Assembly (NCBI GenBank): GCA_025360125.1
Contig: JANYCU010000052.1
Coordinates: 1-64,000, forward strand
DNA length: 64,000 bases
Reading direction: 5' to 3'
From: Armatimonadota bacterium
GTDB taxonomy: Bacteria; Armatimonadota; Fimbriimonadia; Fimbriimonadales; Fimbriimonadaceae
The notes below the pieces were generated by a model that was given only the letters and a program-made list of their open reading frames with translations, was not told the DNA's origin and did no database searches. The position numbers and the translations under genes were made by a program. Shown here one piece after another: positions 1 to 64,000 of this stretch; the stretch's first letter is position 1; each line of letters starts with the position of its first letter.

Positions 1-529
1 AAGGACTACTTGGGCTTTAAACTCGGCTGAATGATGACGAAATGATCGTTTACTATCTGACATCTAAATGTTTGAACCTGAGGGCCAATACCCCCTTTGA
101 CAGATGTCCAACTTTACCCGTCCCCTACACACCGACCTCTCTGTCCAAAGAGGTATCTCGCTTCGCGAAGGGTCTTAAAACAATTCAGATAATGCCAACC
201 CAGGCGAGGTTGAGGGGAGCGGACATGGTGGGTAGTTTACAGTCAGGGCGAGGGCAAGGGCGATGGCGAGGAAAAGAAAATAGAGAGAATGTTGAATTGC
301 AGCGAAGCAGGCCCTGGGAACTTCGTTCCTCCAGGCCAAAGCGCAAACAGGTTTGCGCACTCCATACCCGTCCCAAACACCTTCTCCAACAATCTCGGGT
401 ACAATAGTTGCGTCGGTTCTGCGGATTTGCGTTGACCGTTGACTTGAGCCCCACAAATGACCTTTGGGAGGCTGAATTGAGCGGCTAACGTTTCTGCGGA
501 ATGCGATCTATCACGGAGCCTGAATTACG
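1..529. other. Non-coding stretch upstream of rpsO
   Basis: I see no convincing gene here. The open frames have no recognisable family and overlap low-complexity DNA. It holds a GGCGAGGG/GGGCGATGGCGA repeat at 245-269, whose inverted near-copy lies at 34630-34654, and a small hairpin repeat GGGAACTTCGTTCCT at 316-330 that recurs at 3233 and 3324. A -10-like TACAAT at 400-405 could serve rpsO, leaving a leader of about 120 nt. Leaders of that kind often carry S15 autoregulatory structure, but I did not fold this one. Confidence 0.5.
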
Positions 530-811
530 ATGCCCCTGAGTCCAGATAAGAAACAAGAAGTCATTAAGGATAACGCTGTCAAAGACGGCGATACCGGTTC
601 TGCCGAAGTGCAGATCGCCATTATGCAGGCGAGAATCCTGCAAATTACCGACCACCTTCGAACACATAAGAAGGATAACCACGGCCGACGAGGTCTTTTG
701 GTTTTGGTTGGCAAACGCCGACGCCTTGAGGCGTATCTTCGCAACCGAGATGTTGTCAAGTACCGCGCACTTATTAAGAAGCTTGGAATTCGTGAAGTTA
801 AGCCCCGTTAA
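530..811 (+). CDS. rpsO: 30S ribosomal protein S15
   Basis: A 93-residue protein, close to the usual 89. It has the S15 core: [10 protein letters not shown] near residue 21, the [16 protein letters not shown] segment that contacts 16S rRNA around residues 43-58, and the C-terminal [13 protein letters not shown]-type helix. S15 binds the 16S central domain early in 30S assembly and typically represses its own mRNA. The ATG follows a GGAGCC sequence. The gene sits 14 nt before pnp, the classical rpsO-pnp arrangement of many bacteria. Confidence 0.98.
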
Positions 812-825
812 AGAACGGAAGCTAA

Positions 826-3207
826 ATGATACAAACAATTGAATTTGAGGTAGGCGGTAAAGAGTTCTACCTCGAGACTGGTCGCGTTGCTAAACAAGCA
901 GGCGGAGCAGTCCTCCTCGGCATGGGTGAAACCATCGTTCTCGGCGTCGCTACGATGTCTGAGAATCCCCGACCAGGCATAGATTTTCTACCCTTAACCT
1001 GCGACTACGAAGAGCGAAAATACGCAGTAGGCAAGATCCCCGGCGGCTTTATGAAGCGCGGCGGGCGTCCTAGCGAAAAAGCGACTCTCGTTTGTCGATT
1101 AATGGATCGACCTCTACGACCACTTTTCCCTAAAGGTCTTCGAAATGACATTCAAGTCATTGCGATGACGTTTGCGGTCGAGCAAGATTGTCCTCCGGAC
1201 GTCCTTGCCGTCTGCGCCGCTGGCGCAGCACTTGCTGTCAGCGATGTCCCAATCAAAGCCGCAGTTGCTTGCGTCCGAGTGAGCCGAATCGATGGCGAAT
1301 TCGTTCTCTTCCCAACGGGCGATCAGATCAAAGCAAGTGACCTCGACTTAATCGTCGCTGGTCATAAAGGCGCGATCTCGATGGTTGAAGCGGGTGCCAA
1401 TGAAGTTTCGGAAGCCGATATGGCCGCCGCAATGAAGTTTGCCCACAATGCAATTAAGACAATTGCTGAGAAGTTTGAAGAGTTCGGCAAGATGGTCAAC
1501 AAGCCAAAGCGCGTTGTCAATCTTCACGCAATCGACGAAGACCTCAAGAAGAACATCACCAAGAAGTTCGGCAAGGACATCGAAAAGACTCTCCTTGGCA
1601 GCAAGGATAAGAATGTTCGAGAAAGCGCTCTCAACGATCTTATCAAAGACATCGTCGAGAAGCTGAAGCCCGAGTACGAAGGCAACGCCGCAATCCTCGG
1701 CCAACTCAGCGAAGCCGCTGACACGGTTGTTAAGGGTGTCGTTCGAGACCTTATCATCACCAAAGAGAAGCGACCAGACGGTCGAAAGCTCGATGAGCTT
1801 CGAAACATCGAAGCGGTTGCCGGAATTCTTCCAAGAGTTCACGGTTCAGGCCTCTTCACTCGTGGTCAGACTCAGGTCATGACGGTTGTCACGCTTGGCT
1901 TGCCAGGCGACGCGCAAACGATGGACGGAATCGAAGACGAAGATCCGAAGCGCTACATGCACTTCTACAACTTCCCAGCCTATTCGGTTGGCGAGTGCCG
2001 ACCGATGCGAGGACCAGGCCGACGAGAAATCGGACACGGTGCTTTGGCCGAGCGAGCTCTTCGAGCGGTTCTTCCTCTTGACGATCCAAACTTCCCATAC
2101 ACTTTGCTCCTGATCTCCGAAGTTCTTGAGTCCAACGGTTCAACCTCCATGGCTTCGGTCTGCGGTTCGACTTTGGCTCTGATGGACGCCGGAATTAAGA
2201 TCAAGGCACCAGTTGCCGGAATTGCGATGGGACTCATGTCCGACGGAAAGGAATTCAAAGTCCTTACCGACATCATCGGAATGGAAGACTTCTGCGGAGA
2301 CATGGACTTTAAGGTCGCTGGAACCCGAGCGGGCATCACAGCTCTTCAACTCGACACCAAACTCGACGGTATCCCCGACGAAGTATTGGCTCGGGCATTG
2401 AACCAAGCTCTTGGCGCACGACTCGCCATCCTCGACGTGATGGAAGCTGAAATCAACGCTCCTCGCGAAACGGTTGCCGATACGGCTCCACAAGTCACCA
2501 CGATTCAAATCAATCCAGAAAAGATTGGTGCACTCATCGGGCCTGGAGGAGCGATGATCAAGAAGATCACCGCCGAATCCGGTGCTTCGCTTGACGTTCA
2601 GCAAGACGGACGAGTTTTGGTTGGTTCATCTGGTGCCGAGCAAACTGCAAAGGCGATCCAAATGATCAAGGATGCGGTTGGCGATGTCGAAATGGGCACC
2701 GAAGTCAGCGGCGTTGTAACCCGAATCATGGGTCGCGGCGTGCTGGTCGAACTCACAAGCGGCAAGCAGGGCTTTGTTCCTAAGGAGCAGATTACTCTTC
2801 AAGAGATCGGTCGAATCGAGGAAGTTGTCAATATGGGCGACACCCTTAATTTGAAGACGTTCGAGCTTGATGCGATGGGACGATTGAACCTCACGGCTAT
2901 TGGCGTGAAGCAAGATTTGCCTACTTTGGCTGGTAACGAAGATGGAACCCCTCCACCTTCAACCGCAGGTAGCGATGACGGCGGACGACGAGGCGGCGGT
3001 GGAGACCGTGGCCGAGGCGGACCTCGACGAGATGGCGGCGGCGGTGGATTCCGTGGCGGCGATCGAGGCGGACCCCGACGAGACGGTGGCGGCGATCGAG
3101 ATCGCGGTCCACGTCGAGACGCGGCACCTTCCGGACCACCACGCGATGGCGGCGTAACTGGCAGCAGTGCAGGCGCACCTGACGCGAAGTTCCGAAAGCG
3201 AACCTGA
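826..3207 (+). CDS. pnp: Polyribonucleotide nucleotidyltransferase (PNPase)
   Basis: A 793-residue 3'-to-5' phosphorolytic exoribonuclease that releases nucleoside diphosphates and forms a trimeric ring in the cytoplasm. Order: two RNase PH-like domains with the intervening helical domain (about 1-550), a KH domain with IGPGGAMIKK (about 556-615), an S1 domain with GVVTRIMGRGVLVEL (about 625-693), then a tail of about 75 residues of GGDRG/GPRRDGG repeats. E. coli PNPase is about 711 residues, so the RGG-like tail is the extra part. It probably adds RNA or partner binding (inference). It follows rpsO directly and ends before a clear terminator. Confidence 0.98.
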   Translation: MIQTIEFEVGGKEFYLETGRVAKQAGGAVLLGMGETIVLGVATMSENPRPGIDFLPLTCDYEERKYAVGKIPGGFMKRGGRPSEKATLVCRLMDRPLRPLFPKGLRNDIQVIAMTFAVEQDCPPDVLAVCAAGAALAVSDVPIKAAVACVRVSRIDGEFVLFPTGDQIKASDLDLIVAGHKGAISMVEAGANEVSEADMAAAMKFAHNAIKTIAEKFEEFGKMVNKPKRVVNLHAIDEDLKKNITKKFGKDIEKTLLGSKDKNVRESALNDLIKDIVEKLKPEYEGNAAILGQLSEAADTVVKGVVRDLIITKEKRPDGRKLDELRNIEAVAGILPRVHGSGLFTRGQTQVMTVVTLGLPGDAQTMDGIEDEDPKRYMHFYNFPAYSVGECRPMRGPGRREIGHGALAERALRAVLPLDDPNFPYTLLLISEVLESNGSTSMASVCGSTLALMDAGIKIKAPVAGIAMGLMSDGKEFKVLTDIIGMEDFCGDMDFKVAGTRAGITALQLDTKLDGIPDEVLARALNQALGARLAILDVMEAEINAPRETVADTAPQVTTIQINPEKIGALIGPGGAMIKKITAESGASLDVQQDGRVLVGSSGAEQTAKAIQMIKDAVGDVEMGTEVSGVVTRIMGRGVLVELTSGKQGFVPKEQITLQEIGRIEEVVNMGDTLNLKTFELDAMGRLNLTAIGVKQDLPTLAGNEDGTPPPSTAGSDDGGRRGGGGDRGRGGPRRDGGGGGFRGGDRGGPRRDGGGDRDRGPRRDAAPSGPPRDGGVTGSSAGAPDAKFRKRT

Positions 3208-3232
3208 TAATTAAGGGCGAAGGGCAAGGTTC

Positions 3233-3338
3233 GGGAACTTCGTTCCTCCACTTCGCTAGGCGAGTTAAGAAAGAGCCTCACTCATTCGAGTGGGGCTTTT
3301 TGTTTCGAAAGAAACAGGCGTCTGGGAACTTCGTTCCT
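3233..3338. repeat. Two copies of a short hairpin repeat, GGGAACTTCGTTCCTC
   Basis: GGGAACTTCGTTCCTC occurs at 3233-3248 and GGGAACTTCGTTCCTC again at 3324-3339, on either side of the pnp terminator. A third copy is at 316-331, before rpsO. Each can fold as GGAAC-TTC-GTTCC. A small dispersed palindromic repeat confined to intergenic DNA is the simplest reading. Confidence 0.7.
3274..3301 (+). terminator. Rho-independent terminator of rpsO-pnp
   Basis: A 10-bp stem AGCCTCACTC / GAGTGGGGCT (one G-U pair) with loop ATTC, followed at once by TTTTT. It lies 66 nt after the pnp stop. Confidence 0.85.
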
Positions 3339-3418
3339 CTGCCTATCCTCCGACTGCCTGTTTATTCACTCTTTGGCATGTCATTGGCTCATACTGTTCG
3401 GTCGGCTTTTACCTGATG

Positions 3419-4558
3419 TTACGACGTAAACAAGTGAGGGACAAAGCGGGCGTAGTTGTCGGTGATGATTCCGTCGGTTTCGCGGATGCCAATGCCATGG
3501 GCGGTATCGCCGATGATCCAGCTTCCGATGACCGGATGGTTGCCTTCAAAGTCGGGGATTTCGACATAGTCTTGGTAAACGAAGCCTGATTCGGCGTAAG
3601 GGCCTTCCCGTTTTTCCCAGGTGGTGCCGAAGATTTCAACGTTTGAGCCTTCTCGACCTAACATGGCTTTTTTGGCATATCGGGTCATCTCCTTTGGGCT
3701 ATTCATGTACGATTTGAGAAGGTAGGGTGAGTTGGGAAATAGCTGCCAAAGGATGGGGAGGATGGCTTTATTGGACAAGAGCATCTTCCACACGGGCTCG
3801 ATCCACTGGCAATCTTTGAGAGTTGAGAGGGCGTTGGTGCCGAACTGTTCGTTGACCATCCATTCCCACGGGTAAAGCTTGAAAACGGTCCACATTCGGG
3901 TGCCTTGCATGTCGACGAACCAACTTCGATTTCCGTCCCAGCCGATGTCTTGCATGAGGATTGATTGGGTGGTGAGTCCGGCTTCGTGGGCAGTATCGCG
4001 GAGTACGGCGACAGTTAATTCGTCTTCCCAAAGGTCGCCGTGGCCAAAGTGGATTTGGCTCCCGAGGAGTTTTCGGTTTTCTTTGAGCCACTTCCAGTGA
4101 TCGACGAGACCTTCCCAGATGGAATTGAATTGGTCTTTCTCGGGATAGAGTTCTTCGAGCCACTTCCACTGGATGACGGCGGCTTCGAGGAGGGCGGTTG
4201 GGGTGTCGGCGTTGTATTCGAGCATTTTCGGCGGATGGAAACCGTCGTAAATGAAGTCAAACCGACCATAGATCGTTGGAGGCTCCTCTTCCCAAGATTG
4301 CTCGATCGCTTTGATGTTGAGCGGATTTAGGTTAAATGTCGCGTAAATTCGGTTGTGGATGATGTGCTCGACGGCTTTGAGGCACATCTGGTGACATTCG
4401 TTGGTCGCTTTTTCAATTTCTTCAATTTCGGCGGCAGTGAACTCGTAGTAGGCACTTTCGTTCCAATATTGGGCATTGTCCTCGGTGTGATAGACCAGTC
4501 CGGCCCGTTCGACCTTTTGCTGCCAATCCGGGCGCGGTTCGATCTTGTTTCGTCGCAC
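3419..4558 (-). CDS. Glutathionylspermidine synthase-like ATP-grasp ligase (YgiC family)
   Basis: A 379-residue protein matching the C-terminal synthetase family of glutathionylspermidine synthase (YgiC/YjfC type, about 386 residues in E. coli). Visible family blocks are RPDWQQKVERAGLVYH at the start, FDFIYDG and LEYNADTPTALLEA near 100-125, HGDLWEDELTV near 170, and a C-terminal YAESGFVYQDY / GSWIIGD substrate-ATP region. YgiC-type proteins lack the amidase half and their substrate is unsettled, so glutathionylspermidine formation should not be assumed. It lies 8 nt after the lipoprotein gene, mirroring the E. coli ygiB-ygiC pair. Confidence 0.88.
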   Translation of the reverse strand: MRRNKIEPRPDWQQKVERAGLVYHTEDNAQYWNESAYYEFTAAEIEEIEKATNECHQMCLKAVEHIIHNRIYATFNLNPLNIKAIEQSWEEEPPTIYGRFDFIYDGFHPPKMLEYNADTPTALLEAAVIQWKWLEELYPEKDQFNSIWEGLVDHWKWLKENRKLLGSQIHFGHGDLWEDELTVAVLRDTAHEAGLTTQSILMQDIGWDGNRSWFVDMQGTRMWTVFKLYPWEWMVNEQFGTNALSTLKDCQWIEPVWKMLLSNKAILPILWQLFPNSPYLLKSYMNSPKEMTRYAKKAMLGREGSNVEIFGTTWEKREGPYAESGFVYQDYVEIPDFEGNHPVIGSWIIGDTAHGIGIRETDGIITDNYARFVPHLFTS

Positions 4559-4566
4559 TGTTGGGG

Positions 4567-5079
4567 TTAACCGCCGCTCGAACTGCCTGAGCTTCCGGAA
4601 CTTCCAAAGCCTCCGCGAGAAACGCCGGAACTGGATGAGCTACTGCTGCTGGGAGTTGAGACGACGCTTCCGCTCGAAGAGTGAATCGTTGCTCCAGAGG
4701 GAGGAGATGACGAGAAATTACTGATTCGACCACCACTGAAGACGCCACCGTACCCCCAGCCTGGAGACCGATAGAGGCGACTGCCGTAGTAGTAATATCC
4801 GGGATAGTAGCCCGACGATGAAGTACATAGGCCCGCGCCAACGGGTTGGTTAGTGGTGGTGTCGACGCAAACGCTTCCATTTTGCATTGGGACTCGGGCA
4901 TAGCGTCCACCGCGATAGGTTGCGGCGGTTACTGGACTAGAGCAGGCGACGTCGGGCAATACGGTTCCGGTTGCGGGATCGACACATCGACGCACCGATA
5001 CGGGACTAGAGCATCCCGACAGGATGAGGGTTGCTACTGAGGCACAAAAAGTTGCCGGTACAGCCGTCGATTTCTTCAC
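4567..5079 (-). CDS. Ser/Gly-rich lipoprotein upstream of the YgiC-like gene
   Basis: A 170-residue protein. The N-terminus has Lys-Lys, a hydrophobic stretch and a lipobox ending LSGC near residue 22, so it is probably a lipoprotein. The middle has spaced Cys pairs (RRCVDPATGTVLPDVAC, and VCVDTTTNQPVGAGLC). The last 60 residues are almost only Ser and Gly, resembling YgiB-like (DUF1190) partners of YgiC enzymes in general form. The GTG at 5079 is preferred because a TAATAT hexamer lies 6 nt upstream. Function is not established. Confidence 0.75.
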   Translation of the reverse strand: MKKSTAVPATFCASVATLILSGCSSPVSVRRCVDPATGTVLPDVACSSPVTAATYRGGRYARVPMQNGSVCVDTTTNQPVGAGLCTSSSGYYPGYYYYGSRLYRSPGWGYGGVFSGGRISNFSSSPPSGATIHSSSGSVVSTPSSSSSSSSGVSRGGFGSSGSSGSSSGG

Positions 5080-5091
5080 ATTTCAATATTA
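5080..5091 (-). promoter_or_regulatory. -10-like TAATAT abutting the lipoprotein start
   Basis: On the minus strand TAATAT (5091-5086) is followed by six bases and then the GTG start at 5079. This spacing places the expected transcription start at the start codon and suggests a leaderless mRNA. Confidence 0.45.
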
Positions 5092-5134
5092 CAGGATATT
5101 GGCAAAAAGGGTTGTGGTTATTTGGGGGTGGCAG

Positions 5135-5626
5135 TTATTTGAGGAGTCCTTTTGTTCGAAGCAGGTCGAGGAACTGATCTCGTTCGACGGTTGAGGGCCA
5201 AGCGGAGTCAGGGACCACGTGAGAATACAGTTTCGTAAGAAAGAGCGTTACAACTCCATCTTTATGTTTCGCTGACTCAATGTCAGCCCAAACGATAAAG
5301 GAATTGCTTCCAGAATCGAATCGCATCGTGATTCCTTCGTCACTGAATTCCAGGATTCGTTTACGGCTAAGTGCCAATCGATTATCACGAACAATCCGAC
5401 TTGGCCTAGCAAAAGCCCAAGCTAAATAGATCGGTACAAATAGGAAGGTGAAGATTGTCCCAGGGACAGTAATGACGAAAATACCTTTACTTGCCAAAAA
5501 CTGCTGGAATATCGAGAACGTACCGAGAATCACCGCGAATGTCAAATAGCTCATAAGAGCTAGCAAGAACCTAGTCTTCCTTAAGGCACCTGGTTCTATG
5601 CAATGCAAGAGGGTTGTGAGTTTCAT
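5135..5626 (-). CDS. YcxB-like membrane protein
   Basis: A 163-residue protein. Two hydrophobic helices (about 19-43 and 48-72) are followed by a small soluble domain with the pattern LEFSDEGITMRFDSGSNSFIVWADIE, characteristic of YcxB-like C-terminal domains (a bPH-like fold). Its role in the cell is unknown. It is divergent from nuoH, with 91 nt between the two start codons. Confidence 0.7.
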   Translation of the reverse strand: MKLTTLLHCIEPGALRKTRFLLALMSYLTFAVILGTFSIFQQFLASKGIFVITVPGTIFTFLFVPIYLAWAFARPSRIVRDNRLALSRKRILEFSDEGITMRFDSGSNSFIVWADIESAKHKDGVVTLFLTKLYSHVVPDSAWPSTVERDQFLDLLRTKGLLK

Positions 5627-5717
5627 GAATTGTTCCTTATTCTAGCAATCATTGCTCAGATAGCCTTCGGCGGGTGCATCGGCGGGTTCGACTCAGGTAA
5701 ATTCTTTGGGACTGCCA

Positions 5718-7028
5718 ATGGACTGGTTACACAACCTAAGCCCCGCTATACAAGATGTTCTCTCAGCAATTGGGCGGGCGATTTTGGCAATCATTCCGAT
5801 CTTCGCTCCGGTCCCGGTCATTATTTGGTATGAGCGACGCCTCCTTTCGTGGATGCAGGATCGAATTGGTCCGAACCGAACGGGAAACATCACCTTTTCG
5901 CGCACCAGCAAGATGGTTCCGAGCTTTCTACGCGGGAAGAAGTTCAAGCTCTTTGGCCTTGCCCAGTCGATTGCCGACGGACTGAAGCTATTTACGAAGG
6001 AGGACATCATGCCGGACAAGACCGATCGGGTTTTGTTCATCCTGGCTCCGCTGATCGCCCTTTTTGTTGCTTTGACGCTCGGATGCACGATCCCGTTTGG
6101 CGGAGATATCCGATTTACTCCGGTTGCCGATGTGAATGTTGGCATGTTGGTGATCCTTGCTATTTCTTCGTTGGGAGCTTATTCGACGGTTTTGGCGGGT
6201 TATAGCTCGAACAATAAATATTCGCTGATGGGCGGGTTGCGGGCATCGGCTCAGCTTATTTCTTATGAGTTGGCGATGGGCATTGCGCTTGCGGCGATGG
6301 TCATGAATTCTGGATCGCTGAGAATGACCGACATTGTCAAGTCACAGGATGCTCCTCTCTATGGTGTCGTTAGCTTCATTCCCAATTGGAATGTCTTTAC
6401 GCCGATGGGCTTTATTTCCGCGATTGTGTTTGGCGTCTGTATGATCGCCGAGACGAATCGACCTCCGTTTGACTTGCCCGAGGCTGAAAACGAGCTTGTT
6501 GCGGGCTACCACACCGAGTACAGCACGAAACGATGGGGCATTTTCATGATGGCGGAGTACATGGCGATGTTCACGTTCAGCATGATCTTTGCCACGGTGT
6601 TTTTGGGTGGATATCACTTCCCGATTCGATGGGATGTATTGGCCCCTTATGAGAATATGTATCTCGTTGGCGTGGTGGTCATGCTCACGAAGGGCGCGGT
6701 TGGACTGACCGTTTATATTTGGGTTCGGGCTACGTTCCCTCGGCTTCGATATGATCAACTGATGAACCTCGGATGGAAGTTCTTGCTTCCTTTGGCTGTC
6801 GTTAATTTGATGATTACGGCGACTTGGATTTTTGCCGCAAAGGTCTACGGGCCGATGGCGGCGTGGATGGTTGGTCTGGTTTGCTACGGAGTTCTGTTTA
6901 TTGTTTGGGCCGCTATTCGGCACCAAGCGAAGAAGACTCAGCCTCAGTTCCAATCCCGAAGCGTAAATATGGTCAATTCGCCCCGAAGAGTGCTTGACGT
7001 TGTACCGAATAAAGAGGTGACTCCATGA
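5718..7028 (+). CDS. nuoH: NADH-quinone oxidoreductase subunit H
   Basis: The membrane subunit linking the peripheral arm of complex I to the proton-pumping arm and forming much of the quinone chamber. Family marks include ERRLLSWMQDRIGPNRTG, QSIADGLKLFTKED, the AETNRPPFDLPEAENELVAGYHTEYS loop and FAEYM-type MAEYMAMF. At about 436 residues it is longer than the E. coli protein (325), with a longer loop after residue 50 and a polar C-terminal extension. A TTG at 5706 is in frame, but a TAAATT -10-like box ends only 2 nt before it, so the ATG at 5718 is preferred. It is first in the H-J-K-L-M-N operon. Confidence 0.95.
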   Translation: MDWLHNLSPAIQDVLSAIGRAILAIIPIFAPVPVIIWYERRLLSWMQDRIGPNRTGNITFSRTSKMVPSFLRGKKFKLFGLAQSIADGLKLFTKEDIMPDKTDRVLFILAPLIALFVALTLGCTIPFGGDIRFTPVADVNVGMLVILAISSLGAYSTVLAGYSSNNKYSLMGGLRASAQLISYELAMGIALAAMVMNSGSLRMTDIVKSQDAPLYGVVSFIPNWNVFTPMGFISAIVFGVCMIAETNRPPFDLPEAENELVAGYHTEYSTKRWGIFMMAEYMAMFTFSMIFATVFLGGYHFPIRWDVLAPYENMYLVGVVVMLTKGAVGLTVYIWVRATFPRLRYDQLMNLGWKFLLPLAVVNLMITATWIFAAKVYGPMAAWMVGLVCYGVLFIVWAAIRHQAKKTQPQFQSRSVNMVNSPRRVLDVVPNKEVTP

Positions 7029-7528
7029 AACTGACCCCCGAACTCATCATCTTTGCGATGCTTGCTGGCCCGGCGGCTCTGGCGGCAGTCGGAGTGGTTG
7101 CTTTTGGTAGCGCCATTCGCAGCGCGCTTTGCCTCGTCTTTAACTTTTTCTTGCTGGCGTTCCTTTATTTCACTTTAAGTATGGACATGCCGGGTATTTC
7201 TCAGATCGTCGTCTACAGTGGCGCGATCATGGTACTTTTCGTGTTTGTCATCATGCTGCTTAATCCGAAGCTGATCGAGGAGCGCAAAGACTTGAAGCGT
7301 CCGTTTGGAATCGCGTTTGGGGTTGTTCTGTTCGGGATTTTGGCGAGTCAGGTTTTGCCCGTTTTGGGTTTTGAGGGTGCAAAGCCAGTTGTTCATCAAA
7401 TCGGTTCGCCGAACGTCATCGGAGATGCGCTTTTCTCCTCGTATGTCTTTCCATTTGAAGTCATCAGCATTTTGCTTTTGGTTGGCGTCGTAGGTTCGGT
7501 CTTTCTAGCCAAGCGGAGGACAGATTGA
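7025..7528 (+). CDS. nuoJ: NADH-quinone oxidoreductase subunit J
   Basis: A 167-residue membrane subunit with five hydrophobic helices. The hallmark is YSGAIMVLFVFVIMLLNP in TM3, which carries the pi-bulge region important for coupling. The start overlaps the nuoH stop by ATGA and is preceded by GAGGTGA, so translation is coupled. nuoI, which normally lies between H and J, is absent. Confidence 0.95.
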   Translation: MKLTPELIIFAMLAGPAALAAVGVVAFGSAIRSALCLVFNFFLLAFLYFTLSMDMPGISQIVVYSGAIMVLFVFVIMLLNPKLIEERKDLKRPFGIAFGVVLFGILASQVLPVLGFEGAKPVVHQIGSPNVIGDALFSSYVFPFEVISILLLVGVVGSVFLAKRRTD

Positions 7529-7860
7529 ACGGCGTTCCTTTGATGGCCTACATTGGCCTGAGTCTTTTCATGTTCTCGACCGGAGTTGTCGGGGTCGTGA
7601 TTCGGCGAAACCCAATTGTCATTTTCATGTGCATAGAGTTGATGCTGAATGCGGTTAATTTGGCGTTCTTGTCGTTTGCACGGTATCGATATGCGACGGA
7701 AGGTCACTCGCTGAATCAGGCGATTGGCGGACCAATGATGGTTATTTTTGTGATGGCAGTTGCCGCTGCAGAAGTTGCGGTTGGTTTGGGCATCATCATG
7801 GCGATCTATCGACTTAAGGAAGAAGTCGATGTGGACGAATTGAACTTACTCGGAGGATAG
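7525..7860 (+). CDS. nuoK: NADH-quinone oxidoreductase subunit K
   Basis: An antiporter-like small subunit (MrpC-like) with three helices. ELMLNAVNLAF carries the conserved membrane glutamate, and AAAEVAVGL carries the second one. The TTG at 7525 overlaps the nuoJ stop (TTGA) and has GGAGGA just upstream, so I prefer it to the ATG at 7543. It gives 111 residues against about 100 in E. coli. Confidence 0.94.
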   Translation: MNGVPLMAYIGLSLFMFSTGVVGVVIRRNPIVIFMCIELMLNAVNLAFLSFARYRYATEGHSLNQAIGGPMMVIFVMAVAAAEVAVGLGIIMAIYRLKEEVDVDELNLLGG

Positions 7861-7865
7861 CGACC

Positions 7866-9926
7866 ATGCAAGGAAACGGACTCATTTGGTTAACGCTTAC
7901 CCTCCCGGTTTTGGGAGCGCTCCTTCAGACGCTTTTGGGCAGAAAACTGCAGGACTCCGGTTCTGGAAAACGACTTCTCGGATTTCTTGCCGTCATTCCG
8001 ATCTTTTTGGCTTTCGTTGTTGGCGTGATGATCGCTAAGAACTTGGATCCGTCGACTTCGAGCGTCATTTCGAGCGTCCCTTGGATTGACATTAAGGGCC
8101 TTTCGATTCCGTTTGAACTAAGAATCGACACCTTGTCGATGACAATGGTTCTGATCATCACCGGAATTGGAGCGTTGATCCACTTGTATGCCACGGGATA
8201 CATGTCGAAAGAGAAGGATTACGCCCGATTTTTTGCCTATTTGAACCTGTTCATTGCTTCGATGCTGATCTTGGTTTTGGCCAATAACCTGCTTCTGTTG
8301 TTTGTCGGTTGGGAAGGCGTTGGTCTTTGTTCGTACTTACTGATCGGATTTTGGTATGAGGATCTGGCCAATTCGAAAGCGGCAAATAAAGCGTTTTTGG
8401 TCAACCGAGTCGGTGACTGGGGACTTACGCTTGGACTGCTTTTGATCATCGCAACGGTGGCAACGGCTCCGACCGGATTTGGCCCGAAGGACGCCCGATT
8501 GCTCAGCTATGACAATATCTTCCCGGTGTTGGAGCACGTTCTTCGGTTGCACCCAATGCTTGCCACGACGATAGGCCTACTACTTTTTGTTGGTGCATGC
8601 GGAAAATCGGCTCAGTTCCCGCTTTATCTTTGGTTGCCGGACGCCATGGCAGGTCCGACCCCGGTTTCTGCGCTCATTCACGCGGCTACGATGGTAACTT
8701 CTGGCGTGGTTCTGCTGAGCCGGATGCACGTGGTTTATGACTTGTCGCCCACGGCCTCTGCAGTCGTTTGCGTAGTTGGTGCCTTTACGGCTATGTTTGC
8801 CGCCGTGATCGCGTTTGGTCAGACGGACATCAAAAAGGTGCTGGCTTATTCGACCGTTTCACAGCTTGGCTTTATGTTTGTTGCGTGTGGAGCGGGTGCC
8901 TACTGGATCGCGATGTTCCACGTGATTACCCACGCATTCTTTAAGGCGTTGTTGTTCTTGGGTTCAGGTGCGGTCATTCATTCGATGTCGCACGAACAGG
9001 ACATGCGCAACTACGGCAAACTTGCGAAATACATTCCGATTACCTTTGGCACGATGATGGCTGGCTACCTCGCGATTTCTGGTGTGCCGCTTCTTTCGGG
9101 TGCGGTTTCGAAGGAGAAGATTATTGCTTCTGCGCTGGAGACAGACCTTGCGGTGCTGCCGGGCTTTAACGCCGGACAGTTTGCCGGATGGATTTGTTTG
9201 CTGACGGCCCTGCTGACTGCGATGTACATGACCCGAATGATGTTCTTGACGTTTGGCGGCAAAAAGGAGCAGTGGAGAGAAATTCCGGTTACTACTGACG
9301 ATCATCACGATTCAGATCACGATGGGGATGATCACCACGCTTTGACGGCGGATCATAAGCCCCACGAAGTACCCGTTAGCATGTGGTCTCCCTTGATTAT
9401 CCTTGCGGTGTTGAGCTTGGGAGGCGGATGGTTCCTCGATCAGGGCGAGCGTCTGAAGGAATGGCTATCGGCTCCAACTGTTGGCCCACGAGGAACGATT
9501 GCCTCAGTTACCGAATCATTGATTCCGGTTAGCCAGCTTGAAAAGATTTCTGCTGCGGCGGCGTTTGGCGGAATTCTGCTGGGAGCGTTTTTCTACTGGA
9601 AAGGATTGCCTAAGCGTGAAGGCTGGAACGAGGCTGAGTGGTCACCAATTCGACGGTGGATTCGCAACCAATACGGTTTTGATCATGCGATGGTTAGTGC
9701 GGCGGTCGATGGTGGAAACGAGCTTGCGGTCTTGATTGACGAGAATGTTGATCGAGGGGCGATTGCGGGAACGGGAGTTGGCCTTGGCAAGCTCTCAGAA
9801 TTTACTTTCTCGATATTGAATCGCCTTCAGTCGGGCATGGTTCGGATGTATGCACTATGCATGCTGGCTGGCGTTTTGGGTATCGGACTCTTGGTGGTTT
9901 ATGTGACGATGGGAGGCCATAAATGA
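7866..9926 (+). CDS. nuoL: NADH-quinone oxidoreductase subunit L
   Basis: A 686-residue antiporter-like proton-pumping subunit (MrpA/D family) with the long C-terminal lateral helix typical of NuoL. Marks are LLLFVGWEGVGLCSYLLIGFWY, LPDAMAGPTPVSALIHAATMVTSGV and KKVLAYSTVSQLGFM. A cytoplasmic or periplasmic loop near residue 480 is rich in His and Asp (DDHHDSDHDGDDHH), which could bind metal. The start follows GGAGGATAGCGACC, 5 nt after nuoK. Confidence 0.97.
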   Translation: MQGNGLIWLTLTLPVLGALLQTLLGRKLQDSGSGKRLLGFLAVIPIFLAFVVGVMIAKNLDPSTSSVISSVPWIDIKGLSIPFELRIDTLSMTMVLIITGIGALIHLYATGYMSKEKDYARFFAYLNLFIASMLILVLANNLLLLFVGWEGVGLCSYLLIGFWYEDLANSKAANKAFLVNRVGDWGLTLGLLLIIATVATAPTGFGPKDARLLSYDNIFPVLEHVLRLHPMLATTIGLLLFVGACGKSAQFPLYLWLPDAMAGPTPVSALIHAATMVTSGVVLLSRMHVVYDLSPTASAVVCVVGAFTAMFAAVIAFGQTDIKKVLAYSTVSQLGFMFVACGAGAYWIAMFHVITHAFFKALLFLGSGAVIHSMSHEQDMRNYGKLAKYIPITFGTMMAGYLAISGVPLLSGAVSKEKIIASALETDLAVLPGFNAGQFAGWICLLTALLTAMYMTRMMFLTFGGKKEQWREIPVTTDDHHDSDHDGDDHHALTADHKPHEVPVSMWSPLIILAVLSLGGGWFLDQGERLKEWLSAPTVGPRGTIASVTESLIPVSQLEKISAAAAFGGILLGAFFYWKGLPKREGWNEAEWSPIRRWIRNQYGFDHAMVSAAVDGGNELAVLIDENVDRGAIAGTGVGLGKLSEFTFSILNRLQSGMVRMYALCMLAGVLGIGLLVVYVTMGGHK

Positions 9927-11533
9927 GTTCGGTTCCTTACTTGAGCATTCTGATTTGGCTACCGATTTTGGCTGGGTTAGGGCTGGCCTTTATTCCGAAG
10001 CTTGGCGCAGGAATTCCGAAAGGTCTTGCATCTCTCGTTGCTTTGGCGACCTTGATCGTAACGGGCACGATAACCGCGCTGTTTTTGACTGGAGACGCGG
10101 GTTTTAGCCTTCAGCAGCAATTGAATTGGATTCCTAACATGGGAATCAGTTACTTTGTTGGGGTTGATAGCATGGCGGCCTGGATGATGCTGTTGACCGC
10201 CTTCTTAGCCTTGATTGCGGTGTTGATTTCGAAGCCGAAAGAACGCGATGCGCAGTTTTTTGGCTTGCTGTTGTGCCTTGAGGGAACTCTATTCGGAATT
10301 TTCAGCAGCCTTGACTTGGTGCTGTTCTATGTCTTCTTTGAGCTTAGCTTGGTTCCGGTCGCGCTGATGATTCTCGGTTGGGGCTCGGGCGATAAGGGCA
10401 AAGTTGCGTTGCGGTACGTAGCGACTTTGTTTGCAGGTTCGCTGTTGATGCTGGTCGGCATGGCGATCTTGGCTAGCCGGGCGAATGTGGTTGACGGGCT
10501 ACCGACGTTCAATGCGTTGAAGCTTCAGGAATTAGTTGATACAAAAGGACTTTGGGCGAACTCATGGCCACTTCAGGCTTTGGCGTTTTGGGGATTCATG
10601 GTCGCGTTCCTCGTCAAGTCTCCGGTGGTGCCGATGCATCGCTGGCTGAACGATACTTACGAGGATGCGCCGATTGGCGCCGTTGTTGCGGGCGTGGTTT
10701 TGAAAGTTGGAACGTTTGGTATGTTCCGGTTCTGCTTGCCGTTGTTCCCGGACGCATGTCGGGTTTACGCTCCAGTCGTAGTTGCTTTAGGTGTTGTTGG
10801 GATCCTTTACGGGGGAATCCTCGCGATCATCCAGAAGACTCCAGGTCGGGTCATGGGCTTTTCGACGATCAGTCACGTTGGATTTATTTTGGTCGGGCTG
10901 TTCTCGCTGAACCATGCGGGAATGATGGGCGCGGCCTTCCAGCAATTTAATCACGGAATTGCCGCAGCGGCGGTATTCGTGCTGCTGAGCTTCTTGGCGG
11001 AGCGAACTCCGGCAAAGAATTTGAGCGAGCTTGGCGGACTGAAGAAGTCGATGCCGATCTTCTCCACGCTGTTCCTGATTGCGATGTTGACCAATTTGGG
11101 CTTGCCGTTTACGGGCGGGTTTATTGGCGAATTCTTGTCGCTGGTCGGTGCCTATATGGCGGGATTCACCGGAGCGAATGGCCTTTCGGTGATTTGGGTT
11201 TACTTGGCCGCGTTTGGTGCGATTCTCTCAGCGGGCTACATGCTTTATCTGTATCAGCGGATGTTCTACGGGAAGAAGCAGGAGACCGCGGAGTTTAAGG
11301 ATTTGACCTTGCATGAAACGCTGATAGGCGGGACCTTTGCTATCCTCATTTTGGTTTTGGGAATTTTGCCAATGACGTTGCTACACTCGATGGAACCAAA
11401 AATTGATGCCTTGGGTCGACCATTTCAGATGACGCACTCGGCTTCGGGCAGTGCGGCGCCAGCCGGATCAGGAGCCACAGCTAGATTGGTTTCGAATAGT
11501 TCGGCACCAGTTGGGGAGGTCAAGTTACCGTGA
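9923..11533 (+). CDS. nuoM: NADH-quinone oxidoreductase subunit M
   Basis: A 536-residue antiporter-like proton-pumping subunit. Marks are YVFFELSLVPVALMILGWG (conserved TM5 Glu), FLVKSPVVPMHRWLNDTYEDAPIGAVVAGVVLKVG and GFSTISHVGFILVGLF. It overlaps nuoL by 4 nt (ATGA) with GGGAGG upstream. The last 45 residues are a Ser/Ala/Gly-rich tail not typical of the family. Confidence 0.97.
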   Translation: MSSVPYLSILIWLPILAGLGLAFIPKLGAGIPKGLASLVALATLIVTGTITALFLTGDAGFSLQQQLNWIPNMGISYFVGVDSMAAWMMLLTAFLALIAVLISKPKERDAQFFGLLLCLEGTLFGIFSSLDLVLFYVFFELSLVPVALMILGWGSGDKGKVALRYVATLFAGSLLMLVGMAILASRANVVDGLPTFNALKLQELVDTKGLWANSWPLQALAFWGFMVAFLVKSPVVPMHRWLNDTYEDAPIGAVVAGVVLKVGTFGMFRFCLPLFPDACRVYAPVVVALGVVGILYGGILAIIQKTPGRVMGFSTISHVGFILVGLFSLNHAGMMGAAFQQFNHGIAAAAVFVLLSFLAERTPAKNLSELGGLKKSMPIFSTLFLIAMLTNLGLPFTGGFIGEFLSLVGAYMAGFTGANGLSVIWVYLAAFGAILSAGYMLYLYQRMFYGKKQETAEFKDLTLHETLIGGTFAILILVLGILPMTLLHSMEPKIDALGRPFQMTHSASGSAAPAGSGATARLVSNSSAPVGEVKLP

Positions 11534-12981
11534 AAACACTGTTTGCTTTGCCCGACTTTAATTGGGGAGTTCTCCTTCCGTTCCTCATCTTAGCGTTCAC
11601 GGGAATCTTCGGCTTGCTGGTCTTGCTGGTGAATCCGAAAGCGAATTCAAAGGTCATTCGAACGGTCACTATTTCTGGCGGTTTGGTTGCGTTGGTGAGT
11701 CAGTTTGCGCTGTTCGGCGGAGAGTACCGTTCGATGGGCGACATGGTGATGAAGACGAATCCGGGCATGATCGGGGAAGTTTTGATCCTGATTAGCTTGG
11801 TGGTGGTGGTTTTGATCTCGAAACCGTACCTGGAGCGCACGGCTTCAGACTCGCCGGAGTTCTATCCGCTTCTTTGTTGGGCGGCGCTGGGCGGCATGAT
11901 CATGTGCTCGTCGGATAACTTGCTGTGCATCTTTGTTGGCCTTGAACTGCTTTCGATCTCGCTTTATGTTTTGGCGGGCTTGAACAAGCGGTCGAAATTC
12001 TCGCAAGAGGCAGCGCTTAAATACTTCTTGTTGGGCGCGTTTGCGACTGGTTTCTTCTTATATGGGATTGCCTTTCTTTACGGGGCCAGCGGAAACCTGA
12101 GCTTGGACGGATTTAGCACGGCTCCGCTTCATTCGGGGACGGACAATCGGCCACTGTTTTATTTGAGCTTCGCGCTCATCATGGTCGGGATTGGGTTTAA
12201 ATGCGGATTGGTTCCTTTTCACCAATGGATTCCGGACGTGTATTCAGGAGCTCCCACCAACGTAGTTGCATTCATGGCGACGGGCGCAAAGGTGGGTCCA
12301 TTTATCGCGCTGTATAACATCATCATGGCGGTTCCGACCATGAGTGCAATCGCGGTGCCGATCTGTGTTGCCTTGAGCATTTTGTCGATGGTGGTTGGCA
12401 ACGTCATGGCGTTTAGCCAGCGCGACGTGAAGAAGATTTTGGCTTACTCGTCGATGGTGAATGCGGGATACATGCTTATCTACCTCGCGGGGTTGATGAA
12501 AGGGCACATGGCCGGGGCATTCCCGTTTGGCTATTTCTTGCTGGGATATGTTTTTGCGACGCTGGGAGTGTTTGTCATCTTGGCCCAGATTTCGGGCAGG
12601 GACGCGAGCCCAATAACGCTCCAGTCGCTGCGGGGACTATCGCAGCGGAGCCCCGGACTGGCGGCGTTGTTGGTGATCTTTGTGCTTTCGCAGATTGGGA
12701 TTGGACCAGTGGCGGGATTCGTTGCAAAGTTGATCTTTGTGAATGGCCTGATTGAGGCGAATCAGTCATGGATGGCGATCGTGCTGTTGGCCAATTCGGC
12801 GTTCGCTGCTTTTTACTATTTGAAGATACTTAAGGCTGCCTACTCGAGCGAAGAGGAAGGCGCGGCCATTCAGTTTGAGAACGGCATCGAAAGTAAGATC
12901 GCTTTGGCGGTTTGCACGGTCGGCGTCGTAGGAAGCGTGATTTTCTATTCCCCAATCTATCACTTCATCACGGCCCGATAA
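11530..12981 (+). CDS. nuoN: NADH-quinone oxidoreductase subunit N
   Basis: A 483-residue third antiporter-like subunit. Marks are FVGLELLSISLYVLAGLNKRS, the EAALKYFLLGAFATGFFLYG helix, FKCGLVPFHQWIPDVYSGAPT and KILAYSSMVNAGYML. The GTG start overlaps the nuoM stop and follows GGGGAGG at ordinary spacing. It completes the membrane arm H-J-K-L-M-N. Subunit A and the NADH-oxidising module must lie elsewhere if the complex is complete. Confidence 0.96.
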   Translation: MKTLFALPDFNWGVLLPFLILAFTGIFGLLVLLVNPKANSKVIRTVTISGGLVALVSQFALFGGEYRSMGDMVMKTNPGMIGEVLILISLVVVVLISKPYLERTASDSPEFYPLLCWAALGGMIMCSSDNLLCIFVGLELLSISLYVLAGLNKRSKFSQEAALKYFLLGAFATGFFLYGIAFLYGASGNLSLDGFSTAPLHSGTDNRPLFYLSFALIMVGIGFKCGLVPFHQWIPDVYSGAPTNVVAFMATGAKVGPFIALYNIIMAVPTMSAIAVPICVALSILSMVVGNVMAFSQRDVKKILAYSSMVNAGYMLIYLAGLMKGHMAGAFPFGYFLLGYVFATLGVFVILAQISGRDASPITLQSLRGLSQRSPGLAALLVIFVLSQIGIGPVAGFVAKLIFVNGLIEANQSWMAIVLLANSAFAAFYYLKILKAAYSSEEEGAAIQFENGIESKIALAVCTVGVVGSVIFYSPIYHFITAR

Positions 12982-13036
12982 CGTACGGATCGGCATCTGC
13001 TGGTATTCGGTTCTGAGCGCGTGGCGCGCCGGCGAT

Positions 13037-13843
13037 ATGCCCATTGGCAAGTTCATTGAGTTTGCTCACGAAGTCGGCGCGGATGGGATTGAGATTCTCG
13101 ATGCATTCTTGTATGCGCCGGGGGTTGTGCGTGATCACTTGCCCAGCCAGGAAGTTTTGGATGTCTTTGTAGCCGAGGCTTCGGAGGCATTGCTTCGCAC
13201 CGGTTTGGCGGTCCATGCCGTCAGCGTCACGAACGACTTTAACTTTGAGGACTCGGCTCGGTTGAAAGTTGAGCGGGAGAAGATTCAGCTCGGGATTGAT
13301 CTTGCCAAGAAGTTTTCTGCTCCGGCGGTAAGGGTGTTTTCGGGGAATCCGACTTCGAGTGATGGCGTAGATATGGTTCGATACCGGGCCATTGATGCGC
13401 TTAAAGATTTGGCGGTCCAAGGCGTGACGCTTGCGCTTGAAAACCACGGCGCGGTGTTTGCGACGCCGGGCAGATTGTTGTCGATGTTGGAGCCTCTGGA
13501 GGGACGGAACGTTGGATTGTGCTTTGATGTTGGCAATTTTTTGCTGGCCGACATCGATGCGGTGTCGGCGGCTTCGGAGTTGCCCTTGCCTGCGCTGATC
13601 CATGTTAAGGATTTTCGGTTGGATGAAGCGGGTCCTTATCGTTCGTCGCGAGGGAAGGTTTACGGCGGATGTCGGCTGGGAGAGGGCGTTGTTCCGTTGC
13701 GGGAGACCCTGAATGTGTTGCTGGACCGACTGGACGGTCAACCGATCTGTTTGGACATTGAGCTTGAGTGCGGCGACGACGGCATTGAGGCAACTCGCCA
13801 CGCGGTTAAGTGGCTCAGAGAGCTTTTATCAGCGCGACCGTAA
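13037..13843 (+). CDS. Sugar phosphate isomerase/epimerase-like TIM barrel protein
   Basis: A xylose-isomerase-like TIM barrel (AP endonuclease 2 superfamily). Visible strands and metal ligands are GADGIEILDAF, the LALENHG strand with Glu, VGLCFDVGN with Asp, IHVKDFRL with His, and a C-terminal LDIELECG. Members isomerise or epimerise sugars and inositols with a divalent metal, and the substrate here is unknown. The first ATG lies at 13037, but the same frame encodes VRIGICWYSVLSAWRAGD immediately before it (12983-13036). That looks like the missing first beta strand, so the true start may be a non-standard codon near 12980-12990. It follows nuoN directly. Confidence 0.75.
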   Translation: MPIGKFIEFAHEVGADGIEILDAFLYAPGVVRDHLPSQEVLDVFVAEASEALLRTGLAVHAVSVTNDFNFEDSARLKVEREKIQLGIDLAKKFSAPAVRVFSGNPTSSDGVDMVRYRAIDALKDLAVQGVTLALENHGAVFATPGRLLSMLEPLEGRNVGLCFDVGNFLLADIDAVSAASELPLPALIHVKDFRLDEAGPYRSSRGKVYGGCRLGEGVVPLRETLNVLLDRLDGQPICLDIELECGDDGIEATRHAVKWLRELLSARP

Positions 13844-14837
13844 GCTTGGCTAGCTGATCCATCGAGTTTCGGTGAATGATTTCGTAGCCGTGGCTGTTTT
13901 CCATTGGTAATCCGAGGGTGATGGGGTGTGCGCAGAGGCCTTTCGCGGCTGAACAGCTTGCGTCGCTCCCGCCTCGGGAGAGGGCTTGGAACTGCACTTC
14001 GATGCCAGATTTCGCGCTGACTTCGGCGATGAGGTCGCCAAGATGGGGTGGTATTGCGGCGTAGGCGTCGCTGACCCAGACGGTTGGACGGGCGTCGATG
14101 GCGATTGGTGCGTCAGGGACTTGGGGGCCGAGTTCGAGGGCGATGCAGATGTCGGGTTGTTCTTGGGTGAGGAAGTAAAGTGCACCTTCGCCGCCGACTT
14201 CTTCGCTGGTGGTGGCCACGAAGGTCACGTCGAGGTCCTGACCTTTGAGGGTTTCGAGGGCTAATAGCCAACTGACGAGATCGGCGCGGTCATCGAGGAA
14301 GTAGCCGGAGACGAAGTCACCGAACTGGGTGAGGATGCGTCGACTGGGGGAGACGGCGACGCGGGTGCCGAGTCGGACTCCACGCTTTTTGAGTTCGTCT
14401 TTGGTTTGGCCGGTAGTGATGGTGACCATATCCCAGGTGAGGACGTCGGTTTTGGCGCGTTTTGCCGCGCTGAGATTACTGTCGGTGTGGATAGAGCCGA
14501 CCCCGAGGATGGCTTCGAAGTGACCGCTTTTTGCCATGATGGTGACAGGGCCCTCTCCGAGTTTCCAGGGGAAGATTCCGCCGAGCGGCGCGACTTTGAG
14601 GGTTCCGTCGGGATTGATTTGTTTGACGAAGAGCGCAATTTCGTCCATGTGGGCGGTGACAACGATTTTGGATTTCTTATGTTTGCCAAGGCGGACAATG
14701 AGGTTGCCTTTGGCGTCGATGGTGTGTTCGAACTTGAGTTTATTGAGATGACCAATGAGAACATCTCGAACAAGAGACTCCTGGCCGGGAGGTCCGGGGA
14801 CGGAAACCAGTTCTTGTAAAAGTTCGAGGGAGTTCAT
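13815..14837 (-). CDS. M42 family metallo-aminopeptidase
   Basis: A 340-residue dinuclear zinc aminopeptidase of the M42 (FrvX/PepA-like, formerly endoglucanase) family, cytoplasmic and usually a dodecameric shell. Marks are VVTAHMDEIALFV (metal His-Asp), YFLDDRADLVSWLLALE (bridging Asp), VATTSEEVGGEGALY (catalytic Glu-Glu), ALELGPQVPD, and SRGGSDA. It runs against the preceding gene and overlaps its 3' end by 29 nt. TAAACT lies 6 nt before the ATG, suggesting leaderless transcription. Confidence 0.92.
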   Translation of the reverse strand: MNSLELLQELVSVPGPPGQESLVRDVLIGHLNKLKFEHTIDAKGNLIVRLGKHKKSKIVVTAHMDEIALFVKQINPDGTLKVAPLGGIFPWKLGEGPVTIMAKSGHFEAILGVGSIHTDSNLSAAKRAKTDVLTWDMVTITTGQTKDELKKRGVRLGTRVAVSPSRRILTQFGDFVSGYFLDDRADLVSWLLALETLKGQDLDVTFVATTSEEVGGEGALYFLTQEQPDICIALELGPQVPDAPIAIDARPTVWVSDAYAAIPPHLGDLIAEVSAKSGIEVQFQALSRGGSDASCSAAKGLCAHPITLGLPMENSHGYEIIHRNSMDQLAKLTVALIKAL

Positions 14838-14849
14838 GGTGGGAGTTTA
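14838..14849 (-). promoter_or_regulatory. -10-like TAAACT abutting the M42 peptidase start
   Basis: On the minus strand TAAACT (14849-14844) is followed by CCCACC and the ATG at 14837. The same hexamer and the same 6-nt gap occur before the gene at 34972. Confidence 0.45.
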
Positions 14850-14878
14850 TCCTAACTCATTCGTGGCAAAATGGAGCT

Positions 14879-15619
14879 ATGGTTGGCATTTTGGTCGGGA
14901 TGTTGTTCGTGGGCCGGGTTGACATCCCCGAGAGTCTCATTCAGATATCAAAGAAGTATGAGGTTCAGGTGGACGTGATTGCTGAGCCATATAGCTGGCG
15001 CGGACGGGGATATACGGTTGAGACGTCGGCACCGACTTCGGCGGACTTGGCGAAGTACGCGAAAATTTTCGCTAGCGAGTGGAATCGGTATCCGGTGAGC
15101 GTGATTCGGGCCGCGAAGGTGAAGAGGATCGTGATTGCGACTGGGATCTCGTTGAACAAACAGGTTCGGGCAGCGGTGCCTTCGTTTGACTCGAACACGA
15201 TGTATTACGACACGACTTTGGGCTCCTACAATGAGGCGTATCAGCGGTTGGTGGTGCACCATGAGTTTTTTCACATGATGGATCAGGTGCAGGGTCTGGT
15301 GCGGAAGGATCCGGAATGGGCGGCATTGAATCCGCCAGATTTTCATTATGGAAATGGCGGAGACAAGATGCGGAACTTAGGGGCGGGAGTGCTGACCGAC
15401 AAACTGCCGGGGGTTTTGACTCCGTACGCGATGTCGGCGATTGAGGAAGATAAGGCGGAGCTGTATGGGCACCTGTTGGTTGATCGGGAATATGTTGCGG
15501 GACGGGTGAAGGCGGATGCGGTTATCGCGGCGAAGGTGGGCCTTTTGAAAGCGCGGATGCAGAAGTGGGATGCGGAGTTTAGCGACGAGTTTTGGAATTC
15601 GATGGCGTGGGGAACTTAG
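14879..15619 (+). CDS. Secreted zinc metallopeptidase-like protein with HExxH motif
   Basis: A 246-residue protein. The N-terminus is a short hydrophobic segment (VGILVGMLFVGRV), perhaps a weak signal or anchor. VVHHEFFHMMDQ near residue 125 is a gluzincin-type HExxH zinc site, and AIEEDKAELYGHLL about 70 residues on could supply the third ligand and the E-x-A-E helix. This layout fits putative zinc-binding metallopeptidases (NTF/DUF-type, anthrax lethal factor-like), but I do not recognise the exact family. The C-terminal FSDEFWNS is duplicated downstream at 17597 and 18278. It is divergent from the M42 gene, 41 nt apart. Confidence 0.6.
   Translation: MVGILVGMLFVGRVDIPESLIQISKKYEVQVDVIAEPYSWRGRGYTVETSAPTSADLAKYAKIFASEWNRYPVSVIRAAKVKRIVIATGISLNKQVRAAVPSFDSNTMYYDTTLGSYNEAYQRLVVHHEFFHMMDQVQGLVRKDPEWAALNPPDFHYGNGGDKMRNLGAGVLTDKLPGVLTPYAMSAIEEDKAELYGHLLVDREYVAGRVKADAVIAAKVGLLKARMQKWDAEFSDEFWNSMAWGT
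15577..15602 (+). repeat. Direct repeat copy 1 (gene 3' end, FSDEFWNS-coding)
   Basis: A 26-nt block beginning GTTTAGCGACGAGTTTTGG, within the 3' end of the HExxH gene. It is identical to 17597-17622 and nearly so to 18278-18303. Here it is read as part of an intact gene, so this is probably the source copy. Confidence 0.85.
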
Positions 15620-15731
15620 CGGAAAGTTTCTGCACTGCCTCTAACCCTTTTATCTACTTCGCACCTATTCCCTAAATTGAGGTGCCGCAAATCAATGTTA
15701 ATTTCGTTTTAACTTTAGCCATGTCGCCTGA

Positions 15732-15762
15732 CTTGATTTAGGAAAGCCTTATCTAAATCAGG
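15732..15762. repeat. Inverted repeat in the AT-rich gap
   Basis: CTTGATTTAG and CTAAATCAGG form a 10-bp stem with one G-U pair and an 11-nt loop. No U-run follows, so it is not a standard terminator. It lies in the 195-nt spacer between the HExxH gene and the first orphan gene. Confidence 0.5.
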
Positions 15763-15838
15763 TTTGGTCAAATGTGCGAAAGTTTCAGGGGGAGAAAGAG
15801 CTTTTTAAAAAAAGTTGCAACCATGTTCAATGTGTGAT

Positions 15839-16297
15839 ATGATTACCAATGTGTTATTTATTCCTGCCATTGTAATTAGCTCGGTAGTTAACCCGCTGCT
15901 AGTATCGCCCACAATCGTCATTCCCGAAGATTACATCAAGACCACCGTTTGGAGTCCGGACATAAAGCACAAGACAGCCCACATTCAACCAGGAGATACT
16001 GAACCGTTCCCTGGTAATCATAGTTGCAAAGACGACGCTTCTGTTGTTCCAGCCACTGGCTCTTTACCTACGACAGGAAGTGGTGCACCTAGCCTAAATT
16101 GGACTGATTGGTTTGTGAGCCTTTTCGACACGTTTACACTAAATCACAAGAAAAACTACGGAAGCACTGTTTTGAATTTCAACTATGATTTCATCTCATG
16201 CCAGGGTTATCAGAAATTTCTTGGGACATCCACTGGCAATGTTTACAAGAGAAATGGAGTCCAATGGGATTATGTTGGCGTCTTTGATGCAGAATGA
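15839..16297 (+). CDS. Hypothetical protein, exported or membrane-anchored
   Basis: I do not recognise this protein. From the ATG at 15839 it has a hydrophobic N-terminus (VLFIPAIVISSVVNPLLVS) that could be a signal or anchor, then about 125 polar residues with two cysteines in the rest (HSCKDD and ISCQGY). A TTG at 15815 would add eight residues. Base composition is clearly more AT-rich than the flanking housekeeping genes. It overlaps the next gene by ATGA, so the two are co-translated. Confidence 0.5.
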   Translation: MITNVLFIPAIVISSVVNPLLVSPTIVIPEDYIKTTVWSPDIKHKTAHIQPGDTEPFPGNHSCKDDASVVPATGSLPTTGSGAPSLNWTDWFVSLFDTFTLNHKKNYGSTVLNFNYDFISCQGYQKFLGTSTGNVYKRNGVQWDYVGVFDAE

Positions 16298-17343
16298 TAA
16301 ATATTGTACTTGGACTTTTCGTTGCTTTGAGACAAAGTTCTCAAGGCAATGAAAATCCTCCCATGGCTCCGATTTGCTTTTCGTTGTCCGACGCAAAGGC
16401 AAAGTTGCCTGTCGATGATGTTGTAAACCTAAAAAAGAATTGGAAATCGAAGGATTTTCAAATCCTGCCATCAGGGCATTTCGGACAATATAAAAATGGG
16501 AGCTATTTCGTAGTTTCCAAAGAAACTCCCTTGCTCAAGCAACTTGATGATCGCTTTAACCTCGCTATAAAAGTATTGAGGCATGGCGGTGCCTCAAGTT
16601 CTCCTAAGAACCTATTTCCGATGCAAGGAACTGACTTTAACGACAAAGAATTAGGGATTCTGTCCCGCCTCATCGAGCGATGGGCGGGAAGCACAATTCC
16701 CGTCAGTAATCTTTCTCTGTCTATTCGGTTACTTTTTGATACTCGGTCCGTTGTTCGATTTACGAATCAAGGCGAAACCATTTCTATCCCTCCGAGTATT
16801 CATTTTCAGTCTTTCGAGGCCCAGCAAGATTACAGCAAAGGTATGAACCAGAAAGCCGGGGTCCTGGTTGAGCCAGACTTCGAGACCTCGAATAATCACC
16901 GCTACGGAAAAGATGGTCCAATTATTGGTACCGAGTCAACTGAAGGCTCAATTTGCACGAAAATCCAAAATGCGTACGGAACAAGCGAAGACTTTGTAGG
17001 CATTAATGCAACCTTATTAGAAATCCTGGGACGAATTTACCAGTCAAAAGTTTCAAAGTATCGTCTTGAAATATTCAAAGCATCAATGCCGATTCAAAAA
17101 GCCCAGAGTTATCTTTTCCCAAATATGGACCAGACAACTTTAACCGAGGATGAACAACAACGAACTCAAAGATCATTGATTCTGGAGTTGCAAAACCATG
17201 GTTATTCAGCTCAAGAAGCGGAAAGTCGAAGTACTTCAATGAAGTTCGCAGGCCGAGATGTTACAATTGACCTTATAACAGGCATCAAGCTTTTTGGTAC
17301 CAATAATATTAATGGTCCTTGCTCTGTTAGGATTTGGCCATAA
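16294..17343 (+). CDS. Hypothetical protein, 349 residues
   Basis: Family not recognised. A short hydrophobic start (INIVLGLFVALRQ) may be a signal peptide. The body has FSLSDAKAKLPVDD, a mixed alpha/beta central part, and ITGIKLFG and CSVRIWP at the end. The protein at 23950-24705 is likewise an orphan, but I see no clear similarity between them. It starts on the ATGA of the preceding gene and shares its AT-rich composition. It ends at 17343 just before the chimeric scar at 17503-17630, so the pair looks like one acquired cassette. Confidence 0.5.
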   Translation: MINIVLGLFVALRQSSQGNENPPMAPICFSLSDAKAKLPVDDVVNLKKNWKSKDFQILPSGHFGQYKNGSYFVVSKETPLLKQLDDRFNLAIKVLRHGGASSSPKNLFPMQGTDFNDKELGILSRLIERWAGSTIPVSNLSLSIRLLFDTRSVVRFTNQGETISIPPSIHFQSFEAQQDYSKGMNQKAGVLVEPDFETSNNHRYGKDGPIIGTESTEGSICTKIQNAYGTSEDFVGINATLLEILGRIYQSKVSKYRLEIFKASMPIQKAQSYLFPNMDQTTLTEDEQQRTQRSLILELQNHGYSAQEAESRSTSMKFAGRDVTIDLITGIKLFGTNNINGPCSVRIWP

Positions 17344-17502
17344 ACCTTGTGAGCCTCGACCTGAGTGGGCTATTAGGTGACACAAGTTCCCGACCCTTGG
17401 CCAGAGCGAGTGTCGGAAGCAAAGCAAGTGGCAACAGGCATCGAGTAGTGAGGGGAAGATTCTCAGTATTTCGTCAAATAGATAGAATTACGTCTATCGT
17501 TT

Positions 17503-17630
17503 TGGCGTCTAATATCTCGGCGACGCTTCGGCCCAAGGAGCGGGCGTACATGATGCATGATTCGTGGATGATCGTAAAGGGGCAGGTTGACGCCGGGTTT
17601 AGCGACGAGTTTTGGAATTCGAAGGGGTAG
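17503..17630 (+). pseudogene. Chimeric gene remnant: M15-like fragment joined to HExxH-gene 3' end
   Basis: The frame ending at 17630 has two borrowed parts. Positions 17503-17592 encode RPKERAYMMHDSWMIVKGQ, matching RPKERAYMMHYSWMIVKGQ of the gene at 19366 with strong DNA identity. Positions 17597-17622 duplicate the 3' end of the gene at 14879. The junction lies at a shared GA(C/T)GC. The 5' part of this 98-codon frame has no similarity to either gene. I read it as a recombination scar, not a working gene. Confidence 0.75.
17597..17622 (+). repeat. Direct repeat copy 2
   Basis: Identical over 26 nt to 15577-15602 and 2,020 bp downstream of it in the same orientation. It ends within the chimeric remnant and overlaps the possible upstream TTG start (17612) of the next orphan gene. 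Confidence 0.85.
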
Positions 17631-17641
17631 GTTTTGAAGTC

Positions 17642-18259
17642 ATGATGTTGCTTGCCGTTGTATTCGGAACTCAGATTCCAGATTTGGCAGAATTGCCTTC
17701 CCCCGCATACGTTCACTGGAAACTAGCTCGACGCATCGATGCAACGGAATACTCAAAGCTGCTGTCAAGGTCGAAGTCAATTTTAGGTCAATTCATGAAA
17801 TTGGACCCGGGCACCCAGGCTAAGACGGTTCGGAAATGGTTCATTGCAAGCGCGGATCGTCATACGACATTTGCGCTCCAAGGTTTGAAGCGCGAGCTCT
17901 TTGATGATCAATATGAAGTTACACCATCCATGTCAAAGGTGGATCTAGCTAAGTTTGATCTGATTCTGCTTTCGATGGGCCTCAAGCCATTGTTCCATAC
18001 TGACTTCCTCATTCGAGTCCTCTATTCTGCGGATTTGCATGGAGGAACACGTTTCGTTATCAACCCAAAGAAGGGTCTACCAACCAAGATTGCCTTCAAA
18101 ATACATACTGGTCCACGGTCGGAACCGCGCTCGACCTCGTTTGATCGATTCTCTTCGAAGCAGGCGAATATCTTTATAAAGTGGTTCAAGGATTCTGAAC
18201 CGATCAAGCAATTGGAGCCGATGACCTACGGGAAAATGGTTGATCAAATTGGCAGATGA
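17642..18259 (+). CDS. Hypothetical protein, about 205 residues
   Basis: I do not recognise it. From the ATG at 17642 there is a short hydrophobic start (MMLLAVVFGTQIPD), possibly a signal peptide, then a mainly helical, basic protein with KLARRIDATEYSKLLSRSKSIL and QAKTVRKWFIASADRHTTFAL. In-frame TTG at 17612 would add ten residues encoded by repeat copy 2, which is an unlikely origin for a native N-terminus. The gene is bounded by repeat copies 2 and 3. Confidence 0.5.
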   Translation: MMLLAVVFGTQIPDLAELPSPAYVHWKLARRIDATEYSKLLSRSKSILGQFMKLDPGTQAKTVRKWFIASADRHTTFALQGLKRELFDDQYEVTPSMSKVDLAKFDLILLSMGLKPLFHTDFLIRVLYSADLHGGTRFVINPKKGLPTKIAFKIHTGPRSEPRSTSFDRFSSKQANIFIKWFKDSEPIKQLEPMTYGKMVDQIGR

Positions 18260-18277
18260 ATTTGATAAGTGAGGTTG

Positions 18278-18303
18278 GTTTAGTGACGAGTTTTGGAATC
18301 CAA
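18278..18303 (+). repeat. Direct repeat copy 3 (decayed)
   Basis: GTTTAGTGACGAGTTTTGG and the following bases match copies 1 and 2 with about three to five changes. It lies 19 nt after the preceding orphan gene, 681 bp from copy 2, and is not in a recognisable gene. Confidence 0.75.
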
Positions 18304-18411
18304 AAGCGGGAATTTGAACACAAAGCCGTCCTACAACGATACGGTATGTGGGTCAGTGCTTACCGACCCATTCATATTAGTTTCTCGGTTTGCCTCAGAA
18401 TCCAGTTTGGA

Positions 18412-19110
18412 TTAGGCGTACGAATAGCCAAGTGCAGAGATGCTCTGTAGAGTGGCAGGCTTAATACCAAACATTGGTGACGGCTTCAATACTTTGTTAA
18501 GAAATGGATCTGCACCACGATTGGATTGAGTTTCCCATTGTGCCCATTGCTTATCAATAAATGCATGATGCAGGAAGAAGAGTGGGTCGGCGGGAGAACC
18601 CGCTCCTCCCATGTCTCCGCCAACTGCATTATGGAGTCCACCGTGTAATGCTTCAAGTTGCGACTGAAACCCTCGGTACGATTGTATGGTTTGAACAGTT
18701 GTAAATGCAACTGGAGGAGGTAGTTGGGTTGGATCAAAGGTTCCGCGCGTTACCGACCAACTATTCAATAGAGCGCTTCCTGTTAGCGCCGTGGGAATTG
18801 CCTGGTCGATCGACGAGTCCCAGTACGGGATGAACACAGTGGGGTCAAATAGCTGCAGTTGATGCTCAAATTGCAACAAGAGTCTCCGGTGCCAGGCAAG
18901 AAAGTTGTAGCCGATCATCCCCATTCCGCTCATGGTATGAACCTGCCAAGTCATACCAACTTGTGTTGTCATTGCTTGAACGTGAACTTTAACAAATGCC
19001 CGATAGGCCGGAGCCGGGGCTTGAGTTCCATGCATTTGGTTTATAGCATTTTTGAATTTCGTCCATTCTGCTGGCGTTAGATCTTTCTGGTTTTTGCGTA
19101 TTGTTGGCAT
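18412..19110 (-). CDS. Tyrosinase family copper protein
   Basis: A 232-residue type-3 copper protein. CuA ligands are plausible at His58, His74 and His83 (NFLAWHRRLLLQFEH). CuB ligands are plausible at His156, His160 (HGGLH) and His182 in PADPLFFLHHAFIDKQW. The family oxidises monophenols or diphenols to quinones. It is short, like other bacterial tyrosinases, and has no signal peptide, so export would need a partner. There is no obvious caddie protein next to it. TACAAT lies 5 nt before the ATG. It lies in the AT-rich patchwork and is probably acquired. Confidence 0.88.
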   Translation of the reverse strand: MPTIRKNQKDLTPAEWTKFKNAINQMHGTQAPAPAYRAFVKVHVQAMTTQVGMTWQVHTMSGMGMIGYNFLAWHRRLLLQFEHQLQLFDPTVFIPYWDSSIDQAIPTALTGSALLNSWSVTRGTFDPTQLPPPVAFTTVQTIQSYRGFQSQLEALHGGLHNAVGGDMGGAGSPADPLFFLHHAFIDKQWAQWETQSNRGADPFLNKVLKPSPMFGIKPATLQSISALGYSYA

Positions 19111-19121
19111 AAATCATTGTA
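19111..19121 (-). promoter_or_regulatory. -10-like TACAAT abutting the tyrosinase start
   Basis: On the minus strand TACAAT (19121-19116) is followed by five bases and the ATG at 19110, the spacing expected for a leaderless transcript. Confidence 0.45.
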
Positions 19122-19365
19122 ACAAAAATAATCGTCAATGAAAAGCCTTTTGTTTGAAATATTAACTTAGATTCTATTGTTTATTAATTGTGAGTTATGA
19201 AAATGACTTGTCTTCAGCAAGTCGGGCTTGAGCAAATGGTTGGGAATAGATGACTTTTACAGCTAGCAGAGAATTGAGGCGTTAGAATCTGTACCAGTTC
19301 TCGATTTTTCTGGTAACTCAAGACACTCGAGTTTGGGAATAAGATAAAGTTAAGCAGAGTACGTT

Positions 19366-19926
19366 ATGGCAACAAATAGTGGGGCATTGTGGGTTGCGAA
19401 GTTTCCGACTTCGACGAAGACGGCGGATTTAGTTCAGCCGTTTCGGGGGAATTTTGAGGCGTTTCAGCGGGCGATGGTGGCGTCGAAGATCTCGGTAAAG
19501 ATCACGGCGACGCATCGGCCCAAGGAGCGGGCGTACATGATGCATTATTCATGGATGATCGTGAAGGGGCAGATTGATGCAGCCGACGTTCCGCCCTTAC
19601 CAGCGCTTCAGGGGGCCGATATCATTTGGAATCACGCTCACGCGAAGCAAGGAGCCCAAGAGATGGTGGATGGCTATGGGATTGGGAGCCTTGGGGTTCC
19701 ACCTGCGCTGAATTCTCGGCATATTGATGGGCGCGCAGTGGATACAAGCCTGAGTTGGGACGGAGATATCGTGATTCGCAATAAGGATGGATCGAGTCGG
19801 AACATTGTGGGTTCGCCTCGAAATTCGACGCATCCGGATTTGATTGCGGCGGGGGCGACGTACGGGGTGATTCACCTGAAGAACGTCATGGCGGACAAAG
19901 TTCACTGGTCAGACGACGGGCACTAG
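19366..19926 (+). CDS. M15-like zinc peptidase (D,D-carboxypeptidase/endolysin type)
   Basis: A 186-residue protein. SRHIDGRAVD (His119, Asp126) and KVHW (His180) match the SxHxxGxAxD and HW metal motifs of M15 peptidases, which cut peptidoglycan stem peptides. The N-terminal 70 residues, including RPKERAYMMHYSWMIVKGQ, are not part of the catalytic fold I know. A fragment of a close copy lies at 17503-17592. No signal peptide is visible, so it may act like an endolysin or need a secretion partner. Assignment to M15 rests on motifs alone. Confidence 0.6.
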   Translation: MATNSGALWVAKFPTSTKTADLVQPFRGNFEAFQRAMVASKISVKITATHRPKERAYMMHYSWMIVKGQIDAADVPPLPALQGADIIWNHAHAKQGAQEMVDGYGIGSLGVPPALNSRHIDGRAVDTSLSWDGDIVIRNKDGSSRNIVGSPRNSTHPDLIAAGATYGVIHLKNVMADKVHWSDDGH

Positions 19927-19928
19927 TG

Positions 19929-19963
19929 GTGCCTGGGACGGATTTGGAACGTCCTTAAGGCAC
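19929..19963 (+). terminator. Nested hairpin between the M15-like gene and the S51 gene
   Basis: GTGCCT pairs with AGGCAC, and inside it GGGACG pairs with CGTCC. No U-run follows, so it is a weak terminator candidate. It could instead shape the 5' region of the gene starting at 19972. Confidence 0.35.
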
Positions 19964-19971
19964 AACATATC

Positions 19972-21168
19972 ATGACCATTCAACTTTTGTCTTTGTTGGC
20001 CGGGCTCGTCGTTGCGCCACCATCTGCCGAGCACCTTTCTCCTTACGGAGTTCAGCAAACGATCGTCATCGCTCCAAAATATGTCTCGACGAGTTTGAAT
20101 CTGCCTGCCGACTTTAAGATTTACTTTCGTTCAACTGATCCACCGCCTCACGGATTTCAGTATCTGAATTCACCGACTGATGAACCCAGCCCTGGTTTGA
20201 TTGGAATTCTACAAACGGAAGACTCCCTTTTTCAAGTTGAAAAGCGTGTGATGAAAAACGTCGGGGATGGCACAGTCACGCTACGACTGGCAAAATCCAA
20301 GACAAGGGAATCGCGCTCGCTTGAACTCGGAAAGACAACGCGAGCTGACTACAACGAATGGCGACGGGCGGCGATGCAACGAACGAACCCGAACCCTTGG
20401 CCACCCAAGAATCCTGGAAAGCCGATCGTGGCGAAGGGAACCTTGGTAATTGTTGGCGGCGGAGGGATGACGCGGGACATCGCAAAGGCTTTTATTGACG
20501 GCGGAGGTGGGGACAACGGTCACTTTGTGATACTTCCGATTTCGATGCCCGACCCGATTGATGTGAAGGCGGAAGAGGAGACGATGCACCGGATGGGGGC
20601 GAAGAATGTCGACGTCATTCCGTTTCGCGAGCAGAAGCAGTTGGAAGACCCCAAGGTTATCGAGATGTTGAAACACGCGACTGGGGTTTGGTTTGGCGGA
20701 GGGCGGCAATGGAATTTTGTCGATGCTTACGAAGGGACGAAGCTTCCGGCTTTGTTTCGGGACGTTTTGAATCGCGGTGGAGTGATTGGTGGGTCCTCGG
20801 CGGGGGCAACGATTATTGGCGACTATATGTCGCGCGGCGCCCCGGCTGGGCCGGGCTTGATGATGTGCGAAGGGTACGAACAGGCGCTCGGATTCTTGCC
20901 GGGTGTTGTGGTTGACCAGCATTTCTCGGCTCGTAATCGGTTTAACGATATGACGGCTTTGATGCAGAAGTACCCGCAGTTTCTGGGCATTGGTTTGGAC
21001 GAGGCAACGGCGATTGTTGTGAAGGGCAGTATGGCGGAAGTTTTGGGACGCGGAAAGGCGCATATTTATGATACAACTCGAGTTCGGATTCCTGAGGGGC
21101 CGGATTACGACGCTTATCCGGCGGGGACGAAATACGATCTGCTTGCCCGCAAGAGGCTTGCGGAATAG
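19972..21168 (+). CDS. Cyanophycinase-like S51 family peptidase
   Basis: A 398-residue protein. The first ~160 residues start with a probable signal peptide (LLSLLAGLVVAPPSA) and form an unassigned region. The rest has the S51 dipeptidase E/cyanophycinase fold: GTLVIVGGGGMTRDIAKAF, GVWFGGGRQWNFVDAY, nucleophile Ser near 276 in GGSSAGATIIGDYM, and GIGLDEATAIVV. Members cut beta-aspartyl-linked peptides such as cyanophycin. An exported version would act on external polymer (inference). The last 15 codons recur as a diverged relic at 21270-21321. Confidence 0.85.
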   Translation: MTIQLLSLLAGLVVAPPSAEHLSPYGVQQTIVIAPKYVSTSLNLPADFKIYFRSTDPPPHGFQYLNSPTDEPSPGLIGILQTEDSLFQVEKRVMKNVGDGTVTLRLAKSKTRESRSLELGKTTRADYNEWRRAAMQRTNPNPWPPKNPGKPIVAKGTLVIVGGGGMTRDIAKAFIDGGGGDNGHFVILPISMPDPIDVKAEEETMHRMGAKNVDVIPFREQKQLEDPKVIEMLKHATGVWFGGGRQWNFVDAYEGTKLPALFRDVLNRGGVIGGSSAGATIIGDYMSRGAPAGPGLMMCEGYEQALGFLPGVVVDQHFSARNRFNDMTALMQKYPQFLGIGLDEATAIVVKGSMAEVLGRGKAHIYDTTRVRIPEGPDYDAYPAGTKYDLLARKRLAE

Positions 21169-21269
21169 GTCAAATTTCAATTCTCAATTTCACTGGCTTC
21201 TCCCAGCCTGGATGCTTCGCATCTCCTTCGTTCAACGCAGAGGTCGGAGCCAGTGCCACGCCTAGCTTG

Positions 21270-21321
21270 ATTCGGCGGGGACGAAATATGATTTGTTGGC
21301 GCGTAAGAAACTAGCTGACTA
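21270..21321 (+). pseudogene. 3'-end relic of an S51-like paralogue
   Basis: After the S51 stop, about 100 bp of unrelated DNA leads to a frame reading AGTKYDLLARKKLAD then stop, matching AGTKYDLLARKRLAE at the end of the S51 gene. The DNA differences are mostly synonymous, so this is the tail of an old, once-functional tandem copy whose body is lost. Confidence 0.75.
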
Positions 21322-21417
21322 GATAGTTTCTTGGTGTGAATTCCTTGTCTGCTCAGCTTCAAAGGTGTAGAATGCCTTGGCAAGATTGTGCTTTGCGCGA
21401 TTATATTTGGAGTGAAA

Positions 21418-23325
21418 ATGAATATACGAAAAATGGCCGTTTCGCCGAAGACTCGGCTGGTACTGGGGGCAGTTTTAGTTGGGAATCTTTCGATTGCGGC
21501 GGTCGCCTGGTCGGTAACCGGAAAGATCGCTCGTGCTGGCCAAGAAAAGCGGGGGCGAAAGTCGACCGAGGCGCCAATTGCTGGCCACGGAAAACTTGGC
21601 CAAGACATCTTTTTGGCGATTGATCATCGCGACTTAGCGGGAGTTCAGGCGTTGTTGAAGAAGGGCGGGGACCCTAATTCTCGCAACGGATTGGAGTTTA
21701 CGCCACTCTATATCGCTGCTGCCTCGTACCAAATGGACGTGATGGGCGAGCTTTTGAAGGCGGGGGCTGATGCTGACGCCGAGAGCAATTACGGTACCCC
21801 GCTGATGTTTGCCGCGGCCACGGGAAACATCGCAGGTGCGACCATCCTTTTTGGAAAGGGAGTGAACGTAAACGCGGTTCGAAATGATGGAATGTCGGTC
21901 TTGATGATGGCTTCATATTCCGGTAATCCGGCTCTGGTTGGCGCACTGTTGGAGCATAAAGCCGAAGTGAATGCCAAAGACGATTTGGGCGATACGGCTT
22001 TGATGTATGCCGCCCGTCAGGGTCACGACAAGGTGACGGAAATGCTTTTAGGCGCGGGGGTCGAGGTTGACACCGTGGATAACGACCATAAGACTCCTTT
22101 GCTTGAGGCAGCCAAAGTCGGAAACACGAAGGTCGTTGAGCTCTTAATGGCCAAAGGGGCCAATGTCAACGCGAAGGATGCACACGGAATGACTCCACTT
22201 CTGTTGGCGGCATCCTATAACGATAGTCCGGAAACCATTCGGGCTTTAGTGAAGGGTGGAGCAGATGCGAAAGCGACGGATTCGAAGGGGCGAGATGTCA
22301 TAAGGCTGGCGGTTTTGAAAGGCAATGTGGCATGCATCAACGAACTGAGCGTTGGCACAAAGGTTACGCGAATGAGCCTGAATCGGAATCCTCGGCAAGC
22401 GGTTTTAGCGAGCCTGAAATTGGTTCAGTCATCGATGGGCACATTCGGAAACAAGACTTCGTGTGTTTCTTGTCACCAAGAAGGCCTTGGTCGAATGGCG
22501 ACGGGCATGGCAAAGTCGAAGGGCTTTACTTTGAGCCCAGCGATGACCCTGCCGCAAGATGGCCGGATGAATGGCGTCTTGATGGCGTTGAAGCCGCTTC
22601 ACGAGCAAGCGTTGAAGAATTCGGAGGTTATGAAGCAGGTTCCGCTCATTGAGATCAACGAAGTCAACACGTTGGATACCTGGATCTTGGCGGGAATGTC
22701 GGCCCAGAAGTATCCGCGAAATGCCGCTTCCGAATCGATGGCCGACGTTTTGGCCAGGCAGCAGTCGAAGGACGGTTCGTGGACGATGTCGCTGCCTCGG
22801 GCTCCGATGCAGTCGAGTCCGTTTACGTTTACTGCTCTTTCGATTCAATGCCTAGAGGCTTACGGAACCAAGAAGGAGACCGCGGGTCGAATTGAGCGCG
22901 CCCGGGCATGGCTTGCGAAGGCTCCGGCGAAGAACAGCGAAGACCGAGCGGGTCGAATGCTTGGTTTGAAGTGGGCGCATGCAGGTTCAGTTGATTTGAA
23001 GAAGGCGGCGAAGGAAATCATGGCGGATCAGCGACCTGACGGCGGCTGGGCTCAGCTTCCGGGAATGCACAGCGATGCGTATGCGACGGGGCAGGCACTT
23101 TATGCTCTGCATGAAGGCGGCGGAGTTGCGGTTTCGGACGCGGCGTATCAGCGTGGCGTTCGTTATTTGTTGAGAACGCAGGATGAGGATGGGTCGTGGT
23201 TTGTGAATAAGCGTGCGATTCCGGCAAACAATTACTTCGACGGTGGCTTCCCGCATGGGCAGTCGCAGTATTCATCGTTTAACGGCAGCTGCTGGGCGAT
23301 GATGGCGTTGTTGGAAACGTTATAG
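21418..23325 (+). CDS. Ankyrin-repeat protein with CxxCH motif and cyclase-like repeats
   Basis: A 635-residue protein from the ATG at 21418. One N-terminal membrane segment (LVLGAVLVGNLSIAAVAWSV) is followed by about eight ankyrin repeats (about 55-320, for example NDGMSVLMMASYSGNPALVGALLEH). Then comes a single CVSCH heme c-type motif (about 349), and finally alpha-alpha repeats of prenyltransferase/squalene-cyclase type with DGSWTMSLPRAPMQSSPFTFTALSIQCL, DGGWAQLP and DEDGSWFV. The CxxCH would need periplasmic maturation, which fits the anchor. The function of this combination is unknown. An upstream in-frame TTG at 21388 is less likely. TAGAAT at 21366 may be its -10. Confidence 0.75.
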   Translation: MNIRKMAVSPKTRLVLGAVLVGNLSIAAVAWSVTGKIARAGQEKRGRKSTEAPIAGHGKLGQDIFLAIDHRDLAGVQALLKKGGDPNSRNGLEFTPLYIAAASYQMDVMGELLKAGADADAESNYGTPLMFAAATGNIAGATILFGKGVNVNAVRNDGMSVLMMASYSGNPALVGALLEHKAEVNAKDDLGDTALMYAARQGHDKVTEMLLGAGVEVDTVDNDHKTPLLEAAKVGNTKVVELLMAKGANVNAKDAHGMTPLLLAASYNDSPETIRALVKGGADAKATDSKGRDVIRLAVLKGNVACINELSVGTKVTRMSLNRNPRQAVLASLKLVQSSMGTFGNKTSCVSCHQEGLGRMATGMAKSKGFTLSPAMTLPQDGRMNGVLMALKPLHEQALKNSEVMKQVPLIEINEVNTLDTWILAGMSAQKYPRNAASESMADVLARQQSKDGSWTMSLPRAPMQSSPFTFTALSIQCLEAYGTKKETAGRIERARAWLAKAPAKNSEDRAGRMLGLKWAHAGSVDLKKAAKEIMADQRPDGGWAQLPGMHSDAYATGQALYALHEGGGVAVSDAAYQRGVRYLLRTQDEDGSWFVNKRAIPANNYFDGGFPHGQSQYSSFNGSCWAMMALLETL

Positions 23326-23628
23326 GGACTAGTTTGGTTTGTAATTTGCGGTTGTAACAACCGGGGTTTCTACGAAATCTCGGACTTAGGTCTGGCTCGG
23401 TTCGTTACCTTGGCCTCCGGTGCTTTTTGCTTCCGATATGTTCGGGCAAAAAGCACCTGTGACCAAGGCTAAGGGTAGGGCCGCCACGTTGTGGCTGGTG
23501 ACGGGGATGGCTGGATTTGGGAATTTACGGCCTTTTTGGTAATTCTTCACATCGAAAGTATTCGCTAAGTTGGGCATTTTCTACGACACATTTTGGCGAA
23601 GCCATGACGTGTGGAATCTGGATTTTTC
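23326..23628. other. Convergent intergenic region with a long palindrome
   Basis: No gene is visible. It contains GGTTG-TAA-CAACC near 23351 and a large two-part palindrome at 23408-23468, listed separately. It lies between a plus-strand gene end and a truncated minus-strand gene. Confidence 0.5.
23408..23468. repeat. 61-bp symmetric palindrome
   Basis: Outer arms CCTTGG / CCAAGG and inner arms GGTGCTTTTTGC / GCAAAAAGCACC are separated by matching 5-nt internal spacers, with a 15-nt loop. Perfect pairing of 18 bp in such symmetric form is unlikely by chance. It may be a bidirectional terminator-like hairpin or a relic of a miniature mobile element. Confidence 0.7.
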
Positions 23629-23889
23629 TTATTTGGTGCTGTCGAATTGGATTCGTCGGTTCTTTTGGTCGATGGTGACTCGGTATTGGGAGAGGACGCG
23701 GCCGCCGATGTTCCCAATCGGAAACATGTCATGCATTTCGATGAGGGGGACGTTGATGGTCATTCCGCCGACCTTGATGGGGTCTTTGACTTTTACTCCA
23801 AGGATGTCGAATTCGTTAAACAGCGTTCGTGCGTGGCCCAAGACCTTTGGCTCGCCATCGACTTTCTTAACGAATTGGCGAAGCCCCAA
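23629..23889 (-). pseudogene. Truncated retropepsin-like aspartyl protease
   Basis: The 86-residue frame ends GNIGGRVLSQYRVTIDQKNRRIQF, the characteristic C-terminal block of bacterial retropepsin-like aspartyl proteases (ILG.D.L..F.V.ID...R.I.F). The N-terminal half with the catalytic DTG is missing: only about 60 bp separate it from the end of the next gene. It is therefore probably a decayed fragment. A short independent protein is possible but less likely. Confidence 0.6.
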
Positions 23890-23949
23890 CCGAAGTCACT
23901 CACTTATTGCGAAGTCAATTATGCGTAATTGAAGTAAAAATGGCCCGCT

Positions 23950-24705
23950 TCATTGCTTGGAATTTTGACGAATAAACTCAAGAAAGGCATCATCGGCAAC
24001 GGGTACCCCATCCTCATTGAGGAGGACAGTGCTTTTCATTATCATCTTCTTAGTCCCAACAAACATGTCATAGCTGCCGAGACAACCCTTGAATTCGACA
24101 TGAGGTGTGGAAACCGTGAATTCACTATTGTCCGAATTTAAAGTAAACCGGGCCCCCAGCTTTGGAGCGTCAAACACGGCATATGTGTTGGGAACCTTCA
24201 ATTCAGTGAGAAGTTGATATTGAATGAGGGCATTGGCTCGGCATGCTACTTCTTTGATAATTCCAGCTTTCAATTGTCGTGGTGGGGTACCTCCAGTAGT
24301 TTGGTAGACGGCCAGAATATGGATCTTGACACGACCGTCAACCACAGCAATACTCTCATCAGAAGAGCTCCTAGAATGGGTTGTACCTAACATAAACCCT
24401 GATTCAAACGGAATATCGTCCCAGCCAGCTTGATGTCGTGGGCTGAATACGTATTCTGGGTTATAAACTTCGACCGAAAATTGGTATTGAGTTTTCTGTT
24501 CATTCGTAAAATTGGCCCAGTACCTGGATCGCTCATCTGGTTGACTTCTTAACTGTTGTTCGCAGCCCTTCAGCAGGCGGATGTTCTTGGTTAAGATTGA
24601 GGTCCAGTCCGATTCATATTTGATATTCGAATTTGATGACGACGAAAGACCTGTCATCAAAACCATGGCAGCACCGATATTCACTGATTTCCCTTGGAAT
24701 TTCAT
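23950..24705 (-). CDS. Hypothetical protein, 251 residues
   Basis: Family not recognised. The N-terminus (FQGKSVNIGAAMVLMTGLSSSS) is weakly hydrophobic and may be a signal peptide. The body is predicted mixed, with Cys in ILLKGCEQQL-like, VACRAN and FKGCLGSYDMFVG contexts and a C-terminal KSTVLLNEDGVPVADDAFLEFI. It is transcribed towards the aspartyl protease fragment and is AT-richer than the two-component genes nearby. Confidence 0.5.
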   Translation of the reverse strand: MKFQGKSVNIGAAMVLMTGLSSSSNSNIKYESDWTSILTKNIRLLKGCEQQLRSQPDERSRYWANFTNEQKTQYQFSVEVYNPEYVFSPRHQAGWDDIPFESGFMLGTTHSRSSSDESIAVVDGRVKIHILAVYQTTGGTPPRQLKAGIIKEVACRANALIQYQLLTELKVPNTYAVFDAPKLGARFTLNSDNSEFTVSTPHVEFKGCLGSYDMFVGTKKMIMKSTVLLNEDGVPVADDAFLEFIRQNSKQ

Positions 24706-24863
24706 GGCTAACTCTTAAACGTTTTAGAATGGTGCTTTGGTGTCGTCGAAGTTACAGTTGGGTCAATCGAGGCTAGTCCCTAAGGATATTATTGGGATCA
24801 AGAACAATGTCCATGCTTGCGTGGCCGCTAATTCACCAGGACTCGGGTGAAAAAATACAAACT

Positions 24864-24885
24864 AAAAAGGCTCCTTGCGGAGCCT
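24864..24885 (-). terminator. Terminator of tRNA-Ala
   Basis: On the minus strand AGGCTCC-GCAA-GGAGCCT is a perfect 7-bp stem with a stable GCAA tetraloop, followed by TTTT. It lies 8 nt after the encoded CCA of the tRNA. Confidence 0.85.
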
Positions 24886-24893
24886 GAAAAATT

Positions 24894-24969
24894 TGGTGGA
24901 GGCTAGGGGACTCGAACCCCTGACCCTCTGCTTGCAAAGCAGATGCTCTCCCAACTGAGCTAAGCCCCC
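24894..24969 (-). tRNA. tRNA-Ala(TGC)
   Basis: A 76-nt cloverleaf. The acceptor stem GGGGGCT pairs with AGCCTCC, the D-arm region is TTAGCTCAGTTGGGAGAGC, and the anticodon arm CTGCT-TTGCAAA-GCAG gives anticodon TGC. The T arm contains GGTTCGAGTCCC, and CCA is encoded. The typical bacterial tRNA-Ala form leaves little doubt. Confidence 0.96.
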
Positions 24970-25044
24970 AAACTTTCGAAATAGAAGTTTACCTCAGAAA
25001 TTCTCGGCTTGCTTGGGCCTCTTCGCGAGTCTAACTAAATGAAA

Positions 25045-25067
25045 TTCAAATAAATCAGCCGTATACT
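25045..25067 (+). promoter_or_regulatory. Shared promoter element before the response regulator
   Basis: TTCAAATAAATCA followed by GCCGTATACT. It matches 27384-27406, before the Gly-rich secreted protein, at 19 of 23 positions. TATACT is a good -10, 10 nt before the TTG start, so the leader would be only a few nucleotides. The conserved upstream half may be an operator or activator site. Confidence 0.65.
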
Positions 25068-25077
25068 CTGAGTCACC

Positions 25078-25749
25078 TTGCGCGTATTGTTGGTCGAAGA
25101 TGATGAAGTGATTTCCGAGCGTTTGAAGCGAGCGCTTGAGAAAGAAGGCTATACGGCTGATATCGCCCATGACGGTCAAGCTGGCCTCGAAATGGCGCGA
25201 CTGGGCGAATACTCGGTGATCATCTTGGATGTGATGATGCCAAGGCGGGACGGATGGTCGGTTTGCCAAGCCTTGCGAGATTCTCGTAATGTCACCCCGA
25301 TTTTGATGTTGACCGCGAAAGACTCGATTGAAGACCGGGTGAAAGGGCTGGACCTTGGCGCCGATGACTATTTGGTTAAGCCGTTTTCGCTGAAGGAGTT
25401 TTTGGCCAGGATTCGGGCGTTGACTCGACGAAACAAGATTGAAAAGTCTTCGATCATTCACTTAGGGGATTTGGATATTGACGCAGGGGCAAAAACTGTC
25501 ACCAAGGGTGGTGAGCCGCTCAAGCTGACCAAGCGTGAGTTCACGTTGCTGGAAGCGCTGGCTAGGAATCGGCGAAGAATTCTCTCTCGCGACTACATCA
25601 TTGAACAAATTTGGAACGATGAGGACAGCGTTTCGAATACGGTTAATTTTCATGTCACATCGCTGCGGAAGAAGGTTGATGTTGGTCGGGAAAAGAGTCT
25701 GATCGAAACCGTTCACGGGTTTGGTTATCGAATTACGGAGGATATTTAG
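25078..25749 (+). CDS. OmpR-family response regulator
   Basis: A 223-residue regulator. The receiver domain (1-120) has the acidic pair Glu-Asp-Asp near 8-10, phospho-acceptor Asp in VIILDVMMPRRDGWS near 51-58, Thr in LMLTAKDS and Lys in YLVKPFS. The C-terminal winged helix (about 128-223) has TKREFTLLEALARNRRRILSRDYI and NTVNFHVTSLRKKVD. It binds DNA on phosphorylation by the kinase encoded next, whose GTG overlaps its stop. The TTG start follows the shared promoter element, so autoregulation is likely. Confidence 0.93.
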   Translation: MRVLLVEDDEVISERLKRALEKEGYTADIAHDGQAGLEMARLGEYSVIILDVMMPRRDGWSVCQALRDSRNVTPILMLTAKDSIEDRVKGLDLGADDYLVKPFSLKEFLARIRALTRRNKIEKSSIIHLGDLDIDAGAKTVTKGGEPLKLTKREFTLLEALARNRRRILSRDYIIEQIWNDEDSVSNTVNFHVTSLRKKVDVGREKSLIETVHGFGYRITEDI

Positions 25750-27344
25750 TGTCGCTGAAGCTTCGGCTCGCCCTGTTTAATACGATATTCGTTTTGCTGG
25801 CTCTATGTTTGGGGCTCTTTGCGTTGGTATCGCAGACACGTCGGGTTTTCTTGGATTCATTGGACCATGACTTGGTTTTCCGTGCGCAGATGTTTGCTCG
25901 AAATCCGGGCATAAGGGGCGGCCCAGGCGGCGGCGCGGGAGGTCAGGGTGGCCAAGGCGGTGGTCCAGGTGGCCAATTCGGGCAAGGCGGAGGAGGCGGA
26001 AACGGTGGACAACCTGGTCAGCCAGGTCAAGGTGGAGCTGGCGGAGGTCCGGGTGGCGGCCAAGATGGTCAGCCAGGTGGGAATCCAAACGATGCCCCGC
26101 AACAGGGCAATGGTCCGCAAAATGGTAATGGACCGAATGGTCAACCGGGATTTGAGGCCCCAATTAACAATGATATTGGGCGTCCGATTCGGTACAAGGC
26201 GGACGGAAAGCCTTTTAATAATCGTGAGACGCGAGTGCTTGACCCACTTGGCCTTTCGCTTCATGAGAATCGGCATCCGGTGATTTCAACTGTTCCGGTC
26301 GAAGGGATTCCAACCCGGGTAATTACGATGTCGATTCCAGACCCGACCGGTGGGTTCAACTATGTACAGTTTGGGCACGACCTTGCCGATTTTGAGCGGC
26401 TGAAGCAGACTCAAATGACGACGATACTGTTGCTGCTTCCATTCTCGGTGATCATCGCTGCATTAGTTGGTTGGTTTTTGGCGGGTAAGGCGGTTAAGCC
26501 GATTAATGACGTTGCGGTAGCTTCGGAAAAGATTTCGGGCAGCGATATGTCGACGCGGTTGGAAGTCAAGGGCGATGACGAAATCAGTCGACTGAGTTCT
26601 GCGTTTAATGGCATGGTTGATCGACTTCAACTCTCATTCAATGAGCGTCAGAAACTGCTGGACGAACTGCGGGTTGCGCTGGAGAAACAGAGACAGTTTG
26701 TTGGGGATGCATCACACGAGTTGCGGACGCCGCTGGCACGAATTCGGATTACAACGAGCAGCGTTTTGGAGCAGAAATCGAGTCCGGCAGAGATGAAAGA
26801 GGCCCTGGAAATTGCGGATCGTGAGACCGTCCACATGTCGAACCTGGTGGATCAACTGCTGACTTTGGCACGACTAGATTCTGGTCACACACCATCACTG
26901 GAACCGCTGAAGTTGTCGGAAATTGCGAGCGAGGCTTTGAGCAAGTTTCCGACTTCAACGACAAATCCAATTTCGTTGGAAGTCGCCGCGGATGTTCGCA
27001 TTCATGGAGATCGCGAAGGATTGATTCGGGCGGTGGTTAACTTGCTCGAAAATGCAAAACGGTATTCACCCGAGAAGCCGATCTTGGTTTCCGTTCGATC
27101 CGGTGAGGGGCAAAGCATTTTGAGCGTCAAGGACAATGGTATTGGAATTGAGCCGCAATTTATTGGTCGATTGACGGAGCGTTTCTTCCGTGTCGACGAC
27201 GCCCGCAATCGAAAGATGGGCGGGACGGGGCTGGGCTTGGCGATCGTGAAGTCGATCGTTGAATCGAGCGGAGGAAGGCTCATGATCCAAAGTGAGCCAG
27301 GCAAAGGAACCGAAGTTCAACTAATCTTTCCGGCAATTTCGTAA
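25749..27344 (+). CDS. HAMP sensor histidine kinase with Gly-rich extracytoplasmic loop
   Basis: A 531-residue kinase. TM1 is at about 7-29. The periplasmic part includes about 80 residues of GGQGG/GPGG/GQPG low complexity (about 57-137) and a small folded region. TM2 is near 224-245 (ILLLLPFSVIIAALVGWFLAG), HAMP follows, and HisKA has His323 in GDASHELRTPLARIR. The ATPase has N box NLLENAKRYSP, DNGIGI and GGTGLGLAI. It should autophosphorylate and pass phosphate to the upstream-encoded regulator. Its loop uses the same GGQGG repeats as the secreted protein encoded next, which suggests they sense or bind each other or a common surface (inference). Confidence 0.92.
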   Translation: MSLKLRLALFNTIFVLLALCLGLFALVSQTRRVFLDSLDHDLVFRAQMFARNPGIRGGPGGGAGGQGGQGGGPGGQFGQGGGGGNGGQPGQPGQGGAGGGPGGGQDGQPGGNPNDAPQQGNGPQNGNGPNGQPGFEAPINNDIGRPIRYKADGKPFNNRETRVLDPLGLSLHENRHPVISTVPVEGIPTRVITMSIPDPTGGFNYVQFGHDLADFERLKQTQMTTILLLLPFSVIIAALVGWFLAGKAVKPINDVAVASEKISGSDMSTRLEVKGDDEISRLSSAFNGMVDRLQLSFNERQKLLDELRVALEKQRQFVGDASHELRTPLARIRITTSSVLEQKSSPAEMKEALEIADRETVHMSNLVDQLLTLARLDSGHTPSLEPLKLSEIASEALSKFPTSTTNPISLEVAADVRIHGDREGLIRAVVNLLENAKRYSPEKPILVSVRSGEGQSILSVKDNGIGIEPQFIGRLTERFFRVDDARNRKMGGTGLGLAIVKSIVESSGGRLMIQSEPGKGTEVQLIFPAIS

Positions 27345-27368
27345 AATGACCAGAAGTTCGTAAAATGA
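27338..27368 (+). promoter_or_regulatory. Tandem direct repeat, candidate regulator operator
   Basis: TTCGTAAAATGA occurs at 27338-27349 and again at 27357-27368, 19 bp apart centre to centre (about two helix turns), spanning the kinase stop codon. OmpR-family regulators bind direct repeats, and the known CpxR box uses GTAAA half-sites, though with shorter spacing. It lies about 30 bp upstream of the TATAGT -10 of the secreted protein gene. Confidence 0.6.
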
Positions 27369-27383
27369 ACTGAGCAAACAATT

Positions 27384-27406
27384 TTCAAATAAGTCAATCG
27401 TATAGT
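27384..27406 (+). promoter_or_regulatory. Shared promoter element before the Gly-rich secreted protein
   Basis: TTCAAATAAGTCA followed by ATCGTATAGT, 19 of 23 identical to 25045-25067. TATAGT is the -10, giving a leader of about 35 nt. A short hairpin GCGAT-AGAC-ATCGC follows at about 27418-27431 in that leader. Confidence 0.65.
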
Positions 27407-27446
27407 TACCAATGTAAGCGATAGACATCGCTCTAGGAAATTAAAA

Positions 27447-28496
27447 ATGAAAAACCAAAAAGGATTCCGACTAACTTGGATCGCAGTGATCGCAGTTGTG
27501 TTGTCGGCTAGTACAGTAATCGCCCAGGGCGGACAGGGCGGCAACGCCGGTTATCCTGGTCAGGGTGGTCAAGGCGGATTTGGCGGTGGCCAAGGCGGCC
27601 CTGGCGGTCCTGGTGGCGGTCAGCGAATGGGCCCACCTCATGGTCCAATGCTTTTGTTGAACCCCCAAGTTGTTAAAGAATTGAAAGAATCGGACGAACA
27701 AGTTAAGGCGATTCAAGCCTTGCTGCAAAAGAGCGGCATGGGTGGACGCGGAGGTCAAGGCGGCGGACAAGGTGGACCCGGTGGCGGCGGAGGCCAAGGC
27801 GGCTTTGGTGGTGGTCAGGGCGGACCTGGCGGCGGTGGCGGTCAAGGTGGCGGACCCGGTGGCCAAGGCGGTAGGGGTGGACAAGGAGGCGGACCCGGTG
27901 GTGGGCAAGGTGGTCAAGGCGGACCTGGTGGACCAGGCGGACCTGGCATGAATCCAGAAGCAATGAAGAAGCTTGATGACGGCATCAAGAAGATTCTCAA
28001 TGCCGGCCAATTCAAACGATATCACCAGATCGACCTTCAAGTTGATGGACCTCGTGCCTTCAATCGTCCAGAGATCGTCGAAGCTCTGAACCTTAGCGAA
28101 GATCAGCACGACAAGATTGACCAAATCCTCCAGAGTGGCCGACCTCCTCAGGGCGGTCAAGGTGGACCTGGACAGGGCGGACCTGGTGGACAAGGCGGTT
28201 TTGGCGGAGGCCAAGGCGGACCTCCACAAGGTGGACAAGGCGGTCGCGGTCAAGGCGGACCTCCTCAGGGCGGACCTGGCGGAGACATGGGCAAGTTTGC
28301 CGATGAACTCATGAAGAAGGTTCTAGCTGTGTTGAACGACGGGCAACGAGGCAAATACCGAGAAATGACGGGCTCACCGTTCAAGCTTGATCGACCACAA
28401 GGTGGACCAGGCGGATTTGGCGGCGGTCAGGGTGGCCCTGGCGGACCTCCTCCGGGTGGTCAAGGCGGCGGCGGCTTTGGCGGCGGCGACAACTAA
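27447..28496 (+). CDS. Gly-rich secreted protein with Spy/CpxP-like helical segments
   Basis: A 349-residue protein with a signal peptide (about 1-27, ending STVIA). About half is GGQGG/GGPGG repeat. Three helical islands stand out: NPQVVKELKESDEQVKAIQALL (about 70-92), PEIVEALNLSEDQHDKIDQIL (about 207-227) and LAVLNDGQRGKYREMTGSPF (about 297-316). L-x-x-x-Q-based helices of this kind recall the LTxxQ repeats of Spy and CpxP, periplasmic chaperones or adaptors of envelope stress. The match is motif-level only. The gene follows the two-component pair, shares its promoter element, and ends in a strong terminator. Confidence 0.7.
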   Translation: MKNQKGFRLTWIAVIAVVLSASTVIAQGGQGGNAGYPGQGGQGGFGGGQGGPGGPGGGQRMGPPHGPMLLLNPQVVKELKESDEQVKAIQALLQKSGMGGRGGQGGGQGGPGGGGGQGGFGGGQGGPGGGGGQGGGPGGQGGRGGQGGGPGGGQGGQGGPGGPGGPGMNPEAMKKLDDGIKKILNAGQFKRYHQIDLQVDGPRAFNRPEIVEALNLSEDQHDKIDQILQSGRPPQGGQGGPGQGGPGGQGGFGGGQGGPPQGGQGGRGQGGPPQGGPGGDMGKFADELMKKVLAVLNDGQRGKYREMTGSPFKLDRPQGGPGGFGGGQGGPGGPPPGGQGGGGFGGGDN

Positions 28497-28526
28497 GCAG
28501 TAGTTGTTTTGAGTTGAACCTTGAAG

Positions 28527-28552
28527 ACGGGGACCAATAAGTCCCCGTTTTT
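28527..28552 (+). terminator. Terminator after the Gly-rich secreted protein
   Basis: A perfect 8-bp stem ACGGGGAC / GTCCCCGT with loop CAATAA, followed by TTTT. It closes the two-component and secreted-protein unit. Confidence 0.88.
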
Positions 28553-28594
28553 GATTTAGCTGCTCGCCTTCAACTGTTGGTTTTCAGCAAGGAT

Positions 28595-29095
28595 CTACAT
28601 TGCTTTCTTAAAAGACACATTCGAGATCGATTCTCGACTTCCAAATTCGTCTTCGTATTGTGTGTCTCTGTGAACCACCAGATTTTTGTTGTCCCACTGC
28701 ACCCATACCGTGAATTGGGTTTTGTATGATCCAACATTCAAAGCGGGAAAAATATAACGGACCGCATCAGTAGCACCATATCTGTTTTTGTCCATGAATA
28801 CACATATCTCAGGATTGAATTCCCTTGTCTCTCTCAAGAGATCGTTTTTGGGTAGCATCTTGTGATTAGCTCCGTAGGCATGCACCAACTCACCGATCTT
28901 CTTCTCCAGTACCTTAGTACGGTTCTTTGCCTTGTCAATATTGTATTCCTTTTGATCGACAATTTTTTCGAGTCTGTGTAAGCGATTTCGCATCGCCTCC
29001 AGTGCCTCTTTATCCTGATGTCGTGTTGTTGCTTGCGTAGCAAGTAATGCAACTAACGCAAGAAGGCCTAAAATATTTTTAGCGAGGTGTTTCAT
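28595..29095 (-). CDS. Membrane-anchored coiled-coil protein coupled to the RHS gene
   Basis: A 166-residue protein starting at an ATG that overlaps the RHS stop (ATGA); an earlier in-frame ATG at 29110 would add five residues. One N-terminal membrane helix (ILGLLALVALLATQA) is followed by a coiled coil of about 50 residues (EALEAMRNRLHRLEKIVDQKEYNID) and a C-terminal domain of about 80 residues with ICVFMDKNRYGATDAVRYIFPALN. Family not recognised. Its place directly after an RHS toxin-like gene would fit an immunity or accessory protein, but that is only context. Confidence 0.6.
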   Translation of the reverse strand: MKHLAKNILGLLALVALLATQATTRHQDKEALEAMRNRLHRLEKIVDQKEYNIDKAKNRTKVLEKKIGELVHAYGANHKMLPKNDLLRETREFNPEICVFMDKNRYGATDAVRYIFPALNVGSYKTQFTVWVQWDNKNLVVHRDTQYEDEFGSRESISNVSFKKAM

Positions 29096-32000
29096 CTGCC
29101 TGGCATCCAAGTGACGTACTTTCCATTATGTGACACACCAGGTCTATATGGTGAAATCATTTTCGCGAAGTCGGTTTTGTTATTTGCACCGTAGGCCTTT
29201 ATCCTCCATTTACTTGCGATGACGGAGCAAAATCCTTTGTCCACCCCTTGCGAGCATCCGGCCGAGAAAAAGTAAGCATTTTTATCAAGGCTGGGTGGCT
29301 TCTGGAGCTGACTTGCGGTCATGTTGTCCGAACCAAAAAATTCACCATTCGCATCGGGAGGATTGCTAGCATAATTCAAGAGCCATGCATCTGCCGCACT
29401 GTGTCCAAAATACGCGATAGCCTTTACTGAAGTGGCGGTTGTTCGACCTAGAATCGGATTTATGTCCTTAGCATTACTTATTTGAACTACATCACCAACC
29501 GTGCCCAAGTCAGCCAAAACTGCTTTTAAGTTAGGTTTTTTGCCGTGATTCCTTTTTGGATTAGCGTAAGGGCCCGAGTAAAGCAAAATATGAATTTTCT
29601 CACCGGGATGCTCCGACATCAATTTCTTGGCAAAGTAATAAGCGGCTTTTGTGAAGTTAGCTGGTGAATTATCATGTTCTTTGTCCAGGATAGAAATTCC
29701 ACTTATGATGATGTATGAATCGAGACCACTTGGATCGGCCTGCATCACGGGGTTGCCGTTACAATAGGTAAATGTATTGGTTCCACCCTCAAGTCCGATC
29801 GGATCGCGACTCAACCATCTACCTGAGTTTGGATCGTAGAATCGGTGAGTACAGTAGTAGGCGCCAGTATGGGCATCGGCGATGTAGCCGAATTGACCTT
29901 TGTACTGCAGCGGCTGATTAAGGATAGCACGCGAAGCGTCGTCAAAGGTCATGTTTGGATGCTTGGCCACGGGCTTGCCGTAGGCGTCGTAAAGCATCCA
30001 AGGAGAACTTGATAGCGAGCCTCCCTTGTTCGAAGCAACGCAGTTACCTTGAGGATCATACGTCAGGTCCGCTACATTGCCATCAACATCAAACTCGGAG
30101 ACTGGGCCAGTTGGACCAATCAAGTAGAAAACCGTATCTTTCTGAGAGAAATCGTTCCCAACTGTGGTCGAACTTCCAAAAGGGGTCCCCAAAGACTGTC
30201 TCATCACCAAATCGCTCCCACTGTATGTGTAGCTGTCAGTGTAAAACGTCGGTCCAGATGATTGAAATTGATAACCGTAAACGCGACTTGAAACTCTTCG
30301 ACCTTGATCGTCGTAGGCCATTTGCTGAGTAACGTTACTATTGAATGAGTTGGTTATGGCACTTGGTCCGGCTACACGCGTCAGTTGCCCGGCCGGGTCC
30401 CACCCTAAGGAAGCACTAAGCGTCCAAGGAGTACCGTCGAAGCCCGTATTTTTCCACGATTCACAGTCTCCGAACGAATTGAATGAATAACCGAGAGACG
30501 TGAGCAAATCGGATGCTGTATCGACGGTTAAACCGCTGGATCTAAGGGTGGTTAAGTTATCGGCATTATCATATCCGTGGGTATACGAAACCCCCGTTCC
30601 CCCAACAATGTTACCCGTCCAGGATTCCGAAGTAAGGCGTCCGGCATCATCGTATCCGAAGGCCGCCGCACCAGTCTTATAGACGGTCGGGTTACCAGAT
30701 GTCGTGGCAAGGGCGATCAACATTCCCGTGCGATTGTTTTGCTTATCGTAAGTGATACTGGTGAACTGAGACAGAACAGCACGTTGCGTCACACCTCCTC
30801 CATTTGGCAGTTCGACATCTATTTTGTAAAGTTGAGGTGCGTTGCCATCGGATCTCAGATTATATATGGCGGAAATTCGACTTTCTGAATCGTAGACATA
30901 CTTCGTCACTCCGAAAGTAGTCCAAACATAAGTCACCCGGTCTGAGTTGTCGTACATGTAGGTGGCGCTGGCGAGACTCTGCAGCACAATATCCCCAGCA
31001 CTGTTATTTACCCTCTCGGCCAAGATCAAAGATATTCGCTGTTTTGAATCGTAGTTGTACGAGTACCGCACATAGTTACCAAGCCCGTCACGAACTGTCA
31101 TCGTTTTGAGCAATCCGCTCGCGTAATATGTGTATGTGATGTTATTATCGGTCAAGACATGGTCTTCATCGTCGTAAGTATAGGTGTGCATGACCGAATA
31201 CGGTGCCGTGGTCCCGACATTTGCACCGGTTCCGGTGCCAACGGATGTGGCGGTCCAGATTCGACCAAAAGCATCATAGGTATAGCTCGTATTGAAATTC
31301 GCCGCAAACGTGCTGGTGTTCGAGGCCAAAGAGCTATCAAGCATATCTGGATCGTCGGCCCGATAGTTGGAAGTTCCGATATCCGCAATAGTTGGCAGTG
31401 TCTGCTTGGTTGAGATGGCATTGCCCATCGCGTTGAATGTCGTTTTAATGCCAACCGCATTGCTCCCGTTGCCAATCCTATAGTCCACCGTCCGCAGGTT
31501 GGTGTCAGGGGTGAACAAATGCATAGGTTGCGAATTGCCGTTTTTGACCGAACTTAGACCAAGAGCCGGATTGGGAGATTGAGTCTCCGTAACATTCAAA
31601 CTGTTTTTTGATGTCGCCAAGATCGATTCGGGATTGTAGGTATTTGTAAAGAGCGTTGTATTGCCTTGGGGAGTATTCAGTGTTGACGAACTCGCGGCTC
31701 TTCCGTTGACTCCATAAGCGATGTCGATTGATTTACTGCCGGGCAGGTAGGTCTTCTTTACTTGCCCGTATTCGTTGTAGTCGGCTGAAACCGAGATCCC
31801 GAGCGGATCAGTAACTGAGCCTAACCTCAGATTGGAGTCATACGCGAAAGTTGTCGCCCTTCCGTTTGCATCGGTGACTACAGTGGGCCTGCCAATCAGC
31901 TGCGATGAGTTACCGGGCACGAAATAGCCATATGAGTACGTTTCGATACCAGATACGGTTAGAAGATTGCCGTTGCCCCCATAGGTGTATTTCAGGGTGC

Positions 32001-34113
32001 CGTGATTTGGAAATGTTACTCGCTTCAGATATCCGATCGGGCCACAATTGGTTGGCTGATTAAAATAGTTCTGTTCTCCCAGAACGTAATATGAATAGGT
32101 TGTTGGAGCTTTAGGGGTTTGGTCTCTGCCAAATTCCTGAACCTTCGTAATTCGGCCAAGTGGCGCTTCGGTTGGGTATTCCCAGGTGTATCGAATGTAA
32201 TTTCCGTACGGAGCTGTCGCTTTCGTCAAATTACCGTGTGAGTCATATTCCGCCATCGAAGGGCTTCCCAAGGGAGGCTGTACCTGAGTCACGGCGGAAG
32301 GGTCGTTCGAAGCGCCGTATGTGATTGTGGTTGCGGAGCCTAGGCGGTCTTTCGACACTGTTTCGCGCCCTTGGTCGTCGCAGATAACTTCACTGGCGTC
32401 AAAAGTATTTCCAACGGTATCTTTAATCGTCGTCGTCCTGGCCCCCGCAGTCGTGGTATTCCCGCCATCTTCGGAGACCGTGTAATTGTAGAGTCTTGAA
32501 TTCCCGATTGCATCGGTAGCGATATTGGCCCGGCCACTGTCTGGATCGTAGCCGATGGTGGCGGAGGTTGTTGAACCTGTTGGAGTTATCGAGCCCACAT
32601 TGGTAAGAAAGGACTGCCCGTTCAGCGCTGTAAATCCGTAGCTGTAAGTCCACTCTGACGTATTGAGATTTAGCCTTGATGCCTCAGTTAGATTGCCAGA
32701 GGTAACCGTATAATTTCTGGTGAAGATATTAACAAAATTTTGGCCCGAGGTCGCGGCTTGAGAGATAAGTCCGCCATTGTTGTAAGAAATGGTAATTCTA
32801 GCTGCAAAGTTGTCCGAGCGCCCATTATTGATTTGGGTTAGCTTGCCATTGTTATATGTGAAGTATAGGGTGCTTGCTCCGTTAGGGTCGACTTGGGAAA
32901 CCAGGCGGTAGAACACATCGCCGACTGCTTGTGTGAACACCTGTTTAGCCACACCGTTGCCGGAAATGGTGATGCTGTCCCACTTTCCGGTCGAGTTTGA
33001 ACCAGTTGAGTGGACGCCAGTCACGACGTATGGTGCGCCAACTGGCAGTGTGAAAGTATCCAAAGGATTTCCATTTGAATCGAGGTCTGGGGTTAAAACC
33101 TCCGATGCACCGCTTGGATAGACAAGTCGAAAGGACCTGTCCCATCCGGTCTGCGTACCGTCCTGAATTATCCGGACATCCCAATTGTGAGTCCATCCCA
33201 ATGGCAACCCAGCTGAAGCCACATTGCCTGCCGCTAATGCAGTCCTATATTGAAGTGAAAAGCCAAAATCGGAGCCATCTGGGTTTAAAGCAGTGACGCC
33301 AGGTGCACCAGCTGAGGCTACACCGTGAGCGAGATCGACACTAATAGCCGAGGAAGGACCTCCTGACGGAGCATTTGAGGAATCAGTCGGCATTGTTTGC
33401 GCCATCCAACCTGGCAAGATGAGAGCGTCAGGCAAAACTCCATTTGTCGGATTCAAATCAATGTCAAATGGGCCAGACAAGATATCTGGCTTGGACCAGA
33501 CCGAACCAGGTCCTGTCTCCCATCCCTTGGCGGTTGTATAGAGTCGGTAGAAGCTTTTAACATCCCTTGGCGCGGTCCTATCAAGAAAGCTTGTAGGAGT
33601 ACTTGTAAAATTGGCGATTACCGTGCCAAGTCTAATTTGCCCTCGTCTTATTTCGGAGTAGCGATAAAGCAACGACGAACCCGAGACGCCTCCCCACTTC
33701 ACCATGTTGGATGCACCGGAAGGGACAGCCGAAATCCAGTTTGTTGGAGAAATTGTTGTACCAGCCACGGCGGAAGACTGAGCACCTTCACCCGATGTAC
33801 CTACTGAAGCAATCTTATAGTAGTAGGTACCGGAGAAAATCATAGTCACATTGCTACTGGTGCCATCTCGATAATTTAACCCATCGGTAGAGCCAATAGG
33901 TTCAAAAAAGAACACGGGGTCATAGGAGCGATAGATGACATAGGAACTTGCACCCGAGACAGGTTGCCACGCTAAATCAATGACTGCGCACTGTCCGGTT
34001 GCTGTTATGCCGCTAGGCGGGTCCACCTGAGAAAAGGCCGCTCGGTAAAAAAGAGCAAATCCAACCAAGAGTGTCACTTTTAACGACTTTAAAACAGAAT
34101 TAAGAATCCCCAT
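29092..34113 (-). CDS. Secreted RHS-repeat protein with caspase-like C-terminal domain
   Basis: A 1,673-residue protein. Signal peptide (about 1-28), fibronectin type III-like region (about 32-120), then a long series of RHS/YD repeats, with a core ending GQFGYIADAHTGAYYCTHRFYDPNSGRWLSRDPIGLEGG and DPSGL at about 1460. After that junction comes a unique domain of about 208 residues. It contains VKAIAYFGHSAADAW (His1571) and NAYFFSAGCSQG (Cys1620), each after a hydrophobic strand, as in the His-Cys dyad of clan CD (caspase/CHAT-like) peptidases. RHS shells usually encapsulate and deliver variable C-terminal toxins. Composition is AT-richer than nearby housekeeping genes. The ATG has GAAGGGAC before it. 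Confidence 0.85.
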   Translation of the reverse strand: MGILNSVLKSLKVTLLVGFALFYRAAFSQVDPPSGITATGQCAVIDLAWQPVSGASSYVIYRSYDPVFFFEPIGSTDGLNYRDGTSSNVTMIFSGTYYYKIASVGTSGEGAQSSAVAGTTISPTNWISAVPSGASNMVKWGGVSGSSLLYRYSEIRRGQIRLGTVIANFTSTPTSFLDRTAPRDVKSFYRLYTTAKGWETGPGSVWSKPDILSGPFDIDLNPTNGVLPDALILPGWMAQTMPTDSSNAPSGGPSSAISVDLAHGVASAGAPGVTALNPDGSDFGFSLQYRTALAAGNVASAGLPLGWTHNWDVRIIQDGTQTGWDRSFRLVYPSGASEVLTPDLDSNGNPLDTFTLPVGAPYVVTGVHSTGSNSTGKWDSITISGNGVAKQVFTQAVGDVFYRLVSQVDPNGASTLYFTYNNGKLTQINNGRSDNFAARITISYNNGGLISQAATSGQNFVNIFTRNYTVTSGNLTEASRLNLNTSEWTYSYGFTALNGQSFLTNVGSITPTGSTTSATIGYDPDSGRANIATDAIGNSRLYNYTVSEDGGNTTTAGARTTTIKDTVGNTFDASEVICDDQGRETVSKDRLGSATTITYGASNDPSAVTQVQPPLGSPSMAEYDSHGNLTKATAPYGNYIRYTWEYPTEAPLGRITKVQEFGRDQTPKAPTTYSYYVLGEQNYFNQPTNCGPIGYLKRVTFPNHGTLKYTYGGNGNLLTVSGIETYSYGYFVPGNSSQLIGRPTVVTDANGRATTFAYDSNLRLGSVTDPLGISVSADYNEYGQVKKTYLPGSKSIDIAYGVNGRAASSSTLNTPQGNTTLFTNTYNPESILATSKNSLNVTETQSPNPALGLSSVKNGNSQPMHLFTPDTNLRTVDYRIGNGSNAVGIKTTFNAMGNAISTKQTLPTIADIGTSNYRADDPDMLDSSLASNTSTFAANFNTSYTYDAFGRIWTATSVGTGTGANVGTTAPYSVMHTYTYDDEDHVLTDNNITYTYYASGLLKTMTVRDGLGNYVRYSYNYDSKQRISLILAERVNNSAGDIVLQSLASATYMYDNSDRVTYVWTTFGVTKYVYDSESRISAIYNLRSDGNAPQLYKIDVELPNGGGVTQRAVLSQFTSITYDKQNNRTGMLIALATTSGNPTVYKTGAAAFGYDDAGRLTSESWTGNIVGGTGVSYTHGYDNADNLTTLRSSGLTVDTASDLLTSLGYSFNSFGDCESWKNTGFDGTPWTLSASLGWDPAGQLTRVAGPSAITNSFNSNVTQQMAYDDQGRRVSSRVYGYQFQSSGPTFYTDSYTYSGSDLVMRQSLGTPFGSSTTVGNDFSQKDTVFYLIGPTGPVSEFDVDGNVADLTYDPQGNCVASNKGGSLSSSPWMLYDAYGKPVAKHPNMTFDDASRAILNQPLQYKGQFGYIADAHTGAYYCTHRFYDPNSGRWLSRDPIGLEGGTNTFTYCNGNPVMQADPSGLDSYIIISGISILDKEHDNSPANFTKAAYYFAKKLMSEHPGEKIHILLYSGPYANPKRNHGKKPNLKAVLADLGTVGDVVQISNAKDINPILGRTTATSVKAIAYFGHSAADAWLLNYASNPPDANGEFFGSDNMTASQLQKPPSLDKNAYFFSAGCSQGVDKGFCSVIASKWRIKAYGANNKTDFAKMISPYRPGVSHNGKYVTWMPGR

Positions 34114-34629
34114 GTCCCTTCATCTCACACACATTCTTGCCATAGAAGACATGCGTTACTTGAACATCATACACGCAAGAATGTCAACTCGTTCCAGGAA
34201 TATGATATTTTTAACCAAATTCGACAGTGAAGCAATCACTTATCTGTTACTCGATTAAATGTCCCTGATCACATGAATCGAGGTCAGCTCTCATCGATCT
34301 TTGATATCGATCTGGGATAATAAATAATCGGGGCCGTGATGGGTTGCCGATTCTGGCAGACTTTTTGGAGGTGAGCTCGGGCGAAACCATCGTAAGCGAG
34401 GATCAGTTCCTCGACTGAAAATTTGATTAATTGCATTATATGTAGAACATTGTCTGCTATTTAGGCGTCTAATAAAGTGTGACCCTGAAAAAACTCCCAA
34501 ACCAATTTCCAGCTCGACTTGGGCAGCTAAGAGATTTTAGGAAGCTTTTTTTTCACGGCCGTTCACAGTCCCACTTTTGCAGGAGACCATCGCTCCCTAG
34601 CCAAAGTCCAATGAATGGCCCACTTTCTT

Positions 34630-34654
34630 TCGCCATCGCCCTCTCCCTCGCCCT
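34630..34654 (-). repeat. Dispersed GGGCGA-type repeat, second copy
   Basis: On the minus strand it matches 245-269 at 23 of 25 positions (AGGGCGAGGG and GGGCGATGGCGA blocks). The two copies are 34 kb apart in opposite orientation, both intergenic. Confidence 0.65.
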
Positions 34655-34791
34655 CAAAAACTTAGGGTACTTTTTTTCATCACCCCCGCTTTTTGATGCT
34701 GACCTAATTTTGAGTTATCTCTTTTTGAAGAGCGATAGGCGAATCAATTCCCAATGAATATTCGAAACCGCTTGATGAACCTTGAGAAAGG

Positions 34792-34832
34792 TCCCCTCAA
34801 AAGAGTGCCACAAGGGCACTCTTTTGGAGGGA
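34792..34832. repeat. Long inverted repeat
   Basis: An 18-nt arm ending CAAAAGAGTGCC pairs with GGCACTCTTTTGG and its extension at 16 of 18 positions around a 5-nt loop. No U-run follows on either strand, so it is probably a structural or mobile-element relic or an mRNA leader hairpin, not a terminator. Confidence 0.65.
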
Positions 34833-34959
34833 GGCCTGAGCGTAATAGTCTCTTCCTACAGGTTCAAATGGTGACCAACATGCAAAACTCAATTTCGTCA
34901 ACTGCAGATTCTCGCTCGCACTTTGACCTCGCTAACCGCCGACCGCGGACTCATGGCAG

Positions 34960-34972
34960 TAAACTGTTCAGG
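34960..34972 (+). promoter_or_regulatory. -10-like TAAACT abutting the start at 34972
   Basis: TAAACT (34960-34965), GTTCAG, then the GTG start at 34972. It matches the TAAACT-6 nt-start arrangement of the M42 gene. Confidence 0.45.
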
Positions 34973-35739
34973 TGACTTCTCGCCTTCGCTTTGCTCTTGA
35001 ATCCGTTCGCAAAGCGGGACAATCAACTCTTCAACATTTTCAATCCGGAGTGGCGGTTGAATACAAGAGCGATGAATCGCCGGTGACGATTGCGGACAAA
35101 AATGCGGAATCCATTCTTCGCGCCGCGATCAATGAGGCATATCCGGGCGAGGCAATTCTTGGTGAAGAGGAAGGCATGACGGGATCCGGGAATACCCGTT
35201 GGATTATTGACCCGATCGATGGAACGAAGTCGTTTATTTGCGGTGTTCCTCTTTATGCAACATTGCTGAGTTACGAAGTTGATGGCGTCCCGATTTTGGG
35301 CGTGTCGTACTTTCCGGCTTTGGATGAGATGGTTTACGCCGAGCGAGGAAGTGGGTGCTTTACGAATGATCGGCTCGTTCGAGTTACGGAGCGCAAAACG
35401 GTGAAGGGCGGATTTCTGGCCAGTGGCGGACCGAACAGCATGGTGAAGTATGGTCGTTGGAAACCGTTTGAGGCGATGTCGGCGGATGCGGTGGCGACAC
35501 GAACGTGGAGCGACGCTTACGGACATTGTTTGGTGGCGACTGGCCGGGTGGATGCGATGATTGATCCTATTGTCAGTCGGTGGGATATCAGCGCGATTCA
35601 AGTCATTGTTGAAGAGGCCGGGGGACGATTTACCGATTTTCGAGGTGAGAACCCGTTTGATAAGGGTGATTTTGGCTTGGAAGCGATTAGTTCGAACGGA
35701 CACGTTCACGATGAAATTTTAAGGATGTATACCGTTTGA
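34972..35739 (+). CDS. Inositol monophosphatase family phosphatase, HisN-like
   Basis: A 255-residue Mg-dependent phosphatase. Metal sites are LGEEEG (Glu near 65), WIIDPIDGTKSF (Asp-Pro-Ile-Asp, near 82-85) and SRWDISAIQVIVEEAGG (Asp near 205). The GVPLYATLLSYEVDG and sequence length favour the histidinol-phosphatase (HisN) branch over inositol or CysQ enzymes, but the substrate cannot be fixed from sequence. The GTG start heads a tightly overlapping operon with ruvX and mltG. Confidence 0.88.
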   Translation: MTSRLRFALESVRKAGQSTLQHFQSGVAVEYKSDESPVTIADKNAESILRAAINEAYPGEAILGEEEGMTGSGNTRWIIDPIDGTKSFICGVPLYATLLSYEVDGVPILGVSYFPALDEMVYAERGSGCFTNDRLVRVTERKTVKGGFLASGGPNSMVKYGRWKPFEAMSADAVATRTWSDAYGHCLVATGRVDAMIDPIVSRWDISAIQVIVEEAGGRFTDFRGENPFDKGDFGLEAISSNGHVHDEILRMYTV

Positions 35740-36137
35740 GAATTTTAGGAATAGATTTTGGCGGAAAGCGGATTGGCGTCGCGGTGGGAGAAACTGATCA
35801 CCATGTTGCAACTCCGCGATCCCAAATTGAGGCGACGGGAACGCTGCGACTGGATGCGGTCAAGATAGTCGAAATCGCGACGAAAGAAGAGGCTACTTTG
35901 GTCGTTTTGGGGACTCCGGTGGTGGGGTCTGAGGAAACGAAAATGTCGCGCATTTGTCGGATGTTGGGGGCCGAGATCGAAAAGCTTGGGGTTCCGGTGG
36001 CATTTGTGGATGAATCGTTGACATCGGTTCAGGCCGAGGCTGCGCTCAGTAATCGGGAGTGGACGGCGGCAACCGTGAAGAAGCATTTGGATAGCGAGGC
36101 AGCTTGCCAGATTTTGGAGAGGTACTTTGGCAATTAA
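35736..36137 (+). CDS. ruvX: Putative pre-16S rRNA nuclease / Holliday junction resolvase (YqgF)
   Basis: A 133-residue RNase H-fold protein. LGIDFGGKRIGVAVGE carries the first catalytic Asp, VVLGTPVVGSEETKMS is the family signature, and FVDESLTSVQAEA carries the later acidic residue. Members process the 16S rRNA 5' end. The TTG start overlaps the preceding stop (TTGA). Confidence 0.93.
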   Translation: MRILGIDFGGKRIGVAVGETDHHVATPRSQIEATGTLRLDAVKIVEIATKEEATLVVLGTPVVGSEETKMSRICRMLGAEIEKLGVPVAFVDESLTSVQAEAALSNREWTAATVKKHLDSEAACQILERYFGN

Positions 36138-37140
36138 GCGGCGAAAATCGAAGAAAGGAATTGTCCTCCTGAGTTTCATCGCTTTGATTGGCGGCGGCGG
36201 ACTTTGGTTTAAGACCGAATGCGAGCCAGTGGGCACGGGAGCTCCACAAACCCTTCTCTTTATGAAACCAAGAGGGATTTCGGCGACTTTGAGGGACCTT
36301 CAATCAAGGGGAATGATCAAGAGCGCGTTTGTCGCAAATGTGCTGAACGTCTTTTCAGGCAGCAAAAAGGTCGTCCAACCTGGGGCGTACCGAATTGGGC
36401 CCGCGATGTCGGCATCGGAAATTTTGACTTCGTTGAGGAATCCGATCAAGCAGTTGGTCATGATTCCAGAAGGGCGATGGATTGATCGGGTCGCGAAGGT
36501 TTTGGAAGACAAAAAAGTCGCGAAGGCGGATCAGTATATCGAGCTAACCAAACATCCGGAGAAATTTAGCGAGTTTGGGATTCCCTTTTTTAATGAGTCG
36601 CTCGAAGGCTTTCTGTATCCCGATACCTACAACTTCGCGCCAGATATTGGGGCAGACTACGTGGTTCGTCGTCAGCTAATGAATTTTGAAAAGAAGACTG
36701 CAAGCTTAGGGCTGACTAAAGTGAACATTCGTCGTACGTTGATCATTGCTTCGTTGGTTGAACTTGAGGCGAGCAATTCGAAAGACCGAAAGATGATTGC
36801 GGGGGTTATTGAGAATCGGATTGCGAAAGGAATGAGGCTTCAAATTGATCCAACCGTCAACTATGGGATGCAGGAATGGCGTGTTTTGAACTACAAGGAC
36901 TACACATCGGTAAAGTCGCCGTATAACACGTATTTGGTGAAAGGGCTGCCGCCAGGGCCAATTTGTTCACCGACAGTAAAGTCAATTGAGGCGGCTTTGC
37001 ATCCGATCAAGCATGATTTCGTGTACTTCATTGCGATGCCGGGCGGGGTTACTCGATACACCGCCACTTACCCGGAGCACCTTGCGAACGTTAAATTGCG
37101 CGATACTATGAAGGCACAGGCAAAGGCACAACAACAATGA
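36127..37140 (+). CDS. mltG: Endolytic murein transglycosylase
   Basis: A 337-residue protein. A basic N-terminus and one membrane helix (GIVLLSFIALIGGGGLWF) anchor it. A LysM-like region has ISATLRDLQSRGMIKS, and the YceG/MltG catalytic part has LIIASLVELEASNSKDRKMIAGVIENRIAKGMRLQIDPTVNYG (catalytic Glu in the ELEA/VE segment) and the closing SPYNTYLVKGLPPGPICSP. MltG cuts nascent glycan strands. The TTG at 36127 overlaps ruvX by 11 nt. Confidence 0.94.
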   Translation: MAIKRRKSKKGIVLLSFIALIGGGGLWFKTECEPVGTGAPQTLLFMKPRGISATLRDLQSRGMIKSAFVANVLNVFSGSKKVVQPGAYRIGPAMSASEILTSLRNPIKQLVMIPEGRWIDRVAKVLEDKKVAKADQYIELTKHPEKFSEFGIPFFNESLEGFLYPDTYNFAPDIGADYVVRRQLMNFEKKTASLGLTKVNIRRTLIIASLVELEASNSKDRKMIAGVIENRIAKGMRLQIDPTVNYGMQEWRVLNYKDYTSVKSPYNTYLVKGLPPGPICSPTVKSIEAALHPIKHDFVYFIAMPGGVTRYTATYPEHLANVKLRDTMKAQAKAQQQ

Positions 37141-38228
37141 GGTTTCGCGAAGGCACTTTTGACCGATCTAAGACGGGGATTCTCCGACCATTTTGCCCTG
37201 CGCACGCAGTCGCAAGTTTGCCAGAGATTAACTTGGATGACCTGAAGGCGGAGAACCTTTCGCTGATCTTATTAGACGTTGACCATACCTTGGTGAAATG
37301 GAAGCAAGAGGAATTTTCTCCCGAGGTCCTGGCTTGGGTCAAAAAAGCCAAGGAAATGGGGTTTGAAATGTGCATTTTGAGCAACACTCGGCACCCGGAG
37401 CGGCTTGCTAGACTTGCGGCGGTTTTGGGAATCGAAACATTTCGTGGCCGGTTTAAACCAAGCACTCACATGTATGAAATGGCACTTGAGAAGTACGGAA
37501 AGAAACCGGAAGATGCGGTCATGATCGGTGATCAAATCATGACGGACGTCTTTGGTGCCAATCGAGCGGGAATCGACGCGATTTGGGTTCAGAAGATGGA
37601 GGGCCCGGAGTTTGCAGGAACAAAAATAAATCGGGTGGTGGAACGTTTGGTCACCAGTTTGCTTTATCGATCTTTGGTGATTCCACTCGATACGACATCA
37701 GACCCCGCACCTAATACTCCATTCTTTGAAAGGACCATCGTTAAGCAATTCCTGAAGTTCTGTTTTGTAGGTGGCATTTCATTTGTGATCGATTCGGCGG
37801 TCAGTTACGTTTTGATGTTTAAGATTCCTCTCGATGGCGACTTATTGAGCAATCGAGGTGGACAGTACCTTCTTGACCATTTCCCGAGCCTTTTTAGATT
37901 CGCAAATTCTCCGACAGGAGCTTTTTTGCCCGTCGCTACAGTGATCGCAGCTTCGATCGCAATGATCAACTCTTACTTTTTGAATCGATCATTTACGTTT
38001 AAGATTAAAAGCAATGAAAATAAGGGAAAGCAAGCGTTGCGCCTTTACATTGTCGGATACATGGGATTGTTCATTAATCTCGTCGTTCGTACTGGACTCT
38101 TTACCATCATTCCAGGACATCCGAAACGTAGCTGGGCTATCGCTACCGTGCTATCTGCGGTGATTGTTGCAATGTGGAACTTTGTAGGCCAACGATACTT
38201 CGCGTTTAGGGTGCATAAGTCAGAATGA
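37137..38228 (+). CDS. YqeG-type HAD phosphatase fused to GtrA-like membrane domain
   Basis: A 363-residue fusion. The N-terminal half (about 1-180) is a HAD IIIA phosphatase of the YqeG type: LILLDVDHTLVKWK (nucleophile and acid-base Asp), ILSNTRHPERL, KPSTHMYEMALEKYG (Lys) and VMIGDQIMTDVFGANRAGIDAIWV. The C-terminal half (about 205-363) is a four-helix GtrA-like domain: KQFLKFCFVGGISFVIDSAVSYVL, INSYFLNRSFTFK and AIATVLSAVIVAMWNFVGQRYFAFR. GtrA proteins are thought to move polyprenyl-linked sugars or nucleotides. It overlaps mltG and aroE by 4 nt each. Confidence 0.88.
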   Translation: MRFREGTFDRSKTGILRPFCPAHAVASLPEINLDDLKAENLSLILLDVDHTLVKWKQEEFSPEVLAWVKKAKEMGFEMCILSNTRHPERLARLAAVLGIETFRGRFKPSTHMYEMALEKYGKKPEDAVMIGDQIMTDVFGANRAGIDAIWVQKMEGPEFAGTKINRVVERLVTSLLYRSLVIPLDTTSDPAPNTPFFERTIVKQFLKFCFVGGISFVIDSAVSYVLMFKIPLDGDLLSNRGGQYLLDHFPSLFRFANSPTGAFLPVATVIAASIAMINSYFLNRSFTFKIKSNENKGKQALRLYIVGYMGLFINLVVRTGLFTIIPGHPKRSWAIATVLSAVIVAMWNFVGQRYFAFRVHKSE

Positions 38229-39031
38229 GCGATTTTTACCCTTGGCGTAAAGCTCCCGAAGCCGACTTTGCCGTCATTGGTTGCCCGATCTCTCATAGTT
38301 TGTCTCCAAAAATGCATGCTGCGGCGTTTGCCGAGCTTGGCCTGGAGTCGAGTTACGTTGCAATCGAAGTTCAAGTGGGTGAGGTCGCCGAAGGGCTCGA
38401 TCATCTGCAGAGTCTTGGCTATAGAGGAGTGAATGTGACGGTTCCACATAAGGAGGATGCTTTTGATTGGTGCCAAGATGCTTCCGATATTGCGGTCAAG
38501 CTCTGCGTTTGCAATACAATTGACCTTCGAAGGAATCGAGGGACGAATACCGACGTGGTGGGTTTTAGCAGAAGCTTGGAGGGACACCAGTTCACCGGAA
38601 AAAAAGCATTGGTACTTGGCGCGGGTGGAAGCGCTCGCTCGATTATCTACTCGCTGGAATTGGATGGCTGGGAGGTTACGCTTTGGAATCGGACCGCGAG
38701 CCGAGCGGATCGCCTGGTTAAACAGTTCGGTTTTTCTGCATCGGTTTCTTCGGTGCCTTCGTTGGCCAGCTTTGACCTGATCGTCAATTCTACGTCGGCT
38801 AGTCTCGGGGGAAATCGCCTTCCGGTTGATTGGACCGAGGCCAGCAAGAGCGCTCTGGCATATGATTTGGCCTACGGGGATGGGTTGACGCCGTTTTTGA
38901 TTGATGCTGATCGATTGGGAGTTGCTGTACAGGATGGGCGTCGGATGTTGATGGAACAAGGCGCGGCAGCTTTTGAGTTTTGGTGGGATGAGACGGCCCC
39001 TCGAGAAGTGATGATGGCTGCTTTGCTATGA
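38225..39031 (+). CDS. aroE: Shikimate dehydrogenase
   Basis: A 268-residue NADP-dependent reductase of the shikimate pathway. AVIGCPISHSLSPKMHAAAF binds shikimate, GVNVTVPHKEDAF has the catalytic Lys, TNTDVVGFSRSLE has the Asn/Asp pair, VLGAGGSARSIIYSLE is the NADP loop and AYDLAYGDGLTPFL and EQGAAAFEFW close the site. It overlaps its neighbours by 4 nt. Confidence 0.96.
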   Translation: MSDFYPWRKAPEADFAVIGCPISHSLSPKMHAAAFAELGLESSYVAIEVQVGEVAEGLDHLQSLGYRGVNVTVPHKEDAFDWCQDASDIAVKLCVCNTIDLRRNRGTNTDVVGFSRSLEGHQFTGKKALVLGAGGSARSIIYSLELDGWEVTLWNRTASRADRLVKQFGFSASVSSVPSLASFDLIVNSTSASLGGNRLPVDWTEASKSALAYDLAYGDGLTPFLIDADRLGVAVQDGRRMLMEQGAAAFEFWWDETAPREVMMAALL

Positions 39032-39948
39032 GTGTCTTTCTACCTACTCGTGAAAATTTGGAGCGCGTGGCTCATGAAATAGCCCAAGGCGAGTTGGCGG
39101 TCTTGCCGACTGAGACGGTTTATGGTTTGGCGGCGGATGCTTTAAACTACGCGGCAGTGGCCAAGATATTTGAATTGAAAGGGCGACCTGCGGACAACCC
39201 ACTTATCGTCCATGTTTCATCGGTTGAGCAGATCGAGGACTTTGCTGATTCGGTTCCTGATGTTGTGCGGTCTTTGGCGGCGGCGTTTATGCCGGGACCA
39301 TTAACGGTCGTGCTACCGAAAAGGTCTTCTGTGCTCGACATTGTTACGGGCGGGTTGGACACGGTTGCGATTCGAATCCCCGATCATCCGGCGTGTTTGG
39401 CAGTGATTGAGCTTAGCGAACGGGCATTGGCGATGCCCAGTGCGAATCCGTTTATGGGATTGTCCCCAACCAAAATAGATATGCTGGATCGTTCAATTGC
39501 TGATAGTGTTTGTTCCATTATTGACGGGGGAGCTTGTACGGTTGGGATCGAGTCAACGGTATTAGATTTGACGGGTGAACCAACAATCTTGCGGCTAGGC
39601 TCGGTTACCCGTGAAGAGATCGAACGTGTTTTGAGCCATAAGATCGGTGAAGGCGGAACTGCCCACAAAGCTCCGGGCATGTATCGCCGGCATTATGCTC
39701 CGCGAACAAAATGTTTGGCAACTACGGCAATCGATCCAGCTACGGCGGGTTTGGTTTTTGACGAGCCGACCAACGCAAATCAGATTCGGATGTCCAGTGA
39801 CCCAAAGGTTTACGCCCAACAGCTTTATGCATCGTTAGCCGACTTGGATAGCCAAGGGCACGACGAAATATTTGTCGTGCTTCCACCACTGACGGCACCA
39901 TGGATGGCCATCTGGGATCGCATTAGCAAAGCCACTGCGACTGCATGA
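39028..39948 (+). CDS. L-threonylcarbamoyladenylate synthase (Sua5-type)
   Basis: A 306-residue enzyme making threonylcarbamoyl-AMP for tRNA t6A37. The YrdC domain (about 1-200) has VLPTETVYGLAADA, KGRPADNPLIVHV, MPGPLTVVLPK, VAIRIPDHP and PSANPFMGLSPT. The linker HKAPGMYRRHYAPRT and a C-terminal Rossmann-like Sua5 domain follow, so it is the long Sua5 form and not TsaC. Confidence 0.94.
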   Translation: MSVFLPTRENLERVAHEIAQGELAVLPTETVYGLAADALNYAAVAKIFELKGRPADNPLIVHVSSVEQIEDFADSVPDVVRSLAAAFMPGPLTVVLPKRSSVLDIVTGGLDTVAIRIPDHPACLAVIELSERALAMPSANPFMGLSPTKIDMLDRSIADSVCSIIDGGACTVGIESTVLDLTGEPTILRLGSVTREEIERVLSHKIGEGGTAHKAPGMYRRHYAPRTKCLATTAIDPATAGLVFDEPTNANQIRMSSDPKVYAQQLYASLADLDSQGHDEIFVVLPPLTAPWMAIWDRISKATATA

Positions 39949-39961
39949 TCCATGCACGTTG

Positions 39962-41014
39962 CTAAATTCTGAAGCTCTTGATAAGCTTGCCTGTTTCTTC
40001 CTCGACCAGGTTCCACTTATGGGGGATCCCTTTGATTCGGAGGGCCTCTCGCGGCGCGTAGCAGCATAGGTCAGCGGCGACATCGACGCCAAAGTCTTCG
40101 GTTAGGTTCTCGAAAACGGTTTTCAGGGTGACGGCACTTCCGGCTAGGTTCCCGCCATTAACGAGGCGAACATCGCCTTCTCCGACGATGCAATCTAAGC
40201 CCCACATCTTTAATTCCGTGCCCGGAGCAAGGCCAGAAGCCATAGTGGAGTCGCTGACCCCAATGACATTGCCATCGGCCAATCGTGCCTGAATGAGAAG
40301 CATTGCGGCCTCGGGGCTGACATGGATTCGGTCGTAGATTAGTTCTGCGTTGAAGGGGGTGAGGGTCATTGCCGCCCCCAGGGCTCCCGCCTCGCGATGA
40401 TGAAGGCCTCGCATGGCGTTGAACGTGTGGGTGCTATGACGAAGGCCTGCCTCGTGAGCGAGGGCGGCTTCGTCGTAAGTAGCGTTGGTATGGCCCATGC
40501 TGGCAATCACTTTATGTTTGGTCAGTCGCGCGATTAATTCGAGAGCGCCGGGTAGTTCGGGCGCAAGAGTAACGATTTTTAGTCGGCGATCGCTGAGGAT
40601 TTCATCCCATTCTGGTCCGGCATCTTCGGGGTCGAGAATGAATTCTTGCGGCTGGGCGCCGGGAAACTCCTCAGAGATAAATGGCCCCTCGAGGTGAAAG
40701 CCGAGAACCATTGAGTTAGAAGGAAGGTTTGATATGGCGTGTTTGACATCTTCGGCGGACGCGGTGACGGTGGTGGGCAGGAAGCCTTCGTATCCTTCTT
40801 CATCAAGTTTTGTACACAGGAAAGCCATTTGCTCTTTGGTAGCTGACATGAAATCAACTCCGAAAGCTCCGTGAATATGGATATCGATGAAGCCAGGAAT
40901 GAGGACTCCCTCGGGTTCGCCGCTCTTGATGTCGCTCATCTCGCCCGTTTCGGTATCAAATCGGATGAGGTCAAGGCCATCTTCGCCTGGGGTCAAAACT
41001 ACAATTTTGCTCAT
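39962..41014 (-). CDS. nagA: N-acetylglucosamine-6-phosphate deacetylase
   Basis: A 350-residue amidohydrolase giving glucosamine-6-phosphate and acetate. Marks are PGFIDIHIHGAFGVDF (His-x-His), HLEGPFISEEFPGAQP (metal Glu), ASMGHTNATYDEA, STHTFNAMRGLHHREAGALGAA and GVSDSTMASG (catalytic Asp). It overlaps the end of dprA by ATGA. No PTS or nagB is nearby, so it may act in wall or chitin-sugar recycling. Confidence 0.94.
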   Translation of the reverse strand: MSKIVVLTPGEDGLDLIRFDTETGEMSDIKSGEPEGVLIPGFIDIHIHGAFGVDFMSATKEQMAFLCTKLDEEGYEGFLPTTVTASAEDVKHAISNLPSNSMVLGFHLEGPFISEEFPGAQPQEFILDPEDAGPEWDEILSDRRLKIVTLAPELPGALELIARLTKHKVIASMGHTNATYDEAALAHEAGLRHSTHTFNAMRGLHHREAGALGAAMTLTPFNAELIYDRIHVSPEAAMLLIQARLADGNVIGVSDSTMASGLAPGTELKMWGLDCIVGEGDVRLVNGGNLAGSAVTLKTVFENLTEDFGVDVAADLCCYAPREALRIKGIPHKWNLVEEETGKLIKSFRI

Positions 41015-42030
41015 AATGCCTTTGAAAAGCCTCCGTGTTGGCGGAGAACGTGCCCTTCGAGCTCAAGGATAGTGAGGTCAGCAAGGACTTCGCTCATATC
41101 GAGACCAGTTAGCTCAACAATTTTTTCCACTGAAATCGAACTTGCGGAGAGCACTTCCAAGATTTTGGCTGATATTCCGTGGAGTGGGGCCAAATCTGGG
41201 GCGGAAATTTGTTCGATACCGAGGGATTCGAGGATTTGGAGGGGATGGTCGACCATGGTGGCACCATCTCGAATGAGGGCATGCGAGCCTTGAAATCCAA
41301 ATTGGTCAATTTGACCAGGGACAACGAAGACCTCTCGCCCCATCTCGGCGGCAAACCCAGCCGTACGAATTGCACCGGACTTTTGAGGAGCTTCGATAAC
41401 GATGACGGCAATGCTGAGGGCGGCGATAAGGAAGTTGCGCTGGATGAATTTGTAGTCAGCTGGCTTTGTGCCTGCTGCGAATTGACTTACAAGACAGCCG
41501 TTCTGTTTGATCCGGTTAAAGAGTCCGCCATGGGCGCTGGGATATACGTGATCGATTCCACACCCGAGAACTGCAAGGGTTGAACCTCCAACCGCGAGTG
41601 CGCCTTCGTGGGCTGCGGCATCAATTCCGACGGCGCCACCGCTTACAATAGTAACACCATGTCGAGCGAGATCTTCGGCGAATTTACGGGCGCAAACTCT
41701 TCCGTATGAGGTTGCGCTTCGGGTTCCAACGATGGCAACGCATGGCTTACTAAACGCAGACGGGTTGCCCGAATAGAGAATAGCAGGAGAAATTCCGTCG
41801 GAGTGTTGAAGCGCCGAAGGAAAGTCTGGTTCGGCTAGGAAATTGATGTCGGCAGGAATTTGGACCGTACTCGTCGCAGACTCGACTCGTCGCTTTTCGG
41901 CATCGGTCAGGTTTGGAGACGCCAGCAAAAGGTCCTTCCAAATAGAATTGGGGTCGAGAGATTTTGCAATCTCTCGACCCTTTTGAGCTGATAGTTCAGC
42001 GGCTAAGAACGCGTTCCAGTTCTCAATCAA
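41011..42030 (-). CDS. dprA: DNA-processing protein DprA
   Basis: A protein that loads RecA on incoming single-stranded DNA during transformation. The Rossmann-like core has VAIVGTRSATSYGRVCARKFAEDLARHGVTIVSGGAVGIDAAAHEGAL, AVLGCGIDHVYP and NFLIAALSIAVIVIEAPQKSGAIRTAGFAAEMGREVFVVPG, and a winged-helix C-terminus follows. The frame opens to 42135, but that overlaps the next gene by 95 nt in Gly-coding repeat. The TTG at 42030 begins right where the N-terminal helical repeat (ENWNAFLAAEL) starts. Confidence 0.92.
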   Translation of the reverse strand: MIENWNAFLAAELSAQKGREIAKSLDPNSIWKDLLLASPNLTDAEKRRVESATSTVQIPADINFLAEPDFPSALQHSDGISPAILYSGNPSAFSKPCVAIVGTRSATSYGRVCARKFAEDLARHGVTIVSGGAVGIDAAAHEGALAVGGSTLAVLGCGIDHVYPSAHGGLFNRIKQNGCLVSQFAAGTKPADYKFIQRNFLIAALSIAVIVIEAPQKSGAIRTAGFAAEMGREVFVVPGQIDQFGFQGSHALIRDGATMVDHPLQILESLGIEQISAPDLAPLHGISAKILEVLSASSISVEKIVELTGLDMSEVLADLTILELEGHVLRQHGGFSKAL

Positions 42031-42040
42031 TCGTGAATCA

Positions 42041-43717
42041 CTAGCCAGCGCCGGAACCGCCACCACCAACTCCGCCACCTTTTCCACCGCCAGCACCTGG
42101 CTTGGTATCGCTTCCTGGTCGCTTAACTGGATCAAGTGTATTGTCGATTCGAACGGTTGCCGAGTAGCTGGTCACATTGCCCATCCAGTCGGTAACGTTG
42201 AGATGAACGGTATGACGCCCGGCGGACAACATGTTGTTCCGCTTCGTTTGTGATATTTGGCATACAAGGTAGCCGTCTCGACCGAATTCATAGTTGTAGT
42301 TGACGCCGTCGAAGTCGAGTTTCATGGTTGAAATGTTGACTCCTGATCCTTCGTCTTCGATTTTGAAGATGAATTCTTGACCGAGTTTGCCTGATGTCAA
42401 TTCGCCTGGTTGTGGCCATACTTGTTTGACTTCTGGTCCAACAAGATCCACGCCTGAGTCCATGTCAAATGCGAGCAGGCTTGAGTCTGCTGCGGGCACA
42501 AGAAGAGTTTTTCCGGCCAAGATCACGGGAGCAGAAATTTCGACCGTTGTGATTGGCTCAGTACTGGTTTGGTTACGACTTCCAGCCGCACCACCACCCT
42601 GGCTGCCGCCACCTCCACCGAGGCTACCGCCGCCGCCACCGCTTGATGGTCCACCGCCAAGGTTGCCTCCGCCGCCTGCAGGAGCTTTGCTTGCTGCTCT
42701 GGCCTGCTCGTTCATAGGGCGAACAAAATATTCCCAATCCAATGTTCCACGAGTAGGATCGACCAGGTGAAGAGCACCATTAACTGTGCCGACGACAAAT
42801 TTTTTCCCAACGTTGCTTGGGCGAACTGCAGGTTGTGAACCGAGGTTCAGCACTTTTTTGCCATTAATGGCGTTGCCTGCCGTGTCAAATGTATATATGT
42901 TTCCGGACTGAGCGACGCAGAAGACGATGCCGCCTCCAACTTCTGGGGAGAACATCATTCGCTCGGGAAGTGGTTTTTGCCATTTAACCGATCCAGAGAA
43001 TGCATTGATGGATGCAACGAAGGTGCCCGTATAGACATAAAAGTTTCCTTCGTTTGCGGTCATCGATCCATCCGCTGGTGTCGATCCAAAGTATAGTTTG
43101 TAGGCTGGCTTTCTGGTTGAAAGGTTAAATGCTTGGAGGAAGTTTCGGTTATCGAAGAATGCTACGATATCTCGACCATCTGAGAAGATTGGACCTCGCA
43201 TACCATCCAAGATTCGATAGGATGATTCCACGCCAGTCTGTGGGTCTTTGTAAATCGACTGACCAGTGGTCGTGTCTACGCCCATGACATTTCCGCCATC
43301 CATTGGAAAGGCTATGTTGTTGCCGACGGCTACAATTTGTCCGGAGATTTGGAATGGTGCTTGATAGACCCACTTGAGGTCACCGTTAGCTGGATTGATT
43401 CCATAGACTTCTTTTTGGTCGGTGTAGACACAAACTACTCCGTTAACCATAATTGGCGACTTTCGAACCGTGCCATTAAATGGGGCTGCATTCGGAAACT
43501 TCCACTTGGTATTGCCGGATTCGCGATCAATTGCGTAGACCCGATTCCCAAGGTTGAAGTAGAGTGTGTTGCCGTCTACAAGTGGTGATCCAGTCGCGGC
43601 GATTGTTGATGGCTGTTGCCATCTCCAGGCCAGCGGAGCTGGTCCATCAAACTGTGCGACTGCAATGCAGCCTACCATCGCAGTAGTTGCAATGACGAAA
43701 GTACGAATCCCAAACAT
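42041..43717 (-). CDS. Exported PQQ-like beta-propeller repeat protein
   Basis: A 558-residue protein with a signal peptide (about 1-22, MVGCIAVAQFDG). A propeller follows, with repeats AIDRESGNTKWKFPN, GINPANGDLKWVY, SINAFSGSVKWQKPL and LVDPTRGTLDWEY. A Gly/Ser-rich stretch of about 30 residues (about 350-380) interrupts the last blades. The C-terminal part (about 430-530) looks like an immunoglobulin-like bacterial domain (DEGSGVNISTMKLDFDGVNYNYEF), then a Gly-rich tail. Such propellers often scaffold outer-membrane or exopolymer complexes. No PQQ dehydrogenase residues are evident. Confidence 0.8.
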   Translation of the reverse strand: MFGIRTFVIATTAMVGCIAVAQFDGPAPLAWRWQQPSTIAATGSPLVDGNTLYFNLGNRVYAIDRESGNTKWKFPNAAPFNGTVRKSPIMVNGVVCVYTDQKEVYGINPANGDLKWVYQAPFQISGQIVAVGNNIAFPMDGGNVMGVDTTTGQSIYKDPQTGVESSYRILDGMRGPIFSDGRDIVAFFDNRNFLQAFNLSTRKPAYKLYFGSTPADGSMTANEGNFYVYTGTFVASINAFSGSVKWQKPLPERMMFSPEVGGGIVFCVAQSGNIYTFDTAGNAINGKKVLNLGSQPAVRPSNVGKKFVVGTVNGALHLVDPTRGTLDWEYFVRPMNEQARAASKAPAGGGGNLGGGPSSGGGGGSLGGGGGSQGGGAAGSRNQTSTEPITTVEISAPVILAGKTLLVPAADSSLLAFDMDSGVDLVGPEVKQVWPQPGELTSGKLGQEFIFKIEDEGSGVNISTMKLDFDGVNYNYEFGRDGYLVCQISQTKRNNMLSAGRHTVHLNVTDWMGNVTSYSATVRIDNTLDPVKRPGSDTKPGAGGGKGGGVGGGGSGAG

Positions 43718-43848
43718 TTTTATGCAGCGTCTCCAAGATCGCCCGGCGACCTATCCCAAGGACATTGTAATTCTACTAGGGTCTGTTTGTCCAGCGATAG
43801 GGGCGAGATACACTTTAGACGCGCAAAATTAATTCTGGATTCATTATT

Positions 43849-44523
43849 TTGAAAACCGTCATCCTTTGTTACCATAAGATCGGATTTGAACCTGACGAAG
43901 GTCGGTTCCTCAATTGCGCTCCCGAACGACTTGATTCCCACGCCCGGTTCTTTCAGCAAAAAAAGTGGCAAAATTTTCTTCCTCGAGATTTCCAGAGGGG
44001 TCGAACCGAAGGAATTTGCTTTACTTTTGATGATGCATATGTGTCGGCGGTTCAAAATGCGCCGCCGATTTTGGAGAAGTACGGCTTCTTTGGGGCGTTT
44101 TATGTGGTTCCCAGCTTAGTTGGGATGACATCTACTTGGGACGGAGAGATTGCTCGGCCGCTAGCGGGTTGGGACGAACTGTTGGCGATCTCGGGCCGTG
44201 GGCACGAGTTGGGAAATCATACATTGTCTCATCTGCACCTTGATGCTTTGGATTTGGCTGGGCAACGACAGGAGTTGCTGGATGCTTCGAATCAGTTAAG
44301 GGAGCGAGGGATTGAGGCAAAGTCCGTTGCCTTTCCTTATGGTGGATTCAATACAGAATCGATGGTCGCGATGGAAACCGCGGAGATCAGAGTTGGGTTG
44401 GCCCTGGGCAAGCGACCAGTCGGCGATGAGCTTGCGAATTGCTTGCCGAGAATCGTGGTTGGTTATTCGGACAGCGTAGCGAAGCTGTTATACAAAATAT
44501 ATATCCGACCCAAATTGCCTTAG
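43849..44523 (+). CDS. Polysaccharide deacetylase family protein
   Basis: A 224-residue NodB-fold deacetylase. ICFTFDDAYVSA carries the catalytic and metal Asp, ELGNHTLSHLHLDAL the His-x3-His ligands, and VAFPYGGFNTES the Arg/Pro-Tyr-Gly strand. Members remove N-acetyl groups from chitooligosaccharides or peptidoglycan. There is no signal peptide. The TTG at 43849 is the only plausible start and gives a direct NodB start ILCYHKIG. Confidence 0.88.
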   Translation: MKTVILCYHKIGFEPDEGRFLNCAPERLDSHARFFQQKKWQNFLPRDFQRGRTEGICFTFDDAYVSAVQNAPPILEKYGFFGAFYVVPSLVGMTSTWDGEIARPLAGWDELLAISGRGHELGNHTLSHLHLDALDLAGQRQELLDASNQLRERGIEAKSVAFPYGGFNTESMVAMETAEIRVGLALGKRPVGDELANCLPRIVVGYSDSVAKLLYKIYIRPKLP

Positions 44524-44532
44524 TGGAAAATT

Positions 44533-44609
<77 letters not shown>

Positions 44610-44671
44610 GGGAAGCAATTAATATACCAGATGATTGCGAATTGAAACCAGCCTAGCGAGGTGAGTTGAGA

Positions 44672-44677
44672 TATACT
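44672..44677 (+). promoter_or_regulatory. -10 box of tRNA-Leu
   Basis: TATACT lies 10 nt before the mature 5' end of the tRNA. No good -35 is visible. Confidence 0.5.
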
Positions 44678-44687
44678 TTTCGGACTT

Positions 44688-44773
44688 GCCCGGGTGGCGA
44701 AATGGTAGACGCAGAGGACTTAAAATCCTTTGGTAGCAATACCGTGAGGGTTCGAGTCCCTCCCTGGGCACCA
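44688..44773 (+). tRNA. tRNA-Leu(TAA)
   Basis: An 86-nt class II tRNA. Acceptor GCCCGGG pairs with CCTGGGC region, D arm TGGCGAAATGGTAGACGC, anticodon loop CTTAAAA gives TAA, the long variable arm is TGGTAGCAATACCG, T arm GGTTCGAGTCC, CCA encoded. Confidence 0.96.
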
Positions 44774-44864
44774 GAAAGCTAGCTGCTAGCCTCGAGCTTT
44801 TAGCTTCTAGCGAATTGTTTTCGAAAGGATCAGGTCTGGCTAGCACCGGAAGTGGGCAACCAGA

Positions 44865-44877
44865 TAATATCAAGGCA
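44865..44877 (+). promoter_or_regulatory. -10-like TAATAT abutting the alcohol dehydrogenase start
   Basis: TAATAT (44865-44870), CAAGGC, then ATG at 44877. Same hexamer and gap as before the lipoprotein gene at 5079. Confidence 0.5.
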
Positions 44878-45989
44878 TGTCCATTCTCGGCAAAGCTGTC
44901 CTCCTCGAAGAACCTGGCACCCCTGCGGTTGTTCGGGATATCACCATTGATGATCCAGGTCGAGATGAAGTCTTAATTCGGGTGGTTGCGAGCGGCGTTT
45001 GTCACACTGATTTGACCGTGAAAATGCTCAATGGGAATGGTATGTCGTTCCCAATTGTGCTGGGGCACGAGGGAGCGGGAATCGTCGAGAAAGTTGGTGA
45101 AGGTGTGACTCACCTTGTTCCTGGTGATGCAGTGGTTATTGCGTACCGCGCTCCGTGTGAAAAATGCCCCGCTTGCCTTCGTGGTGACCCGCGTCGATGT
45201 TATATGGCTTTGCGTCCTGGTCCACGAATTAAGCGAGCGAGCGACGGGGCTGCTTGTTCTCAAGTTCTTCGATGCGGGACCTTCGCGACCCATACGGTTG
45301 TTCACGCCAAGGCTGCGATCAAGATGCCTGTGGAAATGCCTTTGGATAAAGCGTGCCTGATAGCTTGCGGAGTCGTGACGGGGGTCGGTGCGGCGTTGAA
45401 CACGACTCCGGTTGCGCGAGGTTCTCGGGTGGCGGTTATTGGCTGTGGTGGAGTTGGGCTTAACGTCATTCAGGGAGCAAAAATTGCAGGTGCAAAGCAG
45501 ATTATTGCGGTTGACGTGAATCCGGTCAAGCTTGGATGGGCGAAAGATTTTGGCGCGACGGACGTTGTTAATGCGCGCGATGGCGACCCGGTTGCTGCGG
45601 TTCGGGCTTTGACTGAGGACGGATGGGATGGCGGCGTAGAGTATGCGTTTGAGGCGACGGGTATTCCGATGTGCACCGAGCAGGCGGTGAAGATGTTGGC
45701 CTACGGCGGAACGGCGACGACGATTGGCTTTCCGGCTCAAACGGACTCGGTCAACCTGAATTTAGGCGATATGGCGACGGGCGTTTATTGGAATAAGGCA
45801 TCGGTTCGAGTTTGCCATTGCGGCGACACGCTGCCATCGCTCGACTTTCCAATGCTTGCCGACCTCTATCTCAAGGGTCAGCTGAATTTGGATCAGATGG
45901 TTACTCGAAAGATCACGCTTGATCAGGTCGAAGAGGCGTTTCACGAGATGGAGACGGGCGACGTTATTCGCTCGGTCATCGTGCTCTGA
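44877..45989 (+). CDS. Zinc-dependent alcohol dehydrogenase family protein
   Basis: A 370-residue MDR enzyme of the class III/NDMA-type branch. Catalytic zinc ligands are in SGVCHTDL and GHEGAGIV. The structural zinc site is CEKCPACLRGDPRRC. The coenzyme loop is VIGCGGVGLNVIQGAKIAGA followed by AVDVN (Asp, so NAD preferred). It probably oxidises an alcohol or a thiol-formaldehyde adduct; the substrate is unknown. The downstream MBL hydrolase overlaps its stop by one base (TGATG), so the two may be sequential steps. Confidence 0.9.
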   Translation: MSILGKAVLLEEPGTPAVVRDITIDDPGRDEVLIRVVASGVCHTDLTVKMLNGNGMSFPIVLGHEGAGIVEKVGEGVTHLVPGDAVVIAYRAPCEKCPACLRGDPRRCYMALRPGPRIKRASDGAACSQVLRCGTFATHTVVHAKAAIKMPVEMPLDKACLIACGVVTGVGAALNTTPVARGSRVAVIGCGGVGLNVIQGAKIAGAKQIIAVDVNPVKLGWAKDFGATDVVNARDGDPVAAVRALTEDGWDGGVEYAFEATGIPMCTEQAVKMLAYGGTATTIGFPAQTDSVNLNLGDMATGVYWNKASVRVCHCGDTLPSLDFPMLADLYLKGQLNLDQMVTRKITLDQVEEAFHEMETGDVIRSVIVL

Positions 45990-46816
45990 TGCCGTTTCAT
46001 CGTATTTCGGTCGGCGATTTCGAGATCATTGCGATTCAAGCTCAGCCGAATCGTATGATTCAGGCGGCGCAGTTGTTTCCGACCGTTGATCATTCGGAAT
46101 TTGATCGAGAGTTTGACCGGGATTCGACCTATTTTGGGAAGGATTCGACTGAGCTTCGGTTTACGCAAAATATCTGTTTAGTTCGAACTGGGGCCCATCT
46201 TGTTTTGGTTGATACGGGTGTTCCCCACGATCGGGAAGGAGCATTGCTTCTGTCTGGGTTGAATGAAGCCGGAATTTCGGTGAACGATATTACTATGGTC
46301 ATCTTGACTCATCGCGACATGGACCATGTAGGTGGGAATTTGGTTGATGGAAAGCCGACTTTTCCGAATGCGCGTTACGCTATTGGGCGCAGCGAGTACG
46401 AAGGTTATAAGGTTGATCCCGACCGCGATACGTTTGGAACTTTTGTGGCTCCCCTGGAAGCAGCGGGAGTGTTGGATATCGTGTCTGACGATGCAGAAAT
46501 TGTTCCGGGAATGCGACTTTGGCTGACGCCAGGTCACCGGAGTGGCGCAACGAGCGTTCTGGTTGGCGAAGGTTGCCTTTTAACTGCGGACGTTTGGCAT
46601 CATCCGGCCCAGGTTGGGCACCCGGAATGGCACATTGGGTTTGATTCGGACGCAGACCTTGCCTCTGGGACACGGGCGAAAGTCATCGCAATGGCGGCGG
46701 AGAAGAATTGGCTTCTTGCCGTGCCGCACACTCCCGAGTTTGGCCTCGGGCGAATTGGTGAATTGAAGGGCGAGCGAGTTTGGGTTTCAGTGGTTGTGGG
46801 CGACAGGGTCGGTTAA
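45989..46816 (+). CDS. MBL-fold metallohydrolase, lactonase-like
   Basis: A 275-residue metallo-beta-lactamase fold. ILTHRDMDHVGG is the metal motif, here His-x-Asp-x-Asp-His where many members have a second His. GHRSGATSVLV and LTADVWHHP carry the next ligands, and AVPHTPEFGLGRI the last His. Overall form fits the AHL-lactonase/thioesterase-like branch. It starts within the alcohol dehydrogenase stop codon, so it is co-expressed and may process the product. Confidence 0.82.
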   Translation: MPFHRISVGDFEIIAIQAQPNRMIQAAQLFPTVDHSEFDREFDRDSTYFGKDSTELRFTQNICLVRTGAHLVLVDTGVPHDREGALLLSGLNEAGISVNDITMVILTHRDMDHVGGNLVDGKPTFPNARYAIGRSEYEGYKVDPDRDTFGTFVAPLEAAGVLDIVSDDAEIVPGMRLWLTPGHRSGATSVLVGEGCLLTADVWHHPAQVGHPEWHIGFDSDADLASGTRAKVIAMAAEKNWLLAVPHTPEFGLGRIGELKGERVWVSVVVGDRVG

Positions 46817-47208
46817 GATCGCTTTCGATCATCGTTGATTGCAGCCTGTCTTTCACTTGTTGATTAGAACTTGTCCTTCACGGTTTGGCGGACGGGGCCT
46901 CGGGGTCGCTCAATAGGATTCGCGTCATAAGAGTTCGGAACGAGCGACCGTGGAATGGACAGTATCGATCGCTTACCCAGGCCTTCGGAGCTTTTGAACG
47001 CTACCCGCGTTTGAAGCTCCTACGACCTGGGCTAAACCATATCCGACCCTTCGGGCCTCAAGAGGGTCTGGATTTACATGGGCATCTTGTTGCACCAAAG
47101 CGGCTCCAGTCAAAAACTAGACTGCAATAAGCGTTGACCTCGCGATTTGGCTCGCTGGTCAGCACCAACAAATGTAGTGCTGGCCGCGATATAAGGACTC
47201 CTTGTCTG
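46817..47208. other. Hairpin-rich intergenic element between MBL gene and amt
   Basis: No credible gene. About 46975-47032 forms a long imperfect stem: CCCAGG...GGAGCTT...AACGC against GCGTT...AAGCTCC...CCTGGG around TACC. Next, GACCC pairs with GGGTC around TTCGGG-containing loop (about 47044-47069). A separate stem GGTCAGCAC / GTGCTGGCC lies at 47157-47185 and may end the amt transcript. The CCTGGG-stem followed by ...CCCTTCGGG... resembles dispersed palindromic elements I have seen in planctomycete-like genomes. That likeness is from memory only. Confidence 0.5.
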
Positions 47209-48429
47209 TCAACCGAGTTCAGTGTAGGCGATTTCTCCGTGGAGTGATTCGTCTAAGACTGCTTCGTCTGACTCGGAGACTCGGACTGGAGTGACCTTGT
47301 TGATCAGCCAAAGCATTCCGTAGGTCAAACCAAAAGCCCAAATGGACGAGAAAACCACGGCAAAAATTTGATTGAAAAAGAACTTGCTGTTGCCGCCAAT
47401 CAGACCATTTTGTCCGGCTGGGTTGAAGGAAAGGCTGGCGAAGACTCCGAGCAAAATGATGCCGAGCATGCCGCCAACGCCGTGAACGCCCCAGACATCT
47501 AGAGCATCGTCAAGCTTCAATTTGTTCTTTAGTGCGACCGCGCCATAACACACCAACCCAGAAATGCAACCAATGATGACTGCCGTGGTAGGTGACACGT
47601 ATCCGGCGGCCGGGGTGATTGTGGCTAGACCAGCCACTGCACCAGTTAGGAGGCCAACAAATTTGGGCTTCTTAACATAGAATAGGTCGAGGACGAGCCA
47701 CACCATTGCGGCAAATGAGGCGGCGATATCCGTGTTCAGGAAGGCTATGGCGGTGACGGAGTCGACGCGGAATTCGCTACCAGCGTTGAATCCATACCAG
47801 CCAAACCAAAGCAGTCCAGTGCCTAGCGCGACTAATGGTATCGAATGGGGGCCCGATTCGGCAACCTTTCGGCGGCCCACGAAAATGACGGATGCCAAGG
47901 CAGCCATTCCGGCAATGTTATGAACGACGATTCCTCCCGCAAAATCGAGCACACCCATCTTTTGCAGGAATCCGCCGCCCCAGATCATGTGCACGAACGG
48001 GAAATAGACGAGGACAAGCCATCCGGTCAAGAACCACATATAGGCTTTGAACGTCACCCGTCCGGCAAAGGCACCCGTGATTAGGGCGGGGGTGATGATA
48101 GCGAACATCATTTGATAGGCGATGAACACGATGAGGGGAATGGAGTCATTCGCGGGAGAAGGTGACATGAGGTCTACGCCTTTGAGGAAGGCCATATCTA
48201 GGTTTCCAATGACGCCACCAACGTCTCCGCTAAAACAGAGCGAGTAACCAAATGCAAACCAAAGTACGGTCGTCCAACCCATGGAGACAAAGCTTTGCAT
48301 CATGATGGTGAGAACGCTCTTGCGGCCCACAAGGCCGCCGTAGAAGAATGCTAGCCCTGGCGTCATTAGCATGACGAGGCTTGTACACAGGAGCATGAAT
48401 CCGGTATTGCCAGTATCAATATGCATCAT
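47209..48429 (-). CDS. amt: Ammonium transporter
   Basis: A 406-residue Amt/Rh channel protein with eleven hydrophobic helices. Marks are GLAFFYGGLVGRKSVLTIMMQSF, FAGGIVVHNIAGMAALASV (first pore His), GWYGFNAGS and GVHGVGGMLGIILLGVFAS (second pore His). It mediates ammonium uptake. No glnK/glnB regulator gene is adjacent, which is unusual for amt. Codon 2 is also ATG, so the start could be 48426. Confidence 0.96.
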   Translation of the reverse strand: MMHIDTGNTGFMLLCTSLVMLMTPGLAFFYGGLVGRKSVLTIMMQSFVSMGWTTVLWFAFGYSLCFSGDVGGVIGNLDMAFLKGVDLMSPSPANDSIPLIVFIAYQMMFAIITPALITGAFAGRVTFKAYMWFLTGWLVLVYFPFVHMIWGGGFLQKMGVLDFAGGIVVHNIAGMAALASVIFVGRRKVAESGPHSIPLVALGTGLLWFGWYGFNAGSEFRVDSVTAIAFLNTDIAASFAAMVWLVLDLFYVKKPKFVGLLTGAVAGLATITPAAGYVSPTTAVIIGCISGLVCYGAVALKNKLKLDDALDVWGVHGVGGMLGIILLGVFASLSFNPAGQNGLIGGNSKFFFNQIFAVVFSSIWAFGLTYGMLWLINKVTPVRVSESDEAVLDESLHGEIAYTELG

Positions 48430-48533
48430 CGTTACCTAAATTGATGACGGTCTATTGACAGTGGAAGGCGCAAATTGCGTGATTCCAACCTGGCTTCGAG
48501 TGTTCTGTTTCCAAAGACTCTTGACGATTGCGA

Positions 48534-50162
48534 CTAAAAGAGGCCGCTGATTTTGCCATTGTCGTCGACATCAATAGCGAAGGCAGTTGGAGTCTTGCCA
48601 AGGCCGGGCATCAGCATGATGTCGCCGCATATCGCGACGATGAAGCCCGCTCCGGCCGACAGTTTTAGCTCTCGGACGTTGAGGGTAAAACCTTCGGGTG
48701 CGTTGAGGAGAGTTGGGTCGTCGCTGAGGCTATATTGGGTCTTTGCCACGCAGACGGGGAGGTTACCAAATCCGTTCTTTTCGAGCCAGTTGAGGCTCTT
48801 TTGGGCTTTGTCAGACAGCTCAATGTCTTGTCCGCCGTAGGCTTTGGTCACGATCGCGGTTAGCTTTTCGGAAACGGAAGAATTGGATTCGTAAAGGGTT
48901 CGGAATGGTGCTAGTTGTTGAGTCATCGATTCGACTTCAATGGCGAGGTCGACGCATCCTTGGCCACCACCGCCCCATGGATTAGTTGTTATTGCGGTGA
49001 TGCCGATAGAGAGGCAGTTTTCGATGAGGATTTGGTGGTCGTTGAGGTCATCTTCTGCCCGTTGATTGATGGCGACGACGATTTTGGGTCCGTAATTCTG
49101 AAGGTGTTTAATGTGCCGCGCAAGATTTGCGAAGCCTTGGTTGAGGTCGCCTCCGCCTTGGTGCTTGAGGGCGGCGATGGTGGCGACTAGCACGATGGCA
49201 TCGGGGCCGTGACCCAGTTGAGGACAGAGGATGTCAAGGAATTTTTCTGCGCCAAGGTCGGCACCAAATCCAGCTTCGGTCACGGTGAAATCGGCCAAGC
49301 CGAGGGAGCATTTTGTGCCAAGAATAGAGGAGCAACCGTGAGCGATGTTGCCGAATGGGCCGCCGTGAACGATCGCAGGTCCGCCTTGCATGGTTTGAAC
49401 GAGGTTCGGTCTTATGGCGGTCGAGAGAAGGGCTGCCATAGCTCCATCGGCTTTAATTTGGGCGGCGGTTACGGGTTCACGTTTCATATTGCGTCCAACG
49501 ACGATTCTGCCGAGGCGCAATTTGAGGTCGGCGAGGGAGGTCGAGAGGCAAAGAATCGCCATGATCTCGCTGGCGGGAGTGATGACAAAGCCATCTTCGC
49601 GGACCACTCCATTGCCCGAGCCGATTCCGATGACGATTTCGCGCAGGCCCCTATCGTTCATGTCTAGCGTGCGGGGCCAGAGGTCGCTTCGGGTGTCGAT
49701 TTGGCATTCGTTGCCAAAGTTCAAATGGGCGTCGAGGATCGCGCTCAGAAGATTGTGGGCCGAGGTGATGGCGGGGAAGTCACCGGTGAAAAATAGGTTG
49801 ATATCTTCCATTGGCAGGACTTGGCTGTAACCGCCTCCGCAGGCACCGCCTTTGACGCCAAAAATGGGGCCGAGGGCTGGCTCGCGAATTGCGGGAATGG
49901 CGTTTTTGCCAATGGTTTGTAGCCCCTGGGCGAGGCCAACGGTGACGGTCGTTTTTCCGACTCCGCTTGGGGTTGGGCTCACCGCGGTAACCAGGATGAG
50001 TTTTCCGCGTTTGCTTTCGGAAAGCTGCCGAACCTTTTCGTGAGTTAATTTTGCTTTGAAATGGCCTAATGCTTCATATTCGCCCTCATCCAATCCAAGA
50101 TTTGTGGCGATGTCGGTTATCTTGCGAAGGACAGCATTTTGGGCGATGTCTAAGTTGGTCAT
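48534..50162 (-). CDS. fhs: Formate--tetrahydrofolate ligase
   Basis: A 542-residue ligase making 10-formyl-THF from formate, THF and ATP. The ATP loop TPSGVGKTTVTVGLAQGL, REPALGPIFGVKGGACGGGYSQVLPMEDINLFFTGDFPAI, LDMNDRGLR and VVRATIAALKHQGG-type VLVATIAALKHQGG are present. Length is close to the usual 555. AATAAT lies 5 nt before the ATG, suggesting a leaderless transcript. Confidence 0.96.
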   Translation of the reverse strand: MTNLDIAQNAVLRKITDIATNLGLDEGEYEALGHFKAKLTHEKVRQLSESKRGKLILVTAVSPTPSGVGKTTVTVGLAQGLQTIGKNAIPAIREPALGPIFGVKGGACGGGYSQVLPMEDINLFFTGDFPAITSAHNLLSAILDAHLNFGNECQIDTRSDLWPRTLDMNDRGLREIVIGIGSGNGVVREDGFVITPASEIMAILCLSTSLADLKLRLGRIVVGRNMKREPVTAAQIKADGAMAALLSTAIRPNLVQTMQGGPAIVHGGPFGNIAHGCSSILGTKCSLGLADFTVTEAGFGADLGAEKFLDILCPQLGHGPDAIVLVATIAALKHQGGGDLNQGFANLARHIKHLQNYGPKIVVAINQRAEDDLNDHQILIENCLSIGITAITTNPWGGGGQGCVDLAIEVESMTQQLAPFRTLYESNSSVSEKLTAIVTKAYGGQDIELSDKAQKSLNWLEKNGFGNLPVCVAKTQYSLSDDPTLLNAPEGFTLNVRELKLSAGAGFIVAICGDIMLMPGLGKTPTAFAIDVDDNGKISGLF

Positions 50163-50173
50163 GGGGCATTATT
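50163..50173 (-). promoter_or_regulatory. -10-like AATAAT abutting the fhs start
   Basis: On the minus strand AATAAT (50173-50168) is followed by GCCCC and the ATG at 50162. Confidence 0.4.
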
Positions 50174-50302
50174 CCAGATTACGGTTCCAGATCAGCTTAT
50201 CCATTCTACGTGAGTTAAGGGAAATCTAAAAAATAGAATAGTCATGAACTATCTAAATGTTGTTCAGAATAGGTTCAGATTTGCTTGAGAAAATCTTGCC
50301 TT

Positions 50303-50635
50303 ATGGAAATAGGAATGGTCTTTCCCGTGCTCCCCGGTAAGGGTGAGTCGTTAACGGAATTTTGTCGTCAATTGATGAACGAGCGAAAAGCAGAATTTGA
50401 GTTGTCGCAAGTGAGTATTTCGAAGGAGGGCTGGTGGCTCCAGCCGACTCCGATGGGGACTTTTTGCGTGGTTCATTTCGTGGCGGATGATCCGATGGCA
50501 GTGTTCGTTGGCCTGGGTTCTTCGCAAGAACCGTTTGACGTGTGGTTTCGCCAAGAGGTCTTGGCGAACACGGGCGTTGACTTAACGGTGCCGCCGCCGG
50601 GGCTACCGACTCAGATTTTCGACTGGAAGCGATAG
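50303..50635 (+). CDS. Small hypothetical protein, possibly dimeric alpha/beta-barrel fold
   Basis: A 110-residue protein from the ATG at 50303 (an in-frame TTG at 50285 adds six residues). VFPVLPGKGESLTEFCRQLMNERKAEF followed by WWLQPTPMGTFCVVHFVADDPMAVF looks like a strand-helix-strand half of an ABM/DUF6176-like ferredoxin fold. Function unknown. It is divergent from fhs and precedes the broken DinB gene. Confidence 0.6.
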   Translation: MEIGMVFPVLPGKGESLTEFCRQLMNERKAEFELSQVSISKEGWWLQPTPMGTFCVVHFVADDPMAVFVGLGSSQEPFDVWFRQEVLANTGVDLTVPPPGLPTQIFDWKR

Positions 50636-50692
50636 ATTCGCGTTCCGCAGCGGGAAGTAAGCTTGCTCGAGCTAGTCTTACTTCCAATTGCT

Positions 50693-51169
50693 ATGAACGC
50701 TCAAATTGAATCCGCCATCAATGACCTCACGAACGCCAAGGACCTCATGGTCCGCGCCCTTGGCAATACTCCCGATGACCGGGTTAGTTGGAGTCCGGGC
50801 GGGAATGCTCGAACGGCGTTGCAGAACGTCACCCATTCGGCCTTTTCGCTCGATTTCATCAGTACGATGCTCAGAGGAAAGCCGTATCCCGCTCCAACTA
50901 TGGCTGAAACTGATGCCGAATTCCTGGGGATGGAGAAACCCTATAACACGCGCGAGCTGGCACTCGGTCTTTTGTAAACGAATTTTCAGAAGTATGTCGA
51001 GACGTTAAAAGGGTTTAGCGAGTCGGATTTTGATACGATGATCGATTTGCCATTCAAGCTTGGCTCGGCACCGCTTGGAGCAATTCTCGCGGTTGGTGCT
51101 TTGCACACGCGCACTCACACTTCCCAAATCGAATATCTGCAAACCATCTACGGCGATCGAACTTGGTAA
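50693..51169 (+). pseudogene. DinB/YfiT-like protein gene interrupted by one stop codon
   Basis: Reading from ATG 50693, the frame encodes a DinB-like four-helix protein (AINDLTNAKDLMVRALGNTPDDRVSW, NVTHSAFSLDF) up to TAA at 50975-50977. The same frame continues without a shift (TNFQKYVETLKGFSESDFD ... GALHTRTHTSQIEYLQTIYGD) to a normal stop at 51169, giving 159 codons, the usual DinB length. The second half holds the family's last metal-region His. A CAA-to-TAA change would explain it. Recent inactivation, a sequencing error or recoding remain possible. Confidence 0.8.
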
Positions 51170-51219
51170 CTTTTGATACGGCTACCTAGAGAATCTGAGA
51201 CCATGCCAAACTGTGTTGG

Positions 51220-52245
51220 GTGGTTTCGGAAATGCAAGTGGTACCAAGGATGCTAGGCGAAGGGAAGTTTATTCGCCCTTCCGTGCCAGCATTGGTTTTG
51301 GCTCCAATGGATGGCATTACGGATGCACCGATGCGTGACTTTCAAGGTTCGACGGGAACGTTTTCGTACGCGGTCTCGGAGTTCCTGCGGGTGAGTATGG
51401 ATCCACTGCCGATGAAGGTTTTTCGGCGCGAAGTTCCGGAAGTCAACAGTCACAGCCGGACTAAGAGCGGATTGCCCGTTCAAGTGCAGATTTTAGGCGG
51501 CGATCCCGGTCGGATGGCCCAATCTGCGTTTACCGCGTGCCGAGCCGGAGCTACGGCCATCGATATTAACTTTGGATGCCCCGCCCCGACGGTGAATCGT
51601 CATGATGGAGGAGCATCGCTTTTGCGAGAACCGTGTCGGATTCGCGAAATAGTTCGGGCGGTGCGCGATGCGGTGCCAGCAGACGTTCCGGTTTCGGCGA
51701 AACTTCGATTGGGCTGGGATAGCATTGACGCCATTTATGAAAACGCTACGATGGCGGCTGAGGGAGGGGCGGACTGGTTGACCATCCACGCTCGAACACG
51801 CGTTCAAGGCTATACGCCACCAGTTTATTGGAAACCGATTGGGGTTGTACGCGAAGCACTCAATATTCCCGTTGTCGCCAATGGCGATATTTGGTCGGTC
51901 GATGACTTTCGTCAATGCCAGGATGAAACGGGTTGTATTCACTTTATGATTGGGCGGAGCGCGCTGGCGGATCCGTCGATTCCATACTTGGTTTCACGCG
52001 AGTTAGGAATTTCTGACCAAGAACCCCCAATGACGAACTGGGTTGAGCTCTTTCGTCAGTTCCTCGCCTTTGTCGATCCCGATGAATATGGGGTTCCTCA
52101 GCGGATTGTGATGCGCCTGAAGCAATGGCTGAAGATCGCGAGTAATTTTGGCGAATTTCGTCAATTTGACGATGTGAAACACGCGTCGACGATTGAGGAG
52201 TTTTTTATTGCACTTGAGGCCGCGACGGCAGTTAGCAACCACTAG
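51220..52245 (+). CDS. tRNA-dihydrouridine synthase
   Basis: A flavin TIM-barrel enzyme that reduces uridines in tRNA. LAPMDGITDAPMRDF, VQILGGDPGRMAQSA, IDINFGCPAPTVNRHDGGASLL (catalytic Cys), VSAKLRLGWD, IHARTRVQGYTPPVYW and VVANGDIWS and MIGRSALADP are all present. About 341 residues, of the DusC/DusA-like branch. The first 20 residues are uncertain: ATG at 51232 or 51250 could replace the GTG at 51220. Confidence 0.93.
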   Translation: MVSEMQVVPRMLGEGKFIRPSVPALVLAPMDGITDAPMRDFQGSTGTFSYAVSEFLRVSMDPLPMKVFRREVPEVNSHSRTKSGLPVQVQILGGDPGRMAQSAFTACRAGATAIDINFGCPAPTVNRHDGGASLLREPCRIREIVRAVRDAVPADVPVSAKLRLGWDSIDAIYENATMAAEGGADWLTIHARTRVQGYTPPVYWKPIGVVREALNIPVVANGDIWSVDDFRQCQDETGCIHFMIGRSALADPSIPYLVSRELGISDQEPPMTNWVELFRQFLAFVDPDEYGVPQRIVMRLKQWLKIASNFGEFRQFDDVKHASTIEEFFIALEAATAVSNH

Positions 52246-52575
52246 TTAGTGACCGCATTGGGGACAAACCCCGAAGTGGGCACCATAGACATGGTGGCAA
52301 TTGAGGCAGTATTTGTCTCCGTCCGGGTCAACGTCGGGGACATCGGACTCTTCGTAGGTGCCTTCTCTGATGAGGGAGTTGAGATTTGTTAGACTGTAGG
52401 GATCTCGGTTATCGTCCCGCCATTTTCGAAATCGAAGGGCAATTGCAAGGATGAAGCAGAACCCGGAAGCAATAATACTGGGCCGTGAAACGGTTGGAAT
52501 CGGCCAAAAGGAAATTCCAACTAGTATGAAGATCGCGCAGAGCGCGACCAAACGGAACCAAGGTTGTCGCGTCAA
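52246..52575 (-). CDS. Small membrane protein with C-terminal zinc ribbon
   Basis: A 109-residue protein. Two hydrophobic helices (about 8-24 and 31-48), a polar middle (NSLIREGTYEESDVPDVDPDGD), and a zinc ribbon YCLNCHHVYGAHFGVCPQCGH at the end with four Cys in CxxC...CxxC form. It lies 22 nt after the second subtilase gene on the same strand, so it may be the last gene of that locus. Function unknown. Confidence 0.65.
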   Translation of the reverse strand: MTRQPWFRLVALCAIFILVGISFWPIPTVSRPSIIASGFCFILAIALRFRKWRDDNRDPYSLTNLNSLIREGTYEESDVPDVDPDGDKYCLNCHHVYGAHFGVCPQCGH

Positions 52576-52597
52576 GCTAAGAATAGCTTAACCCAAA

Positions 52598-53779
52598 TTA
52601 GTCGCCCCGTAGGAAAAAGGACAGGTTCGTAAAGTCAAGAAGTTTGCCGAGCTTTCCATGGAAGAGTGGGTTCAGTAGGTCAATGTTCTTCCCGGAAACG
52701 GTCAGGGCGAAGCGAAGGAATTCGGGACTCCGACTCGAATGACTTCCTAGGGCGACGGCCAGGCTGCCCGTTACAAGGGGAGCGGCCAGCGAAGTTCCTG
52801 ACCAATTTGCTTGTTCGCCATTGAACCAGGGACCAACCAGGCCATTGGCTGGCGCGGCGACCCGAGCAATTGTGTCCCAGTTACTGAAGTCTGCTTTATT
52901 ATTGTTTGAATCTAACCCGGTGACACAAACAACCTTGCCGTAAGCGGCAGGATAGAGGGAGCCGAATGTTCTGTTGTTTCCGATCGGAGCAACGATCAGC
53001 GATCCATTCTGTTCGACCCAATCGAGAAACCCGGCGAAGCCAGGAAGGATTGTTTGGGACCCTAGGCTTACATTGATGATTTTGGCTCCGTTTTCGACGC
53101 AGAACTCTACGCCTTGGATCACCGACCATGGTGTAGCTACTCCGTCGCTGTCGGCCGATTTTGCGACAATGAGTGGGATATTGGGGCCAATTTGGGCAAT
53201 GAGGCCAGCAATGATTGTTCCGTGCCCTGCACCTTCATCGAGTACGCCGTTTTGGTTTGTATCGAGCCCAGTTGGTAGGTCATCGATGGTTGGAGAACCG
53301 GGAACAAAACTTGCGCTGGCCACAATTTTGGCTCGGAGGTCCGGTTGGAGTGGTGAAACGCCAGTGTCTACAATGCCGACTTTGACCGAAGTGGGTCGAT
53401 GGTCTTGGACGGTTAAGTTGATTTGTCGAAAGATGGCCGGATTTGCCGGAGAAACTACTGAACGATCGATGATTGCGGCGACTGAACTTCCGTGGCCGCT
53501 ATTCCGGCCTTTAATGTCTCCATCAACAACTACCCATCGAACCCGATAATCGATTTGAAAATCTTGGATTGTTTGGTCGACATTTGCGTCATCGACAACG
53601 AAGCGGGCGAAAGGAGATTTTCCTGCTTTGTCGAAGCTTGTAATCGACGGATAGTCGGCCAAGACCGATTGAAGGTCGCTTGAATTGGATAGTCGAACGA
53701 TGAGGCCGCTTGCGAAAAGTTGACAGGAAAGGCAAGCGATTGAACCGAAAACGGTAAAGAGGCGATAATGAAACTTCAT
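52598..53779 (-). CDS. Secreted S8 subtilisin-like peptidase (second paralogue)
   Basis: A 393-residue protein. Signal peptide about 1-24, propeptide-like region about 25-130, and catalytic triad Asp138 (GIVDTGVS), His186 (GAGHGTIIAGL), Ser330 (WSGTSLAAP), with oxyanion Asn268 (IGNN). It is a close paralogue of the gene at 53993, sharing SGHGSSVAAI before the Asp motif and DSNNNG/DTNQNG-LDEGAGHG around the His. It has its own upstream region after the terminator at 53938-53966, so it may be expressed separately. Confidence 0.92.
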   Translation of the reverse strand: MKFHYRLFTVFGSIACLSCQLFASGLIVRLSNSSDLQSVLADYPSITSFDKAGKSPFARFVVDDANVDQTIQDFQIDYRVRWVVVDGDIKGRNSGHGSSVAAIIDRSVVSPANPAIFRQINLTVQDHRPTSVKVGIVDTGVSPLQPDLRAKIVASASFVPGSPTIDDLPTGLDTNQNGVLDEGAGHGTIIAGLIAQIGPNIPLIVAKSADSDGVATPWSVIQGVEFCVENGAKIINVSLGSQTILPGFAGFLDWVEQNGSLIVAPIGNNRTFGSLYPAAYGKVVCVTGLDSNNNKADFSNWDTIARVAAPANGLVGPWFNGEQANWSGTSLAAPLVTGSLAVALGSHSSRSPEFLRFALTVSGKNIDLLNPLFHGKLGKLLDFTNLSFFLRGD

Positions 53780-53937
53780 GGGGAGGTGCTATCGCACCCA
53801 ATTGGTGGGGCTATATTCGGGTGAAAGGAAGGGCGCTGATACTTAGGTTTTTCCCTGCTTTTTAAGGCTCTAATCCTGTCAGAAAAGCCAAGATTTACTC
53901 GTCAAGCTTTTTTCTCGATTTGGGGCAATGCAGGCAT

Positions 53938-53966
53938 AAAAAAGGGACCCTTACTTAAGGGGTCCC
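53938..53966 (-). terminator. Terminator after TPR-CHAT/subtilase operon
   Basis: On the minus strand GGGACCCC...GGGTCCC forms a 7-9 bp GC stem with a small loop, followed by TTTTTT. It lies 27 nt after the first subtilase stop. Confidence 0.88.
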
Positions 53967-53992
53967 GATGAGTACAGGTTGGGTGAAAGGGT

Positions 53993-55177
53993 TTATCGTT
54001 TGAGGATGCCAACCAAGGCGTTGAAGTCGAGAAGTTTGCCCAGCCGACCTCGGTAAAGGGGGTTGAGGTTGTCAATATTCCTTCCGGAATTGGTGAACGC
54101 AGACCGGATTGCGCTCGGAGACTTTGCTGGATTTACGGCTAAGGCTATGGCTAAGCAACCCGTTGCCAGGGGCGCGGAGAATGAAGTACCCGACCAGATG
54201 GCGGTTCCGCCGTCCCACCAAGCACTTAGGATTCCGGTGGCTGGTGCTGCCACCCGCGCTGAACTGTCCCAATTGCTGAATGGTGCGCGAGTATTGTCGG
54301 GCAATAGTCCGGCAACATTGATGACAGACGAGTAACCAGCGGGGAACAAGGTCATGTTGAGATTGTTGTTTCCGATTGGAGAAATGATCGTAACGTTTGC
54401 TTTGCCTACCCAGTCCATGAACGATGAAAAGCCTGCAAGTCGGTCTGGTGAGCCGAGGCTAATATTGATGATTTTTGAGCCATTTTCAACGCAGAAAACA
54501 ACGCCCTTCATGACGAGCCACGAAGAAGACATTCCGTCGCTGTCGGCGGATTTTGCGATGACCAGTGGAGTGTTGGGGGATAGTTGCAGAATGATTCCGG
54601 CGACCATTGTTCCATGGCCAGCACCTTCATCTAAAATGCCGTTGTTGTTGCTATCGAGCAAGGTTGGCATGTCATCAATCGTTGGCGAATTGGGGACAAA
54701 GCTCTCTTTGGCAACAATGTTTGCAGTAATTGACGACTGGAGATGGGATACACCTGTATCGACGATCCCCACTCGAAGTGGCGTATATTGTCGACCAATT
54801 GGAGAGAAATCAATTTGCTTCCAGATGTCTTTGTTTTGACCAAAAACAGCAGTTCGGTCATAGATGGCGGCAACTGAGCTTCCATGACCGCTTTGGTTTT
54901 CTGGTGCATCGTATGAGTCTTCGTCTTCAACCCAAACAATCCGAGGATCACTCGAAAGGGCGACTTCTAACACGTCGACATCCCCAGGCGAGACTTCGAA
55001 CCGGACGAATGGAGATTGTCCGGCGATGTCGACGCCAAGAATGACGGTGTAATCGGTAACGATAGAAGAAATGACACTCGGATCAGTTACTTGGCATATG
55101 ACTCCATTGGCCAAAGACTGTCCGACGGCAAAGATTGCCAAAACAAATGAGAGCAACAAACGCTTAATTAACTTCAT
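53993..55177 (-). CDS. Secreted S8 subtilisin-like peptidase (first paralogue)
   Basis: A 394-residue protein from the ATG at 55177, which overlaps the TPR-CHAT stop as ATGA. Signal peptide about 1-23 (LLLSFVLAIFAVGQSLA), propeptide to about 133, catalytic Asp140 (GIVDTGVS), His188 (GAGHGTMVAGI), Asn270 (IGNNN) and Ser332 (WSGTSFSAP). SGHGSSVAAI at 96-105 looks like a second subtilase His motif but lies before the Asp motif, in the propeptide, and is probably a processing or linker feature. Co-translation with the CHAT protein ties an exported protease to a cytoplasmic one. Confidence 0.93.
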   Translation of the reverse strand: MKLIKRLLLSFVLAIFAVGQSLANGVICQVTDPSVISSIVTDYTVILGVDIAGQSPFVRFEVSPGDVDVLEVALSSDPRIVWVEDEDSYDAPENQSGHGSSVAAIYDRTAVFGQNKDIWKQIDFSPIGRQYTPLRVGIVDTGVSHLQSSITANIVAKESFVPNSPTIDDMPTLLDSNNNGILDEGAGHGTMVAGIILQLSPNTPLVIAKSADSDGMSSSWLVMKGVVFCVENGSKIINISLGSPDRLAGFSSFMDWVGKANVTIISPIGNNNLNMTLFPAGYSSVINVAGLLPDNTRAPFSNWDSSARVAAPATGILSAWWDGGTAIWSGTSFSAPLATGCLAIALAVNPAKSPSAIRSAFTNSGRNIDNLNPLYRGRLGKLLDFNALVGILKR

Positions 55178-57834
55178 GATGTGTATCCACCAAACATAAC
55201 TAGGGAGGCCCAATATGCGGGGTGAGAAAACTTTTCTTTCAGGTCTGACCGAGCGTCAGACAACGAGTCGCTAACTGAGCGACCAACTTTTAGTTTACGA
55301 TAGAAAGTGCTAAATCCGAATTCTGCGGCAATGTCGCTGAGCGGCCAAAGTGAGCCGATGACCACTTCGCTTCGGCGAGCCAGAAAAGCCCGCGCCAGTC
55401 CTTGCGGTTCCCATCCGGTGGGTTGCCCCATCGATGCGGAGTCGCAGGATGCGAGCGTGGCAATTCGAGTTCGAAATGCCGAGCGCGCGATATCACACGC
55501 TAACAAGTGCCCATCTGCTAATTGAATGCTCGAGAACATCGGGTTTTCGTGATCGTATCGTCCATGCGCAGCAACGTGAATGAGATCGAATGACTCTTGG
55601 TCGGCTGATTTCAGGATTTCGTCTACGGTCGAATAAATCTTTGCTTGGGGGAACATATTTCGGATTTGTGCTACTTCACGATCAATATGAGGCAACTCCT
55701 TGCGGGAAAAATACCATATGCCAATTTTGGGGTCATTTCCTAGAAAAGTTCTACTGGGACAAATGCTTGCCCGGGGTCGAAGATGGAGGACGGCCTCTTT
55801 GTTTGTGAGTAAGGCCCACGGGATTTGGTAGGCGACATCTTCGACCGAGACATGAAGGTTATTGCCGACGGACTCTAACGATTCAACTCCAAGATCGGCT
55901 CGAAGTCGTTTGATTTCACGGTCCAGGCGAATATCGTCGGACAAGAATCCCGATAAGGGAGCCATTAGTTCAAAGTGAATCCATCTCAGTCGTGTGATCA
56001 GTTCCTCTCGAGTGATCGAGAAGTTTTGCGTTTTCTTTTCTGAAAGCCAGGCGGAACCATTTTGCAAGAATATGAAAGTGTTGACTGGCGTTTGGTTCTC
56101 TGAAAGGTTTTTTTGATTGAGTCCGTCAATTCTGCTCAATCCAATTTGCTCGAGGTACTCACGCACGAGTGCAGGTTTGCTCCAAAGTCCATTCGCGATC
56201 AGGCGAAGTGGTCCCCCAGGTAGCTGGTCTCCACCATCGGCGGTTACTTCCTGCCGGATTCGATTGAGAATCGACTGGGCGGAATCGGACATTGATTCCC
56301 CTCCCGCCAGTAAGAATTCATCGAGAAGGGTGATTGACCGAAGATCAGAAATGACTTGCAGCGCTTCTTTGGTTGCGGCAGATGACTTTTTCTCAATAAG
56401 GATAGTGAGGTAGGTTCGGATACTTATGAGGCAAGGCTCGATGAGGCTGGTTCGGGCAGTGATGGACGACAGTCGGGCTCGGTGGTTAAGGATTGTTTCG
56501 AGCATTTTTCGATACTCGCGGATAGCCCCGGAATTAGTTATGGAAGACTTGGCTCGGATCGAGTGAATTCGCCATGCGTCGCCAATGAAGCCAAATTTGC
56601 GAATGATCTTGCTAGCTTCTGAGAGTAAGTCTTCGTTCTTGCTTTGGATTTCAGCGAGATCGAGTAACGCTCCGACTAGGAAATGGAACATTCGCCTCGA
56701 CCGCAGGTCGGTTATCGATTTTTCGAGAATTTTCTTTGCGGGTCCGATTCGTCCTAGGGAGATTTCGGCCCTTGCGAGTCCGATTTGGCTCAAGTTGTTG
56801 GCGGGGAAGTTGCCGATCTTTTGGTGTATTTTACTGGCGCGGTGATAGAATTCCTTTGCTTCCTTTCCTCGACCTTGGTGAAGGCGAACATCTCCGAGGC
56901 CCACGAGGATGTAGCCGTGGTTGAGTTGAGACTGTCGGATGCCTGGTGAATTGAGTGCGGACTCAAAGGCATCTCCGGCCGCATCGTACACCTGAAGATC
57001 AAGCCAAGCATCACCCAAGAATTGACCAAGGCGAGTGAATTCGAGGGAATTGGGTTCAGAATTGGCCCTTAATTCTGAGAAAATGCGGACGGCTTCGTCC
57101 GCTCGCCCCATCATTGCATGGCAGTGCCCGATGTTAATCCGTGCATGGTTTGCGTAGGCGTTTGCGCCGATCTCAAACATTTCGTCGGACGCTTGTTGGG
57201 CTAAAGCTAGCGAGCGGCTCGGGAGGTCAACGTAGAGAGCAGACGTTGAAATGCCTAGGCGTGCCGACGCGGCCTCTAGACTAAATGGAGTATCTCGAAG
57301 CAGTTCGTAGGCTTTTGCTAGGCATCTTTGAGCATCTTTGTGGCGGTCGGCCCAATTGTAAGCATTGCCTGTGTTGAGCCAGGCGCGCCCAGCTAATGCG
57401 AGCTCGCCAATGGACTCTAAATTTGTGGCGATGGTGCGACCCAGGCGGACGGCGGCATCGGTTTTGCCCACTCGGGCAAGGCTGTCAACGGCACCCGTTT
57501 GGAAGCTGAATTGGTGAACGGCAGTCGTCGCGAAGGATCCGGCGCGGATAAAGGATTTTGCACTGGCTTCCCAATTTCCGTTGATGCGTTCGAGTGCCCC
57601 TTTTGTTCGCCAGGCGTATGAGCGGTCGTCACCGAGTTGGTCGACAATTGACCAACCTTCGGCGAGTTTTCTCGCTTCGGCGGGGTTTTCTCCAAGAAGC
57701 GTTGCGACGCGAAAAAAGAACCTTTCGGCAAACCCAGTGGCGGGCTGATTCTTACGAAGAAGGGCTCGTCTTTCCGATGCGTCGGCTTGCTCAAAGGCTA
57801 CGAGGAGGCTAGACGTTTCCATCTCCGGTCTCAT
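55174..57834 (-). CDS. TPR-CHAT protease
   Basis: An 886-residue protein. About 20-520 is a TPR-like helical solenoid (AWLNTGNAYNWADRHKDAQRCLAKAYELL, ARINIGHCHAMMGRADEAVRIFSELR, GYILVGLGDVRLHQGRGKEAKEFYHRASKIH). About 640-886 is a CHAT caspase-like domain with His757 in LIHVAAHGRYD and Cys797 in TLASCDSASMGQ, then GLARAFLARRSEVVIGSLWPLSD. The dyad is intact, so it should be an active cysteine peptidase. No signal peptide, hence cytoplasmic. The start lies inside the preceding gene (overlap about 26 nt). TPR-CHAT proteins are known proteases that cut protein partners when activated, as in type III-E CRISPR. Confidence 0.92.
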   Translation of the reverse strand: MRPEMETSSLLVAFEQADASERRALLRKNQPATGFAERFFFRVATLLGENPAEARKLAEGWSIVDQLGDDRSYAWRTKGALERINGNWEASAKSFIRAGSFATTAVHQFSFQTGAVDSLARVGKTDAAVRLGRTIATNLESIGELALAGRAWLNTGNAYNWADRHKDAQRCLAKAYELLRDTPFSLEAASARLGISTSALYVDLPSRSLALAQQASDEMFEIGANAYANHARINIGHCHAMMGRADEAVRIFSELRANSEPNSLEFTRLGQFLGDAWLDLQVYDAAGDAFESALNSPGIRQSQLNHGYILVGLGDVRLHQGRGKEAKEFYHRASKIHQKIGNFPANNLSQIGLARAEISLGRIGPAKKILEKSITDLRSRRMFHFLVGALLDLAEIQSKNEDLLSEASKIIRKFGFIGDAWRIHSIRAKSSITNSGAIREYRKMLETILNHRARLSSITARTSLIEPCLISIRTYLTILIEKKSSAATKEALQVISDLRSITLLDEFLLAGGESMSDSAQSILNRIRQEVTADGGDQLPGGPLRLIANGLWSKPALVREYLEQIGLSRIDGLNQKNLSENQTPVNTFIFLQNGSAWLSEKKTQNFSITREELITRLRWIHFELMAPLSGFLSDDIRLDREIKRLRADLGVESLESVGNNLHVSVEDVAYQIPWALLTNKEAVLHLRPRASICPSRTFLGNDPKIGIWYFSRKELPHIDREVAQIRNMFPQAKIYSTVDEILKSADQESFDLIHVAAHGRYDHENPMFSSIQLADGHLLACDIARSAFRTRIATLASCDSASMGQPTGWEPQGLARAFLARRSEVVIGSLWPLSDIAAEFGFSTFYRKLKVGRSVSDSLSDARSDLKEKFSHPAYWASLVMFGGYTS

Positions 57835-58345
57835 CAACGATCATTGGTAAGAGAATCGTGGTTGACTCATTTTGCAGCGAAAGCGGTTCAACGCTGCTGG
57901 TTTGGACATCGAGTTCAAATTCGCCATCATCGTTACATTCGACTTGCGACGTACCCGACCATAGACTCCATCCTGGGGCTGAGGTTCGTCCCCATAGCCG
58001 CCAACCATTGGGAATCTCTTCGATTTGGATGCGAACATTTACTTCTTCGGATTCGAATTGAATTTGGGAAACCGCTCCTCGGGCAAAACCGAGAATGGGT
58101 CGTGGGTGAACCAAACGTCCAATTGAGAACTTTCGGGAAGATTGGGGCATGATTAACTTAACTTGAGAGACCAGATTGGCGGGCGCTGCTTGCCACGATT
58201 GTGACAAGGATGTGTGCATTCGCTGATATTGGTTCAAGACCATTAGTTCTTCGGCGGACATCGAATCGCGAGAAGCGTCGTTGCCTCGGGCAGAGTCCCA
58301 TAGCTCTGCAAGTCGTAATTCGGTTAAGTTCAATCTCATGTTCAA
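57809..58345 (-). CDS. Beta-rich partner protein between sigma factor and TPR-CHAT
   Basis: A 178-residue protein. The N-terminal ~60 residues are helical (RLAELWDSARGNDASRDSMSAEELMVLNQYQRM). The rest looks like a beta sandwich (RKFSIGRLVHPRPILGFARGAVSQIQFESEEVNVRIQIEEIP, WRLWGRTSAPGWSLW, DDGEFELDVQTSS, ESTTILLPMI). No Cys, so no zinc anti-sigma motif, and no membrane helix. By position (16 nt after the sigma gene) it is the candidate soluble regulator of the sigma factor and a possible CHAT substrate. That role is inference. Confidence 0.65.
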   Translation of the reverse strand: MNMRLNLTELRLAELWDSARGNDASRDSMSAEELMVLNQYQRMHTSLSQSWQAAPANLVSQVKLIMPQSSRKFSIGRLVHPRPILGFARGAVSQIQFESEEVNVRIQIEEIPNGWRLWGRTSAPGWSLWSGTSQVECNDDGEFELDVQTSSVEPLSLQNESTTILLPMIVDETGDGNV

Positions 58346-58361
58346 ATACTCAAGAGGATGG

Positions 58362-59027
58362 TTAATCGTGATTTAATTCACTTTCGAAGAAATTTACAGA
58401 AATAAGTGCTTGTCGAAGTCGTTCAATGCATCGTGCCCGGGTTGGTCCAATCGACCCGGTAGGAATTTGGAGCTGATTTTTGACGTCTTCGTAGCTACTT
58501 TCTTCATTGGAGTAGAGCATCGAAAGCAGTTGGGGGCATTTGCCAGGGAGTTGGCTCATGACGTTTCGGACCGTGTTGGATTGAGAGGTGGCGATCGCTA
58601 TTTCTTCTACTGAGGTCTCTTCGGCGGCAAGCATTTCATCAAGGTTTTCGATGGCATCCATTGAGATGGTTGACTTATCTCGGTTGAGGCGGTGGACGCG
58701 GATGGCTTCTCGGGCGGCGGTGGTTGCCAACCATTTTGGTAGGGCGAGAGCCGAGTCAATTCGATCTAGGTTTTTGTAAAGGATGACGAACACCTTTTGA
58801 AAGGTGTCTTCCGCATCTTCGTTTCGGAGGCCGACCCGGTAAATGGAAGACCAAACGAGAGCCTGAAATCTATCAACAAGGATGCCCCAAGAGTTTGAGT
58901 CTCCAGCTTTACATTTGCGAACCAGGATCTCTAAATCCGATATGAATGGTTCGTTCGCCATGCGCTGTGCGAGTATATCATAGGCATTTTCAGCTTCCTG
59001 AGGAGTCGGCGGTCGGTCTATCTTCAC
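58362..59027 (-). CDS. ECF-type RNA polymerase sigma factor
   Basis: A 221-residue sigma-70 family protein. Region 2 is about 45-120 (WGILVDRFQALVWSSIYRVGLRNEDAEDTFQKVFVILYKNLDRI and LPKWLATTAAREAIRVHRLNRDK). Region 4 is about 160-215 (NVRNVMSQLPGKCPQLLSMLYSNEESSYEDVKNQLQIPTGSIGPTRARCIERLRQAL). There is no region 3, so it is ECF group IV. It starts at GTG 59027 and heads the locus sigma, partner, TPR-CHAT, subtilase. Confidence 0.9.
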   Translation of the reverse strand: MKIDRPPTPQEAENAYDILAQRMANEPFISDLEILVRKCKAGDSNSWGILVDRFQALVWSSIYRVGLRNEDAEDTFQKVFVILYKNLDRIDSALALPKWLATTAAREAIRVHRLNRDKSTISMDAIENLDEMLAAEETSVEEIAIATSQSNTVRNVMSQLPGKCPQLLSMLYSNEESSYEDVKNQLQIPTGSIGPTRARCIERLRQALISVNFFESELNHD

Positions 59028-59174
59028 GATTTTCGCTTCTACGGGGCTTATTCCAGGGTCTCTTTGTCGGATTACCTGGTCTATCTTGCAAAAAACGATT
59101 GTCCTGTATTTTTCCCTCGTAATGGCCCCTCATGGGGAGTAATGGGTTCAAACATTGGCCGATGAGTTAAAAGA

Positions 59175-59669
59175 ATGAGACCAAATCGAAATCTATTAAT
59201 TTTGTTGTTTGCTGTGATGATGCTTGCGATGTCGACTTGCGCTGTGCTCGCCCAAAGCGGTGGTGGCGGCGGGGGAGGAGGTTCCGGCGGTGGTGGTGGT
59301 GGAAACTCTCGTCACGGCGGTAGCTTTAACCTTACTTTTGACCATAATGGCACCGTTGGTGGCAGTCGATGCAGTTGCGTCGGTGGTTACAACATAACCA
59401 CTTACGTTACGACATTGAGTATCGACTACAAGATGAAGAATTCCGACCTTCCAGACGGAACACTTGTTTTTGCAACCGTTTATTCTCGGGACTATTTCAC
59501 GGGCTTGCCTTGGGCTCCTATGGCTGGCGGAGCATGCTCAATGGTGGCTGGAGCAATTTCGTTCCACAATCCAAACGTGGTTACAACTGGCGTTTTTGGA
59601 TTGCCCGTTGTAACTTCGGTCGTCCTCACACTAGCCGATGGCACCGTGGTTTTTAGCGGGCATCCGTAA
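59175..59669 (+). CDS. Gly-rich secreted protein divergent from the sigma factor gene
   Basis: A 164-residue protein with a signal peptide (about 1-26, FAVMMLAMSTCAVLAQ), then a Gly/Ser run of about 16 residues, then a folded domain with three Cys (SRCSCVGG and GGACSMV), mainly beta strands (YNITTYVTTLSIDYKM, PVVTSVVLTLADGTVVFSGHP). I do not recognise the domain. It is 147 nt from the sigma gene on the opposite strand, the usual place for an ECF target (inference). Confidence 0.6.
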   Translation: MRPNRNLLILLFAVMMLAMSTCAVLAQSGGGGGGGGSGGGGGGNSRHGGSFNLTFDHNGTVGGSRCSCVGGYNITTYVTTLSIDYKMKNSDLPDGTLVFATVYSRDYFTGLPWAPMAGGACSMVAGAISFHNPNVVTTGVFGLPVVTSVVLTLADGTVVFSGHP

Positions 59670-59695
59670 GACTTAATCCCTCCAACCGATGCATT

Positions 59696-59731
59696 TGTCC
59701 TCCTGCAGCCCATGCAAGGGGACATTTTTTT
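59696..59731 (+). terminator. Terminator after the Gly-rich secreted protein
   Basis: TGTCCTCCTGCA pairs with TGCAAGGGGACA (one mismatch, G-U allowed) around GCCCA, followed by a T-run of seven or eight. Confidence 0.85.
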
Positions 59732-59861
59732 GTAGTAGAACGAAAGTCTGTTGAGGAGACAATTTTCGGGTCTTTACCGAAGTTGCTTTTCCTAGTCAAA
59801 GCGAGTGAAAACTGGTTCAACACTTGGTCGAACCCTTGGCTTGCGAATGTGCGTTGATAGG

Positions 59862-59876
59862 TAGACTTTGCCTCAA
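59862..59876 (+). promoter_or_regulatory. -10-like TAGACT near the GH92 start
   Basis: TAGACT (59862-59867) followed by eight bases and the ATG at 59876, giving a leader of zero to two nucleotides. Confidence 0.4.
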
Positions 59877-62587
59877 TGACTTCGCTCATCGGGCTCTTCC
59901 TTTCTACCTTCCTCGCTCCGATTAAACCTGCCGCCGATTCACCACTTGGATATGTTAGTCCGATGGTCGGGACTGACGGCCATGGACATACTTTTCCTGG
60001 TCCGGCCGTACCGTTTGGAATGGTGCAATTGAGTCCGGATACCCGGACCGACACGTGGGATGGATCGTCGGGATACCACTACAGCGACAAGAAGATTTTA
60101 GGTTTTAGCCACACGCATTTGAGCGGAACAGGCGTGGGTTGCATGGGCGACATCATGTTGATGCCAGAAGTCGGAGATGGTCCTGCGGCATCGAGCTTTT
60201 TGCACAAGAATGAGACTGCTCGCCCTGGCTACTATCAGGTCTTTTTGGACGAACCTAAGGTGAAAGTTGAGCTTACAACTTCGGCTCGCGCAGGTTTTCA
60301 TCGGTATACGTTTCCTCAAAGTGACAATGCGCATATCTTGGTTGATTTGATCCATGGTATTTCGAATAATCCGATGCAGATGGGCCTTCAGGTTGAAAAC
60401 GACCATACACTTTCGGGTTATCGTCGGTCGAATGGTTGGGGTGGAGTTCGAACGGTTTACTTTGTTATTCAGTTCAACAAACCGTTTGATAGTTTGAAGA
60501 TCGAGCAAGACGGGAAGATCATCGAGGGCTTGCAGGCGAAAGGGAAGCTGCGAGTTTGGGCCAATTATAAGACAACCGCTGGCGAAGTTCTTGAAGCGAA
60601 AGTCGGAATTTCGGCCACGGGTGCCGAGGGTGCGCGCCTGAATCTGAATAAAGAAATCCCGAATTGGGACTTCAACGGCGTTCGCCAAGCGGCAGAAAAT
60701 CAATGGAAGGACGTTTTGGGTCGAATTTCAATCGAGTCCAATGATCAGGGGATTCTCAGAACGTTCTATTCGAATGCTTACCTTTCGAATTTGGCTCCGA
60801 GTCTATTTAATGATGCGGACGGATCTTACATGGGCATGGATCGTAAGGTTCATGCGAAGGCCGATTTTCAAAATTACTCCACCTTTTCTTTGTGGGACAC
60901 CTACCGGGCTCTGCATCCGCTGTTGACGATTACTCAGCCAAAGCGGGTTGCGGATATGACAAGAGCGTTGATTACCGAATCGCAAGAATCGGGACTTGGG
61001 ACGACGCCAATTTGGCCTCTGTGGGGGAATGAAACCTACTGTATGATCGGGTACCACACGGCTCCGGTCATCGTCGATGCCTTTCATAAGGGATTGCTTG
61101 GATTGAACAGTGAAACCGCTTATCAGGCCCTGAAGAGCGCGGCTTTGATGGAAAGAGGAGCACTTAAATCGCTGCAAGAGAATGGCTTTGTTGCGTCGGC
61201 AGGTGGTGAACAGGCGACCTCGAAAACAATTGAATATTCGGTCGATGACTGGTGTATCGCGACGATGGCTGCATCGCTTGGACACGCCGAGGATGCCAAG
61301 CTGTTCTTTAATCGAGCCGCCAACTATCGCAATCACTTTGACCGAACGACGCGGTTGTTCCGAGGTCGAAAGGCCAATGGTGCTTGGCGAACTCCGTTCG
61401 ACACGTTAGGGCTTGTGGGTGATGAGTACACCGAAGCCGATGCGTGGCAGTATGCGTTTGCGGCCCAACACGACGTTCGGGGGATGATCGATTTGTACGG
61501 CGGGGACGTGAAGTTTGCCGACCGTATGGATGAGATGTTTGCCAATAACGCGCGAATTCACACGAACATTCCAGACATTACGGGGATGATGGGGCAATAC
61601 GCGCAGGGCAATGAACAGTGCCATCACCAGGCCTATTTGTACAGCTTTGCCGGGCAGCCGTGGAAGACTCAGGAAAAGATCCGGGACATCATGTTCAAGT
61701 TCTATAACGAGACCCCGGGTGGGCAAGTTGGGAACAATGACTGCGGTCAGATGTCGGCGTGGTACGTGTTTAGCGCGATCGGATTCTATCCGGTCAACCC
61801 GGCCAACGGGGTTTACGTTTTAGGAAGTCCAAACGTTGATAAGGCCACCATTACCCTTGAGAGTGGTAAGACCTTCACGATGGTCGCGAAGAACAATTCG
61901 TTCACTCATGCTTATATTCAGTCGGCAGAACTTAATGGTCGGCCACTGATGCAGAACTGGATTACTCACCAAGACTTGATGAAGGGCGGAACGCTTACAT
62001 TGATGATGGGACCGCTGCCGAATAAGAATTGGGGATCGAGCATGGCTAGTCGGCCACCAGCAACGATGCCAAACGGATTCCGGTATGCACCATTGCCGGA
62101 GGCGTCCTCGGATAAGCCCGTAATATTGTCGCTTCCGATCAAGGTCGTTTGCGGTTCGGATGACGCGGTGGGAGATTTTGTTCCTGACCCGAATATGTTG
62201 GATGGATCGACGAACCAGGCCAGAGGTCGAATTGACGTGAGCGCCAAAAATGCTGGACCTGCGAAGATCTATCAGAGTGAGCGTTATGGCAGCGACTTCA
62301 CTTACTCTTTTCCGGTTCCCGCCGGACGTGCGTACACGGTTAGGCTCCATTTCGCAGAAATCTTTGATGGAGAAAAGGGAATGAGGGTGGAGGATATCTC
62401 AATCAACGGCTCTTTGGTACTCCCAGGGTTCGATCCTTTTGTTGTGGCTGGTGGGATGAATAAAGCGGTGGTTCGAGAATTCAGTGATATTCGACCAGGA
62501 CGGGATGGGACGATCAAGATTCGTATTCGAGCGGCGAAGGGAAGTCCGGACCAGAACGCAAAAATCAGCGGCATTGAGATTTTCTAG
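59876..62587 (+). CDS. GH92 family exo-alpha-mannosidase with malectin-like domain
   Basis: A 903-residue exported enzyme. After a probable signal (LIGLFLSTFLAPIKPA), GH92 marks are YVSPMVGTDGHGHTFPGPAVPFGMVQLSPDTR, GFSHTHLSGTGVGCMGDI, NYSTFSLWDTYRALHPL, GNETYCMIGYHTAPVIVDA, and QYAQGNEQCHHQAYLYSFAGQPWKTQ with GGQVGNNDCGQMSAWYVFSAIGFYPV. GH92 enzymes are Ca-dependent alpha-mannosidases acting on N-glycans or yeast mannan. The last ~150 residues (from VVCGSDDAVGDF) form a malectin-like carbohydrate-binding domain with YTVRLHFAEIFDGEKGMRV. This extra domain is not present in minimal GH92. Confidence 0.93.
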   Translation: MTSLIGLFLSTFLAPIKPAADSPLGYVSPMVGTDGHGHTFPGPAVPFGMVQLSPDTRTDTWDGSSGYHYSDKKILGFSHTHLSGTGVGCMGDIMLMPEVGDGPAASSFLHKNETARPGYYQVFLDEPKVKVELTTSARAGFHRYTFPQSDNAHILVDLIHGISNNPMQMGLQVENDHTLSGYRRSNGWGGVRTVYFVIQFNKPFDSLKIEQDGKIIEGLQAKGKLRVWANYKTTAGEVLEAKVGISATGAEGARLNLNKEIPNWDFNGVRQAAENQWKDVLGRISIESNDQGILRTFYSNAYLSNLAPSLFNDADGSYMGMDRKVHAKADFQNYSTFSLWDTYRALHPLLTITQPKRVADMTRALITESQESGLGTTPIWPLWGNETYCMIGYHTAPVIVDAFHKGLLGLNSETAYQALKSAALMERGALKSLQENGFVASAGGEQATSKTIEYSVDDWCIATMAASLGHAEDAKLFFNRAANYRNHFDRTTRLFRGRKANGAWRTPFDTLGLVGDEYTEADAWQYAFAAQHDVRGMIDLYGGDVKFADRMDEMFANNARIHTNIPDITGMMGQYAQGNEQCHHQAYLYSFAGQPWKTQEKIRDIMFKFYNETPGGQVGNNDCGQMSAWYVFSAIGFYPVNPANGVYVLGSPNVDKATITLESGKTFTMVAKNNSFTHAYIQSAELNGRPLMQNWITHQDLMKGGTLTLMMGPLPNKNWGSSMASRPPATMPNGFRYAPLPEASSDKPVILSLPIKVVCGSDDAVGDFVPDPNMLDGSTNQARGRIDVSAKNAGPAKIYQSERYGSDFTYSFPVPAGRAYTVRLHFAEIFDGEKGMRVEDISINGSLVLPGFDPFVVAGGMNKAVVREFSDIRPGRDGTIKIRIRAAKGSPDQNAKISGIEIF

Positions 62588-62589
62588 GC

Positions 62590-63621
62590 ATGAATCTGAG
62601 CGACGCTCCGCACCGACGATATAACCCGCTCTTGGATGAGTGGGTTTTGGTGTCGCCTCACCGCACCCAGCGGCCCTGGCAGGGTCAACAAGAAGCGGAT
62701 TCGCGGGTGTCGCGGCCTGACTATGATCCTCAATGCTATTTGTGTGCGGGCAACACGCGTGCGAGCGGAGATGCTAATCCACAGTATTCCAATACTTTTG
62801 TGTTTGCCAATGATTACGCGGCTTTGATGAAGACCTCGGAGCCGATTGAACCGTCGGGAAATCCATTGTTTCAAGTTGAATCGGTTCGCGGTGAATGCCG
62901 AGTGGTTTGCTTTTCGCCACGGCATGATTTGACCCTTGCGGAGATGCCGCCGAGTGATATCGCAGAGGTCGTGACCCTTTGGCGAGCGCAGTATGCCGAA
63001 CTCTCGCAAACCTACGATTGGGTTCAGATTTTTGAAAATAAGGGATCGGTAATGGGGTGTTCGAATCCGCATCCGCACGGACAAATTTGGGCGAGTGACT
63101 CGGTTCCGACGTTGGCCCAGAAAGAAGAGGATGCTCAGGTTTCCCATTTTGCAAAGACGGGAACACCGATGCTGCAAATGGTCGCCGATGAGGAAATTCG
63201 CCTCGGGGAGCGGGTCGTTGAATTAACTGAGCATTGGGTTGCGATGGTACCATTTTGGGCGGTTTGGCCATTCGAGATATTGCTCTTGCCTCGTGTTTCT
63301 ATTCCAACGTTTAACGATTTGACTTCGGAAGTCGAAGCGAACCTGGCCCTCGTGATGTCTAGACTGCTGATTCGCTACGACAATTTATTCGAGACGAGCT
63401 TCCCGTACAGTATGGGGTGGCACAATGCTTCGGGGAATTCTGCGCAACCTGAAGCGTGGACGTTGCACGCTCACTTTTATCCACCGCTTCTGCGGTCGGC
63501 TACCGTTCGCAAGTTCATGGTTGGTTACGAGATGCTGGCTGAACCGCAACGGGACATTACGCCAGAGCAAGCGGCTCAACGGCTTCGAGACGTTTCGGGA
63601 GTTCACTACAAGTTTCGATGA
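62590..63621 (+). CDS. galT: Galactose-1-phosphate uridylyltransferase
   Basis: A 343-residue HIT-superfamily enzyme of the Leloir pathway. RRYNPLLDEWVLVSPHRTQRPWQGQ is the family start, CYLCAGNTRASGD has a Cys pair for zinc, FENKGSVMGCSNPHPHGQIWAS holds the His-Pro-His nucleophile (about 160-162), and QPEAWTLHAHFYPPLLRSATVRKFMVGYEML is the C-terminal block. It begins 2 nt after the GH92 stop, so released sugars may be fed to nucleotide-sugar pools. Confidence 0.96.
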   Translation: MNLSDAPHRRYNPLLDEWVLVSPHRTQRPWQGQQEADSRVSRPDYDPQCYLCAGNTRASGDANPQYSNTFVFANDYAALMKTSEPIEPSGNPLFQVESVRGECRVVCFSPRHDLTLAEMPPSDIAEVVTLWRAQYAELSQTYDWVQIFENKGSVMGCSNPHPHGQIWASDSVPTLAQKEEDAQVSHFAKTGTPMLQMVADEEIRLGERVVELTEHWVAMVPFWAVWPFEILLLPRVSIPTFNDLTSEVEANLALVMSRLLIRYDNLFETSFPYSMGWHNASGNSAQPEAWTLHAHFYPPLLRSATVRKFMVGYEMLAEPQRDITPEQAAQRLRDVSGVHYKFR

Positions 63622-64000
63622 AAATAGCCCTCGCTACGTGCTTCAACATTCCGGAGCCGGACATCGACGAAGCGTTGATGCTGGAATCCTTTGATCGGCG
63701 AGGACATGAGGTCTATCTAGCTGCCTGGGAAGATTCGACGATTGATTGGTCAGATTTTGATGCGGTGATTGTCCGTTCGACGTGGAACTACCCTCTGAAT
63801 GCTGATAGGTTTGCGGATTGGATTCAGCATGTCGATGCGGCAACCACCCTCCTGAATCCGGCGAATGTGATGCTTGGGAACCTGAACAAGCGATATTTGA
63901 TTGGACTTGGGGAGCGAGGGGTTCCCACAACGCCGACCCACTGGGTGTATCCGACTGCGGCTTCCTCGCTACGTGACATTTTGACGGTGAAGTCAGTGAT
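63618..64000 (+). CDS. ATP-grasp family protein, cut by the window end
   Basis: An open frame from the ATG at 63618 (overlapping the galT stop as ATGA) to the window edge, 127 codons visible. IALATCFNIPEPDIDEALMLESF, VYLAAWEDSTIDWSDFDAVIVRSTWNYPLNADRFADWI and NKRYLIGLGERGVPTTPTHWV are the typical pre-ATP-grasp region of a RimK-like/CycD-type ligase family. The ATP-binding part lies outside the window. Confidence 0.8.
   Translation, partial: MKIALATCFNIPEPDIDEALMLESFDRRGHEVYLAAWEDSTIDWSDFDAVIVRSTWNYPLNADRFADWIQHVDAATTLLNPANVMLGNLNKRYLIGLGERGVPTTPTHWVYPTAASSLRDILTVKSV

Follow-up and report, generated by a model that had tools for sequence, protein, structure and literature searches.

The key result of this analysis is the identity of a 178-residue protein (X) as a soluble class I anti-sigma factor, an assignment by homology that is well supported and that brings with it a predicted inhibition of the ECF sigma factor encoded beside it. 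X, the sigma factor, a TPR-CHAT protease and an S8 subtilase constitute a gene set that is conserved in Armatimonadota (Fimbriimonas and relatives) and looks like a CRISPR-independent switch. The reading that we favor, with some reserve, is that the operon is a cytoplasmic sense-and-release switch in which the CHAT protease cuts X and so frees the sigma factor.

A four-gene operon conserved in Armatimonadota

All open reading frames (ORFs) listed in the first-pass annotation were found in place in the window (the whole stretch of 64,000 nucleotides that was analyzed), and its description of gene layout and catalytic residues agrees with the ORFs and Pfam matches. The minus strand carries, in order, the sigma factor, X, the TPR-CHAT protease, an S8 subtilase (S8a), an intrinsic terminator and an S8 paralog (S8b). 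X (57809..58345, with an ATG at 58339) begins 16 nt after the sigma ORF, TPR-CHAT (55174..57837) overlaps X, and S8a (53993..55177; 394 aa from ATG 55177) overlaps the CHAT stop in an ATGA. The terminator (CCCTTAAGTAAGGG-TCCCTTTTTT; 53948..53961, minus strand) is followed by S8b (52598..53779), a tandem paralog of S8a with 51% identity.

The same four families occur as sigma-X-CHAT-S8 in 39 loci and as sigma-CHAT-X-S8 in another 9 (Armatimonadota, window included), drawn from six families of the phylum. The order shared by the 39 loci is far beyond chance, X adjoins CHAT in both arrangements, and the four genes are co-inherited (pairwise distance correlations of 0.75-0.91); the conserved adjacency on which the first-pass annotation had made its reading depend is thus kept across the phylum. 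Its statement that neither a CRISPR array nor a gRAMP is present also stands: no CRISPR-like array was found in the 48-64 kb part of the window, and a genome-wide family search that detected its positive controls returned neither Cas1 nor RAMP genes.

The ORF of the ECF sigma factor (58362-59027, minus strand; TIGR02937, 1.9e-16; Sigma70_r2, 9.5e-9) stays open up to GTG 59027, which had been taken as its start. Because of the position of TGATAYACT and the alignment, the true start is probably ATG 58961, with a probable extent of 58362..58961 (199 aa). The -10-like element TGATATACT (58972..58980, minus strand) is the sole copy in the window, lies 10 nt upstream of this ATG and recurs just before the sigma ATG in relatives; GAAAAATACAGGACAAT, also upstream of sigma (59098..59114, minus strand), has an exact match only in the nearest relative. 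A window search found no TGATAYACT before S8b or a divergent Gly-rich gene, and a regulon motif common to these two and sigma was rejected, since the copy before sigma is the window's one occurrence of TGATAYACT.

The two Peptidase_S8 matches in the window (Pfam, 1.7e-28 and, for S8a, 2.1e-27) have intact Asp/His/Ser triads that are conserved in aligned relatives, and the N-terminus of S8a is signal-like by inspection and hydropathy (hydropathy window 2.05). In nearly all loci one S8 gene lies within the operon and bears a signal-like N-terminal segment; a second, the tandem duplicate, is peculiar to the window among the loci compared. The Gly-rich, secreted-looking protein (59175..59669, plus strand), divergent from sigma, takes the position held by secreted-looking proteins in other loci; it was rejected as a homolog of the conserved small secreted-looking protein, the comparison being not significant and showing no sequence relation. 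The earlier proposal of exported effectors is partly supported: the operonic subtilase may be exported, and the Gly-rich protein fits by its position. A zinc-ribbon small membrane protein (52246..52575, minus strand; 109 aa, weak zinc-ribbon matches), formerly counted in the system, was rejected as a part of it because no homolog was found in the other loci searched, and it probably lies outside.

CHAT, sigma and S8 might instead respond to infection as an anti-phage or cell-death system, which we regard as improbable. A CHAT relative does work in type III-E CRISPR (PMC10028731), and PADLOC returned weak matches, BovA for the CHAT domain and IetS/subtilase for the S8 proteins, but these matches cover no more than the common domains. 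Joint inheritance of the four genes, the absence of a nuclease, pore or recognition module and the apparent export of S8 also count against defense.

Protein X as a class I anti-sigma factor by homology

X combines a helical N-terminal domain with a C-terminal sandwich of Ig-like/CarboxypepD_reg-like type. The window protein alone had no family match in Pfam or NCBIfam, and a family alignment was required first. Orthologs bear an APxxLxxxAKxLMP helix and some also HxxxCxxC (25 of 54 X proteins; absent from window X), a zinc motif that is frequent, not obligatory, in class I anti-sigma factors (PMC7406223); in Pfam, zf-HC2 was matched by 7/23 orthologs and CarboxypepD_reg by 3/23, all below the Pfam cut-offs. 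Searched against all PDB sequences, a family profile of unselected members found RsiW (0.0013), and a profile with the HxxxCxxC (HC2) members found RsiW (7.1e-6) followed by ChrR (0.08); the two are anti-sigma factors of class I. Because of these ortholog motifs and best PDB matches, X is assigned to class I by homology, as a predicted zinc-free member in this species. The region of RsiW aligned to X takes in the RsiW APADFTANVMAKLP helix, which corresponds to helix 4, the element of class I anti-sigma factors that contacts sigma2 (PMC7406223).

An AF2 model of X (two-sequence alignment, mean pLDDT 71; from the single sequence, mean pLDDT 53) has predicted helices at 9-21, 31-49 and 56-65, consistent with the class I layout of a helical bundle, a linker and then helix 4. 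Foldseek on the X structure returned nothing below E 0.001, and the matches from VIA-align were all of a generic Ig-like kind (Z up to 7.1); that anti-sigma structures are missing says little, since the list was taken up by the beta domain. The X proteins of three loci (L099, L100 and L102) are missing most of the helical bundle. X has no membrane segment in 44/44 proteins and therefore should be reachable by a cytosolic CHAT protease. This homology lends strong support to the earlier guess of binding between X and the sigma factor; the description of X as Cys-free needs correction, as the window protein holds one Cys (C137).

This identity bears on the explanation proposed for ECF54, in which proteases would degrade sigma and turn the system off, no anti-sigma factor being involved. 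The ECF54 proposal concerns loci with carboxypeptidase-like, subtilase and CHAT proteins (PMC8999054), and the sequence GSIGPTRxRC is common to the sigma factors studied here and a Nonomuraea sigma adjoining S8 and CHAT. X, however, is recognizable as a class I anti-sigma factor, and an S8 protein with a signal-like N-terminus would have no contact with a sigma factor in the cytoplasm, so that we consider such an arrangement very improbable here.

The TPR-CHAT protease and its candidate cut site

The TPR-CHAT protein (887 aa from TTG 57837, with an ATG at 57834, minus strand; CHAT PF12770, 1.6e-26; TPR_12) is predicted to be a CHAT-domain clan CD protease with a His-Cys dyad. His758 and Cys798 (757 and 797 when counted from ATG 57834), Trp831 and Asp835 are conserved in relatives, and the dyad is retained in every intact CHAT ortholog. 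Csx29-type chains are among the PDB matches of the CHAT profile (1e-7). The catalytic segment lies nearer separase than Csx29 (3e-6 versus 0.04), aligning with separase round the Cys, the Trp at +33 and the Asp at +37.

The candidate CHAT cleavage site in X is Arg89 (codon at 58079..58081, minus strand), a linker residue that immediately precedes the beta domain. Arg89 is invariant in 54/54 X proteins, with the next best column at 87%, and linker residues 81-87 have pLDDT<50 in the AF2 model. The separase residue D2151, which reads the P1 arginine, corresponds to a variable column in CHAT (E839 in the window; A, M, S or K elsewhere), and arginine specificity of CHAT is therefore not backed by the separase-pocket route. 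The invariant CHAT Asp835 was rejected as an equivalent of D2151, with which it does not align, lying four residues before it. Conservation of Arg89 could instead be structural.

The sense-and-release switch draws on operon conservation, the homology of X, the catalytic residues and the invariance of Arg89. The N-terminal helices of X would prevent the ECF sigma factor from joining RNA polymerase until the TPR solenoid of TPR-CHAT senses a cytoplasmic trigger. The CHAT domain would then cut X, the probable site being in the linker, at Arg89 or beside it, and the freed N-terminal fragment would be destroyed or would dissociate. The sigma factor would activate its own operon, giving more components and, as the output, the exported S8 subtilase. 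A precedent for the cut is Csx29, which cleaves Csx30, a sigma inhibitor (PMC10028731); after cleavage of Csx30, however, the N-terminal fragment stays on sigma (PMC9729208), which counts against the switch. The absence of TGATAYACT ahead of S8b and the Gly-rich gene also counts against it, as do the X proteins short of most of the helical bundle.

It is also conceivable, though on balance unlikely, that X is an anti-sigma factor and that CHAT acts without cutting it, by binding the Ig-like domain as an adaptor, or that X changes conformation, CHAT then cutting another substrate. For soluble anti-sigma factors that bind zinc, a change of conformation is the usual mode of action (PMC8999054), and the Ig-like C-terminal domain of X is a plausible docking domain. 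Yet the zinc ligands are absent in about half of X proteins, the window included, and zinc-based redox sensing is therefore not general; moreover, the CHAT catalytic residues are present in all intact copies, and the operon holds no other conserved cytoplasmic candidate substrate.

Relation to known systems

The actinobacterial ECF54 group, in which CHAT, subtilase and "carboxypeptidase" genes neighbor an ECF sigma factor and no anti-sigma factor has been described (PMC8999054), is published prior art for this neighborhood that the first-pass annotation omitted. The same surroundings are found here, the carboxypeptidase-like part being the beta domain of X; the difference is that X bears a class I anti-sigma domain. 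In Nonomuraea (loci L086 and L092), sigma, S8 and CHAT lie side by side, accompanied by a short X-like protein in which the arginine is retained. The X profile gave no significant match to these actinobacterial proteins when filtered; unfiltered, one of them beat 200 shuffles (14.4 versus 7.4 bits) and the other did not.

Type III-E systems (Csx29/Csx30/CASP-sigma) likewise combine a TPR-CHAT protease and an ECF sigma factor with a sigma partner of two domains, but the genome studied here is without Cas1 or RAMP genes, and X has 178 aa and belongs with RsiW, whereas Csx30 has about 565 aa. The resemblance to separase does not extend to conservation of the D2151 arginine reader, nor to a securin or cohesin. 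With RsiW and ChrR, X shares by profile the helical domain and helix 4; RsiW sits in the membrane and is removed through intramembrane proteolysis, and ChrR is a zinc-dependent sensor (PMC7406223), whereas X is soluble, often lacks zinc ligands and has an Ig-like domain.

A wider reading, which we advance tentatively, is that such operons are phylum-wide, CRISPR-independent, one-shot transcription switches, thrown when a separase-like TPR-CHAT protease cleaves a soluble anti-sigma factor of class I on the C-terminal side of a single invariant arginine; this would explain the ECF54 loci of Actinobacteria and make Csx29-Csx30-sigma an older signaling module recruited by CRISPR. For ECF54, our analysis suggests that an anti-sigma factor may have been overlooked: the "carboxypeptidase" neighbor could correspond to the regulatory-like half of a protein of the X type. 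In the literature found, experimental evidence for control of a sigma factor by TPR-CHAT comes from type III-E CRISPR only; a chromosomal, conserved version with a recognizable anti-sigma factor would offer a small, guide-RNA-free system in which to study TPR-CHAT activation and substrate choice.

The four-gene operon and its relatives

The draft genome (4.13 Mb, with the window as its contig 36) has an uncultured Fimbriimonas MAG as the closest named relative found, which makes its source Fimbriimonas-like within the Armatimonadota. ORF reading bore out the positions, order, and overlaps of the genes as described in the first-pass annotation, together with their domain assignments (ECF sigma factor, TPR-CHAT, and S8 peptidase). 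The gene for the first subtilase (S8a) starts on an ATGA and is followed by a terminator, a second subtilase gene (S8b; 51% identity to S8a), and a zinc-ribbon ORF. The CHAT histidine and cysteine (His758/Cys798) and both S8 triads are intact, as had been claimed, and are kept in relatives. The operon is genuine and conserved. A second CHAT protein of about 1057 aa is encoded in the same genome (G000:C56:280383-281021), with no sigma or S8 gene detected near it by profiles.

For the sigma factor, ATG 58961 is the probable start, instead of the GTG assigned earlier: TGATATACT (58972-58980, minus strand) precedes this ATG as in other loci. TGATA[CT] occurs within 45 nt of the sigma ATG in 11 of 46 loci (shuffles: mean 1.0, maximum 7); in about ten loci it lies about 10-25 nt upstream, a spacing that suggests a near-leaderless transcript, from either a housekeeping or a sigma-specific promoter. 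Beyond region 4, a conserved Phe-Phe tail (GFFE/NFFE) closes most of the family's sigma factors (58362-58420, minus strand, in the window).

TPR-CHAT relatives were found by protein search in 36 of the 85 genomes of the family. Loci were gathered from family CHAT neighbourhoods and then around remoter CHAT matches across the phylum. The adjacency of the four families, proposed earlier as a check, is conserved: 39 loci show the order sigma-X-CHAT-S8 (X being the 178-residue protein), with all four genes sharing a strand, and nine show sigma-CHAT-X-S8, numbers that describe a sample biased by selection on CHAT similarity and are not frequencies. A few further loci are rearranged or broken off at contig ends. 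Chance is excluded as the source of this association in two gene orders. Correlations between the pairwise distances for the four proteins are 0.75-0.91 over 40 loci (permutation maximum 0.23), which shows co-inheritance and not co-adaptation, since the species tree is still included. A separate locus that has no S8 (L082:3077-6936) encodes a sigma factor, an HxxxCxxC anti-sigma-like protein (288 aa), and a CHAT protein (740 aa); these three components may have been combined there independently.

X as a predicted anti-sigma factor

Queried alone against families, X (178 aa) has no match. It had been described as Cys-free; it has a single cysteine, C137, which falls outside the anti-sigma domain. 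Matches emerge once X is aligned to its orthologues, many of which have HxxxCxxC followed by APxxLxxxAKxLMP. The sole significant PDB match to a 19-member profile is RsiW, the anti-sigma-W factor (0.0013); this is the unbiased test, because its members were unselected for the zinc motif, whereas a 23-member profile (RsiW, 7.1e-6; ChrR chains next, 0.08) includes only members keeping it. Pfam matches among the 23 were to zf-HC2 (seven) and CarboxypepD_reg (three), all below cut-offs. An AlphaFold model from a two-sequence alignment has helices at 9-21, 31-49, and 56-65; a weakly modelled linker follows (pLDDT below 50 at 81-87), and then, from 92, a beta sandwich that is Ig-like in structure comparison, without a distinctive match. 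Hydropathy revealed no membrane segment in any X protein. Profile matches, model, and absent membrane segment together argue by homology that X is a soluble class I anti-sigma factor. The zinc ligands are absent from X of the window species; class I anti-sigma factors tolerate such loss (PMC7406223). A role for X as sigma inhibitor is well supported by homology.

Predicted cleavage and comparison with type III-E CRISPR

Arg89, directly before the beta domain, is identical in 54 of 54 X proteins, which have little else in common (the next columns reach 87%). Because it is invariant and a single cut there would part the two halves of X, it is the best candidate cut site; it may instead have a structural role. 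The likeliest step is the predicted cleavage of X by CHAT. The simplest argument in favour of this site, that the CHAT domains retain the aspartate by which separase recognises arginine at P1, was rejected, as the equivalent column is variable; the invariant CHAT Asp835 sits four residues before it.

On paper, the operon would work in the manner of the type III-E Csx29-Csx30-sigma system: TPR-CHAT, sigma inhibitor, and ECF sigma factor (PMC10028731). The reported absence of gRAMP extends genome-wide, with no RAMP or Cas1 genes, and the Csx29 model scores 15.6 bits (cut-off 300), so the operon is not a type III-E member.

Exported-looking companions and prior art

S8, which has a hydrophobic N-terminal segment, follows CHAT in nearly all loci. 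Divergent from sigma, 13 loci (L050, L053, L057-L059, L061-L063, L065, L067, L068, L070, and L072) encode a small protein (about 125 aa) that looks secreted, with no Pfam match in the two members scanned. Within the family it is present in 14 of 24 genomes with a window-type operon versus 2 of 61 others (Fisher p 5e-8, optimistic since the genomes are related); conversely, 14 of the 16 genomes carrying it have the operon. In sigma-CHAT-X-S8 loci it is replaced by a secreted-looking repeat protein of about 300 aa (NNVSAEL...GGQGDD repeats; L073, L075, L076, L079-L081, and L097). The Gly-rich protein at this place in the window has no detectable homology to the small secreted-looking protein. 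Exported-looking proteins are a recurring companion of the operon, perhaps as S8 substrates or sigma targets.

S8, sigma, and CHAT occur together in two loci of Nonomuraea, where a short X-like ORF follows sigma, keeping the arginine and missing the helical bundle; one outscores all shuffles and the other does not. The neighbourhood of sigma with CHAT, subtilase, and a carboxypeptidase-like partner is already known from group ECF54 (PMC8999054). What is new is that this partner is, at least in Armatimonadota, fused to a predicted class I anti-sigma domain.
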